Shown one piece after another: positions 1 through 64,000 of a stretch of DNA of 64,000 nt (its first letter is position 1; every line of letters begins with the position of its first letter). The position numbers and the translations under genes were made by a program. The notes beneath the pieces were generated by a model. That model made no database searches. It was not told the origin of the DNA and worked only from the letters and a program-made list of their open reading frames with translations. The DNA is from Cytophagales bacterium (lineage in GTDB: Bacteria; Bacteroidota; Bacteroidia; Cytophagales; Spirosomataceae): NCBI GenBank assembly GCA_013298215.1, contig JAAFKE010000016.1, forward strand, positions 1 to 64,000, given 5' to 3'.

Positions 1-108
1 CACATTGGCCAAAACCAAACCTTCTGAGTTGCTTGCATAGCTCACGCGCTTGCTTTGTCTAACTAATCCGCTATTATTGTAGATTAAAACACTCCACCGT
101 AGCCGAGT

Positions 109-1659
109 ATGAAGTTTTTATCCTTAAATTTTACCCATTTCCGCAGCGATTTTGGGGCTGGTTTGTCCGTTTTTTTGGTGGCACTGCCGCTCTGTTTGGG
201 CATTGCGCTGGCCTCTGGTGCGCCGCTTTTGGCGGGTTTGGTGGCGGGCATTGTCGGCGGAACCGTCGTGACGCTCCTCTCAGGATCGGAGGTGAGCGTT
301 AGCGGCCCAGCGGCTGGCCTCACCGTTGTGGTGGCCACGGCCATCAAAGACCTGGGTTCTTACGAGGCATTTTTGGTGGCAGTGGTGCTGGCAGGTGCCA
401 TGCAGTTGGCAATGGGTGTTTTGCAGGCGGGCAAATTGAGCGGCTACGTGCCAGGCAGCGTCATCAAAGGAATGTTGGTGGCCATTGGCGTTGTCATTAT
501 CCTCAAACAGATTCCGCACGCGCTCGGTTGGGACGCCGACCCCGAGGGTGAGTTTGAGTTTTCGCAACTCGCAGACGGCAAAAATACTTTCTCCGAAATA
601 GCCATGGCTCTCTCCAATTTTAGCACGGGAGCCATCATTATTAGTGCGTCCTGCCTGGTTTTGTTGTTTTTGTGGGACAAACTAAGTCCCCGATTTGTGT
701 TCTTTCGCGCCTTTCCGTCGGGCTTGGCGGTGGTGCTGCTCGGGGTGCTATGCAACCAGATTTTCAAGTACTACAGCCCCGAACTATACCTGGGCAACTC
801 GCCAACCCACATGGTCAATGTACCCAATCTGGGCGATTTTAATACTTTCGTCGGCTCGTTTCGTTTTCCAAATTTTGCTGTCATTTCCGACCCCCGCGTG
901 CTACTAACGGCTTTTACGCTGGGGGTTGTGGCCAGTTTAGAAACGTTGCTCAGTTTGGAAGCCTCCGAAAAAATAGACCCACAACGCCGTTTTGCCTCGC
1001 CCAACAAAGAGCTCATTGCCCAAGGAATCGGTAATATGATTTCGGGTGCCGTTGGTGGTTTGCCCATTACGTCGGTCGTCGTCAGAACGTCGGCCAACGT
1101 GTACGCGGGTTCTAAAACGCGCCTGTCCATCTTCGTACACGGGGTTTTGTTGGCGCTGGCAGTATTTTTTATTCCCAACATTCTCAACTACATACCGCTG
1201 GCGTGTTTGGCCGCTTTGCTCATTTCGGTGGGCTATAAATTGGCCAAAGTTGATACTTTTGTACAAATATACAAGGAAGGCCAAGACCAGTTTATCCCAT
1301 TTTTTATAACTGTGCTGGCCATTATTTTCACTGATTTGCTGAAAGGAATCGGCGTGGGCCTCGTTTTTGGCCTCATGTACGTGCTATACACCAACAACCG
1401 TTCGGCTTTTACGGTGGTGAGAGACAACAAGTTTGTGCTCATTAACTTAAATAAGGACGTGTTTTTTTTGAACAAAGTCCGCATTAAAACTGCGCTGGGA
1501 AAACTAAAAACGGGCGACTACGTATTTATTGATGCCACCCGCGCCCAATTTGTAGACCCTGATATTCGGAGCACGCTCCAAGAATTTGGCGAAAACGCCC
1601 ACCACCGTGGCATCACCGTGGAGATCAGAAATTTGACTCGTCGTCGTAAAACAAAATAA
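109..1659 (+). CDS. SulP-family anion/bicarbonate transporter
   Basis: Integral membrane protein of 516 residues with about ten to twelve hydrophobic segments over residues 12-430 and a short C-terminal cytoplasmic part (about 430-516) that looks like a weak STAS domain. The order is that of the SulP/SLC26 family, which exchanges sulfate, bicarbonate or other anions. The gene lies 8 bp upstream of a beta-carbonic anhydrase on the same strand, so bicarbonate is the most likely substrate. This is inferred from context, since substrate cannot be read from the sequence. The ATG at 109 begins a hydrophilic leader before the first membrane segment. The 108 bp upstream show nothing I can support. 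Confidence is high for the family and moderate for bicarbonate. Confidence 0.9.
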
Positions 1660-1667
1660 AAAAAACA

Positions 1668-2348
1668 ATGCAATCTTATCAAAGACTATTGCTGGCCAAT
1701 AAGGCCTGGGCATCCGAAAAACTAAACCTCGACGAGGCCTACTTCGAGGAATTGGCCGCCGACCAAAAGCCCGAATTTTTGTGGATCGGCTGCGCCGACA
1801 GCCGCGTGCCCGCCAACGAGGTAACGGGTACGCACCCTGGCGAGATATTTGTGCACCGAAACGTGGCAAACTTGGTGCTTCATACCGACATAAATATGCT
1901 CTCAGTGTTGCAGTATGCCGTTGAGGTTTTGAAGGTGAAACACGTCTTGGTGGTAGGGCACTATGGCTGCGGCGGCGTGAAGGCCGCCATGACCAACAAA
2001 GACTACGGCCTGATAAACAAGTGGTTGAGAAACATAAAAGATGTTTATGACAAACACGAACGCGAGTTGCGCCACATTGAAGACGAGCAAAAGCGTTTCG
2101 ACCGCCTCGTGGAGCTCAACGTGGAGGAGCAAGTGAGCAATTTGGCCAAAACGACCATCATCCAGAAGGCCTGGCACCAGCGGCAGGGGCCCCAACTACA
2201 CGGTTGGGTGTTCAACTTGAACAATGGCCTCATAAACACCGTCACCGAAATGCAGCCAGGTTCGCACATTGACCCAATTTATCGGTACGACTTCAAACCC
2301 GAGGACATTCAAAAAGACCCTGATTTATCGACGCACTACGGCGCGTAG
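1668..2348 (+). CDS. can: Beta-class carbonic anhydrase
   Basis: Cytosolic zinc enzyme that interconverts CO2 and bicarbonate. The protein has 226 residues, the usual length for the family. The zinc ligands and dyad are present: C42 with D44 and R46 in CADSRVP, then H98 and C101 in GHYGCGG. It follows the SulP transporter by 8 bp and probably shares its transcript, so that imported bicarbonate can be dehydrated or trapped locally. A convergent terminator lies directly after the stop codon. Confidence 0.96.
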
Positions 2349-2381
2349 CCTCGGAATTTGCTTTGCACTTCCGAGGTTTTT
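2349..2381. terminator. Terminator between convergent can and permease genes
   Basis: An 8-bp perfect stem (CCTCGGAA at 2349-2356 with TTCCGAGG at 2369-2376) encloses a 12-nt loop and is followed by five T on the plus strand. It starts one base after the can stop codon and sits between convergent genes. It terminates can and may also act on the minus-strand permease transcript. Confidence 0.8.
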
Positions 2382-2387
2382 GTACAT

Positions 2388-4100
2388 TTATTGGGTGGCC
2401 AATTTGCTGTGCTTGCGCCCGTAGGCAAAATAAATAATGAGGCCAATGCCGAGCCAGATCACGAACATTTTCCAGTTGGAGAGTCCCAATTCGGTCATCA
2501 GATAGAGGTTTGTTAGGATACCAAACTGGGGCAACAGCGACCAGTTTTTGGTGAAACTTTGGTACGATAGCACCACCCAGACAATCCAAAAAATAACCGT
2601 TAGTGATTTATACTCCAAAAAATCGGCGGCGGGCAGGGCGGCCCAGGCGGCAAAAATCCCGAAATTATACTTCAAAATCAGGCCCACGGTTAGTAGCAAG
2701 AGTGTCGGGATGATAAATTTGCCGCTCACGTAGGGCAATTTGAAGGACGCATTGGTGGCTTTCCCCTGCGGATCGATCACTAAAATGCCCCCGCACACCA
2801 AAATAAACGCAAAAAAAGTGCCAACGCTGGTTAGGTCGGTTACGAACTTCATGTTTAAAAACAACGACGGAACGCCCACCAAAAAGCCCGTGACGATGGT
2901 CGAAAAGCCAGGGGTTTTGTACTTGGGGTGAATCCGCGAAAATATTTTTGGCAGCAGGCCGTCGCGGCTCATTGTCATCCAGATGCGCGGTTGGCCGAGC
3001 TGATACACCAGCAGTGCGCTGGTTATGGCCACCACCGCACTAACGGCAATGACACCCGCGATGAAATCCATGCCTACTTTCTCGAAGACGTAGGCCAGCG
3101 GATCGGCCACGGCCAGCTCTTTGTAATTGACCATCCCCGTGAGCGTCAGCGTAATGAGCACGTATAATGTTGTGCAAATGGCCAGCGAGTAGAGCATGGC
3201 CTTGGGCAGGTCGCGCTGGGGGTTTTTGCATTCTTCGGCGGTGGTAGAGATCGAATCAAAACCGATAAAAGCGAAGAAAACCGAGGCCACGCCGCTCAAA
3301 ATACCAGAAACCCCGTTGGGTGCAAACGGACTCCAGTTGGCGGGTTTCACAAAAAAAGCGCCAATCAGAATGACCATTCCTACCACAATTAGCTTCAAAA
3401 CTACGAGCGCGTTGCTGGCATTGCGCGATTCTTTGATGCCAATGTACACCAGCCAGGTGATGAGCACCGTGATGAGGCAAGCGGGGAAATCGGCGATGAA
3501 CCTGATGCCCAAAAAAACGGGTGCTTCCTCAAAAGCCTTGGCGGCGGTGAGGGTGGGCGTGGGCACATTGGCTATAGATTGCCCCGCCGCTACTAATTTT
3601 TGCACTTCGGCGTGCGCCGACTGCGCCGACCAAAAATCCATTGACAAAAACCCTGGGAAGTTTATGCCGAAACCACCCAGCATGGTCGTAAAATACTCCG
3701 ACCAGGAGATGGCCACTACCATGTTGCTCACGGCGTATTCTAAGATGAGGGCCCACCCGATGACCCACGCAAAAAGCTCGCCGAACGACACATACGCGTA
3801 GGTGTAGGCACTGCCGCTTACGGGCACGGTGGCCGCAAACTGGGCGTAGCAAAGGGCAGTGAACACGCAGGCAATGGCCGTGAAAACAAACAACAACGAC
3901 ACGGCCGGCCCGCCGTTGTAGCTGGCGTTGCCGATGGTACTAAAAATGCCCGCGCCAATGATGGCCGCAATCCCGAAAGAGGTTAGGTCGCGCACGCCGA
4001 GGGTTTTGACCAAGCCCTTAGAATCGTCGTTGTGGGAGGCATCTGACAATACTTTTTGAACGGATTTTCGGCGAAAAAGAGAACCAAAATTAGCTGACAT
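2388..4100 (-). CDS. APC-superfamily amino acid permease (CAT-like)
   Basis: Inner-membrane permease of 570 residues with at least twelve hydrophobic segments. The first carries the glycine-rich GAGIF signature of APC transporters (about residues 48-52). Length and layout fit the cationic amino acid transporter (CAT) branch, including an extended loop near residues 155-190 rich in Ala, Gln and Thr between two membrane segments. The N-terminus is basic and cytoplasmic. The substrate cannot be deduced. The gene is the last of a minus-strand series after the HAD and phosphotransferase-like genes, separated by 84 bp, so it may have its own promoter. Confidence 0.88.
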   Translation of the reverse strand: MSANFGSLFRRKSVQKVLSDASHNDDSKGLVKTLGVRDLTSFGIAAIIGAGIFSTIGNASYNGGPAVSLLFVFTAIACVFTALCYAQFAATVPVSGSAYTYAYVSFGELFAWVIGWALILEYAVSNMVVAISWSEYFTTMLGGFGINFPGFLSMDFWSAQSAHAEVQKLVAAGQSIANVPTPTLTAAKAFEEAPVFLGIRFIADFPACLITVLITWLVYIGIKESRNASNALVVLKLIVVGMVILIGAFFVKPANWSPFAPNGVSGILSGVASVFFAFIGFDSISTTAEECKNPQRDLPKAMLYSLAICTTLYVLITLTLTGMVNYKELAVADPLAYVFEKVGMDFIAGVIAVSAVVAITSALLVYQLGQPRIWMTMSRDGLLPKIFSRIHPKYKTPGFSTIVTGFLVGVPSLFLNMKFVTDLTSVGTFFAFILVCGGILVIDPQGKATNASFKLPYVSGKFIIPTLLLLTVGLILKYNFGIFAAWAALPAADFLEYKSLTVIFWIVWVVLSYQSFTKNWSLLPQFGILTNLYLMTELGLSNWKMFVIWLGIGLIIYFAYGRKHSKLATQ

Positions 4101-4184
4101 TGTAGGATAAGGGTTTGAATTGAGAACTAAAACTAAGGATTCTTTCTAACAACTTCAAAGTTGTGGTGGTTGGTGGTGGTACTT

Positions 4185-5036
4185 TTAGCGAATCACCGCC
4201 GACTCGCAGATGTACGTTGGAATAATACCTGTACTGCTGATGCGCACTTCGGCATCTTCGATTTGGGTGTTTCCGGTCAGCACGAGGGCGGTGTCTAAAC
4301 CAAATTTATTGCCGCCCAAAATATCCGTTTGCAGCGTATCGCCCACCATCAGTATTTCGTTTTTGGCAACGTTGGGGTAGTTTTTCATTTGTTCGTAGGC
4401 ATAAATAAACACCTGCGCGTCGGGTTTGCCGAACCTGATAAAGCGTTTGCCCACCAGTGTTTCGAGCATATCTGCGAGCCCGCCAATGGCAATGGCCACC
4501 TGCTGTTTAGAAACTGGGTAGGTGAGGTCGGTGTTGGCCACCACCACCGGAATATTGCGGCGGCGCAGCAGGTTTATGGTCTTGGAGAGGTCGTAGTTCC
4601 AGTCGAAACCCTCGTCGTCGAGCAACACGAGGGCGTTAATGTCGGCAATGTTATTTAGGTCTAAGTCTTTAATTGGCAGCAAATTAAGCCCCAGGTCTTT
4701 GATGTAGCACGTCGAGTCGGGCGTGCCAAGGTAGGCCACAGTGCCCGTTTTTACTTTCAGCGACAGGTACTCGCGCGCCAGCATTCCCGACGAAATAACG
4801 CTGGCTGGCGTAATGCTGCCAACTCCCAAACGGTTGTAATAGGCCGCCAACTGGGCGGGGCTTCGCGAGGCATCGTTGGTGAGAATATAAAAATCTTGGT
4901 TGTTTTGCTGCAAAAAGGCCAAGGTTTTGTCCACCCCAGTTATGAGGCCATTGTAGGTTTTGAGTACCCCGAAGGCATCAAAAAAAATAACTTTATACTT
5001 TGAGATTACCTCCTTAAAATCGTCGAGTTCAATCAT
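4185..5036 (-). CDS. HAD-superfamily class IIA hydrolase (NagD-like)
   Basis: Soluble protein of 283 residues. Motif I is FFDAFGVL with the nucleophile D20, motif II is LTNDASRS, and the C-terminal motif GDTLQTDILGG carries the metal-binding Asp residues. The cap between motifs II and III fits class IIA enzymes (NagD/p-nitrophenylphosphatase group). The second Asp of the usual DxD is Phe22, so classical phosphatase activity is uncertain. Related class IIA branches carry D-x-W-G at this point. It lies 24 bp downstream of the phosphotransferase-like gene and is probably cotranscribed with it. The substrate is unknown. Confidence 0.82.
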   Translation of the reverse strand: MIELDDFKEVISKYKVIFFDAFGVLKTYNGLITGVDKTLAFLQQNNQDFYILTNDASRSPAQLAAYYNRLGVGSITPASVISSGMLAREYLSLKVKTGTVAYLGTPDSTCYIKDLGLNLLPIKDLDLNNIADINALVLLDDEGFDWNYDLSKTINLLRRRNIPVVVANTDLTYPVSKQQVAIAIGGLADMLETLVGKRFIRFGKPDAQVFIYAYEQMKNYPNVAKNEILMVGDTLQTDILGGNKFGLDTALVLTGNTQIEDAEVRISSTGIIPTYICESAVIR

Positions 5037-5060
5037 GTTTTTGTTTTAAACGGGGGGTGG

Positions 5061-6101
5061 TTATAAATGTAAAGCCTTCAAAAGTTTATCCACGTCGAAA
5101 CCATCGAGCGACGGCAGGTGGGTCTGGTACACTTCGCGCTGGAGTTGGGTGGCGTAGGTGCGGTGGAAAAAAAACTGGCCGTATTTGATGACGTAGTTCA
5201 AAATAAAAAAACGGTAGGCTTCTTTCAAAAACCGAACTTCGTTGGCCGTCAGTGGGTAAACGCGGTGGTATTCTTGCAAAAACAAAACAAAGCGTTCGTG
5301 CGCCATGGGCGAGTGGTTGTAGGTGAAAACCGTGCGGTCGCCAACGTCGGACACCACGCGGCTAAAAAAATAAAAGTCCAACATTCGCGACGACACCCTG
5401 AACCAATCGTAGTCCCAGCGCGAAAAAAGCTCCATTTTATCGTTCACCGAAAAATTGCCAATGTTCCAATCTACAAAAACTGGAATCTGATCGAACGCCT
5501 CGTAATTGAGCACTTGGGCGTTGGTCAAGAAAAGGTCGCACTGCCGCCTAATGGTGTCAATGTTGAGGCGGTGTTCGTACTGGCCGCGCTCAGAGGCCGT
5601 TATTTGAAGCAGGTCGGCCACGTCGCTTTGAAGTGTTTTCGACGACTTGGGCAATACGTTTTTGGCCCTAAAACAAGCCTGGTGAAACTTGGCCATTTGC
5701 ACGGCAAAAGTCTTTATGTCGCTGGTATCTAAGCGTTTGGGTAGTTTGTTGAGCACCCGAATGGGGTTATAAAAAACCACCCACGTGTCCAAAAAATCGT
5801 CCTTGTAGTGGTAGGTAAACAACTTGTTATTCTTCATCAAAGATTTGGCCATCACGTTCTCGAAGGGGTACAACAGGTTGTTGGCCAAAGCGTGAATAAT
5901 CTGGTGGTCTTCCTTGAAGTGTTCGTACCGCCCAAAGTACGACAACTTGGCAATGAGCACGTCGTCGTTTTCGAGCCAAATTTTAAAAACGTGGTTCGTC
6001 GATACCCGCGCGCTGATATCCTCGATGTGTTTAACGGCCTTGCTGCCGTCGTATTCTTTCCACGCTTTTCTGATAATGGCGGGATAATCCTTAAATCTCA
6101 T
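5061..6101 (-). CDS. Phosphotransferase-like protein (APH/choline kinase fold)
   Basis: A 346-residue soluble protein. The C-terminal half has an APH-like layout: DWNIGNF in the place of the catalytic HGDxxxxN loop, followed about 12 residues later by RWDYDWFR and SRMLDF, which match the metal-binding Asp and the following Arg-x-x-D of aminoglycoside phosphotransferase-like kinases. The N-terminal VSTNHVFKI and LIAKLSYFGR segments resemble the small-lobe nucleotide loop and Lys strand. The catalytic His is not conserved. It is upstream of the HAD gene by 24 bp, so a kinase and phosphatase-like pair acting on one metabolite is possible but unproven. The substrate is unknown. Confidence 0.6.
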   Translation of the reverse strand: MRFKDYPAIIRKAWKEYDGSKAVKHIEDISARVSTNHVFKIWLENDDVLIAKLSYFGRYEHFKEDHQIIHALANNLLYPFENVMAKSLMKNNKLFTYHYKDDFLDTWVVFYNPIRVLNKLPKRLDTSDIKTFAVQMAKFHQACFRAKNVLPKSSKTLQSDVADLLQITASERGQYEHRLNIDTIRRQCDLFLTNAQVLNYEAFDQIPVFVDWNIGNFSVNDKMELFSRWDYDWFRVSSRMLDFYFFSRVVSDVGDRTVFTYNHSPMAHERFVLFLQEYHRVYPLTANEVRFLKEAYRFFILNYVIKYGQFFFHRTYATQLQREVYQTHLPSLDGFDVDKLLKALHL

Positions 6102-6175
6102 TCGTTACTAATTGACTTGAAAACCGAACAGGCTACCCGACCAGCTAACCCCAAAAAAACCCTTTCTTACAAATG

Positions 6176-6208
6176 CGGGATAATACGTACATTTATCCCG
6201 TAAGTTTG
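6176..6208 (+). promoter_or_regulatory. Promoter -7 element with an inverted repeat upstream of the prohibitin gene
   Basis: TAAGTTTG at 6201-6208 matches the Bacteroidota -7 consensus TAnnTTTG. It is preceded directly by an 8-bp inverted repeat, CGGGATAA (6176-6183) and TTATCCCG (6193-6200), with a 9-bp spacer. I see no TTG at the -33 distance. The dyad fills the normal spacer between -33 and -7, where an operator would overlap RNA polymerase. The site is in the gap between two divergent genes. Confidence 0.5.
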
Positions 6209-6235
6209 ATGCAAATTACTTAAACAACCAAAACT

Positions 6236-7141
6236 ATGTTCCTTATTTTTGTAGGCCTTGTGGTTCTGATGGCGGGTTTCGCCGTCAATACGCCCGCTTT
6301 GGCGCTTTCGCGTTATGCCCGCCCGCTCAAATTGGTGGGGCTTATTATTGTAGTGCTCGGGGCGTTGTCGTCGGGTGTGCGGCAAATTGATGCTGGCGAA
6401 GTGGGCGTGCAGTCGGTGTTCGGCAAGGTGAGCGAAAACATCTTGGAGTCGGGGCTCAACTTTGTGAACCCACTGGCCGTAGTGACCCAGTACGACACCC
6501 GCACCCAAAACTACACCATGTCGGGGGTGCACAACGAAGGCCAAAAAGAGGGCGACGATGCCATTCGGGTACTGGCCGCCGATGGTCTCGAGGTCATCAT
6601 AGACCTCACGGTGCTGTACCGCGTGCTGCCGTCGGAGGCTCCGCGCATTCAACGCCAAATTGGGGGCAACTACCAAGACAAGATCGTGCGCCCGCTCACC
6701 CGCACGCGCATCAGAGACAACGCCGTTTACTACGATGCCGTGGCGCTGTACTCTACCAAGCGAGACGAGTTTCAGAGTCGTATTTTCAAATCGATCGAAA
6801 AAGATTTTAAAGATCGGGGCCTGTTGTTAGAGCAGCTTTTGGTGCGCAACATAAACCTGCCCGAGTCGGTCAAGAAGACCATCGAATCGAAAATTAACGC
6901 CGAGCAAGATGCCCAAAAAATGCAGTTCGTGCTGCAAAAAGAACAGCGCGAAGCCGAACGCAAGCGCGTAGAAGCCCAGGGTATTGCCGACTACCAGCGC
7001 ATTATATCTGCCAGCCTCACCGACCGCCAGTTGCAGTACGAGCAAATTCAGGCGCAAAAAGAACTGGCAAAATCGCCCAACTCCAAGATTGTAATTATGG
7101 GTGGCAAGGGCAGTATGCCGCTCATTTTGGGAGATAAATAA
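6236..7141 (+). CDS. Prohibitin/SPFH-domain (band 7) membrane protein
   Basis: Protein of 301 residues with hydrophobic stretches at residues 1-20 and 30-50 that anchor it in the inner membrane. An SPFH domain follows (about 53-215, starting RQIDAGEVGVQSVFGKV), then a charged coiled-coil tail rich in Glu, Gln and Arg (about 220-270). The tail end KSPNSKIVIMGG is typical of prohibitin-like bacterial proteins. These form membrane ring scaffolds and bind FtsH-type proteases in known systems. No protease gene is adjacent. It is a single-gene unit with its own promoter (6201) and a strong terminator (7171). Confidence 0.92.
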   Translation: MFLIFVGLVVLMAGFAVNTPALALSRYARPLKLVGLIIVVLGALSSGVRQIDAGEVGVQSVFGKVSENILESGLNFVNPLAVVTQYDTRTQNYTMSGVHNEGQKEGDDAIRVLAADGLEVIIDLTVLYRVLPSEAPRIQRQIGGNYQDKIVRPLTRTRIRDNAVYYDAVALYSTKRDEFQSRIFKSIEKDFKDRGLLLEQLLVRNINLPESVKKTIESKINAEQDAQKMQFVLQKEQREAERKRVEAQGIADYQRIISASLTDRQLQYEQIQAQKELAKSPNSKIVIMGGKGSMPLILGDK

Positions 7142-7170
7142 CGAGTTTTGTTGCCCGAAGTTACAAAAGC

Positions 7171-7206
7171 GCGGTTCGAGGAGAGATTCTCGAACCGCTT
7201 TTTTTT
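7171..7206. terminator. Strong terminator, probably bidirectional
   Basis: A 10-bp perfect stem (7171-7180 with 7189-7198, GCGGTTCGAG and its complement) has an 8-nt loop and is followed by eight T on the plus strand. On the other strand the stem is followed by GCTTTT. It lies between the convergent prohibitin gene and the minus-strand gene ending at 7237. Confidence 0.92.
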
Positions 7207-7236
7207 GTGCGTTTTGCCAGCTGGTTTATTGTTTTT

Positions 7237-7722
7237 TTAATACCCTGTCGGTATGTAGTTAATGGCCAACAAACGCCAAATAATGGTGTCTCCGTCTTGA
7301 ATGGTATAGTTGGCGGGGGCTTCTCCAAAAGGCTTGAACCCTTGGGCTTGGAGGGTTCTGCTTTTGTTTTTTCCGTGTTTGTCGATTACGTAATACTGCC
7401 ACGCCAACTGAGAATTTACCCCCAGTTTTCTTTCTGAGAGACTATAAACTCTTGCTGGAATGTTCCTTCCGGCCAAAGATAAACCACTTCCGTTGGCGGG
7501 AATATCTCCCTCAAAATCGTACCTTCCATCAAAATTGAAAGATATTTTTTTGATGGTATTATCGGGTTCAACGGTGTAAGTAAGCCCCCCTGGAACAGAG
7601 GTTGTATTTCTGGTTGTGCCCCGGTAGGCATCCATTACGCCTTGTACGGTATTTACCGTATCGTTGATTTTGAATTTTTTGTTGAAAAAAAGTCCAACAA
7701 TTCTAAGTGTTACCTCTTTCAT
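7237..7722 (-). CDS. Protein of unknown function, partner of DyP peroxidase
   Basis: I do not recognise this 161-residue protein. It has no signal peptide and no membrane segment. It is rich in beta-type sequence with many Thr, Asn and Gly residues and has conserved-looking aromatic positions near the C-terminus (WQYYVIDK, IIWRLLAINYIP). It starts 18 bp after the stop of the DyP peroxidase on the same strand, so both are almost certainly one transcript. Its stop lies just before the bidirectional terminator. A cofactor, assembly or targeting role for the peroxidase would fit the context, but nothing in the sequence proves it. Confidence 0.7.
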   Translation of the reverse strand: MKEVTLRIVGLFFNKKFKINDTVNTVQGVMDAYRGTTRNTTSVPGGLTYTVEPDNTIKKISFNFDGRYDFEGDIPANGSGLSLAGRNIPARVYSLSERKLGVNSQLAWQYYVIDKHGKNKSRTLQAQGFKPFGEAPANYTIQDGDTIIWRLLAINYIPTGY

Positions 7723-7740
7723 TTTTTGTTTGTTTTAGGG

Positions 7741-9150
7741 TTAAATAATCGGGTTTACATTTTTCAAAAACTCAATACTGGGGGCAAAAAAATACCCCCC
7801 GCCTTTCATCGTTACGAATTGCTCAAATCCAGGTTGTTTCGTGTCGGGCTGGCCCCAAACTTGTGCGTAGGCTCCCAAAGGTTTGCGTTCGCCCTGCCCA
7901 ATCACGAGGTCCAAACCAACTTTATTAGACGGTTTTCGGTTAATAAAATCCTCGTTATTAGCCCACCTTTGCTGAATGACCTCAAATTGGTGGGCAATAC
8001 TTTTCTGATAACTCATAAACAATAATCCCACGTCTTTGGTAGGTCGGTCACTCAAATCCGCCTCGCGTTTGCCATACGTAATTCCCCGGCGAGCCATAAT
8101 GAATTTTTTGGCGTCTTCTTTTATGGGAGAATTTACCAAGTCGGAGCGTGGGTTTGTCTTGCGAATGTGGGCGTGGTAGGGGCATTTAGATTCGTCTTTG
8201 AAATCATAATCAAAATTGTTCAAGACCGCACTATTAATGAGGCCCGCCTCCGCGCTGAGTTCAACAGGCGTTCCGTCCTCGAACCTGCCCACCAACATTG
8301 CCCCCGCACGCTCGGCATCGTCGCCCGTGAGTCCAAGTTTTTTGGCTAAGTCTTCTTCTGCCTTTTTGAAGCCCTTTACGTTTTGCTCTAATTTCCTGAA
8401 AACCAGAAAGCTACCCATCGCGTTTTCGCTTTCTGCGAAGGGATCTTTCAGCAAAACCAGGTCGATCTCGGCCGCTGGATTGAAGATAAAGTCTTCGGGC
8501 GGCGTGGTGGGCGAAATATTATTTTGGATTCTGTAACCATCAATTTCATCCTCAAAAAATAAGGGTTGAGAAATTCCATCGACGTATCCAAAATGCTCGA
8601 GACCAGCCCCTTCTTTATTAAAAATGGCATCGCCCGTTTGAACGGCCACAACCTCCGCAAAACCCCCGATGGCGTTCTGAACGTCAGTCATTTGGCGGGT
8701 CAATCGTTCTGGTTTTGCGTCGGCAAGAATCAGTAAGAAGTGAGCAGAATCGTTCATGCCAGCGTCCCAGGTTTCAAACTCGGGGTCGTTTAAATCTGCT
8801 TCTTTAATGCCGTTTACGTAGGTTGGTTCAAACTTATTGGCACAAACATCGGCCCGCTCAAACAAGTACGCATACCCGCTCTTGCTGATGTGTATGCACG
8901 CAAACGTGCCCGAATCAATTTTTTTGTCTTTCCAAAGCGCATTAGAACGCAGTTGTGCATAACACGATCGGATGGGGGCATCTTCGCCCTCAACCAGGCT
9001 TTGGAGCCATGCCTTAACTTCGGCTTGCCTGCCGTCGATGCCACTGATAAACAAATTTGCGGTGTGGTGGCGGCCGTGGGGTTTGAGAATATTGCCCTGA
9101 ATACCGCTCAACAGCTCCTTGTTGCGGAGGTCGAATTGATTGATTGCCAT
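7741..9150 (-). CDS. DyP-type heme peroxidase
   Basis: Heme peroxidase of the dye-decolourising family. The start chosen is ATG at 9150 (MAINQFDLR), giving 469 residues; upstream codons lack a good start and encode a lysine-rich stretch. The distal-heme motif is GYVDGISQP, a variant of the family GxxDG with catalytic Asp. A His-rich segment CPYHAHIRKTNPR near residue 325 probably includes the proximal His, followed by RRGITYG. The GISQP form resembles the longer DyP classes more than B-type enzymes with GTENP. There is no Tat or Sec signal, so the protein is cytoplasmic or packaged. No encapsulin gene is nearby; the only partner is the unknown protein 18 bp downstream. Confidence 0.93.
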   Translation of the reverse strand: MAINQFDLRNKELLSGIQGNILKPHGRHHTANLFISGIDGRQAEVKAWLQSLVEGEDAPIRSCYAQLRSNALWKDKKIDSGTFACIHISKSGYAYLFERADVCANKFEPTYVNGIKEADLNDPEFETWDAGMNDSAHFLLILADAKPERLTRQMTDVQNAIGGFAEVVAVQTGDAIFNKEGAGLEHFGYVDGISQPLFFEDEIDGYRIQNNISPTTPPEDFIFNPAAEIDLVLLKDPFAESENAMGSFLVFRKLEQNVKGFKKAEEDLAKKLGLTGDDAERAGAMLVGRFEDGTPVELSAEAGLINSAVLNNFDYDFKDESKCPYHAHIRKTNPRSDLVNSPIKEDAKKFIMARRGITYGKREADLSDRPTKDVGLLFMSYQKSIAHQFEVIQQRWANNEDFINRKPSNKVGLDLVIGQGERKPLGAYAQVWGQPDTKQPGFEQFVTMKGGGYFFAPSIEFLKNVNPII

Positions 9151-9549
9151 GTTTTTGGGTTTAAAAAAAAGTTGATTGAAAAATAACTTACGCTTTAAAT
9201 TGGGCAACCATTATTTTTTTCTGCAAAATATTTAGTTTCTTAATTATCAGCAACATAGCATTTTTGAAATTGATTTATTGCCGCCTTTGACCAGCACAAA
9301 GGTGAGCGATATTAGGCGGTAAAAAAAGGGTAAAAATACCCTTTTCGGGGGGTAAAAACACCCCCTTTTTCGTAGATTTGACGCGTGAGTTTTGAATTTC
9401 TAAAAAATGCTACAACCCCGCAATAAATTCGGGTAGTTGGACGAGCCGCGTCGGACGGCGCATACCCAAGCGAGTTAAAATACCCCACCTTGTGCCATTG
9501 ATAGCCGAAAGTATGTAGTTTTACAGTGATTTGAAAACAAACAAAAGCA
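9151..9549. other. Divergent intergenic region between DyP and Roco genes
   Basis: A 399-bp gap without a credible gene. It is A/T-rich at the DyP side and holds two hairpins at 9324-9370 (listed separately). TAGATTTG at 9373-9380 fits a -7 element for the plus-strand Roco gene, but no -33 TTG is seen at the right distance and the leader would be about 165 nt. A 13-nt match to the dispersed repeat found at 13231 (TGAGTTTTGAATT) occurs at 9386-9398. Confidence 0.5.
9324..9370. terminator. Tandem hairpins between divergent genes
   Basis: Hairpin 1 pairs AAAAGGGTA (9324-9332) with TACCCTTTT (9337-9345) over a 4-nt loop. Hairpin 2 pairs GGGGGT (9348-9353) with ACCCCC (9360-9365) over 6 nt and is followed by five T on the plus strand. 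Read on the minus strand, hairpin 1 is followed by a run of seven T. Each hairpin therefore looks like an intrinsic terminator for one direction, yet both genes here diverge. They could insulate the two promoters or attenuate long leaders. Confidence 0.5.
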
Positions 9550-12021
9550 ATGAAGCCACTGCAAATATTGGAATTAGAGAAATTTTGGGGGATTGAGATT
9601 GGTATTGGAAGGTATGAAACCGATAATGAAGGGCAGGTGACGCACCTTGATTTAAGTCACAACCAAATTACTAATGTAAGTCCGCTCAGCGCGTTAACAA
9701 ATTTGAAAATCCTTGATTTATGGGATAATAGAATCACCGATATAGCTGTTCTTCAAGAGCTAACGAACCTTCAAAGCCTTGTTTTGTTTTCTAACCAAAT
9801 TACTGATATAACTCCACTTAGGGCATTAATAAATCTACAGAGCCTTGAATTAAGTTCCAATCAAATTACCGACGTAACTGCCCTTAATGCCCTAACTAAT
9901 CTACACACTCTTGATTTACGTGCAAACCAGATCACTGATATTAGTGCCCTTCGGGGATTGCTCAAAGATGAAATGACTTTCATGTATTCAGGCAATTTTT
10001 CGACGCGTGAAGTAGTGTCACTCTACGGAAACCCACTTCCACCCGCGCTGATCGAAGCCATTGATCTGGGTAGCGAGGCCGTTTTGGTGTACTTATATGA
10101 TCTCGAAAAAGAAAAGGCAAAGGGAACGCTGCCGCTCAATGAGGCCAAGATGATTTTGATTGGGGAACCCGATGCGGGCAAAACATCGCTCCTCAACTAC
10201 TTAACGGGCAAGCCCTTTGCCGATACCAAAACCACCCAGGGCATCAGAATTGAGCAGTGGGAGATAAAAGACCAGGCCAGTACTTCTTTTCGGATCAATT
10301 GTTGGGATTTTGGCGGGCAAGAAATGCAGAGTACGGTTCACCGCTTTTTTCTTACCCAAGACACCCTCTACGTGGTGGTCTTGAACGCCCGTAAAGAAGA
10401 AAAACCCGACAAGTATTTGGAGCAAGTGCGCAGCTACGCGCCCGATTCGCCCGTGCTGATTGTCATCAACCGCATGGACGAGCACCAGGGCAGCGTAGAT
10501 GAGGCGCGGCTCATGGCCGAGTACCGCACCAAGTCGGGTGCGCCCATGATTCGGGGTATTTTCAAAACGTCTGTCCGCAAGGTGCACGCCGAAAACGACC
10601 CCCATTTTTTGCCAGCCGTGCAGGCATTGGAAGCCGACATTGTGCGGCAATTGCTCCAACTGCCCAACATTCGGCAGGAAGTGCCGCGCAATTATTTGGA
10701 GGTAAAAGGCTACTTAGAGAGTCGGTTTTTTAGGGACGAGCCCTACATTACCCACGAGCGGTACGAGGCCGTTTGCCGCGATAAAAACCTGGAACTGGCC
10801 TCCGACGACGACCTGCTGTCGGTTTTAGATCGGCTCGGCACGGTGCGCCATTTTGACGACAAACACACCCGCAACCTACACATTCTGAACCCCGAATGGC
10901 TCACCGATGGCGTTTATCGCATCTTGACCAGCGAGCACACCCACGGTTTGCGGGGGGTGATCTCCGAAAAGGATTTTTCCAGAATTTTGTACAAAACCGA
11001 AACGCACAACTTTGCTTACCCCAAGCAGCATTACGGCTATTTGATAGAAATGATACGGAGGTTTTATTTGGGGTACGTCGATCCCGATACCCATGCCATT
11101 TTTATTCCGCAAGCCTTCCTCACCGATTACCCCGCTGGTTTTCGGCCCGATGATTTTAAGAAAGATGCCCTGCATTTCTTTTTTCAGTACGAAACCTTTA
11201 TCCCAGCGGGGGCTATGAGCAGTTTTATTGCCCGGACGTTTGGCCGCGTGTCGGGAGATTTATACTGGCAAAACGGCATTGTGATTGCCCAAACTGAGGC
11301 AGAGGAACTGCAAACGGCGCTGGTTATGCAAACCGACACCAAAAAACGCATTGACGTGTGGGTGCAGGGAGTACACCGCCGCGAGTTTTTCATTGAAATT
11401 AGAAAGATTTTTAGGGAGTTTCACGCAAAATACCAGGGGCTGAAAGTAGCAGAAATGATCGGCTTGGATGCCCGGCGCGAAACCTCGGTGATGTACCGGG
11501 TGCTGATAGCCCACAAGCACAAACACAAAACCGATTATACCGACGAGGAGGGCAACGACTACAAGATAGACGCGCTGCTGGGTACGTTCGAAAGCCCCGC
11601 CGCTACCCAGCGCAGCATTGTGCAAAATTTCCACGGGGACTATAACGATATGCGCGGCGCAAAACAGATACAATTTATGTGGATGCGGGTAGAGGCGCAG
11701 ACTATCGAGGAGGAGTTGGCCAAGTTTTGTGAGTTGGCAAGTCAAAAAAACCAAGAGATACTCAACCAACTCATTGCCGACCTACAAGCCTTACAAAAAG
11801 CAGAAAGCCCTAAAAAAGCCAAAGGGGTAGTGGAGCAATTAGTGGAAACGGCCAAAAATCTCCCCAAAATTGCGAGCGAAGAAGCCGTGAAATGGGCCAC
11901 CAAGGTTGGTTTAGACGGGGTTCCGTTCACCGATCGGTTTGAAAATTTACAAAAAAGGTTGTCAGATTTTTTTCGCAACGCTAACTTTCAGGACTTTACA
12001 GGGTTAGATAATTTGGGATAA
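9550..12021 (+). CDS. LRR-Roc-COR (Roco) family GTPase
   Basis: An 823-residue Roco protein. Residues about 32-145 hold five 22-residue leucine-rich repeats of the SDS22/internalin type (L-x-L-x-x-N-x-I-T-D-I). The Roc GTPase follows: P-loop GEPDAGKT at 205-212, switch II DFGGQE at 253-258 and the base-recognition motif NRMD at 307-310 (Arg in place of the usual Lys). A COR dimerisation domain covers roughly 345-560. The C-terminal 260 residues are a further, mostly helical region ending in an amphipathic coiled stretch, which I cannot assign. There is no signal peptide. Roco proteins are dimeric GTPase switches whose LRRs sense partners. The next gene begins 2 bp after the stop, so the two products very likely work together. 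Confidence 0.93.
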   Translation: MKPLQILELEKFWGIEIGIGRYETDNEGQVTHLDLSHNQITNVSPLSALTNLKILDLWDNRITDIAVLQELTNLQSLVLFSNQITDITPLRALINLQSLELSSNQITDVTALNALTNLHTLDLRANQITDISALRGLLKDEMTFMYSGNFSTREVVSLYGNPLPPALIEAIDLGSEAVLVYLYDLEKEKAKGTLPLNEAKMILIGEPDAGKTSLLNYLTGKPFADTKTTQGIRIEQWEIKDQASTSFRINCWDFGGQEMQSTVHRFFLTQDTLYVVVLNARKEEKPDKYLEQVRSYAPDSPVLIVINRMDEHQGSVDEARLMAEYRTKSGAPMIRGIFKTSVRKVHAENDPHFLPAVQALEADIVRQLLQLPNIRQEVPRNYLEVKGYLESRFFRDEPYITHERYEAVCRDKNLELASDDDLLSVLDRLGTVRHFDDKHTRNLHILNPEWLTDGVYRILTSEHTHGLRGVISEKDFSRILYKTETHNFAYPKQHYGYLIEMIRRFYLGYVDPDTHAIFIPQAFLTDYPAGFRPDDFKKDALHFFFQYETFIPAGAMSSFIARTFGRVSGDLYWQNGIVIAQTEAEELQTALVMQTDTKKRIDVWVQGVHRREFFIEIRKIFREFHAKYQGLKVAEMIGLDARRETSVMYRVLIAHKHKHKTDYTDEEGNDYKIDALLGTFESPAATQRSIVQNFHGDYNDMRGAKQIQFMWMRVEAQTIEEELAKFCELASQKNQEILNQLIADLQALQKAESPKKAKGVVEQLVETAKNLPKIASEEAVKWATKVGLDGVPFTDRFENLQKRLSDFFRNANFQDFTGLDNLG

Positions 12022-12023
12022 CA

Positions 12024-13232
12024 ATGATACATTTTCCACTCACCGAGGCGGACTTGCAACGAATACTCCGCACGGGAGAAGACAGTTTTACGCAGTTTAA
12101 GTCGGAGGTTAAAAACGCGGAGGGACTGGCCGAAGAAATGGTGGCTTTTGCCAACAGCAAAGGCGGCTATATTTTGGTGGGTATTGCCGAAGATCAAAAC
12201 GGGCAAGGAAAGGTTGTGGGGGTGAACAATTTAAAATCGCTCAACAACCATATCTCCAACGCCTCTACCGAAAATTGTGTGCCCGCCGTCGTTCCGCAGA
12301 TGCAAACAATGCTGCTGGAAGAAAAAGCGGTGGTGGTCATATACGTGGCGGAGGGTTATCAAAAACCGTATCGCACCAAATCTGGCAAGTACGTTATGCG
12401 GGCAGGTGCCGACAAGCGGAGCGTGTCGCAAGAGGAGCTTTCGCGGATGTTTCAGGCCAGCGGAATGTTTCACATTGAGGAGATCGGGATTAGAGATGCC
12501 AGCATCGACGGCGACTTGGATCGGATTAGGTTGTTTGAGTATTTTGAAAGACAGAACGAAGGTAAATCCGTTGCCACGCACCTGGAAGAAACCCAGCAAA
12601 GTTTGGAGACGTTGCTCAACAACCTTGGTGTTGCCCAAAAAGACCAGCTCAATTTGGTTGGACTGCTATTTTTTGGAAAAAATCCGCAACGATTGCGCCC
12701 CGTTTTTGAAGTAAAATGCGTGGGTTTCTACGGCAACGATTTAGCCGACACAAACTACCGCTCCAACGAGGACATTGGCGGTAATTTGGAGCGGCAGTTT
12801 GAGCGCAGCCTGCAGTTCGTTACCACCAACTTGTATAAAGTACAACCCCAAGGCCGAAGTTTCAACAGCGTTGGCGGCCTCGAAATATCAAAAGTGGCCT
12901 TGGAGGAGGCCATTGTCAATGCGCTCGTTCACCGAGATTACAGCAAAATAAGTCCAATTCGTGTTCTCGTTTTTCAAGACCGCGTAGAGATCATCAGCCC
13001 TGGGGCTTTGACCAACCATTTGACCATTGCGCAAATTAAGAATGGAAATGCCATTCCCCGCAACCCCATTTTGGTAAGTTATTCGAGTAAAATACTGCCC
13101 TATCGTGGCTTGGGCTCGGGCATTAGCCGCATCTTGAAAGAACACCCCGCCACCCAATTCATCAACGACCAAGAGACGCAGCAGTTCAAAGTTGTGCTGT
13201 GGCGGCCTTCGATCACCAACGAGACCATTTAG
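12024..13232 (+). CDS. AlbA_2 (Schlafen-like) domain protein with RecG-type HATPase C-terminus
   Basis: A 402-residue protein. Residues about 12-130 form an AlbA_2 domain (EDSFTQFKSEV, then EMVAFANSKGGYILVGI, then GKYVMRAGADKRSVS), the divergent nucleic-acid-binding or nuclease-like domain shared with Schlafen proteins. Residues about 285-385 match HATPase_c_4 (EAIVNALVHRDYS, RVEIISPGAL, GLGSGISRIL), as in proteins annotated as ATP-dependent helicase/transcriptional regulators. The gene starts 2 bp after the Roco stop codon and is translationally linked to it. Such proteins occur in regulatory and anti-phage settings; the role here is inferred only. Confidence 0.88.
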   Translation: MIHFPLTEADLQRILRTGEDSFTQFKSEVKNAEGLAEEMVAFANSKGGYILVGIAEDQNGQGKVVGVNNLKSLNNHISNASTENCVPAVVPQMQTMLLEEKAVVVIYVAEGYQKPYRTKSGKYVMRAGADKRSVSQEELSRMFQASGMFHIEEIGIRDASIDGDLDRIRLFEYFERQNEGKSVATHLEETQQSLETLLNNLGVAQKDQLNLVGLLFFGKNPQRLRPVFEVKCVGFYGNDLADTNYRSNEDIGGNLERQFERSLQFVTTNLYKVQPQGRSFNSVGGLEISKVALEEAIVNALVHRDYSKISPIRVLVFQDRVEIISPGALTNHLTIAQIKNGNAIPRNPILVSYSSKILPYRGLGSGISRILKEHPATQFINDQETQQFKVVLWRPSITNETI

Positions 13233-13330
13233 GAATGAGTTTTGAATTGTAGAGTGGTTGAGTGTTGGATAGTGCTTGACAATCAGCTATTTATGTTTTA
13301 AAATCCAGCTACTTACTTATTTCACGTTCC
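13231..13330 (+). repeat. Dispersed intergenic repeat, copy A
   Basis: This roughly 100-bp stretch is a diverged copy, in opposite orientation, of 39483-39587. The first 17 bases (GGAATGAGTTTTGAATT, from 13232) are identical to the reverse complement of copy B, the last 11 or so (ATTTCACGTTC) also match, and the interior aligns with substitutions and small gaps. It overlaps the last two bases of the AlbA_2 gene. There is no coding frame in it. Confidence 0.6.
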
Positions 13331-13342
13331 TTAGTCAGTTTT

Positions 13343-13497
13343 CTATTTGTTGATTTGGGCAATGATTTCGTCCACTTTTTGTCGCGGTAAATCAAAAGTG
13401 AGGGCAATCGTAGCTGCGTCCATGCCAATTTTTAGCAGTCCTTTTTTAGTGCTTCGGCGATGCCCATGGTGGTGTTTGCTGTTTGAGTTGAAATGCT
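13343..13497 (-). pseudogene. Relic of an Rpn/PD-(D/E)XK family nuclease C-terminus
   Basis: On the minus strand, the frame ending at TAG 13343-13345 reads LLKIGMDAATIALTFDLP followed by RQKVDEIIAQINK. A frame shifted by one base upstream reads TTMGIAEALKK. The join falls in a run of six A near 13446. This is the style of the C-terminal tail of Rpn-family transposase-like nucleases, which end in a G-rich helix and a helix-turn-helix-like segment. No N-terminal nuclease domain remains. The 13233-13520 gap contains only this relic and the repeat. Confidence 0.5.
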
Positions 13498-13520
13498 GCG
13501 AAATATATTAATTTGCAAAA

Positions 13521-14375
13521 CTACATTTCAGTAGCTGCCACGACTGGTGTTGCCTCGGGTCTGATCTGCTGTTTTCGCACGGCGGCTCTACTCATTTCAA
13601 CCAGCGTCACAATTCCGACAATGACAATGCCCAATACGGCAGTCCAAGTGATAAAACGTTGGTAAACTTCGGCGTTGTGGCGGGCAATGATGATGCCAAC
13701 GAAAGCCCAGATAACGGCCAAACCCACATAAAAATTACGAACTTTGAGGACTGTAAGACTCGCAATCAAGGCGGCAGTCACAATCATGGCGCAGGTCCAA
13801 AACGACTCACTTTGGCCGCCGCCGTCCCAGCCAAAATGCACCAAAGCAGCCGTTGCATTGGCTACGGTTGCCACGCAGATCCAGCCTAAATAAACGCCAA
13901 AAGGTGCCTTAACGCCAAAACGTGCGCCTTTTGAAAGAAAAGGGGTAATGGTTTCGAGCCGCAAGTTGATGGCAATGAGCGAGGCCAAAAGGCCGAGCAT
14001 GACCAACACCGAAACCGCTTGGTATTCGAAGTGCCACGTCAAAATCCAGAAGGCATTGAGAAGGCACGAAATAATGAAAAAGGGCCCGACGGCCAGTACC
14101 ATTTCGGCGGTGTCGGGGTGGGGGGTGCTGCTAAAAATTGCTTTGCTTTGCCTAACACAAAACGCCAGAACCAACAGGTAGATAACGCCCCAAATGGCAA
14201 ATGTAATGGGCGCGGGAACGAATAAGTTGGGGTATTGATTGGATAATTCGCCCGTATTTTTGCCGTTGAGCGGCAGATAATTGGCTAAAAAATTGACAAA
14301 AATCATAAGCGCAAAAAATACCCAGTTCAGTATTTGAAGCGTTTTAACGGCCGTATTGTTGAGGAATGGTTTCAT
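13521..14375 (-). CDS. TspO/MBR-like (tryptophan-rich sensory protein-like) membrane protein
   Basis: A 284-residue protein with eight or nine hydrophobic segments. The N-terminal part has the pattern NFLANYLPLNG...PAPITFAIWGVIYLLV, which is shared with membrane proteins annotated as tryptophan-rich sensory proteins. The segment TWHFEYQAVS and several membrane Trp residues support this. Classical TspO has five helices, so this is a longer relative. The C-terminal 25 residues are cytoplasmic and rich in Arg, Ala and Val. It stands alone. The ligand and function are unknown. Confidence 0.6.
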   Translation of the reverse strand: MKPFLNNTAVKTLQILNWVFFALMIFVNFLANYLPLNGKNTGELSNQYPNLFVPAPITFAIWGVIYLLVLAFCVRQSKAIFSSTPHPDTAEMVLAVGPFFIISCLLNAFWILTWHFEYQAVSVLVMLGLLASLIAINLRLETITPFLSKGARFGVKAPFGVYLGWICVATVANATAALVHFGWDGGGQSESFWTCAMIVTAALIASLTVLKVRNFYVGLAVIWAFVGIIIARHNAEVYQRFITWTAVLGIVIVGIVTLVEMSRAAVRKQQIRPEATPVVAATEM

Positions 14376-14570
14376 AGTACGTGGGGATGGGTCGAGAAAG
14401 TGAGTGGCAGAAAGTTAATACTATTTTTTGATCTCAGCAAAATACTACTTTTTTTTGCGCCAGCCCCACGTTTTTGCCGTTGCCTGCGTAATGGTAATGG
14501 TGTCGGCACTGTACTGACAAAGCATAATCCGACAACAATACTATTTTTCTATTTTTTTAAACACAAATTC

Positions 14571-15374
14571 ATGAAAACCAACCAATTGGCAACAATCACA
14601 GCCGCCGCACTTCTAATGACTTCGCTTGCTTTTGGGCAAGGACAACCCAAAACCGACAGCCTAAAAACCCGCGACTCGCAACGCATGAATACGCTGTTTT
14701 CGGGCGTAAAGAATCCCATTAAAAAAGTTAAATACTTGGGTTTATCCGTCGGAACGGGCGTGCAATATGGTGCGCTGGCGGGGCAACTCACACCGCTGGT
14801 GGGTGCGCAAGGAATGTTGCACCTAAACAAAAAATGGGGAATTGGTTTGGCAGGATACCACACCGCCGAACGCAACTTTGCCCCCACAAGCCTAAACGCT
14901 GCCCGCGCTTTGAACTTAAACGTGGGCTACGGTGGCCTCCAACTCGAGTACACGCCCCGCCCAGATGCGGCAGTACACGTGTCGTTTCCGTTGCTCATTG
15001 GCGGCGGCATGGCGCGGGTCGATTCGGTGGGCAGCGGCAGCAACCGTCGCGACCGAAACGATAACGATAAAGACAACGATAACAACGACCGCAACGGGCG
15101 CAACAACCAACGCGACGGCTTTCGGAACGGAACGGGTTTTTTCGTGGTGCAGCCAGGTATTAATTTGGAGGCAAACTTGTTCAGATTTGCCAAAATATAC
15201 GGCGGCATCAGCTACCGAATCGTTCCTACCACCGCCCCCGCCAACGCAACTACCACCCTACCCGTGCCGTCGGCCAGCCAATTGGGGGGCATTGGTTTCA
15301 ACGCGGGGTTGCGCGTGGGTCTTTTCGACTACCGCCTCGAAAGAGCCAAAAGAACCCGAAAAGCGCGGCGATAA
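14571..15374 (+). CDS. Secreted or outer-membrane beta-barrel-like protein, unknown function
   Basis: The ATG at 14571 gives a clear Sec signal peptide (residues 1-21, ending SLAFGQG), so I prefer it to upstream starts. The 267-residue product has alternating hydrophobic and polar strands with many Gly and aromatic residues (YLGLSVGTGVQYG, LEYTPRPDAAVHVSFPLLIGGG), as in small outer-membrane barrels. Residues about 155-187 form a low-complexity insert of Asp, Asn, Arg and Lys, which could be an external loop. A 44-bp gap separates it from the di-heme peroxidase. No family is recognised. Confidence 0.7.
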   Translation: MKTNQLATITAAALLMTSLAFGQGQPKTDSLKTRDSQRMNTLFSGVKNPIKKVKYLGLSVGTGVQYGALAGQLTPLVGAQGMLHLNKKWGIGLAGYHTAERNFAPTSLNAARALNLNVGYGGLQLEYTPRPDAAVHVSFPLLIGGGMARVDSVGSGSNRRDRNDNDKDNDNNDRNGRNNQRDGFRNGTGFFVVQPGINLEANLFRFAKIYGGISYRIVPTTAPANATTTLPVPSASQLGGIGFNAGLRVGLFDYRLERAKRTRKARR

Positions 15375-15418
15375 TTTGAGCGTGGCGGGTTACAAAAACC
15401 ATTAAAATAAGATTTACT

Positions 15419-16585
15419 GTGAAGAAAATGTCCGTAAAGTACGTTTGTCTCTTTTGGGCAACCACTATTTATCTGTATGCCTGCCAAACTGCCACCGATG
15501 CCACCGTTGTGCCCGTTGCGGCTAACAACGACCAGCCGCTCAAAGTGTTGAGTCCTGCCGATAATTTGCCCAATGCTGACAAAATTGCGTTGGGCAAAGC
15601 CTTGTTTTGGGATCCTATTTTGTCGGGCGGCAAAGACGTGGCTTGTGCCACTTGCCACCACCCCAACAGTGCCTACGCCGACGGCCTCGACCTTTCTTTG
15701 GGCGCAAATGCCATTGGTTTGGGTGCAAATCGGCATTTTTTGATTCCAAACAACGTAGCTCCCACCAAGCGAAACGCGCAAACGGTTTTGAATACGGCCT
15801 TCAACGGCACCGACATTAATGGCAATTATGCGCCAGCCACCGCACCCATGTTCTGGGATTCGCGGGCAAAAAGCCTTGAACAACAGGTACTTAGCCCTAT
15901 TGTTTCGTTTGAAGAAATGCGCGGACACGCCTACGCCGAGGCCATTGCCTTGGACAGCGTGGTGGCAAGGTTGAAGAAAATAACCGAATACCAACAATTG
16001 TTTCAAACCGCTTTTGGAACAAATCAAATCACTTCGGCCAACATTGCCAAGGCCATCGGCGCTTTTGAACGGACGCTCATTGCCCATAATGCGCCCTACG
16101 ACCGCTACCAAAAAGGCGACAAAACAGCCATGACCGCCCAGCAAGTGCAAGGTATGCAGGCTTTTACGGACGAGGGCTGCGCGAGGTGCCACTCGGGCGA
16201 TATGTTTTCTGACTACGAAATACACGTTTTGTCCGTACCCGACAATACAAAATTGACCACCTCCGACGCGGGCTTTAACAACACCTACGCTTTCAGAACG
16301 GCAAGTCTTAGAAACGTTGCCCTCACTGCGCCGTACATGCACAGTGGTGTGTTTCAAAACCTGACGCAGGTGTGGACTTTTTATGACAACCTTAGCGACG
16401 GACGGGCATCAAACAGAAATGTGGCCATTGCCAGAGTAGATGCCAAGGTGAAACGGGGCGGCTTGAACAACAACAATAGAGATGCCATTGTGGCTTTTTT
16501 GAACGCCCTCACCGATACCAACTTCGACAAAAGTATTCCGAGCAGCGTGCCGAGCAAGCTAAACGTGGGAGGTAATATTCGGTAA
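15419..16585 (+). CDS. Di-heme cytochrome c peroxidase (MauG/CcpA family) lipoprotein
   Basis: Exported heme protein of about 388 residues. The first heme site is CATCH (C76, C79, H80) and the second is CARCH (C254, C257, H258), the usual layout of bacterial cytochrome c peroxidases, which reduce H2O2 in the periplasm using electrons from small cytochromes. The N-terminus has a short hydrophobic stretch ending in YLYACQ, a probable lipoprotein signal. GTG at 15419 or ATG at 15428 could be the start. The last residues (SVPSKLNVGGNIR) fit the family end. It may be cotranscribed with the preceding outer-membrane protein. Confidence 0.92.
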   Translation: MKKMSVKYVCLFWATTIYLYACQTATDATVVPVAANNDQPLKVLSPADNLPNADKIALGKALFWDPILSGGKDVACATCHHPNSAYADGLDLSLGANAIGLGANRHFLIPNNVAPTKRNAQTVLNTAFNGTDINGNYAPATAPMFWDSRAKSLEQQVLSPIVSFEEMRGHAYAEAIALDSVVARLKKITEYQQLFQTAFGTNQITSANIAKAIGAFERTLIAHNAPYDRYQKGDKTAMTAQQVQGMQAFTDEGCARCHSGDMFSDYEIHVLSVPDNTKLTTSDAGFNNTYAFRTASLRNVALTAPYMHSGVFQNLTQVWTFYDNLSDGRASNRNVAIARVDAKVKRGGLNNNNRDAIVAFLNALTDTNFDKSIPSSVPSKLNVGGNIR

Positions 16586-16732
16586 CAAAACCGCCGATAC
16601 CACCGTAACGCCCAGCACGGCCAGTGTCACGGCGCTTGCGCGTTCGGCTACTGCCTCCACGTGACCAACGGCTGCGTTGGCTGCTGGCCCGCCCGCTTCG
16701 GGTGCACTGCGGATTTTCCATCAATTCACCTC

Positions 16733-16845
16733 ATACCCCGCCCCTTCTCCTGCCGAGAAGGGGAGAGAAAGCCGCCCAGGCGGTGGCAACAAAAGTCCTC
16801 CCAGCAGGGGAGGGTTGGGTGGGGTTAGATACACAACCACGATAC
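16733..16845. repeat. Palindromic G/C-rich extragenic element
   Basis: Contains a 9-bp stem (CCCCTTCTC at 16741-16749 with GAGAAGGGG at 16755-16763), a second short palindrome GCCGCCCAGGCGG near 16771-16783, and CCTCCC/GGGAGG pairing near 16797-16814, bounded by ACCCCG-like and GGGGTT-like ends that can pair with each other. This nested fold is typical of dispersed palindromic repeats or small MITE-like elements. Only one copy is in the window. Confidence 0.4.
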
Positions 16846-16892
16846 CCCAAAAACCAACGCGGCAGAATAATCGCTGGCCGACAATTTAATGG

Positions 16893-16900
16893 TAAGTTTG
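16893..16900 (+). promoter_or_regulatory. Probable hsdM promoter (-7 element)
   Basis: TAAGTTTG matches TAnnTTTG and is 28 bp before the hsdM start codon. No clear -33 TTG is seen. It is the only good match in the gap. Confidence 0.5.
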
Positions 16901-16928
16901 TAGCTCAATCTATAACTGCATTTGATAC

Positions 16929-18560
16929 ATGAGCGAAGACCAAAAAAGAGTATTAGAAACCCAACTTTGGAACGTTGCCAACACGCTGCGCGGCAAAATG
17001 AACGCCGACGAGTTCAGAGACTACATTCTCGGGTTTATTTTCTACAAGTATTTGAGCGAGAAAATGGAAATGTTTGCCGACGGAATTTTGAAGCAAGACA
17101 AAATAAAGTTTCGCGACGTAAACCCAACCATAGAAGACAGCCAAGATTACCTCGATGCCATTCAGGAAGAAGCCCTCGGAAAATTGGGCTATTTCTTGAA
17201 ACCCGAAGAACTGTTTGCCGAGGTTTCTAAAAGAGGAAACGGAAACGGGGACGAAATAGATTTGTTTGGCGCGTCAGATGGTGGCGGCGGCCGAACCAAT
17301 TTCATCATCGAAGACCTTCAAAAAATACTTACCAACATTCAGTTGAGTACGATGGGTACGGAGAGCGAGGAGGATTTTGACAACCTCTTTGAAGACATGG
17401 ACTTGAACAGTACCAAACTGGGCAAAAACCCCGAGGCCAGAAACGAGATTATTGCAAAGGTGCTGGCGCACCTCGACAAAATAGATTTTAAGCTCCACGA
17501 CACCGAGCTCGACGTATTGGGCGATGCCTACGAGTACTTGATTGGGCAGTTTGCGAGTGGCGCGGGCAAAAAAGCGGGCGAGTTTTACACCCCGCAAGAA
17601 GTTAGTAAGATATTGGCCAAAATTGTAACCACGGGCAAGCAAAAACTACGGTCGGTCTATGACCCAACCTGTGGCTCGGGGTCGCTGCTGCTGCGGGTGG
17701 CCAAAGAAGTAAAAGAACAGTCTGGTGGGTCGGTGAATGATTTTTACGGCCAAGAAATGAACCGCACCACCTACAACTTGGCCCGCATGAACATGATTTT
17801 GCACGGGGTGCACTACCGCCAATTTGACATCAAACAAGAAGACACCCTCGAACGCCCGCAGCACGTTGGCAAAACTTTTGAGGCCATTGTGGCCAATCCG
17901 CCGTTTTCGGCGCAGTGGAGCGCCAGCCCGTTGTTTATGAGCGACGACCGTTTTAGCCAGTACGGTCGGCTTGCCCCGAGCAGCAAAGCCGACTTTGCTT
18001 TTGTGCAGCACATGATACACCACCTGGCCGAAAACGGCACGATGGCGTTGGTGTTACCCCACGGCGCGTTGTTTAGGGGCGGAGCCGAGCAACAAATCAG
18101 AACCTACTTGATCGAAAACCGCAACTATTTAGATGCCGTCATTGGCCTGCCCGCCAATATTTTCTACGGCACGAGCATTCCTACTTGCATTTTGGTGTTT
18201 AAAAAATGCCGCGAAAACCCCGACGAGGTGCTGTTTATTGATGCCAGCCAACACTACGAAAAAGTGAAAACGCAGAACATTTTGCGTGCCGAACACATCG
18301 ACAAAATAATTGATGCCTACCGCAACCGCACCGAAACGCCCAAATATAGCCGCAGGGTGGCTCTGCGTGGCAACAACAGCATTGCTGCAAACGACTACAA
18401 CCTCAACATTCCGAGGTACGTGGACACTTTTGAGGCCGAAGAAAGCATAGACATTGAGGGCATTGCCCAAAAAATAAAAGCCTTAGATGCTCAAATGCGC
18501 GACACCGACCAAACCATTGCCGCTTTTTGTGCAGAGTTGAACATTGAAACGCCTTTTTAG
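16929..18560 (+). CDS. hsdM: Type I restriction-modification DNA methyltransferase subunit HsdM
   Basis: N6-adenine methyltransferase of 543 residues. An N-terminal HsdM helical domain (about 1-145, starting LETQLWNVANTLRGKMNADE) is followed by the catalytic domain with SAM motif I DPTCGSGSLLL from residue 245 and catalytic motif IV NPPF at 323-326. It would pair with HsdS and HsdR encoded further downstream. The final residues NIETPF end in a 17-bp DNA segment that recurs after the next gene. This is the first gene of the island and has its own promoter. Confidence 0.96.
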   Translation: MSEDQKRVLETQLWNVANTLRGKMNADEFRDYILGFIFYKYLSEKMEMFADGILKQDKIKFRDVNPTIEDSQDYLDAIQEEALGKLGYFLKPEELFAEVSKRGNGNGDEIDLFGASDGGGGRTNFIIEDLQKILTNIQLSTMGTESEEDFDNLFEDMDLNSTKLGKNPEARNEIIAKVLAHLDKIDFKLHDTELDVLGDAYEYLIGQFASGAGKKAGEFYTPQEVSKILAKIVTTGKQKLRSVYDPTCGSGSLLLRVAKEVKEQSGGSVNDFYGQEMNRTTYNLARMNMILHGVHYRQFDIKQEDTLERPQHVGKTFEAIVANPPFSAQWSASPLFMSDDRFSQYGRLAPSSKADFAFVQHMIHHLAENGTMALVLPHGALFRGGAEQQIRTYLIENRNYLDAVIGLPANIFYGTSIPTCILVFKKCRENPDEVLFIDASQHYEKVKTQNILRAEHIDKIIDAYRNRTETPKYSRRVALRGNNSIAANDYNLNIPRYVDTFEAEESIDIEGIAQKIKALDAQMRDTDQTIAAFCAELNIETPF

Positions 18561-19687
18561 GGTATCACCTTCCTGACGTTAGGAAGATGAATTGTAGTAA
18601 ATATTGAGATAAAATAACGACAATGGAATTGCAAAATAACATATATCACGACATTCAGTCGCTCATAGCAACGGCTCGAAACAGCATTGTTAGATCAGTA
18701 AACTGGGCAATGGTTACTGCGTATTGGGAAATTGGAAAACGAATAGCCGAAGAAGAACAAAACGGAGCCGAAAGAGCTCAATATGGTAGTTATTTGATCA
18801 AAAATTTGGCAATACAACTCACCAACGAATTTGGTAAAGGGTTCGATGACAGAGAATTACGAAAGATGCGACAGTTTTATTTTACATTTCCAATTCGGGA
18901 CGCACTGCGCCCCGAATTGAGCTGGTCGCATTACCGTTTGTTGATGAAAATAGAAAACAAGGAAGCCAGATTTTTTTACTTATCCGAGTCTATTGAAAGT
19001 GCTTGGAGTACCCGACAACTTGACAGGCAAATAAATGCTGCCTATTACGAAAGATTCATTATCAGTAAAAATAAAAATGTACTCAAAAAAGATGCCAACG
19101 CTGTTATAGAAAACCTACCTGCGAACGAATTTTTGAAAGACCCCTTTGTACTGGAGTTTTTGGACATCAAAGCAGAAAATTATTTGGAACAAGATTTGGA
19201 AAATGCAATCTTAAACAACCTTCAAAACTTTATATTAGAGCTGGGAAAAGGATTCTCGTTTGTAGCACGCCAGCAACGAATCACTACCGACGCTGGCAAA
19301 CATTACAAAATTGATTTGGTATTTTACAATTATTTATTGAAATGCTTTGTGTTGATAGACCTCAAAATAGGTACGCTCACGCCACAAGACGTGGGGCAGA
19401 TGGATATGTATGTGCGGCTGTACGAACAACAAAAAAAACCAGTTGGCGACAATCCTACCTTGGGTATTATTCTTTGTTCGGAGCGGGACGATACGGTTGT
19501 GAAATTTTCGGTATTGAACGGAAGCGAGCAGCTTTTTGCCAGTCAATACCAACTGTATTTACCATCACAAACTCAACTTAAAGACTGGGTGAACCAACAA
19601 AGGCTTTTTTTGGCACTTAAGAATGAAAATTGAGCATGAAAAAGAATACAACAAAAAATAAAACCTTTGGCATTGAAACGCCTTTTT
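18542..19687 (+). repeat. 17-bp direct repeats flanking the DUF1016 gene
   Basis: CATTGAAACGCCTTTTT occurs at 18542-18558 (the last codons of hsdM) and again at 19671-19687. The second copy also encodes IETPF followed by a stop, in an open frame from ATG 19636 that has no other similarity to HsdM. The pair brackets the DUF1016 gene. This looks like a footprint of gene insertion or recombination at the hsdM 3' end. Confidence 0.7.
18623..19633 (+). CDS. DUF1016/YhcG-like PD-(D/E)XK nuclease-domain protein
   Basis: A 336-residue protein with the DUF1016 N-terminal domain (about 8-150: VNWAMVTAYWEIGKRI, LSWSHYRLLMKI) and a C-terminal PD-(D/E)XK nuclease-like domain. The putative active site is D231 in KIDLVFYN and D246-L-K248 in LIDLKIG. 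These proteins occur commonly next to type I restriction genes, and a nuclease role in defence or recombination is proposed for the family. It uses more A/T-rich codons than hsdM, which suggests separate acquisition. A truncated paralogue is encoded at 20799. Confidence 0.9.
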   Translation: MELQNNIYHDIQSLIATARNSIVRSVNWAMVTAYWEIGKRIAEEEQNGAERAQYGSYLIKNLAIQLTNEFGKGFDDRELRKMRQFYFTFPIRDALRPELSWSHYRLLMKIENKEARFFYLSESIESAWSTRQLDRQINAAYYERFIISKNKNVLKKDANAVIENLPANEFLKDPFVLEFLDIKAENYLEQDLENAILNNLQNFILELGKGFSFVARQQRITTDAGKHYKIDLVFYNYLLKCFVLIDLKIGTLTPQDVGQMDMYVRLYEQQKKPVGDNPTLGIILCSERDDTVVKFSVLNGSEQLFASQYQLYLPSQTQLKDWVNQQRLFLALKNEN

Positions 19688-19701
19688 GAAACAATAGACC
19701 A

Positions 19702-20220
19702 ATGAAATATCCAAGAAAACTGTCGTCGGGGGCTAACAATACGGTCATCGTGCTTTCAGATACCGAGGTGGCCAAACTATTTACCGAAGATACGCGCTCT
19801 GACATTGGCTCGGAAGCCAAGAAAATGAAGTACGCCAATGCGGTCAATGGGTTGATGGTCAAGTTTGTTCGGTTGGAATACAACGACGATTTGGCGGCTG
19901 AAATGCTCGTGATGGAGCGACTGAAACCGTTTGATTTTCGGGCTTACGAAGTCGAAATACGGACTTTGTGGTACTCCGTTTTTGAAGACGAATTGACGGC
20001 TTTGCACCAGGCGGGTTTTGTGCACCGCGACCTCAAACGCCCTTCTAACATCGGCGGGGCGGCCTTTGATAATATCCTTTTGACCGAACAAGGCTTGCGC
20101 CTCATTGATGCGGGTATTTCGGCTTTGCGGGAGGAGGTGAACCAAAAAATATTTGATAAATACCTTGAAATAGAGCAAAACGAGATGCTTTTGTTTAAAG
20201 ATTACTTTTTGAATCGGTAG
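19702..20220 (+). CDS. Compact protein-kinase-like protein
   Basis: Only 172 residues, yet it carries most kinase landmarks: a nucleotide loop SSGANNTVI (8-16), the probable ATP Lys25 in EVAKLF, the helix-C Glu38, the catalytic loop HRDLKRPSN (108-116, Asp110 and Asn116) and LIDAG with Asp136 in place of DFG. Most of the usual C-lobe is missing, so it is either a minimal kinase or a degenerate one. It is in the type I locus, between the two DUF1016 genes, and starts 14 bp after the duplicated hsdM tail. The substrate is unknown. Confidence 0.7.
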   Translation: MKYPRKLSSGANNTVIVLSDTEVAKLFTEDTRSDIGSEAKKMKYANAVNGLMVKFVRLEYNDDLAAEMLVMERLKPFDFRAYEVEIRTLWYSVFEDELTALHQAGFVHRDLKRPSNIGGAAFDNILLTEQGLRLIDAGISALREEVNQKIFDKYLEIEQNEMLLFKDYFLNR

Positions 20221-20251
20221 TAGGATTTTACTCATGGCATGACTGACAATG

Positions 20252-20798
20252 TGTCTGAACTATGATTTTGAATGATTCTTTTGATTTTTATGAAACGGTT
20301 AATCAAATACAAGTAATTTTAGGAATGCATTCCAAAACCAATTGAATCAAAAAAATCACAGTTAGGACAAATGATAAACCAACAATACAAATATTCTGAA
20401 TTGACTTCTAAAATTATTGGTTGTGCAATGACGGTTCATAAAGCACTGGGCAATGGTTTCCAAGAGGTGATTTACCAGAGAGCGTTAGAAATCGAAATGA
20501 GTTTAGTTGGAATCGGATTTAATAGAGAATTTGAGATGCCTATATTTTACAGAGAACAACAGATTGGCACAAGAAGAGTTGATTTTTTGGTAGAAGGTTT
20601 AATTTCTGTGGAACTAAAAGCCGTAATAAAATTGGAAGATGTCCACTTTGCACAAGCAATCAACTATTTAGAAGCCTATAATTTAGAAATAGGGTTATTG
20701 ATAAATTTTGGAGAAACAAGTTTGAACTTTAAAAGACTGACAAATAAGAAATTCAAATCAGTGTAATCAAATTAATCAAAAAAATCATAGTTCAGACA
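20252..20798 (+). mobile_element. Inverted-repeat cassette carrying a GxxExxY gene
   Basis: TGTCTGAACTATGATTTT at 20252-20269 is the reverse complement of the right end (AAAATCATAGTTCAGACA, 20781-20798). A third, slightly diverged copy of the right-end sequence lies at 20345-20369, directly before the gene start, so the left side alone can fold into a hairpin. The cassette encloses only the GxxExxY gene. It encodes no transposase, so any movement would be in trans. Its right end abuts the truncated DUF1016 gene. Confidence 0.7.
20371..20766 (+). CDS. GxxExxY family protein (PD-(D/E)XK-like)
   Basis: A 131-residue protein with the family signature G29-x-x-E32-x-x-Y35 (GFQEVIY). The segments RRVDFLVEG and VELKAV carry the D and E-x-K of a PD-(D/E)XK nuclease fold. 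The family is widespread and often found in multiple dispersed copies in Bacteroidota; its function is not established. It is A/T-rich against its neighbours and lies wholly within the inverted-repeat cassette, so it is probably an autonomous passenger and not part of the restriction system. Confidence 0.9.
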   Translation: MINQQYKYSELTSKIIGCAMTVHKALGNGFQEVIYQRALEIEMSLVGIGFNREFEMPIFYREQQIGTRRVDFLVEGLISVELKAVIKLEDVHFAQAINYLEAYNLEIGLLINFGETSLNFKRLTNKKFKSV

Positions 20799-21545
20799 TT
20801 GACGTTTGCAATTTCCGAAACAGCGTCTCGGAAATTACAAACGCCTGAATTTCAGCTAAGTTGGTCGCATTATTTGATGCTGATGGGCATAAAAGAGTTG
20901 GACGAGCGGAGGTTTTACGAAATTGAGTCTGTTGAAAACAATTGGAGTTTGAGGGAGCTAAAACGACAATACAACGCGGGCTTGTACCTGCGCTTGGCAC
21001 TCAGCCGAGACAAGGCAGCAATAAAACAACTGGCCGAAAAAGGACAAATTATTGAGAAAACCAGCGACATCATAAAAGACCCCTACATTTTGGAGTTTTT
21101 GCAATTGGAGACCCAGCACCAGTATTCTGAAAATGATTTAGAGACGGCTTTGGTGGACAAACTCGAGCATTTTTTGTTGGAACTCGGCAAGGGTTTTACG
21201 TTTGTGGCCCGCCAAAAAAGAATTACTTTCGACGAAAAGCATTTTTATATTGACTTGGTGTTCTATAACCGCTTGCTGGCGTGTTTTGTGCTGATTGATT
21301 TGAAAATTGGCGAACTACACCACCAAGACCTCGGCCAAATGCAAATGTATGTGAACTATTACGACCGTTTTACGAAATTAGAAACCGAAAACAAAACCAT
21401 TGGCATTATCCTTTGCCAAAAAAAGAGTGATCTGGTGGTAGAAATAACATTGCCCGAAAACAACGACCAAATATTTGCGAGCCGCTACCAAACCGTGCTG
21501 CCAAGCAACGAGCAACTGCGCCAACTCCTCATCCAAACCCCCTAA
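20799..21545 (+). pseudogene. N-terminally truncated DUF1016 nuclease paralogue
   Basis: The 248-residue frame (TTG start at 20799) matches the DUF1016 protein at 18623 from its LSWSHY segment to its end, including IDLVFYN and LIDLKIG, but lacks the first ~100 residues of the N-terminal domain. The truncation point is exactly the right end of the GxxExxY cassette. No matching N-terminal fragment is left on the other side. The nuclease part is intact, so a shortened product may still be made. A 15-bp imperfect inverted repeat (20804-20818 and 20828-20842) at its start may hinder translation. It ends 3 bp before hsdS. Confidence 0.7.
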
Positions 21546-21548
21546 ACC

Positions 21549-22766
21549 ATGAACAAACAAAACAACGTACCCGCCCTCCGTTTTCCCGAATTTACGGGTG
21601 AATGGGAAATGAAAAAATTGGGGGAAGTGGCGGACAAAATTAATAGTGGAAAAACCCCGTTAGGAGGTGAAAGTGTTTATACCGAAAGCGGTATCGTTTT
21701 TATCAGAAGCCAAAATGTTACAGATGACAAATTAGATTTAAGCAATCTAACTTTTATTCCAGAAAAAATAAACGGTGGAATGAAAAACAGTATTGTGAAG
21801 GCGAACGATATTCTGCTAAATATTACAGGCGCATCTTTGGGAAGAAGTTGCGTTGTTCCAAATGAATTTAAGACTGGAAATGTGAATCAACACGTTTGTA
21901 TTATCCGTTTGAACTCAGAGAATAATCCTAGATTTATCCAGCCAATATTTTCATCTTCAAAAGGTCAAAATATTTTTGAAAGTTTACAAACAGGAAGCGG
22001 TAGAGAAGGTTTAAATTTTGAGAGTATCAAAAAAATGGAACTCTCCTTCCCCACCCTCCCCGAGCAGACCAAGATTGCCAATTTTTTGACGGCGGTTGAT
22101 GAAAAACTGCAAGGTCTCAAAAAGAAAAAGGCATTGTTGGAGGTCTATAAAAAAGGGGTCATGCAGCGGTTGTTTTCGCAAGCATTGCGGTTTAAAGATG
22201 AAAATGGAAAGGCGTTTGCGGAGTGGGAGGTTAGGAACGGGAACGAAATTTTTGAAAGTATTTCTAACAAAGAACATAACTCTGACCTACCGATATTAGC
22301 AATTTCTCAAGAGTTTGGTGCAGTACCAAGAGAAATGATAAACTATCAAATCTCTGTAACTGATAAAAGTGTTGAAAGCTATAAAGTTGTTGATGTCGGA
22401 GATTTTATTATCAGTCTTAGGTCTTTTCAAGGAGGAATTGAATACTCAAATTATAAAGGAATATGCAGTCCAGCTTATGTCATATTGCGAAATATCGTTT
22501 CAATAAATCATATCTTCTTCAAATATTATTTAAAGACAGATTTGTATATTCAACGATTATGTGAAAAATTGGAGGGAATAAGGGACGGTAAAATGATAAG
22601 TTATAAATACTTTTCAGAGATTAAATTACCGTATCCCACCCTTGCCGAGCAGGTCAAGATTGCCAATTTTCTATCGGCGATTGATGACAAAATAAACCAG
22701 ACCGATATACAAATCCAAAAAACCGAACAATGGAAACGGGGATTGTTGCAAAAAATGTTCCCGTAG
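21549..22766 (+). CDS. hsdS: Type I restriction-modification specificity subunit HsdS
   Basis: Target-recognition subunit of 405 residues with two target recognition domains (about 15-165 and 225-375), each followed by a conserved helical spacer. The spacers repeat the pattern PTL-x-EQ-x-KIANFL-x-A-x-D, and the DNA encoding them is nearly identical over about 50 bp (22050-22102 and 22635-22687), a route for domain exchange. The recognition domains are A/T-rich against the rest, as usual for swapped hsdS modules. The stop codon is immediately followed by the first REP. Confidence 0.94.
   Translation: MNKQNNVPALRFPEFTGEWEMKKLGEVADKINSGKTPLGGESVYTESGIVFIRSQNVTDDKLDLSNLTFIPEKINGGMKNSIVKANDILLNITGASLGRSCVVPNEFKTGNVNQHVCIIRLNSENNPRFIQPIFSSSKGQNIFESLQTGSGREGLNFESIKKMELSFPTLPEQTKIANFLTAVDEKLQGLKKKKALLEVYKKGVMQRLFSQALRFKDENGKAFAEWEVRNGNEIFESISNKEHNSDLPILAISQEFGAVPREMINYQISVTDKSVESYKVVDVGDFIISLRSFQGGIEYSNYKGICSPAYVILRNIVSINHIFFKYYLKTDLYIQRLCEKLEGIRDGKMISYKYFSEIKLPYPTLAEQVKIANFLSAIDDKINQTDIQIQKTEQWKRGLLQKMFP
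22050..22687 (+). repeat. Internal direct repeats in hsdS spacer regions
   Basis: Two copies of about 53 bp at 22050-22102 and 22635-22687, encoding PTLPEQTKIANFLTAVDE and PTLAEQVKIANFLSAIDD, differ at few positions. They flank the second recognition domain. Confidence 0.7.
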
Positions 22767-22984
22767 GGGCCAGCCCTCGTGGCTGCCCCTGTGATGATTG
22801 TGATGAAAACAACAATAAAAGGGCAACCACAAGGGATTGCCCCGACGGGGACGACGACAACAACCGCGTAAGGGCCGCCCTCGTGGCTGCCCAAAAACAA
22901 CGATGAACAAAAACAAAAACAACAATAAAACAACAACAACAACAACGATGACAACGATAACAGGGCGACCACAAGGGTCGCCCC
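22766..22984. repeat. Array of four REP palindromes upstream of RAYT
   Basis: Four G/C-rich imperfect palindromes at 22766-22789, 22821-22843, 22872-22892 and 22963-22984 share the cores CCCTCGTGGCTGCCC or its inverse form GGGC-r-ACCACAAGGG. They alternate in orientation (forward, inverse, forward, inverse), forming two REP pairs (BIME-like), separated by AAC-rich low-complexity DNA. The last ends 32 bp before the RAYT start. REPs paired with a RAYT are the expected substrate of that enzyme family. Confidence 0.85.
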
Positions 22985-23016
22985 GACGTGACGAAAAATA
23001 ACCATACTTCTTTAAA

Positions 23017-23538
23017 ATGAATCAATACGACCCAAATATTCACCACCGACGCTCCATCAGGCTGAAAGGATACGACTATGCCCAGGAAGGACTCTATTTT
23101 ATAACAATGTGCGTACAGCATCGGGTATCTTTGTTCGGCCACATTGCCAAACCCCAAAACAATGCCGATGCCCAAATGACCTTGAATGAGGCGGGTAAGA
23201 TGATCGAAACCGAATGGCTGAATCTGAAAAATCGGTACCCAAACATCGAACTGCACGAGTTTGTGATAATGCCCAATCATTTTCACGGAATTTTAGAGAT
23301 TGTCGATGTTGGGGAGACTGTCGGCAACATGATGGGCGCGTTCAAATCCATTACCACCGTAGAATATATTCGTGGCGTAAAAAACGGGGGCTGGCAAACG
23401 TTCAACGGTAAATTGTGGCAGCGAGATTATTACGAACACATTATTCGGGACGAACGCGCCTACGAAAACATCTCAAATTACATCATAAACAATCCCACAA
23501 AGTGGGCAGCAGACACATTTTATGGCCAAGCAATCTGA
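23017..23538 (+). CDS. REP-associated tyrosine transposase (RAYT, Y1/HUH family)
   Basis: A 173-residue Y1 transposase related to IS200. The HUH metal motif is HFH (H88, H90) in MPNHFHGI, and the catalytic Tyr is Y138 or Y139 in RDYYEHIIR. These single-strand nucleases cleave REP sequences, four of which lie just upstream. Unusually, its last 17 bp overlap the start of hsdR, so the RAYT unit is embedded between hsdS and hsdR and its translation is linked to that of hsdR. Confidence 0.93.
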   Translation: MNQYDPNIHHRRSIRLKGYDYAQEGLYFITMCVQHRVSLFGHIAKPQNNADAQMTLNEAGKMIETEWLNLKNRYPNIELHEFVIMPNHFHGILEIVDVGETVGNMMGAFKSITTVEYIRGVKNGGWQTFNGKLWQRDYYEHIIRDERAYENISNYIINNPTKWAADTFYGQAI

Positions 23539-26362
23539 AGCAGTATTAGAAGAACAACTCATTGCCCAGCTTCAAAAGTTGGGGTACGGCCTGGTGGCCA
23601 TCAAAGACGAAACGGCGTTGATTGCCAACCTAAAAACGCAGTTAGAGAAGCATAACAATTTTAAGTTTTCCGAAAAAGAGTTCAATCAAATTCTGAATGA
23701 ACTGAGCAAAGGCTCGGTATTTGAAAAAGCAAAAACGCTGAGGGGCAAACTGTTAGTGAGGTTAGACAACGGCCAAACAAAGCATATAGAACTACTAAAC
23801 ACCGAGCATTGGTGCCAAAACCAGTACCAAGTAACGCACCAAGTGAGCCAAGAAGGCACCTACAAAAACCGCTACGATGTAACAATTCTTATCAACGGCC
23901 TGCCATTGGTACAAATAGAACTCAAACGCCGAGGTTTAGAAATAAAAGGGGCGTTCAACCAGATTAATCGCTGCCAAAAACATAGCTTTGGGTCGGGTAG
24001 TGGCTTGTTTCAGTACGTACAAATATTCGTTATCAGCAACGGCGTAAACACCAAGTATTTCAGCAATTTTGGGTCGAACCAGCAAGATTTTTTGCAAACT
24101 TTCTACTGGACGGACGTAGAAAACAAGCGGCTTTCAGACATTCAAAACGGCTTTACCGATGCCTTCTTGGAGCCGTGCCATTTGAGCAAAATGATCTGCA
24201 AATACATTGTGCTGCACCAGGGTACAAAATCGCTGATGGTGCTGCGTCCCTATCAGTTTTATGCGGTAGAGGCCATCGTAAACAGCGTAAAAACCAACCA
24301 GCACAACGGCTATATTTGGCACACCACGGGCAGCGGCAAAACGCTCACGAGCTTCAAAGCCAGCCAAATATTAATGGCATTGCCAGGGATGAAAAAAGTG
24401 GTTTTTGTGGTAGATAGAAAAGATTTGGACTACCAAACCAGCCATGAGTTCAACGAATTTAGCGAAGGAAGCGTAGATGCAACCAGCAACACCAACGATT
24501 TAATTAAAAAATTTAACGACCCCAACACGCCCTTAATCGTTACGACGATTCAAAAACTAAACAATGCCGTGAGCGCTGCCAACGCCAAAAAAATGGCCGA
24601 CCTGCAACACCAAAAAATGGTTTTTGTGTTTGACGAGTGCCACCGCAGTCAGTTTGGCGAAACGCACCAAAACATCGTTGGCTTTTTTAAGAACATACAA
24701 TTATTTGGTTTTACGGGCACGCCTATTTTGGCCGAAAACGCCCAGGGCGAAATGACAACCGCCTCATTGTTTGGCAATTGCCTGCATAAATACGTCATTA
24801 CCGACGCCATCAGAGACGAAAATGTGTTGAAGTTTTCGATAGAATACATTCGCACTTTCAAACAAAAAGACGAGATAATAGACATAAACGTAGAGGCCAT
24901 CAACGAGCAGGAAGTGCTGCAAGCCCCGCAAAGGCTCAACAACATTGCCGATTATATTATTCAGCATTACAGTCAAAAAACGAGTAACAATGCCTTCAAC
25001 GCCATGTTTTGCGTGGCGGGCATCGATGAGGTGATTATGTACTACGAAATTTTTAAGAAAAAGAAACAAGCAGGACTGCACAACTTGAAAATTGCGACTG
25101 TATTCAGCTACGCCGCCAACGAAGACGAAATGAAATATGACATTGCCGATGAGCTGTCGGTGGTAGAAGACCCCAAAGCCTTGTATGGCATGAAGCCGCA
25201 CCGAAGAGAAAAACTCGACGAGTACATTGCCGATTACAATGCGATGTTCAACACGCCATTTTCTACCAAAGACAGCCAAAGTTTCAACAATTATTACAAC
25301 GATGTTTCTAAAAATACGCGGGCCAAAGAAATAGATATTTTGTTGGTAGCCAATATGTTTCTGACGGGCTTTGATGCCAAAAATGTGAACACGCTGTTTG
25401 TAGATAAAAACTTGCAATACCACGGCCTCATCCAAGCATTCAGCCGCACCAACCGTATCAACGGGATTCAGAAAACGCAGGGCAACATTGTGTGTTTCAG
25501 AAACTTAAAAGAAAAAACCGACGAAGCCATCACGCTTTTTAGCAACAAAGAGGCCATTGCCGAAATAACGATGAAGCCCTACGAAAGCTACGTCGAAGAA
25601 TTTAACGAGGCCGTAGCAATACTTCTGCAAATAGTGCCAACCGTGGCCAGCGTAGATGATTTGCAGAGCGAAGACGATGAGTTGGCATTTGTGAAAGCGG
25701 TAAGAAATTTGATGCGCTTGCACACTAAAATGAAACACTTCAACGAGTTTAGTTTCGCTGATTTTGACGTGGAAGAACAAACCTACTCACACTACATCGG
25801 CAAGTACCAGGACTTGAAAGACAAGGTGAATCGGGAGAAAGGCAAAGACAAAGCGTCTATTTTAAACGACGTGGACTTTGAATTGGAGCTGATCCACCGC
25901 GACGACATCAACGTGGCCTATATTATTCAGCTCCTGATAAAACTAAAATCGGTACAGCCGAAAGATGTTTCGACTCAACAGGCCGAGCAAGAAATATTTA
26001 ATTTACTAAACACCGAAACGACCCTGCGCAGCAAGCGAGAACTGATAGAACGCTTCATCAAAGAGCATTTGCCAGCAATTGCCGACACCGACGACATCCA
26101 AAACGAGTTTGATAAATATTGGGGCGAAGCCCGACAAAAAGCCTTTACGCAATTGGTGAGCGAAGAAAATTTATCTGCCGAAAAAACAGAAAAGCTAATC
26201 GAAGATTATTTGTTTACCGAAAGAACGCCCCTCCGCGACGAAGTACTGGCATTGGTGGCGGGCGAAAAACCAGGGCTCTTGCAGCGCAAAGGATTGGGCG
26301 ACAGGATTTTACAGCGGATTACCGATTTTGTAGAAACATTCATAAACGGCATGGCGGTGTAG
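23522..26362 (+). CDS. hsdR: Type I restriction endonuclease subunit HsdR
   Basis: Translocating restriction subunit of 946 residues. The N-terminal nuclease has D119 and E133-L-K135 (IELKR). The helicase region has motif I TTGSGKT (K273) and motif II DECH (371-374), then TGFDAKNVNTLF and QAFSRTNR of later helicase motifs. A C-terminal helical domain for docking to the methyltransferase follows. All key residues are intact, so the subunit should be active with HsdM and HsdS. It begins inside the RAYT gene and ends before a strong terminator. Confidence 0.96.
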   Translation: MAKQSEAVLEEQLIAQLQKLGYGLVAIKDETALIANLKTQLEKHNNFKFSEKEFNQILNELSKGSVFEKAKTLRGKLLVRLDNGQTKHIELLNTEHWCQNQYQVTHQVSQEGTYKNRYDVTILINGLPLVQIELKRRGLEIKGAFNQINRCQKHSFGSGSGLFQYVQIFVISNGVNTKYFSNFGSNQQDFLQTFYWTDVENKRLSDIQNGFTDAFLEPCHLSKMICKYIVLHQGTKSLMVLRPYQFYAVEAIVNSVKTNQHNGYIWHTTGSGKTLTSFKASQILMALPGMKKVVFVVDRKDLDYQTSHEFNEFSEGSVDATSNTNDLIKKFNDPNTPLIVTTIQKLNNAVSAANAKKMADLQHQKMVFVFDECHRSQFGETHQNIVGFFKNIQLFGFTGTPILAENAQGEMTTASLFGNCLHKYVITDAIRDENVLKFSIEYIRTFKQKDEIIDINVEAINEQEVLQAPQRLNNIADYIIQHYSQKTSNNAFNAMFCVAGIDEVIMYYEIFKKKKQAGLHNLKIATVFSYAANEDEMKYDIADELSVVEDPKALYGMKPHRREKLDEYIADYNAMFNTPFSTKDSQSFNNYYNDVSKNTRAKEIDILLVANMFLTGFDAKNVNTLFVDKNLQYHGLIQAFSRTNRINGIQKTQGNIVCFRNLKEKTDEAITLFSNKEAIAEITMKPYESYVEEFNEAVAILLQIVPTVASVDDLQSEDDELAFVKAVRNLMRLHTKMKHFNEFSFADFDVEEQTYSHYIGKYQDLKDKVNREKGKDKASILNDVDFELELIHRDDINVAYIIQLLIKLKSVQPKDVSTQQAEQEIFNLLNTETTLRSKRELIERFIKEHLPAIADTDDIQNEFDKYWGEARQKAFTQLVSEENLSAEKTEKLIEDYLFTERTPLRDEVLALVAGEKPGLLQRKGLGDRILQRITDFVETFINGMAV

Positions 26363-26401
26363 GCACTGCCATGCTACAATACGCAGATTTGGGGCTACCC
26401 C

Positions 26402-26443
26402 AAAAGCAAAAAAGACGGCACTGCTGCCGTCTTTTTTGCTTTT
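26402..26443. terminator. Bidirectional terminator after hsdR
   Basis: A perfect 19-bp stem (26402-26420 with 26425-26443) with a CTGC loop, G/C-rich near the loop (GACGGCA) and A/T-rich at the base, so that both strands end in a T run. It separates plus-strand hsdR from the minus-strand tRNA. Confidence 0.93.
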
Positions 26444-26446
26444 ATC

Positions 26447-26533
26447 TGGTGACGAGGATGAGACTCGAACTCACACAGGCTAACGCCCACTACCCCCTCA
26501 AAGTAGCGTGTCTACCAATTTCACCACCTCGCC
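26447..26533 (-). tRNA. tRNA-Leu (anticodon GAG)
   Basis: A class II tRNA of 87 nt on the minus strand. The acceptor GGCGAGG pairs with CCTCGTC (one G-U). The anticodon arm has loop TTGAGGG with anticodon GAG. It has a long variable arm, a T-arm with loop TTCGAGT, discriminator A and an encoded CCA end. Its 3' end faces the restriction locus, with only the terminator between them. Confidence 0.96.
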
Positions 26534-26551
26534 GTACTCTGTATTGGGTTG

Positions 26552-26583
26552 CAAAAGTACGATTTTAGGCAACACCACGCAAA
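26552..26583 (-). promoter_or_regulatory. Promoter of tRNA-Leu
   Basis: On the minus strand TACTTTTG (26559-26552) fits the -7 element TAnnTTTG, and TTTG (26583-26580) lies 20 bp upstream as the -33 element. The -7 element is 18 bp before the mature 5' end of the tRNA. Confidence 0.75.
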
Positions 26584-26596
26584 TATATTTGTAAGA

Positions 26597-27931
26597 TTAT
26601 GCAAGCTCGGCCCGTAATTTTTGCGACACCAGCCAGTCGGGTTTGTTGGTTACTACCTCGGCGCGGAGTTCGTTTAGCATCGAGTACAGCCCAAAGTAGG
26701 TTCGGTTCACGTACAGGCCGTCTTGGGAGCCGCGCGCCACTTTCGAGTTTTTGAGTTCGGGAATTTTGGTGAGCTCTTCGGCAAAATCGTACACGCTGTT
26801 GAAGTACGCGTCGTTAGAAAAATCGAAAGACGGGCGGTCGAAGGGTTCGCCCAACATTCGGATCATTCGGGTGAAGAGGTCGCTAAAAAAGGCTTGGTCG
26901 CGCGGGCTGTCGGTGGGCGTAATAAACTCGAGGTTCAAGAATATCTCGCGCGTCAGTTTGTCGTCGTCGAGCGTGTCGAAGTTGATGAGCCTAAAATAAT
27001 TGTCGTAAAAAAAGTCAGGGATCACCTTCACGCACCCAAAATCGATCACGCCCAGCGTTCCGTCGGCGCGCATCAGGAAATTGCCAGGGTGCGGGTCGGC
27101 GTGTACTTGGCGCAGGTGGTGTATCTGCAAATCGTAAAAATCCCAGAGAGCCTGCCCAATTCGGTTTCGCACCTCCTGCGAGGGCTCGGTTTTTAAAAAA
27201 TCTTTCAAGTGCATTCCTTCCAGCCAGCCCATCGTCAATATTTTTTTGCACGACAGCTCGGGGTAGTACTTGGCAAAAAACAAATCTGGAATGTGCGCGC
27301 AGGCTTTCGATATTTCGACCGACCGCCGCAACTCCAACTCATAATCTGTTTCTTCGAGCAGTTTAGACTCGACCTCGCCCATGTAGCGGTCAATGTCGGC
27401 TTCGTTGAGCTGCAACAAGGACACCGCCATGGGCTTCACCATTTTCAAATCAGAGGCCACGCTGTCGGCCACGCCAGGGTATTGTACCTTCACGGCCAGG
27501 TTTTGTCCGTCTTTGCTGGCGCGGTGCACCTGCCCGATCGAGGCCGCGTTGGCGGCCTCCATGCTAAAGCTGTCGTACATTTCTTGCGGGCTTTTGCCGA
27601 AGTATTTCCTGAACGTCTTGACTACCAGCGGCCCCGAAAGCGGTGGCGCCGAATACTGCGACATCGTAAACTTATCGACGTAGGCGCGGGGCAGGATATT
27701 TTTGTCCATGCTCATCATCTGAGCCACTTTGAGGGCGCTGCCTTTCAGGTTGCTGAGGGCATCGTAAATGTCGGCCGCGTTGTCTTCGTGGAGCTCTTCG
27801 CGCGACAGACTGGGGTCAATCATTTTTTTGGTGTAGTGTTTCACGTAATTTCCACCAATTTTTACGCCCGTTTTCACAAATTGGGTGGCGCGTGCCACTT
27901 TCGATACGGGTATTGAATTTTGCTGTTTCAT
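26597..27931 (-). CDS. ABC1/AarF/UbiB-family atypical kinase
   Basis: A soluble protein of 444 residues from ATG 27931 (450 from a TTG at 27949 that overlaps the preceding stop codon). It has the ABC1 signatures: a KxGQ-like helix in the form KVAQMMSMD, the Ala-rich nucleotide loop ANAASIGQVHRA, VKVQYPG with the ATP Lys, HADPHPGNF as catalytic loop and VIDFG as metal motif. Family members act in quinone or lipid metabolism or as ATPases. Whether quinone is the target here is unknown. It is coupled to the TetR-type regulator upstream. Confidence 0.92.
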   Translation of the reverse strand: MKQQNSIPVSKVARATQFVKTGVKIGGNYVKHYTKKMIDPSLSREELHEDNAADIYDALSNLKGSALKVAQMMSMDKNILPRAYVDKFTMSQYSAPPLSGPLVVKTFRKYFGKSPQEMYDSFSMEAANAASIGQVHRASKDGQNLAVKVQYPGVADSVASDLKMVKPMAVSLLQLNEADIDRYMGEVESKLLEETDYELELRRSVEISKACAHIPDLFFAKYYPELSCKKILTMGWLEGMHLKDFLKTEPSQEVRNRIGQALWDFYDLQIHHLRQVHADPHPGNFLMRADGTLGVIDFGCVKVIPDFFYDNYFRLINFDTLDDDKLTREIFLNLEFITPTDSPRDQAFFSDLFTRMIRMLGEPFDRPSFDFSNDAYFNSVYDFAEELTKIPELKNSKVARGSQDGLYVNRTYFGLYSMLNELRAEVVTNKPDWLVSQKLRAELA

Positions 27932-27945
27932 GGCTTTTTGTTGGC

Positions 27946-28584
27946 TCAACGATTCTGATAAACAAATTTGGCAAAGTCCAAGATAGAGTCCAGTGCCGAG
28001 GGTGCCAGCAAGTCGAAAGCCGTATTGACACTTTTCTCGATGGCTGAGTCGGTCATTTCAAAACCCCGGCTGCGGTCTTTTATCCAAAACTCCAACACGT
28101 AGACTGCCTGCATCCAGAGTGCGTCCGAGTAGCGGCCCGAAATAAACGCTGGGCGTGGCTGCACCTCGCGACTTTCGCGGCCTTCGTACAACAAATCTTG
28201 GGCAAAAACCGTAAAAACGCGCTTAAAATCGCCCAATGCCTGGGGGTTTCGAGCCACTGGTGGTTTTAGTTTGGAGTGGCTAAACACCACAAAACTTCGG
28301 TTTGCTTTTAGTATCTCGACCCACGTGTACATGACGGCCAAGAACTTTTCGCGCACCGAGTATTTGGTCTGATATACCTCTTCGGCTTCGGCGGTGGCCT
28401 TTGCCTGCTCAAAAAACGACAGCCACAGGTCGCCCTCGATGGCCTCAAACGACCCGTAGAACTCGTACAGGTCGGCCTCGGTCATTTTTAATTTTTTGGC
28501 AAAGGCAAAAAATGAGGGTGGAGTTTGGCCGTTCTCTAAAACGTACTCCACGAATGCTTTTCTGATTTTTTCTATTTTTTCCAT
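27946..28584 (-). CDS. TetR-family transcriptional regulator
   Basis: A 212-residue protein from ATG 28584; a longer frame would overlap comEC and start in an unlikely leader. Residues about 4-50 form the helix-turn-helix (IRKAFVEYVLENG, FFAFAKKLKMTEADLYEFYGS), a diverged TetR DNA-binding domain, followed by an all-helical C-terminal ligand domain. The stop overlaps a possible TTG start of the ABC1 kinase gene, so it probably controls its own operon. The ligand is unknown. Confidence 0.82.
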   Translation of the reverse strand: MEKIEKIRKAFVEYVLENGQTPPSFFAFAKKLKMTEADLYEFYGSFEAIEGDLWLSFFEQAKATAEAEEVYQTKYSVREKFLAVMYTWVEILKANRSFVVFSHSKLKPPVARNPQALGDFKRVFTVFAQDLLYEGRESREVQPRPAFISGRYSDALWMQAVYVLEFWIKDRSRGFEMTDSAIEKSVNTAFDLLAPSALDSILDFAKFVYQNR

Positions 28585-28621
28585 GTTGTTGGTTTGAGCA
28601 TACATACATAGCAACGAATAT

Positions 28622-30697
28622 TTACCAACTAACCACGTATGCGCCCACTTTTTTAACAAAGATATAAGGTAGTTTGTTTCGTTGGGCTTGCTCAAAAAGT
28701 GGATTTAAAAGATAATTCGGGATGGAGCCATCGAAAACGAGCGTCGCCGTGCCAAACCGACCGCTAAGTTCGCCCAGATTTTGGACTGATTTACGGGTAA
28801 ATATCACCCAGTCGAACTGCCCTGCCAGTGCTGGGAAATACCGAATTGGCTGCGCCACGACCAGAATCTTTTTGTTTTGCCAAACCACCACGCTGCCAAA
28901 CTTCGTGCGCCGGAGCGTGAAGTTCGATGCCGCGTTTTGGGCCAAATCGTGGGTTCTTCGGTGGTAAATAGCGTTTATGTCTAAGTAGTTTTTTACGTAA
29001 AAATCAATGGCCTTGCTCGAAGTTAGCACGGCCGAGTCGGCCAGAATAACCGAAGAATGTCCGTCGCAGAGGGTAATGGCAGTTTGGTTTGGCAAACTAT
29101 GAACCGCCAATTTGTGCTGGCGAGCCTCAAAATTTGCGTTCCAAAAATTGTGCACCAGCCAGACGGCAGCCAGGGCAAAAGCAAACCCAAGCGACGCTAT
29201 TTTGCGGGAATTAATAGTGGTAATGATACAGGCAACGATGGCGTAGATCAGCAGCATTTCGCCAAAACCAATGGCGGCGGCCTTCGTAACCGAGTAGGGC
29301 AGGGCTTCGGTAAAGAGCACCGATTGGTTGAGCAACCAGCAAACGCCCTCCAAAATAAACCCAGCAAAGCCACCCACGACGGGAATCCAACTGACTGCCA
29401 AAAAAAACAGCGACAACCCCAAAAGTACCGACGATAAGAGAACAACGAAGGGATTGGCCAGCAAAAAATAGTTAGGAAACTGGTGAAAATAGTACAGACA
29501 CAGCGGAAAGGTAGCCAGCGTAGCCGATATGGCCGCCACCGAAACGCCCCAAAGTTGGTTTACAAGCGTGTACCTGAACGAGACCAGTTGGTAAATGGGC
29601 GGTTGCAAAAGCAGAATGCCCAATATGGCCGCGTATGACAGTTGAAAACCAACCGAATAAATAAAAAAAGGATCGTAGCAAACCAGCACAAAATACGACA
29701 CCAGCAGCGAGTGTACCGAGTTGGGCTTGCGAACGAGCGCCCCCGCCAGCAAGTACACGCTAAACATAGCCGCCGAGCGCATCACCGCTGGCGAAAGCCC
29801 CGTCAGCACGGCATACACCCAAATAATGGCGAGCATGGTGGCGGTAAATACCCAAACGCCGTTCCTGAATTTTTTGATGAAACCCAATAAATAGGACAGA
29901 ATGGCAAAAAAGATGGCAATATGAAACCCCGACACCGACAACACGTGGATGGCCCCCGCAGCGGCATACGCGTTGGTGAGCTGCTGGTCTATGTTGTCGC
30001 GTTGGCCCAAAACCATGGCTTTTATAACTCCGTACTCGGTGTCGCTTTTGACCGATTGCCTAAAAACGCCGCTCGCCCAACTACTCACTTGGTAAATCCT
30101 GGCCAAAGCAGAGAGCCCGTCGGAGGACTCCACGGCAAAATCAGGTTTTTTTAAGTAGTGTTGGTGGTATATATTTTTGAACGACAGGTAGCGTTGGTAG
30201 TCGAACTCGCCCGCATTTTTGGGAGCTTCGGTTGGGCTTGGTGTGCCAAGCACCACGATGTGGTCGCCAAAAAATAGTTTCTCGGCATCTTTTGCCACGC
30301 TCAGATTTACCCGTCCGCTGGCGGGTTGCCAGCGGTTGCCCGTGCGCACGGCCGATATTTTAACTTCTATTCGGTACGTTTTAGGCTTTTCTTCGGGTAT
30401 GTTCGTTACCTCTGCGCGGTAGGCATCTACGCGCCAATTTTGGTTTGTGAGGTGGTTGCCGTCGATGGTTTCGGTGTGATAATGCCTTAGTAAACAACCG
30501 CTTAACACCAAAAATAGCGCAATGATCGTTTCCTTGAAAACAGGTTTGAGTGCGCGTGCTTTTACCAAAACCACCGACAGCCCCAAAATACAGACACTGA
30601 TTGCGATGGGGGCGATACCCGTTTCCCACCAGCCCGAAACCACCACGCCAGCGGTGAGGTACACACAAAATCGAAAAAATGGATGACGGTGCAGCAT
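28622..30697 (-). CDS. comEC: ComEC/Rec2-family DNA uptake channel
   Basis: A 691-residue inner-membrane protein. It has two N-terminal membrane segments and a DUF4131-like extracytoplasmic domain (about 30-230), then the competence domain with HVLSVSGFHIAIFFA and several further membrane helices to about residue 510. The C-terminal 170 residues lack the HxHxDH motif, so there is no metallo-beta-lactamase nuclease domain. It is known to carry single-stranded DNA across the inner membrane in transformation. Its ATG lies 1 bp after the metalloprotease stop codon. Confidence 0.93.
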   Translation of the reverse strand: MLHRHPFFRFCVYLTAGVVVSGWWETGIAPIAISVCILGLSVVLVKARALKPVFKETIIALFLVLSGCLLRHYHTETIDGNHLTNQNWRVDAYRAEVTNIPEEKPKTYRIEVKISAVRTGNRWQPASGRVNLSVAKDAEKLFFGDHIVVLGTPSPTEAPKNAGEFDYQRYLSFKNIYHQHYLKKPDFAVESSDGLSALARIYQVSSWASGVFRQSVKSDTEYGVIKAMVLGQRDNIDQQLTNAYAAAGAIHVLSVSGFHIAIFFAILSYLLGFIKKFRNGVWVFTATMLAIIWVYAVLTGLSPAVMRSAAMFSVYLLAGALVRKPNSVHSLLVSYFVLVCYDPFFIYSVGFQLSYAAILGILLLQPPIYQLVSFRYTLVNQLWGVSVAAISATLATFPLCLYYFHQFPNYFLLANPFVVLLSSVLLGLSLFFLAVSWIPVVGGFAGFILEGVCWLLNQSVLFTEALPYSVTKAAAIGFGEMLLIYAIVACIITTINSRKIASLGFAFALAAVWLVHNFWNANFEARQHKLAVHSLPNQTAITLCDGHSSVILADSAVLTSSKAIDFYVKNYLDINAIYHRRTHDLAQNAASNFTLRRTKFGSVVVWQNKKILVVAQPIRYFPALAGQFDWVIFTRKSVQNLGELSGRFGTATLVFDGSIPNYLLNPLFEQAQRNKLPYIFVKKVGAYVVSW

Positions 30698-30698
30698 C

Positions 30699-32036
30699 CT
30701 ATTTAAGAACCATCAAACGTACAGTGGCTGCTTCGCTGGGCGTGGTCACTTTCAAAAAATAAGCACCCGCTGGTAGTGCACCCGCTGGCACGGTGGTGAG
30801 CGACGAAGGACTATTTTTGATGCTTTGGGTGTAGCAGAGTTTGCCCGATTGGTTGAAGATATAAATGGTAAAATCCTGAAAATCTGCGTTGAATTGCACC
30901 TTTAAGTCAAATTCTGAGCCGCTCACGGGGTTGTTGCTCACCTCAATGGTAAGCGCGGTAGTTTTAGGAATATTAAGGTTGCGGAGGTACTTCACCAATT
31001 TTTCGCGTCGGGGGCTGAGTTCCAGTACCTTCCACATTCGGTCGGTTTGGTCGCCAGTAAATCGGTTCATGCACCGGTCTGGGGTGTAGTCCATGTAGTT
31101 TTCGGTCATGTTGCGGGTGCTGGTGCCACCGTTGCAGGTCGAAAACACATCGACGCAGGTGGTGTCGTTGGTGTTGTTGGGGTATTCGCAGGCGGGGGTG
31201 TCGGCGCAGTAATCGCTGCCACAAAACTCGTCGCCCCAGGTATGAAGCAGCCCAAACCAGTGGCCAATTTCGTGGGTGGTGGTGCGCCCGTATTTGTAGA
31301 GGCGGCTGCGAATGTCGGGTCCTTGGCCAAAATACCTAAAATCGACCGCAATTCCGTCGGTGATGGCATCGCCAGTTTCGGTTTCTAAGCCTTTTATAGT
31401 TGTACCGACTGGGTACTGGCCCACGCCCAAAATGCTTTGGGAGTTGAACCGACAAACCCAGATGTTGAGGTACCGCTCCGTGGACCAGCCCGAGAGCTGC
31501 GCCAACGCCACCGCGTCGTTAAAAGGGTCAAAGCTCGTGCGCGTCGTCCGCACCCGCACAATGCCCGTGGTGGGGTTTTGGTTGGGGTCGGTGGTGGCCA
31601 GTTTGAACCTAATCTTGGTGTCTATTCCGTTGAGGTTGAAGCCGCGCGTGTTGGTGGCGTTGGCAAAGTCTTCGTTCAATATCCTGATCTGAGCCCTCAC
31701 CTGAGCATCCGAAATATTGGAGTTGTTCACGCCCCCCAGTGTTCTGAGGTCGGAGTCGGTAATGACGTGAACCACCACGGGTATTTCCAAAATTTCGCGG
31801 GCGTTTTGGGTTTGCTGGCGCTGGGTCTTGGTGTTTCTTTCGGCCTCGAGCTGGCGGGTTATTTCTGTTTGGAACAGCTTTTGTTTGAAATAAAAGGCTG
31901 GATTTTGGCTTCGGAGCAGTGCCATTTTTTGCTCAATGCCGCAGCGTTGTTGGGTTTGTTGGGCAGCCGCGCGGTGCGTTCCCCAAAAAGCAATCAACCC
32001 AATAAGCAAACATTTTTTAAGTTGATGACTTGTCAT
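30699..32036 (-). CDS. Secreted M43 (cytophagalysin-type) metalloprotease with T9SS sorting domain
   Basis: A 445-residue exported protease from ATG 32036, giving a signal peptide LKKCLLIGLIAFWGTHRAAA. The zinc motif is HEIGHWFGLLH (H255, E256, H259, H265), with the Met-turn NYMDYTPDRCM downstream. Cys-rich loops between them fit the pappalysin family. The last about 80 residues (SGSEFDLKVQF to TVRLMVLK) form a type A type IX secretion C-terminal domain. Its start overlaps the end of the PhoH gene by 20 bp and its stop abuts comEC. Confidence 0.93.
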   Translation of the reverse strand: MTSHQLKKCLLIGLIAFWGTHRAAAQQTQQRCGIEQKMALLRSQNPAFYFKQKLFQTEITRQLEAERNTKTQRQQTQNAREILEIPVVVHVITDSDLRTLGGVNNSNISDAQVRAQIRILNEDFANATNTRGFNLNGIDTKIRFKLATTDPNQNPTTGIVRVRTTRTSFDPFNDAVALAQLSGWSTERYLNIWVCRFNSQSILGVGQYPVGTTIKGLETETGDAITDGIAVDFRYFGQGPDIRSRLYKYGRTTTHEIGHWFGLLHTWGDEFCGSDYCADTPACEYPNNTNDTTCVDVFSTCNGGTSTRNMTENYMDYTPDRCMNRFTGDQTDRMWKVLELSPRREKLVKYLRNLNIPKTTALTIEVSNNPVSGSEFDLKVQFNADFQDFTIYIFNQSGKLCYTQSIKNSPSSLTTVPAGALPAGAYFLKVTTPSEAATVRLMVLK

Positions 32037-33042
32037 AAGCGGCCAAAATATCACGAACCAAACGGTGCCGCACCACGTCGCGGCCGTCGAGTTCAACAAA
32101 ACAAATGTCTCTCACGTTTTTCAGTATTTCAATGGCATCTGTCAGGCCCGACTTCTGGTTTTTGGGCAAGTCCATTTGGGTTTTGTCGCCAGTAATTATC
32201 GTCTTGGAGGCAATGCCCATGCGGGTCAAAAACATTTTCATCTGCATGGGCGTGGTGTTTTGGGCCTCGTCCAACAAAATAAAAGCGTTGTTGAGCGTCC
32301 GGCCGCGCATGTAGGCCAGCGGAGCGATCTCTATGATTCTGTTTTCGATAAAAAACTTGAGCTTGTCGGGCATAATCATATCGTCGAGCGCGTCGTAAAT
32401 GGGCCGCAGATACGGATCTATTTTTTCTTTGAGGTCGCCTGGCAAAAAGCCCAGGTTTTCGCCAGCTTCCACGGCGGGTCTGGTAATAATTATTTTTTTT
32501 ACCTCCTTGTTTTTAAGGGCTTTTACGGCAATGGCCACGGCGGTGTAGGTTTTCCCCGTGCCAGCGGGACCGATCGCAAACATCAGATCGTGGTGCTTGG
32601 CTTTGTCCACCATCATTTGCTGGTTGGCGGTTTTTGCCTTGATAATCAAGCCCTTGGTGCCGTAAACAATAACCGAGTCGTCGTCGATGCTCATTTTTTC
32701 GGTGGGCTTTTCTGGCACTTCCACGCTGCCCACCAGGTCTTGGATGTTTTCGGTTGTGATTTTGCCGTAGCGCTGGTAGCGTTCAAGGAGCGAGTCCACG
32801 ATCGAAGAGATTTTCATAATCTCGGGCACCGAGCCGTTGATCCTGATTTCGTTGCCGCGCGACACGATCTTACTGCGCGGAAAGGCGGCGGCCACTTCTT
32901 TGATGTGAATGTTTTCTACGCCCAAAAATTCGACGAGAGACACGTTTTCGAGGGTAATTATTTTTTCTACCAAGCGCTGATATTCGTTTAAGTTCTTAGT
33001 TCTGTTTGCGTATGTTCTTACAACTACTAAATTAAACAACAA
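32017..33042 (-). CDS. phoH: PhoH-family ATPase
   Basis: A cytosolic P-loop ATPase. Walker A is GPAGTGKT (158-165 counted from the first ATG) and Walker B is ILLDEAQ. The N-terminus carries a KH-like region (SLVEFLGVENIHIKEV...GNEIRINGSV), as in PhoH/YbeZ, which acts with YbeY in rRNA processing in known cases. The true start may be the TTG at 32973 (MVEKIITLENV), which begins at the usual family N-terminus; the ATG at 33042 adds 23 basic residues. It is the first gene of a run with the M43 protease and comEC. Confidence 0.93.
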   Translation of the reverse strand: MLFNLVVVRTYANRTKNLNEYQRLVEKIITLENVSLVEFLGVENIHIKEVAAAFPRSKIVSRGNEIRINGSVPEIMKISSIVDSLLERYQRYGKITTENIQDLVGSVEVPEKPTEKMSIDDDSVIVYGTKGLIIKAKTANQQMMVDKAKHHDLMFAIGPAGTGKTYTAVAIAVKALKNKEVKKIIITRPAVEAGENLGFLPGDLKEKIDPYLRPIYDALDDMIMPDKLKFFIENRIIEIAPLAYMRGRTLNNAFILLDEAQNTTPMQMKMFLTRMGIASKTIITGDKTQMDLPKNQKSGLTDAIEILKNVRDICFVELDGRDVVRHRLVRDILAAYDKSST

Positions 33043-33188
33043 ATTGTTAGATTTACAAAAGTGGCTGGCGAAATATTTTGGGTGGCCAGCCTCAAACCGT
33101 TAGTTATTAAATAGATATGCCAAAACCAAAAAATAAATGAAAGCACCGCCGCCAAACCATATCAAAGATTCCGTAATATTGTGGTGCT

Positions 33189-35603
33189 ATGAACAACGAC
33201 AAGCAACCTAATTTCCTGAAAAAAGATGCCTACAAAAGCCCTCGCCCCAATCCCGCAAACCGCTGGATGGAGTCGGGCGCGGTGGGCAAACTACCGCCCC
33301 AGGCCGTGGACATGGAAGAGGCCGTTTTGGGTGCTTTAATGCTCGAAAAAGACGCGCTTTCGACCGTTATCGACTCGCTGATGGCCAGCAGTTTCTACAA
33401 AGAATCGCACCAAAGAATATACCAAGCCATCCTAACGCTTTTTAGTAATTCAGAACCCATTGATTTACTGACAGTTACGGCACAGCTCCGTAAGTCGGGC
33501 GACATTGAGCTGATCGGAGGAGTGGGCTACATTACCGAGCTAACCTCGCGGGTCAATTCGGCGGCCAACATCGAGTACCACGCCCGAATCATTGCCGAAG
33601 CCGCCATCAAACGCTACATCATCACGTTGTCTTCGGAGATTCAGAAAGATGCCTACGAAGACACCACCGACGCGTTTCAGCTCTTGGATAAATTTGAGCA
33701 GGGGCTTTTCAAAATATCGGAGTCGAATATCAAAAAAAACTACGCCGACATGAACACCATCATGCGGCAGGCGTTGGTCGAACTGGAACTTAAAAAAGAT
33801 GCCAAAGACGGCCTCACGGGTATTCCGTCGGGCTTCAGTGCGCTCGACCGCCTCACGTCGGGTTGGCAGCGGTCAGAACTCATCATTTTGGCGGCTCGCC
33901 CGGGTATGGGTAAGTGCCTCGGCAAAGGTACAAAAGTATTAATGGCCGACGGCTCTTTCAAAAAAGTGGAAGACGTGAGGGCGGGAGACTTGCTCATGGG
34001 CGACGACTCTACGCCGCGCACGGTTAAATCAATCGGGCGCGGGCGCGAAGAAATGTACTGGATTCGCCAGCGCGATGCCATGCACTACCGCGTAAACAAA
34101 AGCCATATTTTGTCATTGAAGCAACGTGGCGTGGTCAAAAATATACCTTTAACCGATTATTTGGCTCAACCTGAAGCCACCAGAAAGTCGTACTGCGGCT
34201 ACAAAGTGGCCGTTGCGTTTGCCGAGTCTGACACGCCTAAACACCCAGGCGAGCGCGGAGAAGAAATAACGATTGACCAAAAATCGCCGATCGAAAATTG
34301 TTACCTCATTAACTCGGTTGCCAAAAGATTTGAATTTTTGAGCGGCCTGATGTTGGCACTCGGAACCTACGACGGCAACGATTGCCTCAAAATATGCCAG
34401 CGCAACGCCGACGTGGCCCAGCAAATAAAATTCCTCGGCGATTCGCTCGGCCTCCGAACTTCCGTTGGTAGTTTGGGCGAGAGTGAGGGCGTTTTTGAGG
34501 TACGGATGCAGGGCAACAACCTACGAAAAACCATTGCCGATTGCTACGTTTTAGACCACACCGATCGCCAGACCGAAACACTTTTTGCCCAGCAGCGGGA
34601 GGCCACCGACTGGTCGGTTTCTGAACTGACGGTAGCATACGACAAGATTGACGATTACTACGGTTTTGAGATCGACGGCAACCGCTTGTTTTTGCTCGAA
34701 GACCTGACCGTGACCCACAACACCGCCTTTGTGGTGTCGTCTTTGAGAAACGCCGCCGTGGATTTTAATATGCCCGTGGCTATTTTTTCGTTGGAGATGT
34801 CGTCGGTTCAGTTGGTAAACAGGTTAATATCGGCGGAGGCGGAGATTGATTCCGACAAAATTAAAAAAGGAAACCTGGCTCCCCACGAGTGGGCGCAGTT
34901 GCACCACCGAATCAACCGGCTCACCCAAGCCCCCATTTTTATCGACGACACCCCCGCGCTGTCGATCTTAGAACTGCGTGCCAAGTGCCGCCGCCTCAAA
35001 CAGCAGCACGACATTCAGCTGGTGGTTATTGATTATTTGCAGCTAATGACGGGCGAAGCCAACGGGAAAATGGGGGGCAACCGCGAGCAAGAAATCGCGT
35101 CTATTTCGCGGGCACTCAAAAACTTATCAAAAGAGCTCAACGTGCCAGTCATTGCACTGTCGCAGCTCAACCGCTCGGTAGAAACCCGGGGCGGCGACAA
35201 AAAACCGCAACTATCTGACCTCCGCGAATCGGGTTCGATTGAGCAAGATGCCGACATGGTTATTTTCTTGTATCGCCCTGATTATTACGGCATTACGCAG
35301 GACGAAAACGGCAATTCGCTGGCGGGCATTGGCGAGGTTATTATGGCCAAAAACCGCTCGGGTTCGCTCGAAACCGTCCAGTTGCGGTTTGTGGGTAAAT
35401 ACACCAAATTTTCGGACCTCGATTCTTTTTCGGACAACGACCCCAACCCGAACCAAGGGTTTAGCAAGGTGGGTGGTGCTGCCAATTTTGAGCAGCCCTC
35501 GCAACCCCAAAATCCGCCTGGCGGTGGTACTTTTGGCAGCAAAGCCAACACCATGGGGGGCAATTTTGGCTACGCCAACCCCGACGATAGCGTGCCGTTT
35601 TAG
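33189..35603 (+). CDS. dnaB: Replicative DNA helicase DnaB containing an intein
   Basis: An 804-residue precursor. The extein has the DnaB N-terminal primase-interacting domain (about 40-145) and the RecA-like helicase domain. The helicase P-loop is split: N-extein ends RPGMGK at residue 242, and the C-extein resumes TAFVVSS at 512. After splicing the P-loop reads GMGKT, and the mature helicase would have 535 residues. The motif VVIDYLQLM (Walker B) and SQLNRSVE follow. The C-terminal tail is rich in Gly, Asn and Pro. Splicing is essential for function, as the ATP site is otherwise broken. Confidence 0.96.
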   Translation: MNNDKQPNFLKKDAYKSPRPNPANRWMESGAVGKLPPQAVDMEEAVLGALMLEKDALSTVIDSLMASSFYKESHQRIYQAILTLFSNSEPIDLLTVTAQLRKSGDIELIGGVGYITELTSRVNSAANIEYHARIIAEAAIKRYIITLSSEIQKDAYEDTTDAFQLLDKFEQGLFKISESNIKKNYADMNTIMRQALVELELKKDAKDGLTGIPSGFSALDRLTSGWQRSELIILAARPGMGKCLGKGTKVLMADGSFKKVEDVRAGDLLMGDDSTPRTVKSIGRGREEMYWIRQRDAMHYRVNKSHILSLKQRGVVKNIPLTDYLAQPEATRKSYCGYKVAVAFAESDTPKHPGERGEEITIDQKSPIENCYLINSVAKRFEFLSGLMLALGTYDGNDCLKICQRNADVAQQIKFLGDSLGLRTSVGSLGESEGVFEVRMQGNNLRKTIADCYVLDHTDRQTETLFAQQREATDWSVSELTVAYDKIDDYYGFEIDGNRLFLLEDLTVTHNTAFVVSSLRNAAVDFNMPVAIFSLEMSSVQLVNRLISAEAEIDSDKIKKGNLAPHEWAQLHHRINRLTQAPIFIDDTPALSILELRAKCRRLKQQHDIQLVVIDYLQLMTGEANGKMGGNREQEIASISRALKNLSKELNVPVIALSQLNRSVETRGGDKKPQLSDLRESGSIEQDADMVIFLYRPDYYGITQDENGNSLAGIGEVIMAKNRSGSLETVQLRFVGKYTKFSDLDSFSDNDPNPNQGFSKVGGAANFEQPSQPQNPPGGGTFGSKANTMGGNFGYANPDDSVPF
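33915..34721 (+). other. DnaB intein with degenerate LAGLIDADG core
   Basis: The 269-residue intein spans residues 243-511. Splicing block A starts with Cys243 (CLGKGTKVLMADGSFKKVED). Block B is NKSHILSL with His306. Block F is YYGFEIDGNRLFLLED, and block G ends VTHN with His510-Asn511 before Thr512. All splicing residues are present. The insert between blocks B and F contains FLSGLMLALGTYDG (residues 383-396), a decayed first LAGLIDADG motif, and no second motif, so homing endonuclease activity is probably lost. It interrupts the lysine and threonine of the Walker A motif. Confidence 0.94.
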
Positions 35604-35728
35604 ACGTTTCAGTAGCCTGGCTGACCTTATTTAGTAAATTATGAATTGTAAATGATGAATTGTGAGTTTATAACTTACTGGTTGTTAGCAGTTCAAAATC
35701 CATAATTCATCCACTTATTTTGGTTGCT

Positions 35729-37951
35729 TTACTTTATAACTGTCAGCAGCCCCTTGTAGGTAATACTCGAATACTGTACGTAGTAGTAGTACTCGCCCCC
35801 AGGTAGGTTGTCGGCGCACCACTTGAAGCCCTTGTCGGTGGTCTCGAAAACTTGCAGACCCCAGCGGTTGAAAAACACGATTTTATTGAATTTTAGCACG
35901 CAATTGTCGGGTGGCAGGCTACCGAGGCCAAAACAATCGTTTTGGCCGTCGCCGTTGGGCGTTATGACGTTGTTTGGTTTGAGGTTAAAGTCAATGAAAA
36001 CATCGTCCAAAACAAACTTCATGGCCAGCGTGTCGGTCTTAATGGGCCCGCAACTGTTGTCTTCCAGCACAAAATCAACAACCAGCTCGCGGTTCTGGCG
36101 GCCATTCAACAAGCTGCAATCGGGCTGCCACTCAAACGGTGCGCTCAACGATGCCACTGCCGTTTTTGACTGAAAGCGCATACCCACGCTGGGCAGCTCG
36201 AAACCGCGCCCTTTGGCAGTAACAGTTATTTGGTCGGCGTCGCGGTCGTTGCCCAAAACGTCAAACTTAAAAAGCGGGTCTTGGTCCGACGATAGCCTGT
36301 AATTAACGATCTTCGTGTTTAGTAGCGTACTGATAACTGGCGGAACGCCCTTGCGGTAACTCACCTTAAAATCGACGGTGACGGTGTCTTTTTGGTTTCG
36401 GCCGCATCGGGTGTCGGTCACTACAAAATCGACGGTGTAGTTTTCTTTGATTCCCGCCGCGCAGGGTGGAGTCCAGCCAAAAACTTGGTTTACCGCCCCC
36501 TTGCCAGCCACACTGCTGAACTTCATACCCACCTGAGCCAGCGTAAAACCCCGCCCAAAGGCATCGAGCGTTAGGTCGTCGTTGTCAGTATCATCTCCCA
36601 AAACCTTAAAAGACAGTGCGTTATCAACGCGGGCGTTCACCAGGTTGGTGGTTAGGTTGGTGCTGGCGCGTGGCTTGCGGTTCTGGGCGGGTTCTACGTT
36701 GAGGCGCACCGTGAGGGTATCGAAAAGCGGCTGGGGGCAGCTTTCGTCGGCGGCTATCAGCTCCAAAACCATGGGTTGGCCGTTGGTGCTTTCGGCGCAT
36801 TTGTCCAAACACACCTTCACGCGCAGGGTGTCGTTCTGTTTGGATACCGTAAACTCGTTGGGCGTTAGGCTGATGCTTTTGTCGTCGAAGTTGAGACCCT
36901 TGGCACTCAAACTGACCCGCTGAAGCAGGTCTTTGTCGGTCAATAGAATGGTAAAACATTTTTCTGCGCCCTGCGGAATCCGCACAATTTCGCCTTTTTT
37001 GTAGAAAATGGATTTGCTTTGTTCGCGAAAAAATATTTCGGGTTTGCTAATTGCTGGGCAATCTACGACCTCAAACTGGAAATCGCGCCGGACTCGCCCA
37101 ATGCGCTTGCCCTTCCGAAACTCATCGACCTGCACGCAAAAAACGTACAGACCCAGCCGGTTGGCCACCACAAAAAGCCGCCCCGTGAGCGGGTTAATAG
37201 ACAGCGGCGTGCTGCCAGGAATCAGGTTTTTGTCGGAATACCCGGGCAGCAAACTAACCAGTGGATAGTTTGAGGAACCCACCGAAACGGGCAAAGCATT
37301 ACCGGGCATTCCAAAACCAGCGAGCGGCGTAACGAGCGAGTAGGCCAGGCTGTCGCCGTCGGCATCTTTGCCGCTGAAATCGAAAACGAATGGTTTGTTC
37401 ACGCAAATGTAATCGCTTTTTAGGGGGGCAAAAGACGGGGACGAGTTTATAGTCAGTTGATTATCAACAACAATGGGTGGAATTTCTAAGTAAAATATGG
37501 AGCCAGTTGTGCCTGGACTAAACAAGTTGGATATGACCGAGTTTCGGCAACAGCGCTCCCAAACTACGTAATAGCCCTGCGGGTCGTTGAAACTACCCGT
37601 GTTGAGGAGCACGTCGGTGGAGTACTGAATGAGGTATGTTCGCAGGCCCAGGGTGGTGTTGGAACAGTTTGGGTTGGTGTAGGAAATGAAGTTTTTGGCC
37701 ACCTGCGGCGACCGAAACTGCCCCATCAGAATGTTGTCGGATTTGCGAAAAATGTAGATTGTTATGTTCTGATCTTCGGCCTGCGGGCGGCCGTTGGTGG
37801 CATCGAAATACAAGTTTATGTTGAACCGGTAGGCTCCCGTTCGCAGGTATAGCATCTCAATTTCTCCCCCGACAATGTGGCTGGCGTGGGTGCTAAGGAG
37901 CTGAAAGACGAACAAAACGGAAAGAAATAACTTTTTTTTCATAAGGTTCAA
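35729..37951 (-). CDS. Large secreted protein with gliding-motility (CHU_C/type B T9SS) C-terminal domain
   Basis: A 740-residue exported protein. A signal peptide (KKKLFLSVLFVFQLLSTHA) is followed by a beta-rich region starting SHIVGGEIEML, and by two related repeats with the pattern D-x-D-x-D-x-L-T/I-V-x-A-x-GRGFxLxxVGM-x-F near residues 455-480 and 570-600. The last about 85 residues begin VITPNGDGQNDCF, the hallmark of the type B sorting domain used by type IX secretion. Its role is probably adhesive or cell-surface; the ligand is unknown. Confidence 0.92.
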   Translation of the reverse strand: MNLMKKKLFLSVLFVFQLLSTHASHIVGGEIEMLYLRTGAYRFNINLYFDATNGRPQAEDQNITIYIFRKSDNILMGQFRSPQVAKNFISYTNPNCSNTTLGLRTYLIQYSTDVLLNTGSFNDPQGYYVVWERCCRNSVISNLFSPGTTGSIFYLEIPPIVVDNQLTINSSPSFAPLKSDYICVNKPFVFDFSGKDADGDSLAYSLVTPLAGFGMPGNALPVSVGSSNYPLVSLLPGYSDKNLIPGSTPLSINPLTGRLFVVANRLGLYVFCVQVDEFRKGKRIGRVRRDFQFEVVDCPAISKPEIFFREQSKSIFYKKGEIVRIPQGAEKCFTILLTDKDLLQRVSLSAKGLNFDDKSISLTPNEFTVSKQNDTLRVKVCLDKCAESTNGQPMVLELIAADESCPQPLFDTLTVRLNVEPAQNRKPRASTNLTTNLVNARVDNALSFKVLGDDTDNDDLTLDAFGRGFTLAQVGMKFSSVAGKGAVNQVFGWTPPCAAGIKENYTVDFVVTDTRCGRNQKDTVTVDFKVSYRKGVPPVISTLLNTKIVNYRLSSDQDPLFKFDVLGNDRDADQITVTAKGRGFELPSVGMRFQSKTAVASLSAPFEWQPDCSLLNGRQNRELVVDFVLEDNSCGPIKTDTLAMKFVLDDVFIDFNLKPNNVITPNGDGQNDCFGLGSLPPDNCVLKFNKIVFFNRWGLQVFETTDKGFKWCADNLPGGEYYYYVQYSSITYKGLLTVIK

Positions 37952-37971
37952 TAACTCCTTTTAATTTTGCA

Positions 37972-37979
37972 AATGCAAT
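37972..37979 (+). promoter_or_regulatory. Probable rlmD promoter (-7 element)
   Basis: TAATTTTG fits TAnnTTTG and lies 25 bp before the rlmD start. It is in the 53-bp gap between divergent genes. No -33 TTG is evident. Confidence 0.45.
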
Positions 37980-38004
37980 GTAAGCAGAATCCAACAAAAA
38001 TTCA

Positions 38005-39414
38005 ATGTCAAAAAACAAGCAAAAACCTCAAATTATTGAAAACGTAACCGTCAGCGATTTTGCCGCTGAGGGCAAGTGCATCGTAAAAGTCGATGGTCAG
38101 GTGATTTTTATTGAGGGAAACGTGGCCCCTGGCGACGTAGTGGACGTGATGATTACCCGCAAAAAATCCAACTACCGCGAGGGAGTGGTTCGTAAAATAC
38201 ACACGTACTCCGACCAGCGCGTTGCCCCATTTTGCGAACATTTTGGGCTGTGTGGTGGCTGCAAGTGGCAACACATTGCCTTAGACACCCAATTGAACCA
38301 AAAATGGCAGCAGGTTCACGACCACCTACACCGCATTGCGAAGGTAGAACTGCCCACCATCTTTCCTATTCTTGCCTCCGAAAGCACGCAGTACTACCGC
38401 AACAAGTTAGAGTTTACTTTTTCGCCGCACCGGTGGCTCACCACCGACGAGATTGCCAACCAAACCGATCTGCCGCGCAACGTGCTGGGGTTTCATATTC
38501 CTAAGCGTTTCGACCGCATCTTGCACATCGAACACTGCTACTTGCAGGCCGATCCGTCGAACCAAATTAGGCTGGCAGTAAACGGTTTTGCCCAGAAGAG
38601 CGGCTATACTTTTTACGACTCCGTGAACCAGCACGGCCAGCTCCGCAACCTCATTATTAGAACTGCCTCCACGGGGCAGGTGATGGTAATTGTGCAGTTT
38701 GGAGAAAACAACGCCGAAGTGGTGGAGGCGACCATGCAGTTTGTGCACGCGCAGTTTCCTGAATTGGCCTCTTTGCAGTATATTATCAATACCAAAGGCA
38801 ACGACTCGTACCAAGACCAAACCGTGGAACTATATGCTGGCACACCCTACATTGAAGAACAAATGGAAGGGCTGACGTTTAGGGTGGGGCCAAAATCGTT
38901 TTACCAAACCAACGCCCAGCAAGCGTATAATTTGTATAAAATAGCCCGACAGTATGCCCAACTTACTGGCCACGAGACGGTCTATGATTTGTACACTGGA
39001 ACGGGAACGATTGCCAATTTTGTGGCAAGGCAGTCTAAAAAAGTGGTTGGTGTGGAGTACGTGCCCGACGCTGTGAAAGATGCCGTTGTGAACTCGACGA
39101 TCAACGAGATTTATAACACTTCGTTTTTTGCGGGCGACATGAAAACGCTCCTCAACGACGATTTTGTGGCCCAACACGGCCGCCCCGACGTAATAATTAC
39201 CGACCCACCCAGGGCGGGTATGGACGCTCCCGTGGTGCAGACCATCCTGCGTGCCGCGCCCCAACGCGTGGTGTATGTGAGCTGCAACACCGCCACCCAA
39301 GCCCGCGACCTGGCCCTAATGGACGAACTGTATGCCGTTCGGTCGGTGCAACCAGTGGATATGTTTCCGCATACGCACCACGTAGAAAATGTGGTTTTGT
39401 TAGAAAAAAGGTAA
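38005..39414 (+). CDS. rlmD: 23S rRNA (uracil-5-)-methyltransferase RlmD-like
   Basis: A 469-residue RNA methyltransferase. It has an N-terminal TRAM domain (about 10-65), Cys residues for a [4Fe-4S] cluster (C77, C83, C86 and probably C178), a SAM-binding domain with DLYTGTGTI, and the catalytic Cys427 in VYVSCNTAT. The family methylates U1939 (RlmD) or related uridines in 23S rRNA; exact position specificity cannot be read from sequence. It is a single-gene unit with its own -7 element. Confidence 0.93.
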   Translation: MSKNKQKPQIIENVTVSDFAAEGKCIVKVDGQVIFIEGNVAPGDVVDVMITRKKSNYREGVVRKIHTYSDQRVAPFCEHFGLCGGCKWQHIALDTQLNQKWQQVHDHLHRIAKVELPTIFPILASESTQYYRNKLEFTFSPHRWLTTDEIANQTDLPRNVLGFHIPKRFDRILHIEHCYLQADPSNQIRLAVNGFAQKSGYTFYDSVNQHGQLRNLIIRTASTGQVMVIVQFGENNAEVVEATMQFVHAQFPELASLQYIINTKGNDSYQDQTVELYAGTPYIEEQMEGLTFRVGPKSFYQTNAQQAYNLYKIARQYAQLTGHETVYDLYTGTGTIANFVARQSKKVVGVEYVPDAVKDAVVNSTINEIYNTSFFAGDMKTLLNDDFVAQHGRPDVIITDPPRAGMDAPVVQTILRAAPQRVVYVSCNTATQARDLALMDELYAVRSVQPVDMFPHTHHVENVVLLEKR

Positions 39415-39669
39415 TGCTGATAACTGGCTTACAAACGCCTCCCTCTGGTGATTTGACTGAAGCTGTTTGAACCTTTTTCTATGAACGTGAAATGAATAAG
39501 TAGTTGAGTTTTCAATTATAAGTGGATGATTATCAGGCAACATTCGACTACCGTGCGAGCCCCGTCTATAATTCAAAACTCATTCCTTAGCGACTATCAG
39601 CAGTAGTAGTAGTCTGTATGGCGGTTTTTAGCGTTGCGGATATACATTTTTCTACCCAACGATTTCCTT
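39415..39669. other. Intergenic region between rlmD and minus-strand CarboxypepD-type gene
   Basis: A 255-bp gap between convergent genes. It holds dispersed repeat copy B (39483-39587) and a GTAGTAGTAGT triplet run near 39604-39614. I see no gene and no clear terminator. Confidence 0.5.
39483..39587 (-). repeat. Dispersed intergenic repeat, copy B
   Basis: The reverse complement of this 105-bp segment aligns with 13231-13330. Both start GGAATGAGTTTTGAATT and end with ATTTCACGTTC, and the interior is diverged but alignable. The two copies are 26 kb apart in opposite orientation. Confidence 0.6.
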
Positions 39670-40389
39670 TCAGTTTTTACTCTGATTCAGTAAATCTTGG
39701 CGCGTCACGTTCTCGCGGGGAGCTTCGTAGGTTTGGTTGAAGCCTTTTTTGAAGCGGCCACTTTTTACGTCTCTGAACAGACTCAGAAACGCAAACGGGT
39801 TCAGAAACGGGCTCATCGTGACGCTGGATCGGTTCTGCGCCGACTCGCGCCCGAACAATTGCTGGTTCATAAAATTGCGGTAGTTGGACCCCGCGCTCAT
39901 GGGTGTGGCGGCGGCCAAGCGGGCCAGGTATTCGGAGTCGGTGTTGCGGGCGAGGTTCTCGCGGGCTTCTTCGTCGGGCAGTTTGAGGTCCACAACTGCC
40001 CGCTTAAATTCTTCGAGGGTGGCATAGGGATAGACCTTCACCTCGGCCAGGGTACGAACGTCTTCTTTCAATAATACGATCGCCGAGTAGGATTCTTCCA
40101 TCAGGCGGCGCGGCACAATGTAGTACTGGTCTTTGTAGCCCAAATATTTGAACAAAATACTGTCGCCAGGAAAAATTGGCAAAGCAAAGTACCCCGAATT
40201 GTCAGAAAGTGTACCTTTGCCCGCTTTGGGAATAAAAATATACGCGCCTGGCAGAGGCTCGGCCTGTTTGCCACCCAGCACCCGTCCCGTAAAAATAATG
40301 ACTTTTTGCTGACCCTGCGCACGAAGGTGGCCCGCCAAGCCAGCAGTCAAAACAAGTAAGAGGGTGAGTAGTAGATTTTTCAAGGCCAA
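39670..40389 (-). CDS. Exported protein with CarboxypepD_reg-like (DUF4480-type) domain
   Basis: A 239-residue exported protein with signal peptide (LKNLLLTLLLVLTAGLAGHLRAQ). Residues about 32-110 match the carboxypeptidase-regulatory-like beta-sandwich: FTGRVLGG...PLPGAYIFIPKAGKGTLSDNSGYFALPIFPGDSILFKYLGY. The C-terminal half is charged and helical. Starts are TTG at 40389 or 40383; no ATG fits the signal peptide. Such proteins are usual in Bacteroidota envelopes and their role is unknown. The gene follows cdsA by 41 bp. Confidence 0.78.
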   Translation of the reverse strand: MALKNLLLTLLLVLTAGLAGHLRAQGQQKVIIFTGRVLGGKQAEPLPGAYIFIPKAGKGTLSDNSGYFALPIFPGDSILFKYLGYKDQYYIVPRRLMEESYSAIVLLKEDVRTLAEVKVYPYATLEEFKRAVVDLKLPDEEARENLARNTDSEYLARLAAATPMSAGSNYRNFMNQQLFGRESAQNRSSVTMSPFLNPFAFLSLFRDVKSGRFKKGFNQTYEAPRENVTRQDLLNQSKN

Positions 40390-40430
40390 AAAATATTTTA
40401 GAAGGTAACGCGCTGGGCGGAGTATTTATT

Positions 40431-41267
40431 TCAACAAAATAACTTCACAAAACTAACAATAAAGGGTGCCGAAAGCAACAAGCCGTCGAAGCGGTCTAAA
40501 AAGCCGCCGTGGCCAGGAATGCTCGTTCCGGAGTCTTTGATGGCTATGCTGCGCTTGAAGAGTGACTCCACCAGGTCGCCGAGTGTGCCCGAAATTACGA
40601 TGATACCACCAATGCAAAACCACGCCCACGGCTGGTAGCTTTTGAAGTATAAACCAATAAAAAAAGCAACGGTGGTGGCAAAAACGGCACTTCCTACGCT
40701 GCCTTCCCAGGTTTTTTTTGGCGACACGCGCTCGAAAAGTTTGCGTTTGCCCAGGTATCGACCCGCAAAATACCCGCCCACGTCCGATGCCCAGAGCATA
40801 AACAAACACCCCAAAACGATTTCGTAGTTGTAATAGTCGCGGTAGAGGGCCAAAATATTGAGCAGCGAGAAGGGCAAAGCTACGTATATGATCCCCAAAA
40901 ATGTGAAGGCAATGTTTTGAAACGGTTTGAGGTCTTTCTTTTTGTAGAGTTTGATAAAGAAAATGATCGTTACCAGGGGCGAGATCAAGAAATAGTTTTC
41001 GTAGGCAACTTCGCCTTTTTCGACCAAAAATGTGAGAAGGTTAATGAAAAAACCGCAAAAAGTGCCGTAGTAGGTGAGGGGCTGGTTGCCGTCGAGCCCC
41101 AAAAGTTTATAAAACTCTAACTGGGTCAGAATGCCGATGAGGGAAAAGAGAGCCAAAAAAGACCATTCGCTGTATAGCGTGGCACAAACAATGACGGCCA
41201 CCCCAACCACTGCCGCAATGACACGCTGCTGGAGGTTGGACATGGCTTCGAGGCGTGAGTAGTTCAT
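40431..41267 (-). CDS. cdsA: Phosphatidate cytidylyltransferase
   Basis: Inner-membrane enzyme that makes CDP-diacylglycerol from phosphatidate and CTP for phospholipid synthesis. It has 278 residues (or 270 from the ATG at 41243) with about eight membrane segments. The C-terminal signature SLFKRSIAIKDSG...PGHGGFLDRFDGLL includes the catalytic Asp residues. It follows the DUF2007 gene by 5 bp in a minus-strand operon with CPBP, DUF2007 and cdsA. Confidence 0.95.
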   Translation of the reverse strand: MNYSRLEAMSNLQQRVIAAVVGVAVIVCATLYSEWSFLALFSLIGILTQLEFYKLLGLDGNQPLTYYGTFCGFFINLLTFLVEKGEVAYENYFLISPLVTIIFFIKLYKKKDLKPFQNIAFTFLGIIYVALPFSLLNILALYRDYYNYEIVLGCLFMLWASDVGGYFAGRYLGKRKLFERVSPKKTWEGSVGSAVFATTVAFFIGLYFKSYQPWAWFCIGGIIVISGTLGDLVESLFKRSIAIKDSGTSIPGHGGFLDRFDGLLLSAPFIVSFVKLFC

Positions 41268-41272
41268 GGGGG

Positions 41273-41494
41273 TTAGGTGTCTGGGTTGGTAATAAAACCG
41301 TCGTTAATCAAAATGACTTCGGCAGCCTCAACGTCGGTTTGTTGCACATACACTTCGCAATGTCCGAAGTGGTAGCTGCTGTCTTGTTTGTTGAGCACAA
41401 CCGCTATTATTTGGTTGTCTTCGAGCAGCAATTTAGCTATTTCGGCACGTTGTGGGCTGGGGCTCTCCCAAATTTTTTTCCAATTGTCTAACAT
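41273..41494 (-). CDS. DUF2007-family small protein
   Basis: A 73-residue cytosolic protein. The core IAKLLLEDNQIIAVVLNKQDSSY and VYVQQTDVEAAEVIL is the DUF2007 (PII-like ferredoxin-fold) pattern, annotated elsewhere as a putative signal-transducing protein. Its start overlaps the CPBP protease stop by 7 bp and cdsA follows by 5 bp, so it is firmly within that operon. The function is unknown. Confidence 0.85.
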   Translation of the reverse strand: MLDNWKKIWESPSPQRAEIAKLLLEDNQIIAVVLNKQDSSYHFGHCEVYVQQTDVEAAEVILINDGFITNPDT

Positions 41495-42426
41495 AATGAT
41501 AGTCGTTTAATTTTACTGACAAGCCCCACCGTGAGTATTAAAGAAAGGATGGCTCCCGAAACGGGGATCGACTCGGGTTTGTCGATGTCGAAATTGATGA
41601 TATTTATTTTGTTGAGGTACAACATCGTGACCGTGAAGCCATTATTGACCAAGTGGGCAAAAATAGGAATCCATAAATTGCCCGCCCAGTAGTACAAATA
41701 GCCAAACATGGCGCCCAAAAGGAGGCGGGGCAAAAAGCCGTAGAATTGCAGATGAATGGCACTAAAAATGGCCGCCGATGCCCAGATGGCAACGTGCGGG
41801 TTGCTGATTTTCTCTTCGATCTTTTGCTGTAAAATACCCCGAAATAATAATTCTTCGCCGATGGCTGGGATGATAGCGATGACCAGAAAAGCCACCAAAA
41901 ACTGCCCCGTTGTACTAAAATCGGTGAGAAATAGTGTTAGTTTTTCCAATTGAAGTTCTTTGTTTTTCATCCAAGTTTCGACCTCAGACAGTGCCGCTGG
42001 TAGTTTCATGGCTTGGTTCAGCTCTATAATCAGGCTGTCCATTGGCATAAAACCAACAACCAGAAGGGCAACAAAAAAAAACACCACCGAGTTGCCCACT
42101 GGTTTGAGGCAAAGACCTTTTATAGACCTTCGCTCGATCTTGTACCAGTATAAAAGCCCAGGTAGTACAAATGTGCACAGCTGCGTTATGCCCTGCATGA
42201 CCATCAGATAATACCAACCGTTTTCGATTTTTTTTGGGTCGTTCAGCAGTTCATTCACTTGCAAGATGGAGAAGTCTCCGCCGAGCGACATGGCGATGAT
42301 TTTGATCAGGAAAATAGCGAGCCCGTTGCCCACCGACATTCCGATGAGGATGAATCCGATCAGGATCATAAAATTGCGCCACACGGGGCGGCTGCCAGTT
42401 TGAAAATTGCTAAGGTTTTGTTCCAT
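41488..42426 (-). CDS. CPBP-family intramembrane metalloprotease
   Basis: Start taken as ATG 42426, giving 312 residues; upstream frame is basic and lacks homology. It has about eight membrane segments. The active-site motifs are GEELLFRG (EExxxR) and FSAIHLQFYGFLPRLLLG (FxxxH), followed by AHLVNNG, as in CAAX-protease and bacteriocin-processing relatives. Its substrate is not indicated. It is the first gene of the operon with DUF2007 and cdsA. Confidence 0.92.
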   Translation of the reverse strand: MEQNLSNFQTGSRPVWRNFMILIGFILIGMSVGNGLAIFLIKIIAMSLGGDFSILQVNELLNDPKKIENGWYYLMVMQGITQLCTFVLPGLLYWYKIERRSIKGLCLKPVGNSVVFFFVALLVVGFMPMDSLIIELNQAMKLPAALSEVETWMKNKELQLEKLTLFLTDFSTTGQFLVAFLVIAIIPAIGEELLFRGILQQKIEEKISNPHVAIWASAAIFSAIHLQFYGFLPRLLLGAMFGYLYYWAGNLWIPIFAHLVNNGFTVTMLYLNKINIINFDIDKPESIPVSGAILSLILTVGLVSKIKRLSLC

Positions 42427-42531
42427 AATTGCCGTAAATTTACGCCAAAATAAGCAGATTACACGATACAAAGGTGTAGTTTGCAAACACACCCAAGGTA
42501 TAAGTTGCCTGTTTGACGACAATAAAAAAAA

Positions 42532-43527
42532 ATGGTAAGGATAGCCGATATAGAACTGAGTGATTTTCCGCTGCTGCTGGCTCCGATGGAGGATGTTTCG
42601 GACCCGCCGTTTAGGGCTGTGTGCAAGCAAAACGGGGCAGATTTGATGTACACCGAGTTTATATCGTCGGAGGGACTCATCAGGGACGCGGCCAAGAGCG
42701 TCCAAAAATTAGACATATTCGAGTATGAGCGCCCAATTGGCATTCAATTGTTTGGGTCTGACGTGGAAACGATGGGCACTTGCGCCGAAATAGCCACCCG
42801 CGCCAAACCAGACCTGATCGACATCAACTACGGCTGCCCGGTTAAGAACGTGGCCTGCCGAGGTGCGGGGGCGGCACTGCTCCAAGATATTCCTAAAATG
42901 GTTCGGATGACCGAGGCCGTTGTCAAAGCCACCCATTTGCCAGTAACGGTAAAGACTCGCCTGGGCTGGGACGAATCGACGAAGAATGTGCAAGAAGTGG
43001 CCGAGCGCTTGCAAGATATTGGTATTAAGGCACTTACCGTTCATGGCCGAACCCGCGTGCAAATGTATAAAGGCGATGCCGACTGGACGCTCATTGGGCG
43101 GGTGAAAGAAAATCCGCGTATTCGGATTCCTATTTTTGGCAACGGCGACATCGACAGCCCCGAAAAAGCCCTCGAATACCGAAACCGATACGGCTTAGAC
43201 GGCATTATGATTGGCCGCGCCAGCATTGGGCACCCCTGGATTTTTAACGAGATCAAGCACTTCATGCGCACGGGCACCCACCTGCCCCCGCCCACGTTGC
43301 AAGACAGGGTGGAGGTTTGTCGGCAACATTTGGCGTTTTCGGTGCGCTGGAAAGGCGAAAAAACGGGCATATTCGAGATGCGCCGCCACTACACAAACTA
43401 CTTTAAAGGGTTGCCGCACTTCAAAGAACACCGCATGAAATTGGTACTGGCCGAAACGCCCTTCGAGGTAGATGAACTGTTGTCTGAGATTGCCGAAACT
43501 TTCGACCAGCGGGAGGTGTTAGCCTAA
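42532..43527 (+). CDS. dusB: tRNA-dihydrouridine synthase (DusB-like)
   Basis: FMN-dependent enzyme of 331 residues that reduces uridines in the tRNA D-loop. It has the TIM-barrel motifs APMEDVSDPPFRAVC near the start, INYGCPVKNV with catalytic Cys102, KTRLGWD, and TVHGRTRVQMYKG. The C-terminal helical domain binds tRNA. It lies 14 bp before the DMT exporter gene. Confidence 0.95.
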   Translation: MVRIADIELSDFPLLLAPMEDVSDPPFRAVCKQNGADLMYTEFISSEGLIRDAAKSVQKLDIFEYERPIGIQLFGSDVETMGTCAEIATRAKPDLIDINYGCPVKNVACRGAGAALLQDIPKMVRMTEAVVKATHLPVTVKTRLGWDESTKNVQEVAERLQDIGIKALTVHGRTRVQMYKGDADWTLIGRVKENPRIRIPIFGNGDIDSPEKALEYRNRYGLDGIMIGRASIGHPWIFNEIKHFMRTGTHLPPPTLQDRVEVCRQHLAFSVRWKGEKTGIFEMRRHYTNYFKGLPHFKEHRMKLVLAETPFEVDELLSEIAETFDQREVLA

Positions 43528-43541
43528 AAACACTCGCTCGA

Positions 43542-44420
43542 ATGAAAGAAAATAAACAATTGGTAGCCTGGTTATTGCTGGTGCTCATCGCGATGATCTG
43601 GGGAACATCGTTTATATTAATGAAAAAAGCGTTGGGTGTTTATACCGTCGCGGAGGTAGCGGCGGGGCGCATTTTCTTGGCTTTCGTGTTTTTTATCCCC
43701 CTCATCTGGGTCAATCGAAATGCCGTACCGCGTGCCAAATACCCGTACTTAATTACCTCTGGGCTACTCGGATATTTGCTTCCAGCCTTTCTGTTTTCAT
43801 TGGCGGGAAGCAAGTTAGATAGTTCACTGTCAGGTGCGCTCAACTCCCTCAGCCCGCTTTTTACCCTCATTATTGGGGCCTTGTTTTTTCAGCAGGCGTT
43901 CAAAATTAGCAAAGTAATCGGTATTGCAATTGGTCTGTTCGGCGCGATGTTGTTGGTTTTTAGTTCGAGCGGCACCGACGGGCTGCAATTAGACAATCCC
44001 TATGCGCTGCTGGTGGTTCTGGCCACGCTCATGTACGGTATCAACGTCAATGTGATTGTTCGCAACCTCAGCGACCTGCCCGCGCTGGTCTCTACTTCGT
44101 GGACTTTCGTGTTCGTGGGGCCAGCCGCCCTGCTTATTCTTTGCACAACTGGTTTTTTTGGTAAATTCTTTGACGTTTCTCACTGGCAAACCACCCTGTT
44201 TCTGACCAGTTTGGGCGTGTTAGCATCGGGCATTACCTCTATTTTGTTCAACCGCGTCATTCAACTATCTTCGGGTGTTTTTGCGGCATCGGTCACGTAC
44301 CTGATTCCGATTGTGGCCATTGCGTGGGGGCTTTTCGACGGCGAACGCGTACAAGTGCAACATTACGTGGGCATCGGTGTGATCTTGGGCGGCATCTATT
44401 TGGTTAATAAAACAAAGTAA
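43542..44420 (+). CDS. DMT-superfamily (EamA) transporter
   Basis: A 292-residue inner-membrane protein with ten hydrophobic segments in two EamA repeats (about 8-140 and 150-290). The first repeat contains the characteristic MIWGTSFILMKKAL. These transporters generally export amino acids or metabolites; the substrate is unknown. It starts 14 bp after dusB and is probably on the same transcript, with the biotin-carrier gene 30 bp downstream. Confidence 0.93.
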   Translation: MKENKQLVAWLLLVLIAMIWGTSFILMKKALGVYTVAEVAAGRIFLAFVFFIPLIWVNRNAVPRAKYPYLITSGLLGYLLPAFLFSLAGSKLDSSLSGALNSLSPLFTLIIGALFFQQAFKISKVIGIAIGLFGAMLLVFSSSGTDGLQLDNPYALLVVLATLMYGINVNVIVRNLSDLPALVSTSWTFVFVGPAALLILCTTGFFGKFFDVSHWQTTLFLTSLGVLASGITSILFNRVIQLSSGVFAASVTYLIPIVAIAWGLFDGERVQVQHYVGIGVILGGIYLVNKTK

Positions 44421-44450
44421 TTTTTCACTCATTCAAAATTATTACTCTCC

Positions 44451-44963
44451 ATGCTTAAAGTTACAATAAACCACTCGAAAACCCTCGACGTAAAGCAGGA
44501 AAAGAACCAGATTTTGATTGACAACCAGGCATTTGATTGGGAAATTAGCCCGCTTGGAAACTTAGGGGGCAACCCCAAGTTTAGTATTTTGCACCACAAC
44601 AAGTCCTACAACGCCGAGGTGATAGAAAGTAATTTTGCCGACAAGACTTTTAAGATAAAACTCAACGGAAAGCTACTAACGTTGTCGGCCCAAGACCGTT
44701 TCGATTTACTGCTGGAGCAAATGGGCATCAAAAACGAGGCATCGGCCAAGGTAAACAACATAAAAGCACCCATGCCAGGGCTGATTTTTGAAATAAAAGT
44801 GCAGCCTGGCCAAGTTGTGGGTAAGGGCGACGCCATTCTTATTTTGGTGGCCATGAAAATGGAAAACGTCATAAAATCACCAGGCGAGGGCAAAATAAAA
44901 ACCATCAAAGTAAACCTGAACGACAGCGTCGAGAAAAACCAGATTTTAATCGAATTTGAGTAA
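44451..44963 (+). CDS. Biotin carboxyl carrier protein-like (biotin/lipoyl attachment domain)
   Basis: A 170-residue protein with a C-terminal biotinyl domain (about 100-170) carrying AMKMEN, where Lys136 is biotinylated. The motif APMPG at the domain start matches carrier domains of acyl-CoA or oxaloacetate carboxylases. The first 100 residues are a separate beta-rich part as found in BCCP-like subunits of Bacteroidota. No biotin carboxylase or carboxyltransferase gene is adjacent, so its partners are encoded elsewhere. Confidence 0.9.
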   Translation: MLKVTINHSKTLDVKQEKNQILIDNQAFDWEISPLGNLGGNPKFSILHHNKSYNAEVIESNFADKTFKIKLNGKLLTLSAQDRFDLLLEQMGIKNEASAKVNNIKAPMPGLIFEIKVQPGQVVGKGDAILILVAMKMENVIKSPGEGKIKTIKVNLNDSVEKNQILIEFE

Positions 44964-44995
44964 ACGCCGCCGTCGAGCTCGGAACACCAACCACC

Positions 44996-45715
44996 ATGAC
45001 CCATACTTACCAACTCGCTGGCATGACCTGCGGGGGCTGCGAGGCCAAAGTGAAAAGTATTTTGCTGGCGCTGCCCAACGTAACATCGGTAGAACCATCG
45101 AAAGAAACCAACACGGCTACTATTTCGATGGACAAGCACATTGGTTTGGCCCAGCTACAAACCGCGCTTGGAGGGGCAACGAGCAAGTATCATATTTCGG
45201 CATTGCAACGCAACGAGGCCGTTGAACAAGCCCGTTCGTGGTTCGAAACCTACAAACCCATCTTACTGATTTTTGGGTACATTACGGGCGCAACTTTGTT
45301 GGTACAATTTGGCAACCAGCGCTTCGATGTTATGCAATGGATGAGCCACTTCATGGCGGGTTTTTTCTTGGTGTTTTCGTTTTTTAAGCTCTTGAATCTC
45401 CGGGGTTTTGCCGAAAGCTACGTCATGTATGATGTCTTAGCGAAGCAAATTCCCGTTTGGGCGTACATCTACGTTTTCGTAGAGCTTGGTTTGGGAATTG
45501 CCTTTTTGGTTAATTATAACCCACTCCTCACCAACTCAATGGCCTTCATTGTGATGAGCATTAGCATCGTCGGAGTACTACAAAGCGTGCTGAACAAACA
45601 GAAAATTCAGTGTGCGTGCCTGGGTTCGGTTTTTAATCTGCCCATGAGCACCGTAACCATTATTGAAGACGCGCTGATGATTTGTATGAGCGGGGCAATG
45701 CTTTTAATGATGTAA
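44996..45715 (+). CDS. Heavy-metal-associated domain fused to MauE/DoxX-like membrane domain
   Basis: A 239-residue protein. Residues 1-68 are an HMA domain with C12-G-G-C15 in MTCGGC, which binds Cu(I) or a similar ion. Residues about 80-239 hold four membrane segments of the MauE/DoxX type, with YVMYDVLAKQIPVWAYIYVFVE typical of MauE-like proteins. A CAC motif (QCACLG) lies between the last segments. The fusion suggests metal handling at the inner membrane linked to thiol or electron transfer. It is the last gene of the dusB run and is followed by a terminator. Confidence 0.88.
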   Translation: MTHTYQLAGMTCGGCEAKVKSILLALPNVTSVEPSKETNTATISMDKHIGLAQLQTALGGATSKYHISALQRNEAVEQARSWFETYKPILLIFGYITGATLLVQFGNQRFDVMQWMSHFMAGFFLVFSFFKLLNLRGFAESYVMYDVLAKQIPVWAYIYVFVELGLGIAFLVNYNPLLTNSMAFIVMSISIVGVLQSVLNKQKIQCACLGSVFNLPMSTVTIIEDALMICMSGAMLLMM

Positions 45716-45793
45716 CTGCGTGAAAAGTGGCCGAGTGGCTACCCACGCCACTGCCCAACTTGTGCGTAACACGATTAGGCATGACCGCATTAC

Positions 45794-45829
45794 CACCCCA
45801 CTGGCCTTGCTGGTGGGGTGTTTTATTTT
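45794..45829 (+). terminator. Terminator after the HMA-MauE gene
   Basis: CACCCCAC (45794-45801) pairs with GTGGGGTG (45813-45820) around an 11-nt loop, followed by TTTTATTTT. Confidence 0.85.
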
Positions 45830-45967
45830 ATAACCCAAAACGACACACCAAGCTCCCTTTTTGGTGTTTTAAGCCGTATTTTGAACTAAATTTTGGGGTT
45901 TTTACAAAATTCAAAGCCGAACTCGGCATTTTAAAACTACTCTTTTTTAATAATAATTTAACATTTA

Positions 45968-45998
45968 TTGATTTTAAGCAGTTTAGTAGCTAAGTTTG
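45968..45998 (+). promoter_or_regulatory. Promoter of the susC operon
   Basis: TTG at 45968-45970, a 20-bp spacer and TAAGTTTG at 45991-45998 form a full Bacteroidota-type -33/-7 promoter. Transcription would begin near 46005, about 80 nt before the susC start. Confidence 0.75.
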
Positions 45999-46086
45999 TA
46001 TTTTGCATTGTACAGACCAAAACTGGTTTTAGATCGATACAATGCAGAATTTTACGTACTAATTAACCTAAACTAAATTTATTCTT

Positions 46087-49000
46087 ATGAAAAGAATGCT
46101 ATTCTGCATCCTGTTCAGCTGCTTTGCGTTAGCCAATTTGGTGGCGCAAGACCGTAAAATAACAGGAAAAGTAACTTCGGGCGAAGATGGTTCTTCGATT
46201 CCTGGGGCATCGGTGGTAGTGAAAGGCACTACCAAGGGTACAAACACCGACTCGGACGGTGGGTACTCGATCTCTGCACCAACAGGTGCTATTTTGGTGG
46301 TGAGTTTTGTGGGAACTACAACCCAGGAAATTGCCGTCGGCAACCGCACAGCAATCGACGTGGTGCTGTCGGCCGACACCAAGCAACTGAGCGAAGTAGT
46401 GGTAACGGCCCAGGGCATTGTGCGTGAGAAACGCGCTTTGGGATACTCGGTTACATCGCTCGACAAGAAAACCATTGAAGACCGCCCCCAGGCCGACGTT
46501 GGCCGGGTGCTGCAAGGAAAAATTCCTGGCGTGAACATTACCTCGACTTCGGGCGTATCGGGCACGGGAACGAACATCAACATCCGTGGTTTTTCCTCAA
46601 TTTCGGGTTCGGTACAACCACTTTTCGTGGTAGACGGTGTGCCTTTCAACTCCAACACCAACACGCGTACCACTGGGACAAACAGTTTTTCGCAAGGTGG
46701 GCAGTCATCATCGAGCCGTTTTCTGGACATTGATCCCAACAACATCGAGAACATTACGGTGCTGAAAGGCTTGGCCGCCACCGTAACTTACGGAGACCAA
46801 GGCCGCAACGGTGTAATTTTGGTAACAACCAAAAATGGCACCAAGAAAGCCCGCAAAACGGAGTTTAACGTAACGCAGTCTTTCTTTACGAACAAGGCAA
46901 ACCTGCCGCGCTACCAGAACGACTACGTGGGTGGTTTTCAGCAGAACTTGGGATACTTTTTTAGCAACTGGGGGCCAACCTTAGAAGAAGCTAAAATCTA
47001 TCCTTCGCAAAACACCAACACCGCTCTTACCCAGCACCCTTACGCGTTCTTCTCGCTGGCCTCTACCCGCGCCGCCATGGCCGACTACGTAACTTCGGTG
47101 AGCCCTTACGAGATGAAGGCGTTTCCTAACAACGTAAATGATTTTTTCCGCACGGGACAAATCTCTAACACTTCCTTGAACATATCGGGCGGTGGCGAGA
47201 AGGTGAGCTACAACGTGTCGGCGGGTTACAACAAAGAAGGTGGCTACATTCCGAACAACGACTTGACGCGCTTCAACCTCGGCATTGGCCTGAACGCCCA
47301 AGTGAATAAGAAAATGACCGTTACCACGTCGATCAATTTTGCCAATACCGTGCAAAGTTCGCCGCCATTGAGTGCTGGACAAGGCAACAACGCCAACGAC
47401 TTTCCGTCGGTGCTGGCCAACGTGATGTATACTCCGCGCCAAGTAGATTTGATGGGCTGGCCATATACCAACCCAGTAACTGGCGGATCGGTGTATTTCA
47501 GAAGCGGAAACGACATTCCTAACCCAAGATGGGTGCTCGACAACTACAAAACCACTGGCGCAGTGAGCCGCGTGTTTACATCTACTACCGTGAACTACGA
47601 CTTGGCCAAAGACTTGGTGTTGCTCTACAAAGTTGGTTTAGATACCTACGACGAAACCCAGGAGTTTTTAATCAACAAAGGAGGTGTGCAGTTGGTAAAC
47701 GGTTTGTACAACACCGTGAACTTCAAAAACACCATCTGGGACAATAGTTTGATTGTGTCGTACAACAAAGCAGTAACCGACAAACTGTCGCTTTCGGCCA
47801 AGTTGGGCGGTAATATGCGCAACGACTTTTTTACGCTCTCGAACATAAACAGCCAGAACCAGTTGGCGCGCGGGTTGTTCCGCCACAACAACTTTATTGA
47901 CAACGTGGCCTTTAACCAGACCATTGAGCAAACCCGCATCGGGGTGTTTGGCGAGCTGACGGCCGACTACAACAACGCCATATTTGTGAACTTTGCTGGC
48001 CGCAACGACTGGACATCGACGGTTGAGGTTGAGAATCGCCGAATTTTCTATCCTTCGGGCAGCGTATCTTTTGTACCAACGTCGGCCTTCAAGGGGCTGG
48101 AGTCGCCATTTTTGAGTTTCTTAAAAATTCGCGCGGGCATCGGTACATCGGCTGGTTTTCCGAACCCGTACAGCACCCGCAACATCTTGAACCAAAACGC
48201 CCGGGGCTGGTTGAACTCAGCGGGCGCGGCCGTACAGACGCACTCGGTTGATAACGTTTTGGGTAACCCTGGCCTCAGACCCGAGCTGCACACCGAATAC
48301 GAAGTGGGCTTAGAGGGTAAATTGTTTAGAAGCAAAGTAGGCTTTGACCTGACGCTCTACCGCCGCGATACCCGTGACTTAGTGACTGAGTCACCACTCG
48401 ACGCCGCCACTGGTTATACTTTCACGACAATTAACATCGGTAAACTTCGCAACGAGGGTATCGAGTTGAGCGTCAATGCCACGGTTTTGAAAACGGGCGG
48501 CCTCACGTGGGACATTACAGGAACGTACTCGCGCAACAAGCCTAAAATAATTGACTTGGGTGGCACGCTCAAAGAAGTTCAAGTATCTGGTTTTGGCTCG
48601 GCACTGGGCAACTACGCCATCGTTGGGCAGCCCTTCAACATGATTAAAGGAACGGGATACCGCCGCAACGATGCGGGCCAATTTTTGGTTGATGCCAATG
48701 GCGCGTTGCAAACGACGGCGTCGCCAATTATTTTGGGAGATCCAAACCCTGCTTTCTTGTCGAGCTTAATCAACGAGTTCAGCTTCAAGGGCATATCGGT
48801 CAGCATGATGTGGTCGTACCGCCACGGTGGTGCCATGTACTCATCGACTGCTGGCGCGTTATTGGGCCGTGGTTTGACCGAAGACACTGGTCTTTCAAAC
48901 GGCTACGACCGCGCCCAGACGTTCATATTTCCAGGCGTGAAAGCCGACGGTACGCCAAATACGACCCAAATAACTGCTTCGGACGTGGGCTTCAACAACA

Positions 49001-49290
49001 TTTATTTCTTTGGCGACGAAGGTCGTATTTTCGACGGCTCGACGATCCGTTTGCAGGAGCTTTCGGTGTCGTACTCGATCCCAAAAAGTATGTTGAAAAA
49101 ACTACCTTTCAAAGGCATCAGCTTGGCTTTCTCGGGCAACAACCTCTGGTACAAGGCCCTTAACTTTCCTCCAGGCTTGAATTTCGACACCGACAACCTG
49201 GGTTTGGGCGTTGGCAACGGAATGGGTTTTGAGTTTTTAACTGGCCCAAGTTCAAGAAGAGTAGGTGGAACAATCAAGTTGTCGTTCTAA
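46087..49290 (+). CDS. SusC/RagA-family TonB-linked outer-membrane transporter
   Basis: A 1067-residue outer-membrane protein. A signal peptide (residues 1-20, ending NLVAQ) is followed by a CarboxypepD_reg-like domain (about 22-100), the TonB-box-like LSEVVVTAQG, a plug domain (about 115-235) with the SusC signature (NIRGFSSISGS and VVDGVPFN), and a large beta-barrel ending in LSF. It forms a pump with SusD for nutrient uptake powered by TonB. There is no STN domain and no anti-sigma factor gene nearby. Confidence 0.97.
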   Translation: MKRMLFCILFSCFALANLVAQDRKITGKVTSGEDGSSIPGASVVVKGTTKGTNTDSDGGYSISAPTGAILVVSFVGTTTQEIAVGNRTAIDVVLSADTKQLSEVVVTAQGIVREKRALGYSVTSLDKKTIEDRPQADVGRVLQGKIPGVNITSTSGVSGTGTNINIRGFSSISGSVQPLFVVDGVPFNSNTNTRTTGTNSFSQGGQSSSSRFLDIDPNNIENITVLKGLAATVTYGDQGRNGVILVTTKNGTKKARKTEFNVTQSFFTNKANLPRYQNDYVGGFQQNLGYFFSNWGPTLEEAKIYPSQNTNTALTQHPYAFFSLASTRAAMADYVTSVSPYEMKAFPNNVNDFFRTGQISNTSLNISGGGEKVSYNVSAGYNKEGGYIPNNDLTRFNLGIGLNAQVNKKMTVTTSINFANTVQSSPPLSAGQGNNANDFPSVLANVMYTPRQVDLMGWPYTNPVTGGSVYFRSGNDIPNPRWVLDNYKTTGAVSRVFTSTTVNYDLAKDLVLLYKVGLDTYDETQEFLINKGGVQLVNGLYNTVNFKNTIWDNSLIVSYNKAVTDKLSLSAKLGGNMRNDFFTLSNINSQNQLARGLFRHNNFIDNVAFNQTIEQTRIGVFGELTADYNNAIFVNFAGRNDWTSTVEVENRRIFYPSGSVSFVPTSAFKGLESPFLSFLKIRAGIGTSAGFPNPYSTRNILNQNARGWLNSAGAAVQTHSVDNVLGNPGLRPELHTEYEVGLEGKLFRSKVGFDLTLYRRDTRDLVTESPLDAATGYTFTTINIGKLRNEGIELSVNATVLKTGGLTWDITGTYSRNKPKIIDLGGTLKEVQVSGFGSALGNYAIVGQPFNMIKGTGYRRNDAGQFLVDANGALQTTASPIILGDPNPAFLSSLINEFSFKGISVSMMWSYRHGGAMYSSTAGALLGRGLTEDTGLSNGYDRAQTFIFPGVKADGTPNTTQITASDVGFNNIYFFGDEGRIFDGSTIRLQELSVSYSIPKSMLKKLPFKGISLAFSGNNLWYKALNFPPGLNFDTDNLGLGVGNGMGFEFLTGPSSRRVGGTIKLSF

Positions 49291-49324
49291 TGTTTTACAG
49301 TATTCATTCAAAATCAATACAAAA

Positions 49325-50968
49325 ATGATAAAGAAATTAAACATATCCATTTTGGCTCTGTTTATGGTCGTGGTGAGTTCGTGTAAGTTAGACTTATTAG
49401 ACAACCCCAACGCCGTAACTACAAACAATACCGACATAGACTACCTGTTGAGTCAGATTGAGCTGCGCTACGCGGTGCATTTCAACCAGATGTCTGACCC
49501 TGGTATGCGCCTAACGCGCCAACTGAACGCGGGAGCGGCTATTTACGATAACGCCGTTACACCTGGTGGCTTAGACCCCGCTTGGAGCAACGCCTACGCC
49601 GATATTTTGAACGACGTAAAAACGATTCTTCCACTGGCCGAAGCCAATGGACTTTTTGTACACGCGGGTATTGCCAGAACAATCAGGGCATCGGTGCTGG
49701 CCAACTTAGTAGATAATTTTGGTGATGTTCCGTACACGGAGGCACTCGATCCTACTAATTTCAACCCAAAAACCGACAATGGCGCGGCTGTCTACACCTC
49801 CGCCATTGCCGATCTCGACAAAGCTGCCGAAAACTTCGCGGCCACGTCGCGGGCTGGTGCTGGTGTTGACTTGGTTTTTGCGGGTAATGCTGATAGCTGG
49901 ACGCGTGCTGCCAACAGCATCAAACTGAAAATGTTGTTGAACCGACGTTTGATTGATAAGGCTGGCTCTACGGCGGCCATTAACACGCTCATTGCTGGTG
50001 GACGTTTGATTTTGACAACTCCCCAGAACTTTGCGTTCAAGTTCGGCTCGAACCTGTCGAACCCCGACACGCGCCACCCACGCTACCGCGACCAATATAC
50101 CCCAACGGGTGCTGGCGACTATCAGTCGAACTCTTTCATGGGAACGATGTTCCAGAGCAAGGGTTTTCCTGACCCACGGATGCGCTACTACTTTTACCGC
50201 CAAACAACCGCAAACTCGTCCAACGTAAACGAGATTCGTTGCATAACCAACCTACGCCCTGCCCACTACACGGCGGCAGACTTTTTCTGCTACCCAACTT
50301 CGGTTGGCTACTGGGGTCGCGACCACCTCAGCAACGAGGGTATTCCACCAGATGGTTTGCGCCGCACGGCTTGGGGTTTGTACCCAGCTGGTGGTTTGTA
50401 CGACAACGACGGCAGCCGTCCAGTATCTTTGGGTGCTGGCGCGGGCGGCGCGGGGATTCATCCCATTATGATGCGTTCATTCGTTGATTTTATGCTGGCC
50501 GAAGCCGCGCTGACGCTCGGAACAACTGGCGACGCGAAGGCATTGTTGCGCTCGGCCATCGAAAAATCAATGGCCGATGTACGGGCATTGGCAGTGGCAT
50601 CTACCGAAGGTGGCAAAATAGCTACTTACGAGGCCGACCAACGCATTGTTTGGGCTACCGATGTGACGCGCTACGTGACCAAAGTAATGGCCGACTACGA
50701 CGCTGCCGCCACACCCGACGCTAAGTTGGGCGTGATTGCAACCGAATACTGGATTGCATCGTATGGCAACGGCGTGGAGTCGTATAACCTGTATCGCCGC
50801 ACGGGTAAGCCCGCCCAGCAGCCAGCTTTGGAGCCAAACCCAGGTGGATTTGTGCGCTCGTTCTACTATCCCACCTCGTTTGTGGCCAGAAATTCGAGCG
50901 CTGTTCAGAAGGCAAACGTGACCTTACCCGTATTTTGGGACAATAACCCCGCTGGATTTGCCAAATAA
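49325..50968 (+). CDS. SusD/RagB-family nutrient-binding lipoprotein
   Basis: Start at ATG 49325 (547 residues), which yields a lipoprotein signal with SSC at residues 18-20; longer frames do not. It is the surface lid of the SusC transporter, and its 34-bp distance to susC supports co-expression. The sequence has helical TPR-like repeats and fits the SusD-like_2 branch (ALDPTNFNPK, DYQSNSFMG). The substrate is not indicated, since no glycoside hydrolase or peptidase gene is in the operon. Confidence 0.95.
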   Translation: MIKKLNISILALFMVVVSSCKLDLLDNPNAVTTNNTDIDYLLSQIELRYAVHFNQMSDPGMRLTRQLNAGAAIYDNAVTPGGLDPAWSNAYADILNDVKTILPLAEANGLFVHAGIARTIRASVLANLVDNFGDVPYTEALDPTNFNPKTDNGAAVYTSAIADLDKAAENFAATSRAGAGVDLVFAGNADSWTRAANSIKLKMLLNRRLIDKAGSTAAINTLIAGGRLILTTPQNFAFKFGSNLSNPDTRHPRYRDQYTPTGAGDYQSNSFMGTMFQSKGFPDPRMRYYFYRQTTANSSNVNEIRCITNLRPAHYTAADFFCYPTSVGYWGRDHLSNEGIPPDGLRRTAWGLYPAGGLYDNDGSRPVSLGAGAGGAGIHPIMMRSFVDFMLAEAALTLGTTGDAKALLRSAIEKSMADVRALAVASTEGGKIATYEADQRIVWATDVTRYVTKVMADYDAAATPDAKLGVIATEYWIASYGNGVESYNLYRRTGKPAQQPALEPNPGGFVRSFYYPTSFVARNSSAVQKANVTLPVFWDNNPAGFAK

Positions 50969-51004
50969 CCCACCGTATTTTTAAAACATTCAAATATTAT
51001 TTTT

Positions 51005-51667
51005 ATGAAATATATCAAAGTATTTTCGGTAGTAGCCTTGTTTGCGGTTGTGGCAGCGGGTTGCAAAACCCAGATGATCGAAAGAATCGACGAGCTTGCC
51101 CTGCCAACGGGAGCCTACATGCGCACGGTTCCGTTTATCGTGTACCGCAACGGTGCGCCCGCAGCCAAACACCAAGTTGATCTTTCGAAGACCAAATTCA
51201 CGGAGGAGAAATTTGAAACTGTCATAGAGGCCGTTACCGCAAAAAAAGGGGAGGACTTCGTCAAATACGACCTTTCGATTCGGTTTGTTGACAACACGCC
51301 AGCCAACGGAAACAAAACTACTACTTTTGTTCCGCTGCGCTCGATTCAGGCATCTTCTTTTGCCAAAGACCCACAAACGGGCTACCCAAGGCACACCCTC
51401 GTAATTACTGGAACCGAAGCACTGGCTGCTACCAAGGTAGCTCTGGCCGATATAACCGCCCAGCCATTGGAGCGCCGCGCGAACGGCTTGTTTGCCATTC
51501 AAACTGGAGGAGCGGATATTCCTGGCGACGAGTTTCAGATTTCGGCAGTTATGACCCTGGCCGATGGAAGGACTTTCTCGGCAACCAACACGGGGCCAAA
51601 CATTACGGGCGGGGCTTTTTACGCTTCTCAGTTTTTGTATAGAATTGTAGTGGCCGAATTACGCTAA
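51005..51667 (+). CDS. Surface lipoprotein of unknown function in the SusCD operon
   Basis: A 220-residue lipoprotein with a signal ending AAGCK (Cys20). The mature part is beta-rich (TGAYMRTVPFIVYRNG...VIEAVTAKKGEDFVKYDLSIRFVDN) and I recognise no domain. It follows susD by 36 bp and precedes the terminator, so it is the third member of the operon. Accessory surface lipoproteins of this kind often bind the same ligand as SusD; that is inferred here. Confidence 0.8.
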   Translation: MKYIKVFSVVALFAVVAAGCKTQMIERIDELALPTGAYMRTVPFIVYRNGAPAAKHQVDLSKTKFTEEKFETVIEAVTAKKGEDFVKYDLSIRFVDNTPANGNKTTTFVPLRSIQASSFAKDPQTGYPRHTLVITGTEALAATKVALADITAQPLERRANGLFAIQTGGADIPGDEFQISAVMTLADGRTFSATNTGPNITGGAFYASQFLYRIVVAELR

Positions 51668-51701
51668 CAACACCGCGTCGTTCAACGACTACAAACCAAA
51701 T

Positions 51702-51746
51702 ACCCAAAGGGAGCAGGCCGCGCGGTTTGCTCCTTTTGGGTTTATT
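51702..51746 (+). terminator. Terminator of the susCD operon
   Basis: ACCCAAAGGGAGCA (51702-51715) pairs with TGCTCCTTTTGGGT (51728-51741) over 14 bp with one G-T pair, followed by TTATTTAT. It overlaps no gene. Confidence 0.88.
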
Positions 51747-51790
51747 TATGCCTATATTTGTTGCAACACAACCGCCACCACCAACCAAAA

Positions 51791-52741
51791 ATGACTCCCG
51801 AACGCGCCGAAAAACCAAATCTCCATCCCCGAAACCCCCACCGTTTTCGTTACGACTTTGCGGCATTGACGGCGCACTGCCCCGAACTTACTCCTTTTGT
51901 GAGCGTGAATGAACACGGAGATGTGTCGATTGATTTTGCCAACGCGGCGGCGGTAAAGGTGCTAAACAAAGCCATACTCGGGTATTTTTACGGTGTGCAG
52001 CAGTGGGATATTCCGAAAGGTTACCTGTGTCCGCCCGTTCCGGGGCGCGCCGACTATATTCACTACGTGGCCGATTTATTGGGCGAAAAAACCACCAATT
52101 CGGCCACTGGAAGCCGCATTTTGGGGCTCGACGTGGGCGTGGGAGCCAGCTGCGTGTACCCGATCATTGGCCACAAAAGCTACGGGTGGCAGTTTGTAGG
52201 GACCGACACCGACCCCGTTGCACTCCGAGCGGCTCAAAAGATCATCGACCACGATTCTGAGCTGGCCAGATCGGTCGAATGCCGCTTGCAGCCCGATTCG
52301 GAGAAGATATTTACCAACGTGGTTCGACCAACGGAGTTTTTTGATTTCACGATTTGCAACCCACCGTTCCACGCTTCCATGGCCGAGGCATCGGCGGGAA
52401 CCCAACGCAAGTGGCAAAACCTACGGCGCAACAACGATGCCAAAAGCACGAACTTGAATTTTGGCGGCCAACCCACCGAACTCTGGTGTGAGGGCGGGGA
52501 GGAGGCTTTTTTGAAAAAAATGATCGAACAAAGTACCGCACTCGACCAAAGATGTTTGTGGTTCACGTCGCTGGTTTCTAAAAAAACAACGCTGCCTGCT
52601 CTGTACAAGCTACTCCAAAAAGTGCGTGCTGCCGACGTGGAGATCATCGAAATGGCGCAGGGCCAGAAGGTGAGCCGCATGGTGGCGTGGACGTTTCTGA
52701 GCAATTATGAACGCAATAAATGGAAGCAAACCCGCTGGTGA
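51791..52741 (+). CDS. rlmF: 23S rRNA (adenine-N6)-methyltransferase RlmF
   Basis: A 316-residue methyltransferase from ATG 51791. It matches RlmF from its N-terminus (LHPRNPHRFRYDFAAL) through the SAM site LGLDVGVGASCVYPIIG to the catalytic motif NPPFHAS. It methylates A1618 of 23S rRNA in known cases. It uses its own region after the Sus terminator and has 172 bp to lepA. Confidence 0.94.
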   Translation: MTPERAEKPNLHPRNPHRFRYDFAALTAHCPELTPFVSVNEHGDVSIDFANAAAVKVLNKAILGYFYGVQQWDIPKGYLCPPVPGRADYIHYVADLLGEKTTNSATGSRILGLDVGVGASCVYPIIGHKSYGWQFVGTDTDPVALRAAQKIIDHDSELARSVECRLQPDSEKIFTNVVRPTEFFDFTICNPPFHASMAEASAGTQRKWQNLRRNNDAKSTNLNFGGQPTELWCEGGEEAFLKKMIEQSTALDQRCLWFTSLVSKKTTLPALYKLLQKVRAADVEIIEMAQGQKVSRMVAWTFLSNYERNKWKQTRW

Positions 52742-52798
52742 GTGGCGTAATCTGACAGATGTTTGGGTGCCCAGCGCGGTTTTTGGCCGTAATTAAGC

Positions 52799-52806
52799 TA
52801 TTTTTG
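52799..52806 (+). promoter_or_regulatory. Possible lepA promoter (-7 element)
   Basis: TATTTTTG fits TAnnTTTG, 108 bp before the lepA start codon. No -33 element is seen at the right distance. Confidence 0.35.
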
Positions 52807-52913
52807 TGAAACATTATCATTTATCAATCCATTGTTAAAAGTACGGCGGCGATCTGGTAGCTCAACCCGCAAAATAGCCGTACCCGCGCACCCTCAATAT
52901 TGACAATTCCAGA

Positions 52914-54701
52914 ATGAAAAACATCCGCAATTTTTGCATCATTGCCCACATCGACCACGGTAAAAGTACCTTAGCCGACCGACTTTTAGAGTTTACCGAA
53001 ACCGTATCGTCGCGCGATATGCAAGCGCAACTTTTGGATAACATGGATCTGGAGCGCGAGCGCGGAATCACCATCAAGAGCCACGCCATTCAGATGAACT
53101 ACCACTACAAAGGCGAAGATTACATCCTAAACTTGATTGATACACCAGGCCACGTCGATTTTTCGTATGAGGTCTCGCGGTCTATTGCAGCCTGCGAGGG
53201 CGCACTGCTGCTGGTCGATGCCGCCCAAGGCACCGAGGCTCAGACCATATCGAACCTGTATCTGGCCATGGGACACGACCTGGTTATTATTCCAGTGCTC
53301 AACAAAATTGACCTGCCCGGCGCCATGCCCGAGGAGATTAAAGACGAGATGGTGGATTTGTTGAGTTGCAAACGCGAGGATATTATTCCAGCCAGTGGCA
53401 AAGAGGGCATTGGGGTTCCCGAAATTTTGGCCGCTATCGTTGAACGCATTCCGCCCCCCGTTGGCAACCCCGACGGGCAGTTGCAAGCCCTTATTTTTGA
53501 TTCTACTTTTAACTCCTACCGGGGCATAGAAGTTATATTTCGGGTCAAAAACGGTAGGATTAAGAAAGGTGAAAAGGTGAAGTTTATGGCTACGGGCAAA
53601 GAATACTTTGCCGACGAGATAGGAACCCTGAAACTGGGAAAAGAACCCAAGGATGTGGTCGAATGTGGCGACGTGGGCTACTTGATCTCTGGCATAAAGG
53701 TGGCCAAAGAAGTAAAAGTCGGCGACACCATTACGCACCTTCTGAACCCCGCCACGGAGGCAATTAATGGCTTTGAAGAAGTGAAACCAATGGTTTTTGC
53801 GGGGTTGTACCCAGTAGATACCACCGAGTTTGAAGAGCTCCGCGAGTCGATCGAAAAACTACAACTCAACGATGCCGCGTTGGTTTGGGAACCCGAAACA
53901 TCCGCTGCGTTGGGTTTTGGGTTTAGGTGTGGCTTTTTGGGAATGTTGCACATGGAAATTGTGCAAGAACGCCTCGAAAGGGAGTTTGATATGACTGTTA
54001 TCACGACTGTGCCGTCGGTGCGGTTTACGGTTATGAACACCAAAGGCCAGGTAGAAGAGGTGAGTGCACCCTCCGAAATGCCCGAGCCGAACCACATTGA
54101 TTTTATTGAAGAACCGTTTATTAAGGCGCAGATAATAAGCAAGTCTGACTACGTGGGGGCGATCATGAAGCTGTGCATGGACAAACGTGGCACGCTGAAA
54201 GGCCAGGTTTACCTAACCGCCGACCGCGTGGAGCTGATATTTGATATGCCACTGGCCGAGGTTGTGTTCGACTTTTTTGATAAACTAAAAACAATATCGC
54301 GCGGCTACGCCTCGCTCGACTACGAACTGATCGGCTACCGCGAGTCGGACATGGTGAAGCTGGACGTGATGCTCAACGGCGAGAAGGTAGATGCCCTCTC
54401 GGCGATTGTGCACCGCAGCAAAGCCTACGATTGGGGCAAAAAACTGTGCGAAAAACTCCGCGAACTCTTGCCCCGCCAGTTGTTTGAGATTGCTATTCAG
54501 GCCGCTATTGGCCAAAAAATTATTGCCCGCGAAACCGTGAAGGCCCTCCGCAAAGACGTACTCGCTAAGTGCTACGGCGGAGACGTATCGCGCAAGCGGA
54601 AACTGTTGGAAAAACAAAAGAAAGGTAAAAAACGAATGAGACAAGTGGGCAACGTAGAAATACCCCAAGAGGCCTTTATGGCGGTGCTCAAAATAAGTTA
54701 G
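52914..54701 (+). CDS. lepA: Elongation factor 4 (LepA) GTPase
   Basis: A 595-residue translational GTPase of normal length. It has G1 AHIDHGKST at residues 10-18, G3 DTPGHVDF and G4 NKIDLP, followed by domains II, III, V and the LepA-specific C-terminal domain with its basic end ([19 protein letters not shown]). It back-translocates or remodels stalled ribosomes. Confidence 0.98.
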
Positions 54702-54788
54702 GTCATTTTGGTATAGATTTTGTAGTTAATAGACGTAAAACAGTGCCCCAAGCTGCTCAACGCTTATTTCTTGCTAAATTACCCCAAA

Positions 54789-55523
54789 ATGATAGTCCTC
54801 ACGTATGTAATCCGCTTTTTGGCATTATTTTTGATGCTCTTTAATCCGGTAATACACGCCCAAAACAGGGCTGTATGGGAGGTTGGTGGAGGGTTGGGCG
54901 TTGCTGGATACTTGGGAGATTTGAACCGCTCAGATTTAATTTCCAGGGAGTTTAACTTGGCTATCCATGGCTTTGGCCGCCGCTATATCAGCGACCAACT
55001 TGCAATAAAAGCAGGCCTAACGATGTCGCAAATTTCGGGTTCTGACCTGAACTACGAAGAACGAAAACCCCGTAATTTTACCATGTCTGCCCCCATGGGC
55101 GAAATATCCGTGGTTCTCGAATGGGACGTCTTCGATCAAACCTACCGTTCGCGTAATCGCAATAACAATCTTTCGCCTTATCTCTTCGTTGGCGCTGGGG
55201 TGGTTTATACCAAGCCACGCATTAATTTTCAGGAAACAACCTCCCAAAATCCCAGTGTATTGAAGGGAATAGTAAAGGATGAAAATACCCGTTTTTCCTA
55301 CTTCAATATGGCCTTCCCGCTGGGGATCGGCATGAAATATACCCTAAACCAACGTTGGGTGCTGTCGGCAGAAGTGGCCTACCGACTCACATTTACGGAC
55401 TATTTAGACTGCGTGAGTTTTTCGGGAAATCCCAACAAGACGGATGCTTACCAGACCTTTACTTTTACGGCAGCCAGGCGGCTGGGGCGAACCCAATACA
55501 GATCTCCGCCGAGTATACGCTGA
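54789..55523 (+). CDS. DUF6089-like outer-membrane beta-barrel protein
   Basis: A 244-residue exported protein from ATG 54789 with signal peptide (IRFLALFLMLFNPVIHAQ). The start of the mature part, WEVGGGLGVAGYLGDLNR, and the alternating strands with YLFVGAGVVY and FPLGIGMKYTLNQRW fit small Bacteroidota outer-membrane barrels of the DUF6089 type. The function is unknown. It is not clearly part of an operon. Confidence 0.8.
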   Translation: MIVLTYVIRFLALFLMLFNPVIHAQNRAVWEVGGGLGVAGYLGDLNRSDLISREFNLAIHGFGRRYISDQLAIKAGLTMSQISGSDLNYEERKPRNFTMSAPMGEISVVLEWDVFDQTYRSRNRNNNLSPYLFVGAGVVYTKPRINFQETTSQNPSVLKGIVKDENTRFSYFNMAFPLGIGMKYTLNQRWVLSAEVAYRLTFTDYLDCVSFSGNPNKTDAYQTFTFTAARRLGRTQYRSPPSIR

Positions 55524-55565
55524 TTTCTTTTTGGAGAATTATGCCCTTATTTGGCGGCTTTATGC

Positions 55566-55573
55566 TAATTTTG
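55566..55573 (+). promoter_or_regulatory. Probable pdhC promoter (-7 element)
   Basis: TAATTTTG fits TAnnTTTG, 32 bp before the pdhC start codon. A -33 TTG at the right distance is not evident. Confidence 0.4.
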
Positions 55574-55605
55574 GACGTAAGTTAAAACTGAAATCATAAC
55601 GTAGA

Positions 55606-57249
55606 ATGGCAGAAGTTATAAGAATGCCCAAGTTGAGCGATACCATGACTGAGGGTATTATGGCGGAGTGGCTCAAAAAAGTGGGCGATACCATCAAGGC
55701 GGGCGACATACTGGCCGAGGTCGAAACCGACAAGGCCACAATGGAACTCGAATCGTTTGTGGACGGAACGCTCCTTTACATTGGAATCGAAAAAGGCCAA
55801 GCCGCCCCCGTAGAAGCCATTATTGCGGTGGTGGGTGCACCAAACGAAAACTACCAGTCGCTCCTCAACGATAGCGACATCCAACCGCCAACCGCAACCG
55901 TTTCGGCCCCCGAAACACCCATTGCAGCTACCCCAGCACCAGCAATTGCCGCACCTGCCGCTCCTAAACTCCCCGTAAACGCCACGGTGATTACGATGCC
56001 AAAACTGACAGACTCAATGTCGGAGGGAACGTTGGTGACGTGGCTCAAAAAAGTGGGCGATGCCATAAAAGTAGGCGACCTCATTGCCGAAGTAGAGACC
56101 GACAAAGCCACCATGGAGCTCGAGTCTTTTGACGACGGCGTGCTGCTGTATATTGGCGTGCAAGAAGGGCAAGCCGTGCCAGTAGATACCACAATAGCCA
56201 TCATTGGCGAGGCAGGGGCCGACTACAATTCGCTCCTCAACCCAGTTGCGGAAGCAACAGATGCAACACCCGAAAAGGCGCACACAAATACAGCAGAAAA
56301 CCCAGTTGCAAACGTTGTGGCCGATACCCACGCGGCGTCGTTGGACGATGCGCGGGTGAAGGCATCGCCGTTGGCCAAAAAAATGGCCGAAGACAAAGGC
56401 ATTGACCTGTCTAAAATTGCGGGGTCGGGAGATGGCGGTAGGATCGTGAAGCGCGACTTGGACACGGCCGCCCCAGCTGCCGCAAAACCAACGGAGGCCC
56501 CAAAACCAGCCGCCGCCACGCCAGCCGCCCCAGCCGTGCAGGCCCCCCAAGCCGCAGTGCCCACCACTGGCGATTTTGAGGACACCCCCGTGAACTCGAT
56601 GCGCAGGACCATAGCGCGGCGCTTGGCCGAGAGCAAGTTTACGGCACCGCACTTTTACCTAACCATGGAAATAAACATGGACAAAGCCATGGCGCTGCGC
56701 GGGCCAATGAACGAGGCCAGTCCAACCAAAATATCGTTCAACGACATGGTTATCAAGGCTTCGGCGCTTGCTTTGCGGAAACATCCAGCCGTAAACTCGG
56801 CTTGGTTGGGCGACAAAATAAGAAAATACAACTACGTGAACGTGGGCGTGGCCGTGGCAGTAGAAGACGGCCTGCTGGTGCCAGTGGTGCGCGATGCCGA
56901 CAAGAAAAGTCTATCGACGATTGCCGCCGAGGTGAAAGACATGGCAGCCAAGGCAAAGGATAAAAAACTGCAACCCAAAGACTGGGAAGGAAACACGTTT
57001 TCGATCTCGAACCTGGGAATGTTTGGTATTGAGCAGTTTACGGCCATCATCAACCCGCCAGATTCGTGCATTTTGGCGGTGGGAGCCATCAAAGAAACGG
57101 TGGCCCACAAAGATGGCCAGTTTTTTGCGACCAACGTGATGAAAGTCACCCTGTCGTGCGACCACCGCGTGGTGGACGGTGCGCTGGGAGCAGCTTTCTT
57201 GCAAACGCTCAAGCAATTGTTAGAAAATCCAATGGCCATGCTGGTCTAA
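55606..57249 (+). CDS. pdhC: Dihydrolipoamide acetyltransferase (E2) of pyruvate dehydrogenase
   Basis: A 547-residue E2 with two lipoyl domains, each with [13 protein letters not shown] (lipoyl Lys43 and Lys167), an Ala/Pro-rich linker, a peripheral subunit-binding domain (about 250-290, [17 protein letters not shown]), another Ala/Pro linker and the catalytic core with SCDHRVVDG (His520, Asp524). It links E1 and E3 of the complex and transfers acetyl groups to CoA. The other subunits are not in the window. A strong terminator follows. Confidence 0.96.
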
Positions 57250-57256
57250 ACAAACC

Positions 57257-57292
57257 CCACAAGCCCCACCGCGCGTGGGGCTTGTGGTTTTA
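57257..57292 (+). terminator. Terminator after pdhC
   Basis: CCACAAGCCCCAC (57257-57269) pairs with GTGGGGCTTGTGG (57275-57287) as a perfect 13-bp stem with a 5-nt loop, followed by TTTTAT. It is only 12 bp before the hslV start. Confidence 0.88.
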
Positions 57293-57304
57293 TGCACAAA
57301 CGAA

Positions 57305-57844
57305 ATGACAAAAATACACGCTACCACCGTTCTCGGAATTATTCACAACGGGCAAGTTTCGCTCGGAGCCGACGGTCAAGCCACCATGGGAAACACGGTG
57401 GCCAAAAGCAACGTTAAAAAAGTACGCGTACTGATGGGCGGCAAAATACTGGCGGGTTTTGCGGGTTCTACGGCCGATGCCTTTACGCTCATTGAACGCT
57501 TTGAAGAAAAATTGGGCACTTACGGCGGCAACCTAAAACGCGCCGCCATAGAACTGGCCAAAGACTGGCGCACCGACCGCTACCTGCGAAAGTTAGAAGC
57601 CATGCTCATTGTGGCCGCCCAGGGCGAGCTGCTCATTATATCGGGAACCGGCGACGTGATTGAACCCGATAACCAGATTGCGGCCATTGGCTCGGGGTCT
57701 ATGTATGCGCAGTCGGCGGCGTTGGCCCTGCAAAAACACGCACCCCACCTCACCGCCGAGGAGATTGTGCGCGAGAGCCTGAGCATTGCCGCCGACATTT
57801 GCATTTATACCAACCACAATTTTGTGATCGAAAAGTTGGGATAG
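57305..57844 (+). CDS. hslV: ATP-dependent protease subunit HslV
   Basis: Proteasome-like peptidase of the HslUV complex. Starting at ATG 57305 it has 179 residues with propeptide MTKIHA and catalytic Thr7 (TTVLG) exposed after processing. The [10 protein letters not shown] and [15 protein letters not shown] segments match the family. The HslU ATPase is not in the window. The gene starts just after the pdhC terminator, so it may use a promoter within pdhC or read through. It is convergent with thrS (6 bp). Confidence 0.95.
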
Positions 57845-57850
57845 GCAACC

Positions 57851-59815
57851 TTACCCAACGCTGGCCACGAACGGAGCAATGGCCTGGTTTACTTCCTGCT
57901 TAAACATTTCGCTGAACTCGGCAATGGTCATAGACCCCAGGTCTCCCTGGCCTTTGCGCCGAACTGATACCTTGCCCTCTTCGGCTTCTTTTTCGCCTAC
58001 GATGAGCATAAACGGTATTTTGTTTACCTCCGCATCGCGAATTTTCCGACCTATTTTCTCGTCTCGGTGATCTACGTACCCTTTTATATCACTTTCTTGG
58101 AGATCAAAAAAGACCTCTTCGGCGTATTCGGTATATTTGTCCGAAATGGGCAGTATCGCAATCTGGTCGGGCGAGAGCCACAGCGGGAAGTTGCCCCCCG
58201 TGTTTTCGATCAAAATGGCAATGAAACGCTCCATAGACCCAAACGGCGCGCGGTGGATCATTACGGGGCGGTACTTTTGGTTGTCGGCACCCGTATATTC
58301 TAAGTTGAAACGCTGCGGCAGCTGGTAATCGACCTGAATTGTGCCCAATTGCCACTTACGTCCGAGGGCATCGCGCACCATAAAATCAAGTTTGGGGCCG
58401 TAGAAAGCCGCCTCCCCGTGTTCTATGATTGTTGGCAGACCTTTTTCGGCGGCGGCCTCTTTAATGGCGGTTTCGGCTTTTTCCCAGTCTTCATTTTTGC
58501 CAATGTACTTGTCGTTGGGTTCAACGGAGCGCAACGAGATTTGGGCACTGTAGTTCTCAAAACCAAGCGACTTGAAGACGTAAAGCACCAGGTCGATTAC
58601 CCGCATAAACTCATCTTTTACTTGCTCGGGGCGGCAAAAAATGTGGGCATCGTCCTGCGTAAAACCCCGCACCCGAGTTAGGCCGTGGAGTTCGCCGCTT
58701 TGTTCGTACCTGTAAACGGTGCCAAATTCGGCCAGGCGCAGGGGCAAGTCGCGGTACGACCGGGGCTTAAACTTATAAATTTCGCAGTGGTGGGGGCAGT
58801 TCATGGGTTTGAGCATAAACTCCTCGCCCTCTTCGGGTGTTTTGATGGGCTTGAAAGAATCCTCGCCGTATTTTGCCCAGTGGCCCGAGGTCACGTAGAG
58901 GTCTTTGTTGCCAATGTGGGGCGTAACGACCTGCAAATACCCAGCCCGGGCCTGGGCTTTGCGCAAAAAGTTTTCTAAGCGTTCGCGCAGCATTGTGCCT
59001 TTTGGAAGCCAGAGCGGCAAGCCCTGCCCCACTTTCTCCGAAAACATAAACAGTTCCAGCTCGCGGCCCAATTTGCGGTGGTCGCGTTTTTTTGCTTCTT
59101 CCAGCAGGTGCAGGTATTCGTCTAATTCTTTTTGTTTGGGGAACGTAACGGCATAGAGGCGGGTCATCATTCGGCGTTTTTCGTCGCCGCGCCAGTAGGC
59201 TCCCGCCACGTTCATGAGCTTGATGGCCTTAATAAAACCAGTGTTTGGAATGTGCGGGCCACGGCATAAATCCGTAAAATTTCCCTGCTGATAGAACGTA
59301 ATCGACCCATCGGCCAGCCCTTCGAGTAGTTCGAGTTTGTACTCGTCGTTTTTTTGGGTAAAATACTGAATGGCATCGTCTTTGGACACCTCGGTGCGCA
59401 CGAACTCGTTTTTTTGGCGGGCCAACTCGATCATTTTGTCTTCGATGGCCTTAAAATCGTCCTGAGAAAACTTGCGCTCGCCTGGGTCGATGTCGTAGTA
59501 GAAACCCGTCTCAATGGCCGGGCCGATCCCAAACTTTGTACCAGGAAACAACGCCTCCACGGCCTCGGCCAGCAAGTGTGCCGACGAGTGCCAGAAAGTG
59601 GCCTTGCCCTCGGTGTCGTTCCAAGTGAGTAGTTGTAGGGTAGAATCTGCGTAAATCGGCAGGTTTGCGTCTTGCACCTTGCCGTTTACTTTGGCTGCCA
59701 ACACGTTGCGGGCCAGGCCCTCGCTGATGCTCATGGCAACGTCGATGCTACTGCTTCCGTTGGGGTAGTCGCGCTGGGAGCCATCTGGGAGGGTAATCTT
59801 AATTAGGTCGTTCAT
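57851..59815 (-). CDS. thrS: Threonyl-tRNA synthetase
   Basis: A class II aminoacyl-tRNA synthetase of 654 residues from ATG 59815; a TTG nine codons upstream would overlap the preceding gene. It has the TGS domain ([21 protein letters not shown]), an editing domain, and the catalytic core with [11 protein letters not shown] and the zinc Cys, motif 2 ([21 protein letters not shown]), and a C-terminal anticodon-binding domain. It follows a TPR lipoprotein gene. Confidence 0.97.
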
Positions 59816-59834
59816 TTGTAAAGTATTCAGTTTT

Positions 59835-61043
59835 TTACTCAAATTTTAAAGTTCTGACGGAATCGCCGCCCATATTTACCCGTTTTTTGGGTTCAATAAT
59901 CTCAATCCTCACCCGCGACGTATCGAAATTTTGCCGCATTTCGGCGGGAGCTGTCAGGTCTGAGACCGCGCCAGTGTCGGGCTGGTAGTAGCCAAAACCC
60001 CTTCGTTGAACGCGGTTTATGCCAGCGTAGGCGGCCCAGTCTTTGGGATCGTTTTGGGTGGCTAACTTGTAATAGTCCATGGCCTGCGTGGTGTTTCCTA
60101 AGCGTTCAAAACACGTGCCAATTAAAAAATGAATGCGCGGAAATGCGGGATTGTACTTCAAAATTTGCTCGAACGACTGCAAGGCCGCGCCGTTCATCCG
60201 CCATTTTAGCTGAATACCCGCCGACTGAAAATGCGCCGACACCAAACTGGGTTTGAGCCGCACCGCTTGCTGGTAGCACACCAGGGCACTGTCCAGTTTG
60301 CGTTTGGTCTGGTAAATGGTTCCCCGGTTGAACTGCAACTCGGCACTCAGCGGAAAATACTGCCCCCCCAGGCGGTTCAGTGTCAATGCGTTGTCGTAGT
60401 CGCGGAGGCGGGTATAGATGCTCGACAGCTGAAGGTAGGTGTCCAAAAAACGTGGTTTTAGCTCCAGCGACTGCCGCATGAGTGCCAACGCCGTGGTGGT
60501 GTCACCTTGTTTGGCGGCAATAACTCCACGGTAAAAATACGCCTCACCTTCGTAGGGAGCCATTTGGAGCGATTTTGCCAAGTGGTTTTTTGCTTCGGCG
60601 TATCGTTTTTTCTGTTGCATCAAATCTCCCAAGAGTGTATATAACTCGGGCGTATTTTGGTTGAGCGTTTCGGCGCGGAGCGCGTCTTCGAGCGCGCCGT
60701 TGGTTTGTTGGTTGCTGCGCCTAATCTTGGCCCGAAGCAAGTAAAAGCTACCCACGTTGTCTTTCAGGTCGATGGCCTCGTTAATATCAGTGAGGGCTTC
60801 GGCGGGTTTGCTGGCCGCGAGCTGCAACTGGGCGCGTTTAAAATAATTTTGCGCCACGCCCGGGCTACTTTTTATGGCATCGTTGAGCGATAATAACGCC
60901 AAACTTATTCTTCGCTGGTCGTTCAACTTTGGCAACTCTGGTATTCGGCTCCGCTCGCGCGAGTCTGCCCCACAGGCCAAGACCGTGTATGCCAGAACCA
61001 ATAGCTGGAGCAAGCGGGCGGTATGTGTCCTTACTTTTGTCAA
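59835..61043 (-). CDS. TPR-repeat lipoprotein
   Basis: A 402-residue exported lipoprotein with signal ending VLACG (Cys24), followed by about eight tetratricopeptide repeats (residues 45-330; e.g. [20 protein letters not shown] and [20 protein letters not shown]). It is probably a protein-interaction scaffold in the envelope. The only suitable start is TTG at 61043. It precedes thrS by 19 bp. The partner is unknown. Confidence 0.88.
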
Positions 61044-61122
61044 TTAGGAGTTGCTTTGAAAACTATTGTGAACGACAGGTGGCGACTCTATAAAACCCTG
61101 AAAATCAATACTTAATGCTATT

Positions 61123-62001
61123 TCATTTGCTCGAAAAGCGGTAAAAAACACCCAACGGAAGCCGTTTCTGGAAAGTATCCGCCAGGTATAGCTCGCCGTA
61201 TTGGGGGTTGGGCACTTGGCCAAAACTGCACTTCACCAGGTTATCTACGATCATGGCCGACAGCCCCAGCGAGTATAAATTGATGATAAAAAAAAAGTGT
61301 TGGTCGTCCAAAAGTTCGGCGCAGATTTTGAGCATTTCGTTGATTTGTTCTTCCAATTGCCATTTTTCGCCTTCGGGGCCGCGCCCGTAGGCGGGCGGGT
61401 CCAAAATCAGGCCGTTGTATCGATTGCCGCGCTTGGCCTCGCGGCGCACAAATTTCATGGCATCTTCAACCACCCAACGAATGTCGGCCAGGCCGCTGGC
61501 ATCCATGTTTTCTCTCGACCACGAAATGACCTGCTTCACCGAGTCCACGTGCGTTACATCGGCACCTGCTTGTTTGGCCACCAACGATGCCCCTCCCGTG
61601 TAGGCAAAAAGGTTAAGAACTTTGGGCTTGGCCAGGGGCATTTCACGAATTTTTTCGTTGATATAATCCCAGTTTTCGGCCTGCTCCGGAAACAGCCCCA
61701 CGTGCTTAAACGACGACAGCGCAAGTTTGAGTTGCAGGTCTATCTGGGCGTGTTTATAACCCATAAACCAGCGCTCTTCCATGCCTTTGTTCATGAGCCA
61801 CTGGCCTTTTTCGAGCGATCCTTTGTCTTTACTAAAAAAAGCATCGGCGCGCTCCCAGTCGGCATCGGGTAGCGATTTGTCCCAAATGGCCTGCGGTTCG
61901 GGGCGGCGCAAAACATAACGGCCGAAGCGCTCGAGTTTTTCAAAACCGCCGCAATCAATCAATTGATAGTTTTGCCAGTTTTGGGGCGTAAGTAGCAACA
62001 T
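61123..62001 (-). CDS. Class I SAM-dependent methyltransferase (RlmI/RsmI-like family)
   Basis: A 292-residue protein from ATG 62001 (LLLTPQNWQNYQLID...). It has the SAM-binding motif VLNLFAYTGGASLVA and the catalytic motif LDPPAYGRG, as in COG1092-type rRNA cytosine or guanine methyltransferases. It lacks the PUA domain of RlmI, so the exact target is uncertain. It is alone on the minus strand between the TPR lipoprotein gene and a divergent pterin dehydratase. Confidence 0.88.
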   Translation of the reverse strand: MLLLTPQNWQNYQLIDCGGFEKLERFGRYVLRRPEPQAIWDKSLPDADWERADAFFSKDKGSLEKGQWLMNKGMEERWFMGYKHAQIDLQLKLALSSFKHVGLFPEQAENWDYINEKIREMPLAKPKVLNLFAYTGGASLVAKQAGADVTHVDSVKQVISWSRENMDASGLADIRWVVEDAMKFVRREAKRGNRYNGLILDPPAYGRGPEGEKWQLEEQINEMLKICAELLDDQHFFFIINLYSLGLSAMIVDNLVKCSFGQVPNPQYGELYLADTFQKRLPLGVFYRFSSK

Positions 62002-62086
62002 TAAAATTATATTTCGATATTTATGCAAACTTCGGGATTAAAGCCGAATAATCCGATTTTTGTACACACCTTAAACAGCCAAAATC

Positions 62087-62326
62087 ATGTGGATTGAACG
62101 AAACAACAAACTTTGTGCTTCATTTGAGTTCAGCGATTTCAACGAAGCCTTCGCATTTATGACCCAGGTAGCCGCCACTGCCGAAAAAATGCAGCATCAT
62201 CCGTGGTGGTCTAACGAGTATAATAAGGTGAGTTTTGAGCTCACCACCCACGATGCCAACAATACCATAACTGCCAAAGACCACGCCCTGGCGGAGGCTA
62301 TTGACGGTATTTTTGAGACCGTATAA
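62087..62326 (+). CDS. phhB: 4a-hydroxytetrahydrobiopterin dehydratase (PCD/DCoH)
   Basis: A short pterin-4a-carbinolamine dehydratase of 79 residues. The catalytic segment EKMQHHPWW (His37, His38, Pro39) and the [13 protein letters not shown] end are typical. The enzyme recycles oxidised pterin from aromatic amino acid hydroxylases. No hydroxylase gene is near. Its 3' end overlaps another open frame. Confidence 0.92.
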
Positions 62327-62471
62327 AAATGAAGAAAGCCTCCGTCTTATTGGTATTTTGGGCCAGAAAGAAGGCGGCTTAGACAACTGCATAACGATTG
62401 TGCCAACCAACGACCCCACCACCGCCGACTGGCAGAGCTACTGGGGGAGCCTTACGTTTGCGGTGCGCTAA
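62313..62471 (+). other. Possible small CDS or frameshifted remnant overlapping phhB
   Basis: In the +1 frame relative to phhB, a 52-residue frame (TTG 62313 to TAA 62471) reads [17 protein letters not shown] and later TIVPTNDPTTADWQSYWGS. Its composition resembles real protein, and it ends 3 bp into the 3' end of the convergent gene, where the two stops interlock. It could be a small gene translated after phhB, or a remnant of a longer reading frame. I recognise no family. Confidence 0.3.
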
Positions 62472-63061
62472 TTGACCAAAAAAACGCTGATGTACTTGGG
62501 CGAGCTACTTCTGATGAGTTTTAGGCCAATACCGTTACCGTTCAAAACCGCTTTAAGGTCGTCTTTGAGGCCCGTGGCCATTTTTTTCTCCGTTGCTTCG
62601 TGCCTAATCTGATTGCGCTCCACTTGTAGTTCTTGTCTTTTTTGTTTGTCGAGGAGCGTAATTTTCACTTCAACCGTCTCGTCCAGTTCCACAACTTCTT
62701 GAACTTCGAGAGCTTTGTCGCGCATTTTTTTGTCGTAAAAAATCTCCACCGTCCACAGGTCTATTTTTTTATTTTTTGGTGCGAATAAACTGCCAGGCAC
62801 ACTTTTTTTGGTGGTCTGGCGCGGTTCGGGAGTAGTGGGCAAGGAAGGGTTTTTGAGTGCCACGTAGGCCGACACAACGCCCAGAATGAGCGTGAGCCAC
62901 ATAAACATTCTGATCGAACTCAGGTACTCGGCGCGGGGCCTGGCGCGGTTGCCCTCGCGGTACAACAAAAAGTAAGATAGTATAAATGCAATGGCACTCA
63001 AACCAGTGATGCCGTATTTGAGAAAACTTGCCAGTTCGGCAATTTGAAATTGGAGCAACAT
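62468..63061 (-). CDS. Membrane-anchored protein of unknown function
   Basis: A 197-residue protein with two or three N-terminal membrane segments (about 10-32 and 48-66). The rest is basic and hydrophilic, with a possible coiled coil (about 140-170, rich in Lys, Gln and Glu), and a C-terminal beta-like end SSSPKYISVFLVN. I recognise no family. It follows the glucosidase gene by 32 bp in the same direction, so it may be cotranscribed. Confidence 0.65.
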   Translation of the reverse strand: MLLQFQIAELASFLKYGITGLSAIAFILSYFLLYREGNRARPRAEYLSSIRMFMWLTLILGVVSAYVALKNPSLPTTPEPRQTTKKSVPGSLFAPKNKKIDLWTVEIFYDKKMRDKALEVQEVVELDETVEVKITLLDKQKRQELQVERNQIRHEATEKKMATGLKDDLKAVLNGNGIGLKLIRSSSPKYISVFLVN

Positions 63062-63093
63062 GGACGAAATCGGGGGTGGGTTAGGGGTGTATC

Positions 63094-64000
63094 TTACTGC
63101 GCATCAATGGTTTTGTCTACCGCCCTGTACTGGTGAACATACTCCATGAGGTCGGCCACCAGGCCAGTCCAGCCCGTCTGGTGTTTTGCACCGAGGCCGC
63201 TTCCGTTGTCGCCGTGGAAATACTCATAAAACCAGTAGTAGTCTTTGAAGTGGGGGTCGGTCTGCATTTTTTCGATGTTACCAAAAACGGGGCGGTTGCC
63301 ATTTTTGTCTCGCTTAAAAATACCAATGAGGCGTTCGGCAATTTGTACGGCGGCTTCTTTGAGACTTATAATATTACCCGAATTGGTAGGGTATTCCAAC
63401 TCGTAGTCTTCGCCATAATACGTATGAAACTTGAGCAATGAGTCAATAATAAGGAAGTTCATCGGAAACCACACGGGGCCGCGCCAGTTGGAATTGCCCC
63501 CAAAAATACTGAGTTCGGATTCGGCGGGAGAGTAATGAACCCTGAAAACCTCGCCGCCGTAGGGAAATTCGTAGGGCTGTTTTTCGTGGTATTTCGACAT
63601 GGAACGCACGCCGTAGTCGGACAAAAATTCGGTTTCGTCCAACATTCGCCGCAACAACATTTTCATGCGGTGCCCGCGCAGCAAAGCCAGCAGGTGGGTA
63701 TGCCCTTTGCCTGGCTCGTTCCAGCGGCTGATGAGCGATGTCAGGTCGGGGCGGTTGCTGGTGATCCAGTCGAGGCGGCGTTTAAAATCGGGTAATTTAT
63801 TGAGCATATCCTCGTCCAGCACCTCCACTGCAAAAAGAGGGATCAGCCCCACCATTGACCTAATTTTGAGCCGCATACTGTCGCCCTGGGTGGTATGAAG
63901 CATATCGTAATAGAACTGATCTTCTTCGTCCCAGAGGCTGGGGCGGTCGGTATTGAGGCCGTTTATGGCACCCGCAATGTGCAAAAAGTGCTCAAAAAAC
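63094..64000 (-). CDS. GH63-like glucosidase, C-terminal part (truncated by window edge)
   Basis: The frame is open to the right edge of the window, so the 5' part lies outside and only about 302 C-terminal residues are seen. The segments GNSNWRGPVWFPMNFLIIDSL, FHGDNGSGLGAKHQTGWTGLVADLM and RWNEPGKGHTH fit bacterial GH63/MGH1-like alpha-glucosidases with an (alpha/alpha)6 barrel. The start codon cannot be called. It may sit in an operon with the downstream membrane-anchored gene. Confidence 0.88.
   Translation of the reverse strand, partial: FFEHFLHIAGAINGLNTDRPSLWDEEDQFYYDMLHTTQGDSMRLKIRSMVGLIPLFAVEVLDEDMLNKLPDFKRRLDWITSNRPDLTSLISRWNEPGKGHTHLLALLRGHRMKMLLRRMLDETEFLSDYGVRSMSKYHEKQPYEFPYGGEVFRVHYSPAESELSIFGGNSNWRGPVWFPMNFLIIDSLLKFHTYYGEDYELEYPTNSGNIISLKEAAVQIAERLIGIFKRDKNGNRPVFGNIEKMQTDPHFKDYYWFYEYFHGDNGSGLGAKHQTGWTGLVADLMEYVHQYRAVDKTIDAQ

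Follow-up and report, generated by a model that had tools for sequence, protein, structure and literature searches.

How does a RAYT gene (TnpAREP), preceded by its own array of REP sequences, come to lie between hsdS and hsdR of a type I restriction operon, and does its position there mean anything beyond this one locus? We consider the question for the window, by which we mean the whole stretch of 64,000 nucleotides that was analyzed (G000:C8:1-64000), which comes from a genome of 3.55 Mb in 65 contigs. The main finding is the wider pattern, in that subclass 2.4-like RAYTs recur inside type I operons.

The restriction operon and its RAYT-REP unit

To judge from its sequence, the window operon (Table 1) is a type I restriction-modification system, with HsdM, an HsdS with two target domains, and HsdR all present. 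The gene order is hsdM, a cargo in which a weakly kinase-like ORF and a GxxExxY gene stand between two YhcG/DUF1016 genes, hsdS, four REPs, the RAYT, and hsdR. The hsdR start at 23522 is credible because the HSDR_N domain identified with Pfam begins at residue 3. The cargo genes resemble the RAYT in being co-directional and placed between hsd genes, although the RAYT differs from them in being a Y1 HUH nuclease with repeats of its own. We also note that the second YhcG gene within the cargo (18623-21545) has an incomplete DUF1016_N part.

Table 1. Coordinates of the features discussed (window positions unless a locus is named)
Feature	Position	Strand	Remarks
hsdM	16929..18560	+	N6_Mtase, HsdM_N; TIGR00497 above cut-off
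hsdM-hsdS cargo	18623..21545	+	YhcG/DUF1016 nuclease, weakly kinase-like ORF, GxxExxY nuclease, second YhcG
hsdS	21549..22766	+	Methylase_S, two stretches; stop TAG inside REP1 foot
REP1	22763..22789	+ from foot	core 22767-22788 (pattern strand -); GTAG foot
REP2	22821..22846	- from foot	core 22821-22842 (pattern strand +); GTCG foot; inverted partner of REP1
REP3	22868..22892	+ from foot	core 22871-22892 (pattern strand -); GTAA foot, degenerate
REP4	22963..22987	- from foot	core 22963-22984 (pattern strand +); GTCG foot; inverted partner of REP3
RAYT / TnpAREP	23017..23538	+	173 aa, open; subclass 2.4 motifs NHFH, WQ, YIINNP; no internal REP
RAYT end / hsdR start overlap	23522..23538	+	17 bp; RAYT Phe-Tyr codons TTT TAT and the next G contain the hsdR ATG
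hsdR	23522..26362	+	HSDR_N, SWI2_SNF2, T1R_D3-like, EcoR124_C; TIGR00348 above cut-off
Second type I operon	L304:142-7466 (G000:C1)		open-frame REPs within each of hsdM, RAYT, hsdS and hsdR, plus repeat array

The RAYT product matches Pfam Y1_Tnp PF01797 (E 9.5e-8, 32.6 bits) above the cut-off of 23. Against NCBIfam REP_Tyr_transpos its 74.9 bits fall just below a cut-off of 80, which is one curated threshold and not a defining trait of subclass 2.4, and the 22.4 bits against the IS200 family model NF033573 (cut-off 55) do not place it in IS200/IS605. The motifs PNHFHG, WQ, and YIINNP are present, with H88, H90, and Y155 invariant across 24 aligned rows; those of subclass 2.4 are given in the available text of PMC6006769 as NH[IFV]H, WQ, and YIxNNP. 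By its motifs, REPs, and relatives we assign the predicted protein to RAYT/TnpAREP subclass 2.4. It shares with the subclass 2.4 REPtrons described in that text the same motifs, occurrence in Bacteroidetes, and GTAG-type REPs beside the gene, although it differs from them in the lack of an internal REP. The suggestion in an earlier note on this DNA that the RAYT may have come under selection within the locus finds no support for this copy, whose synonymous sites proved saturated relative to the nearest relatives in a dN/dS comparison.

The earlier note had also described four REPs in alternating orientation upstream of the RAYT, and a pattern scan bears this out, with four cores found against 0.05 expected and four reached in 0 of 100 shuffles; the array begins at 22763, however, rather than at 22766 as had been proposed. 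Read from the GTAG-type foot, the orientations are +, -, +, and -, so that the array (22763-22987) consists of two inverted, REPIN/BIME-like pairs, each of which folds into a single long hairpin (z -4.1 and -4.5), with the single REPs folding at z of -3.2, -1.6, -1.4, and -3.5. Within 1 kb of the RAYT, REP1 has the GT[AG]G-type foot (GTAG), and REP3 (GTAA) and REP2 and REP4 (GTCG) are off this consensus. The hsdS stop codon TAG (22764-22766) sits in the REP1 foot, and the window HsdS ends in Phe-Pro, the ends of eight orthologues being Phe-Val (six), Phe-Cys (one), and Phe-Ile (one). The terminator-like sites predicted across the REPs belong to the minus strand, and thus hsdR transcription is not expected to end there.

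Recurrence of RAYTs inside type I operons

The layout described earlier, with the RAYT in the operon, co-directional, and overlapping the hsdR start by its last 17 bp, is as we find it, and the proposal that the gene was inserted between hsdS and hsdR is supported by orthologous junctions. A search of 194 genomes of the order for hsdR gave matches in 32, and 30 loci were read; 16 loci besides the window, with at least 60% identity to the window HsdR start region, were taken as orthologues. In five of the 16, hsdS stands immediately before hsdR with no RAYT (gaps of 1, 1, 20, 64, and 138 bp), and other ORFs lie between the two genes in further orthologues. The opposing possibility raised in the earlier note, that the RAYT is an ordinary long-standing neighbor of hsdR, is not borne out, since just one of the 16 (L264) has a RAYT; a count over 30 hsdR loci with 1.5 kb flanks likewise gave one RAYT. 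Judged by eye, the L264 RAYT is of another group, resembling that of L059 and not that of the window. In the genome of L264, at L305:2922-3856, hsdS is cut short after an internal REP, a RAYT follows, and the hsdR start codon reads ACG.

The first sign that the window has counterparts was the presence of hsd genes beside four window-RAYT relatives (L044, L049, L054, and L057, among 29 loci, L038-L066) and beside the second RAYT of the window genome itself (L036); a second search with the window RAYT showed restriction-modification (RM) genes at two of 24 loci (L070 and L075). A profile of 24 RAYTs matched in 133 of 296 Bacteroidota genomes, and because six of the 24 sequences were already RM-linked, the top survey ranks are enriched in RM-linked RAYTs. 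The surveyed loci are those of the matches listed, namely the best-scoring 99 (the first 102 rows) and 47 more, 146 in all with tandem copies merged; the window locus is outside this set, the second RAYT of its genome (L093) is inside it, and L190 is an extra locus that is not counted. Hsd genes were flagged with HMMs grown from the window HsdM, HsdS, and HsdR at 23 of the 99 loci. Three candidates were rejected as type I, L140 with a methylase that scores best against BREX PglX, below cut-off, L161 with no NCBIfam match, and L096 with only a methylase, near a contig end; L103 was kept, despite an HsdM that is below the hsdM cut-off and scores slightly better against MAD2. With the doubtful loci dropped, at least two Hsd genes are present at 20 of the 99 and hsdR at 19. 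Together with four of the other 47, hsdR lies within about 4 kb at 23 of the 146 listed RAYT loci outside the window, a count that includes L308, where hsdR is 1.6 kb away with an opposite-strand gene between, and leaves out L338, L354, and L357 (of the 47), with HsdM or HsdS matches and no hsdR. Pfam searches of 66 Hsd proteins (from the 20 loci, L096, and six earlier loci) gave SWI2_SNF2 23 times, Methylase_S 23 times, HSDR_N 21 times, and N6_Mtase 20 times.

Chance proximity, calculated from hsdR counts per genome and genome size, would give 0.49 of 99 loci with hsdR, and never more than six in 200,000 draws. Within 1.5 kb flanks, any Hsd gene is found at 22 of 99 RAYT loci, a count that still includes L096 and L140, as compared with 0 of 30 for IS200/IS605 (p 0.002) and 0 of 23 for a more distant group of Y1 transposases found with the L063 protein. 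The window alone, with a RAYT in one of 16 other orthologues, would fit a chance insertion without wider meaning. However, the enrichment over density and over the two control transposase sets, with a roughly 40-fold excess that sampling bias would otherwise have to explain, and the presence of a RAYT in both of the HSDR_N-bearing operons of the window genome make such an insertion highly improbable as the explanation. Those two operons account for both matches of PF04313 in the genome, the domain being in the window HsdR and in the L304 HsdR.

The RAYTs linked to RM genes also differ from the others in how they are fitted to their neighbors. The next gene is co-directional and within 15 bp for 14 of 20 RM-linked RAYTs as compared with 3 of 79 others (p 6e-10), and overlaps by 4 bp in 8 of 20 versus 0 of 79, where the 79 include L096, L140, and L161. 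A 4-bp overlap is a usual layout of coupled translation. All Hsd genes are on the RAYT strand in 19 of the 20 operons, the exception being L175, in which one extra hsdS is reversed. The position of the RAYT varies, the order hsdS, RAYT, hsdR being commonest, with hsdM, RAYT, hsdS in L093 and L044, and hsdS, RAYT, hsdM in L106. We also note several tandem, partly broken RAYT copies between hsdM and hsdS at L132:3976-5534, and RAYT 5' parts that flank hsdR on both sides at L156 (4091-4242 and 7985-8136; 152 bp, 97% identical).

The neighbors of the 76 unflagged RAYTs are varied and largely housekeeping among the best 25 families listed per search, with AhpC-TSA the commonest of the downstream families listed (7 of 73). 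Defense genes are few, with Cas3 and mad3 upstream of two each (of 68; best 25 of 119 families listed), and a type III REase, a type II REase, and Cas6 downstream of one each (of 73; families listed). At L102:1394-5378 (the L048 region) a YhcG nuclease gene lies further downstream of the RAYT, and the upstream ORF is Cas3 helicase-like by eye. Three genomes of one genus (L111, L117, and L123) have kept a close RAYT copy between like-sized neighbors (495-503 and 559-562 aa), in the manner of a long-standing resident.

One reading of this arrangement is that the RAYT-REP unit has a working role in restriction, either as a spacer and coupled cistron by which HsdR is delayed or tuned with respect to HsdM and HsdS, or as a nuclease that aids defense. 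In its favor, the gene after the RAYT is hsdR at 14 of the 20 linked loci, often with the 4-bp overlap, and a small number of other RAYTs are found beside other defense genes (Cas3, mad3, type III REase, type II REase, Cas6). However, the RAYT takes different positions in the operon, most of the hsdR loci examined have no RAYT (one of 30 with 1.5 kb flanks; one of 16 other window orthologues), and the L264/L305 unit coincides with the shortened hsdS and the ACG-read hsdR start, and we consider a working role of this kind rather unlikely.

A tree of 113 RAYTs, 28 of them labeled RM and with L096 and L161 still among these, requires 20 label changes as compared with a shuffled mean of 25.1, a value as low being reached by 1 of 500 shuffled label sets. 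At least 11 of the changes are required by starred branches, the stars being less reliable with the quick tree method used, and gain and loss are indistinguishable among the label changes. The RM-linked RAYTs are thus mildly clustered but scattered in this tree, and they are not one lineage. The window RAYT is placed beside the unlinked L190, L067, and L077 and the linked L092, without starred support.

Local REPs and the second operon

The earlier note had suggested that shared REPs elsewhere would show the window RAYT to be active, and had named their absence as a test of its own claim; a search of the genome found none of the window type beyond the array, and active spread of this type there is not supported. 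Across the whole 3.55 Mb, the 22-mer pattern has two matches and its 15-mer core four, all in the array, the 22-mer with one mismatch allowed has three, also all within the array, and the 88 matches to the 15-mer core at two mismatches are background, given 76 for the reversed control. What is present is a local array and not the many dispersed genome copies by which a REPIN or BIME is recognized, and the window REPs are therefore REPIN-like and do not form a REPIN population. In other genomes, relatives of the window RAYT have REPs of the window type within or next to the gene. In G150, G201, and G168 such REPs are also present at a distance, on different contigs or far away on the chromosome, and G055 and G253 have no such distant copies. 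In four genomes that have RM-linked RAYTs (G000, G253, G187, and G081) the REPs found were solely at the RAYT locus, and G055, in which the RAYT is not RM-linked, likewise keeps its REPs local; the double-foot REP pattern has no match in G168, G044, and G224, and is uninformative for these genomes.

A protein search finds two RAYT genes in the window genome, and the profile search gives three matches with one place among the matches listed, which could reflect a third RAYT or a split match. The second RAYT lies between hsdM and hsdS of the other operon with a 4-bp overlap with hsdM, is of another clade than the window RAYT, and is placed by similarity alone, having no Pfam match at 1e-5. Downstream of it a REP core is repeated about nine times in units of 33 bp, and this array contains a short run of N. 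All 12 genome copies of this core (up to two mismatches) are in C1:9676-11556, related REPs at 13617 and 13821 are inside hsdR of the same operon, and no REPs of these kinds were found outside that operon in the window genome.

In the second operon, REPs are read in open frame as peptides at HsdM residue 544, RAYT residue 104, HsdS residue 218 (between the halves), and HsdR residues 426 and 494. The HsdR REP residues are in part or wholly absent in two to three homologues. The HsdS linker with the REP has 29 residues, as compared with 29, 30, and 36 in three homologues, and homologues of HsdM have a linker of like length, which indicates that the REP replaced or overgrew a linker in these two proteins and did not lengthen it. 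Of 30 operons with a RAYT, four have REPs within hsd genes (nine REPs, of which four are degenerate and one is in a shortened hsdS), as compared with none of 57 hsd loci without a RAYT, although the contrast of nine to zero is unmatched, the loci without a RAYT being mostly hsdR ends and those with a RAYT holding all three genes. Two short palindromes in L152 and L188 were rejected as REPs and attributed to chance.

A second reading is that RAYT-REP units are resident diversifiers that introduce REP peptides in frame into all three hsd genes, including between the HsdS target domains, and so yield new enzyme variants. According to the available text of PMC3874165, the number of TAEL repeats in the conserved HsdS domain D1 of EcoR124 sets the gap of the recognized site, and the second-operon HsdS REP resembles the TAEL repeats of EcoR124I/II described there in being a short in-frame repeat unit between target domains. 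The REP peptide differs in that it stands at the border of the second half with the linker not lengthened, and the window hsdS has no such peptide. A changed site spacing is not indicated, the linker being no longer than in three homologues, and for this reason we rate diversification lower and think it quite improbable.

Origin and meaning of the association

In the strain pair G061/G066, a 3.8 kb block that is 99.4% identical begins about 12 bp ahead of hsdR. Immediately upstream of this block, identity is 87.5% in the RAYT, and the side toward hsdS has been rearranged; dS is 0.55 for the RAYT versus 0.022 for hsdR. The pattern points to a replacement at the joint, which could have occurred by recombination or by renewed insertion. 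A broader proposal is that the RAYT serves as the joint of exchanged hsdS cassettes, with recombination between RAYT or REP copies swapping the upstream specificity module and hsdR staying in place. The identity step, the dS values, and the rearranged hsdS side favor it, although they come from one pair only, and another RAYT of the same two genomes has no step, with 93.9% identity throughout. Fast evolution of RAYT proteins has also been reported (available text of PMC2817692), though it is unable to explain the dS. We regard cassette exchange as possible but unlikely.

Our first choice, and one that we think probable, is that type I operons are repeatedly colonized by REP units, as guests that run in the operon direction and do not disrupt it. 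In the window, a REPtron, consisting of a subclass 2.4 RAYT and its REPs, would have entered the operon at the hsdS/hsdR junction in the operon direction; the RAYT would be transcribed with the operon, and ribosomes finishing it would restart on hsdR. The RAYT may cut and join REPs as single strands, with copies landing mostly nearby. Type I operons could be favored because a co-directional guest at a junction does little harm and travels with an often-transferred locus. Against colonization by guests are the RM-linked members of the search profile, the drop in RM rate down the ranking, from 19 of 99 to 4 of 47, with an intervening gene in one of the four (L308), and the counts obtained with the window RAYT alone, 4 of 29 loci plus the second RAYT of its genome and 2 of 24. 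Either REPtron movement or homologous recombination would fit the present sequence data. A plasmid or phage origin was rejected, with one matching RAYT record each, that on the plasmid away from restriction genes and that from the phage unannotated; viral contigs gave four relatives, and the plasmid and phage results give no help to the idea of a vehicle.

The REPs of the Marinomonas REPtrons Ma and Mb are likewise concentrated near tnpAREP, which was interpreted as recent arrival and local multiplication in the available text of PMC8266576, although Ma and Mb are of other groups and the word 'restriction' is absent from its main text. The same source describes RAYTs as domesticated transposases whose behavior is closer to that of housekeeping genes, and the available text of PMC6006769 states that there is no evidence of RAYT mobility. 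We found no report of RAYTs in restriction operons among the titles and abstract openings listed by literature searches, which had bioRxiv and most subscription journals outside their scope. The strong and repeated link of RAYTs to a single kind of operon offers a way to study how they spread and by what they are maintained, and it predicts co-transcription of the RAYT with hsd genes and local seeding of REPs into restriction subunits. For the annotation of restriction systems in Bacteroidota, it means that REP-derived peptides in HsdM, HsdS, and HsdR may be overlooked.
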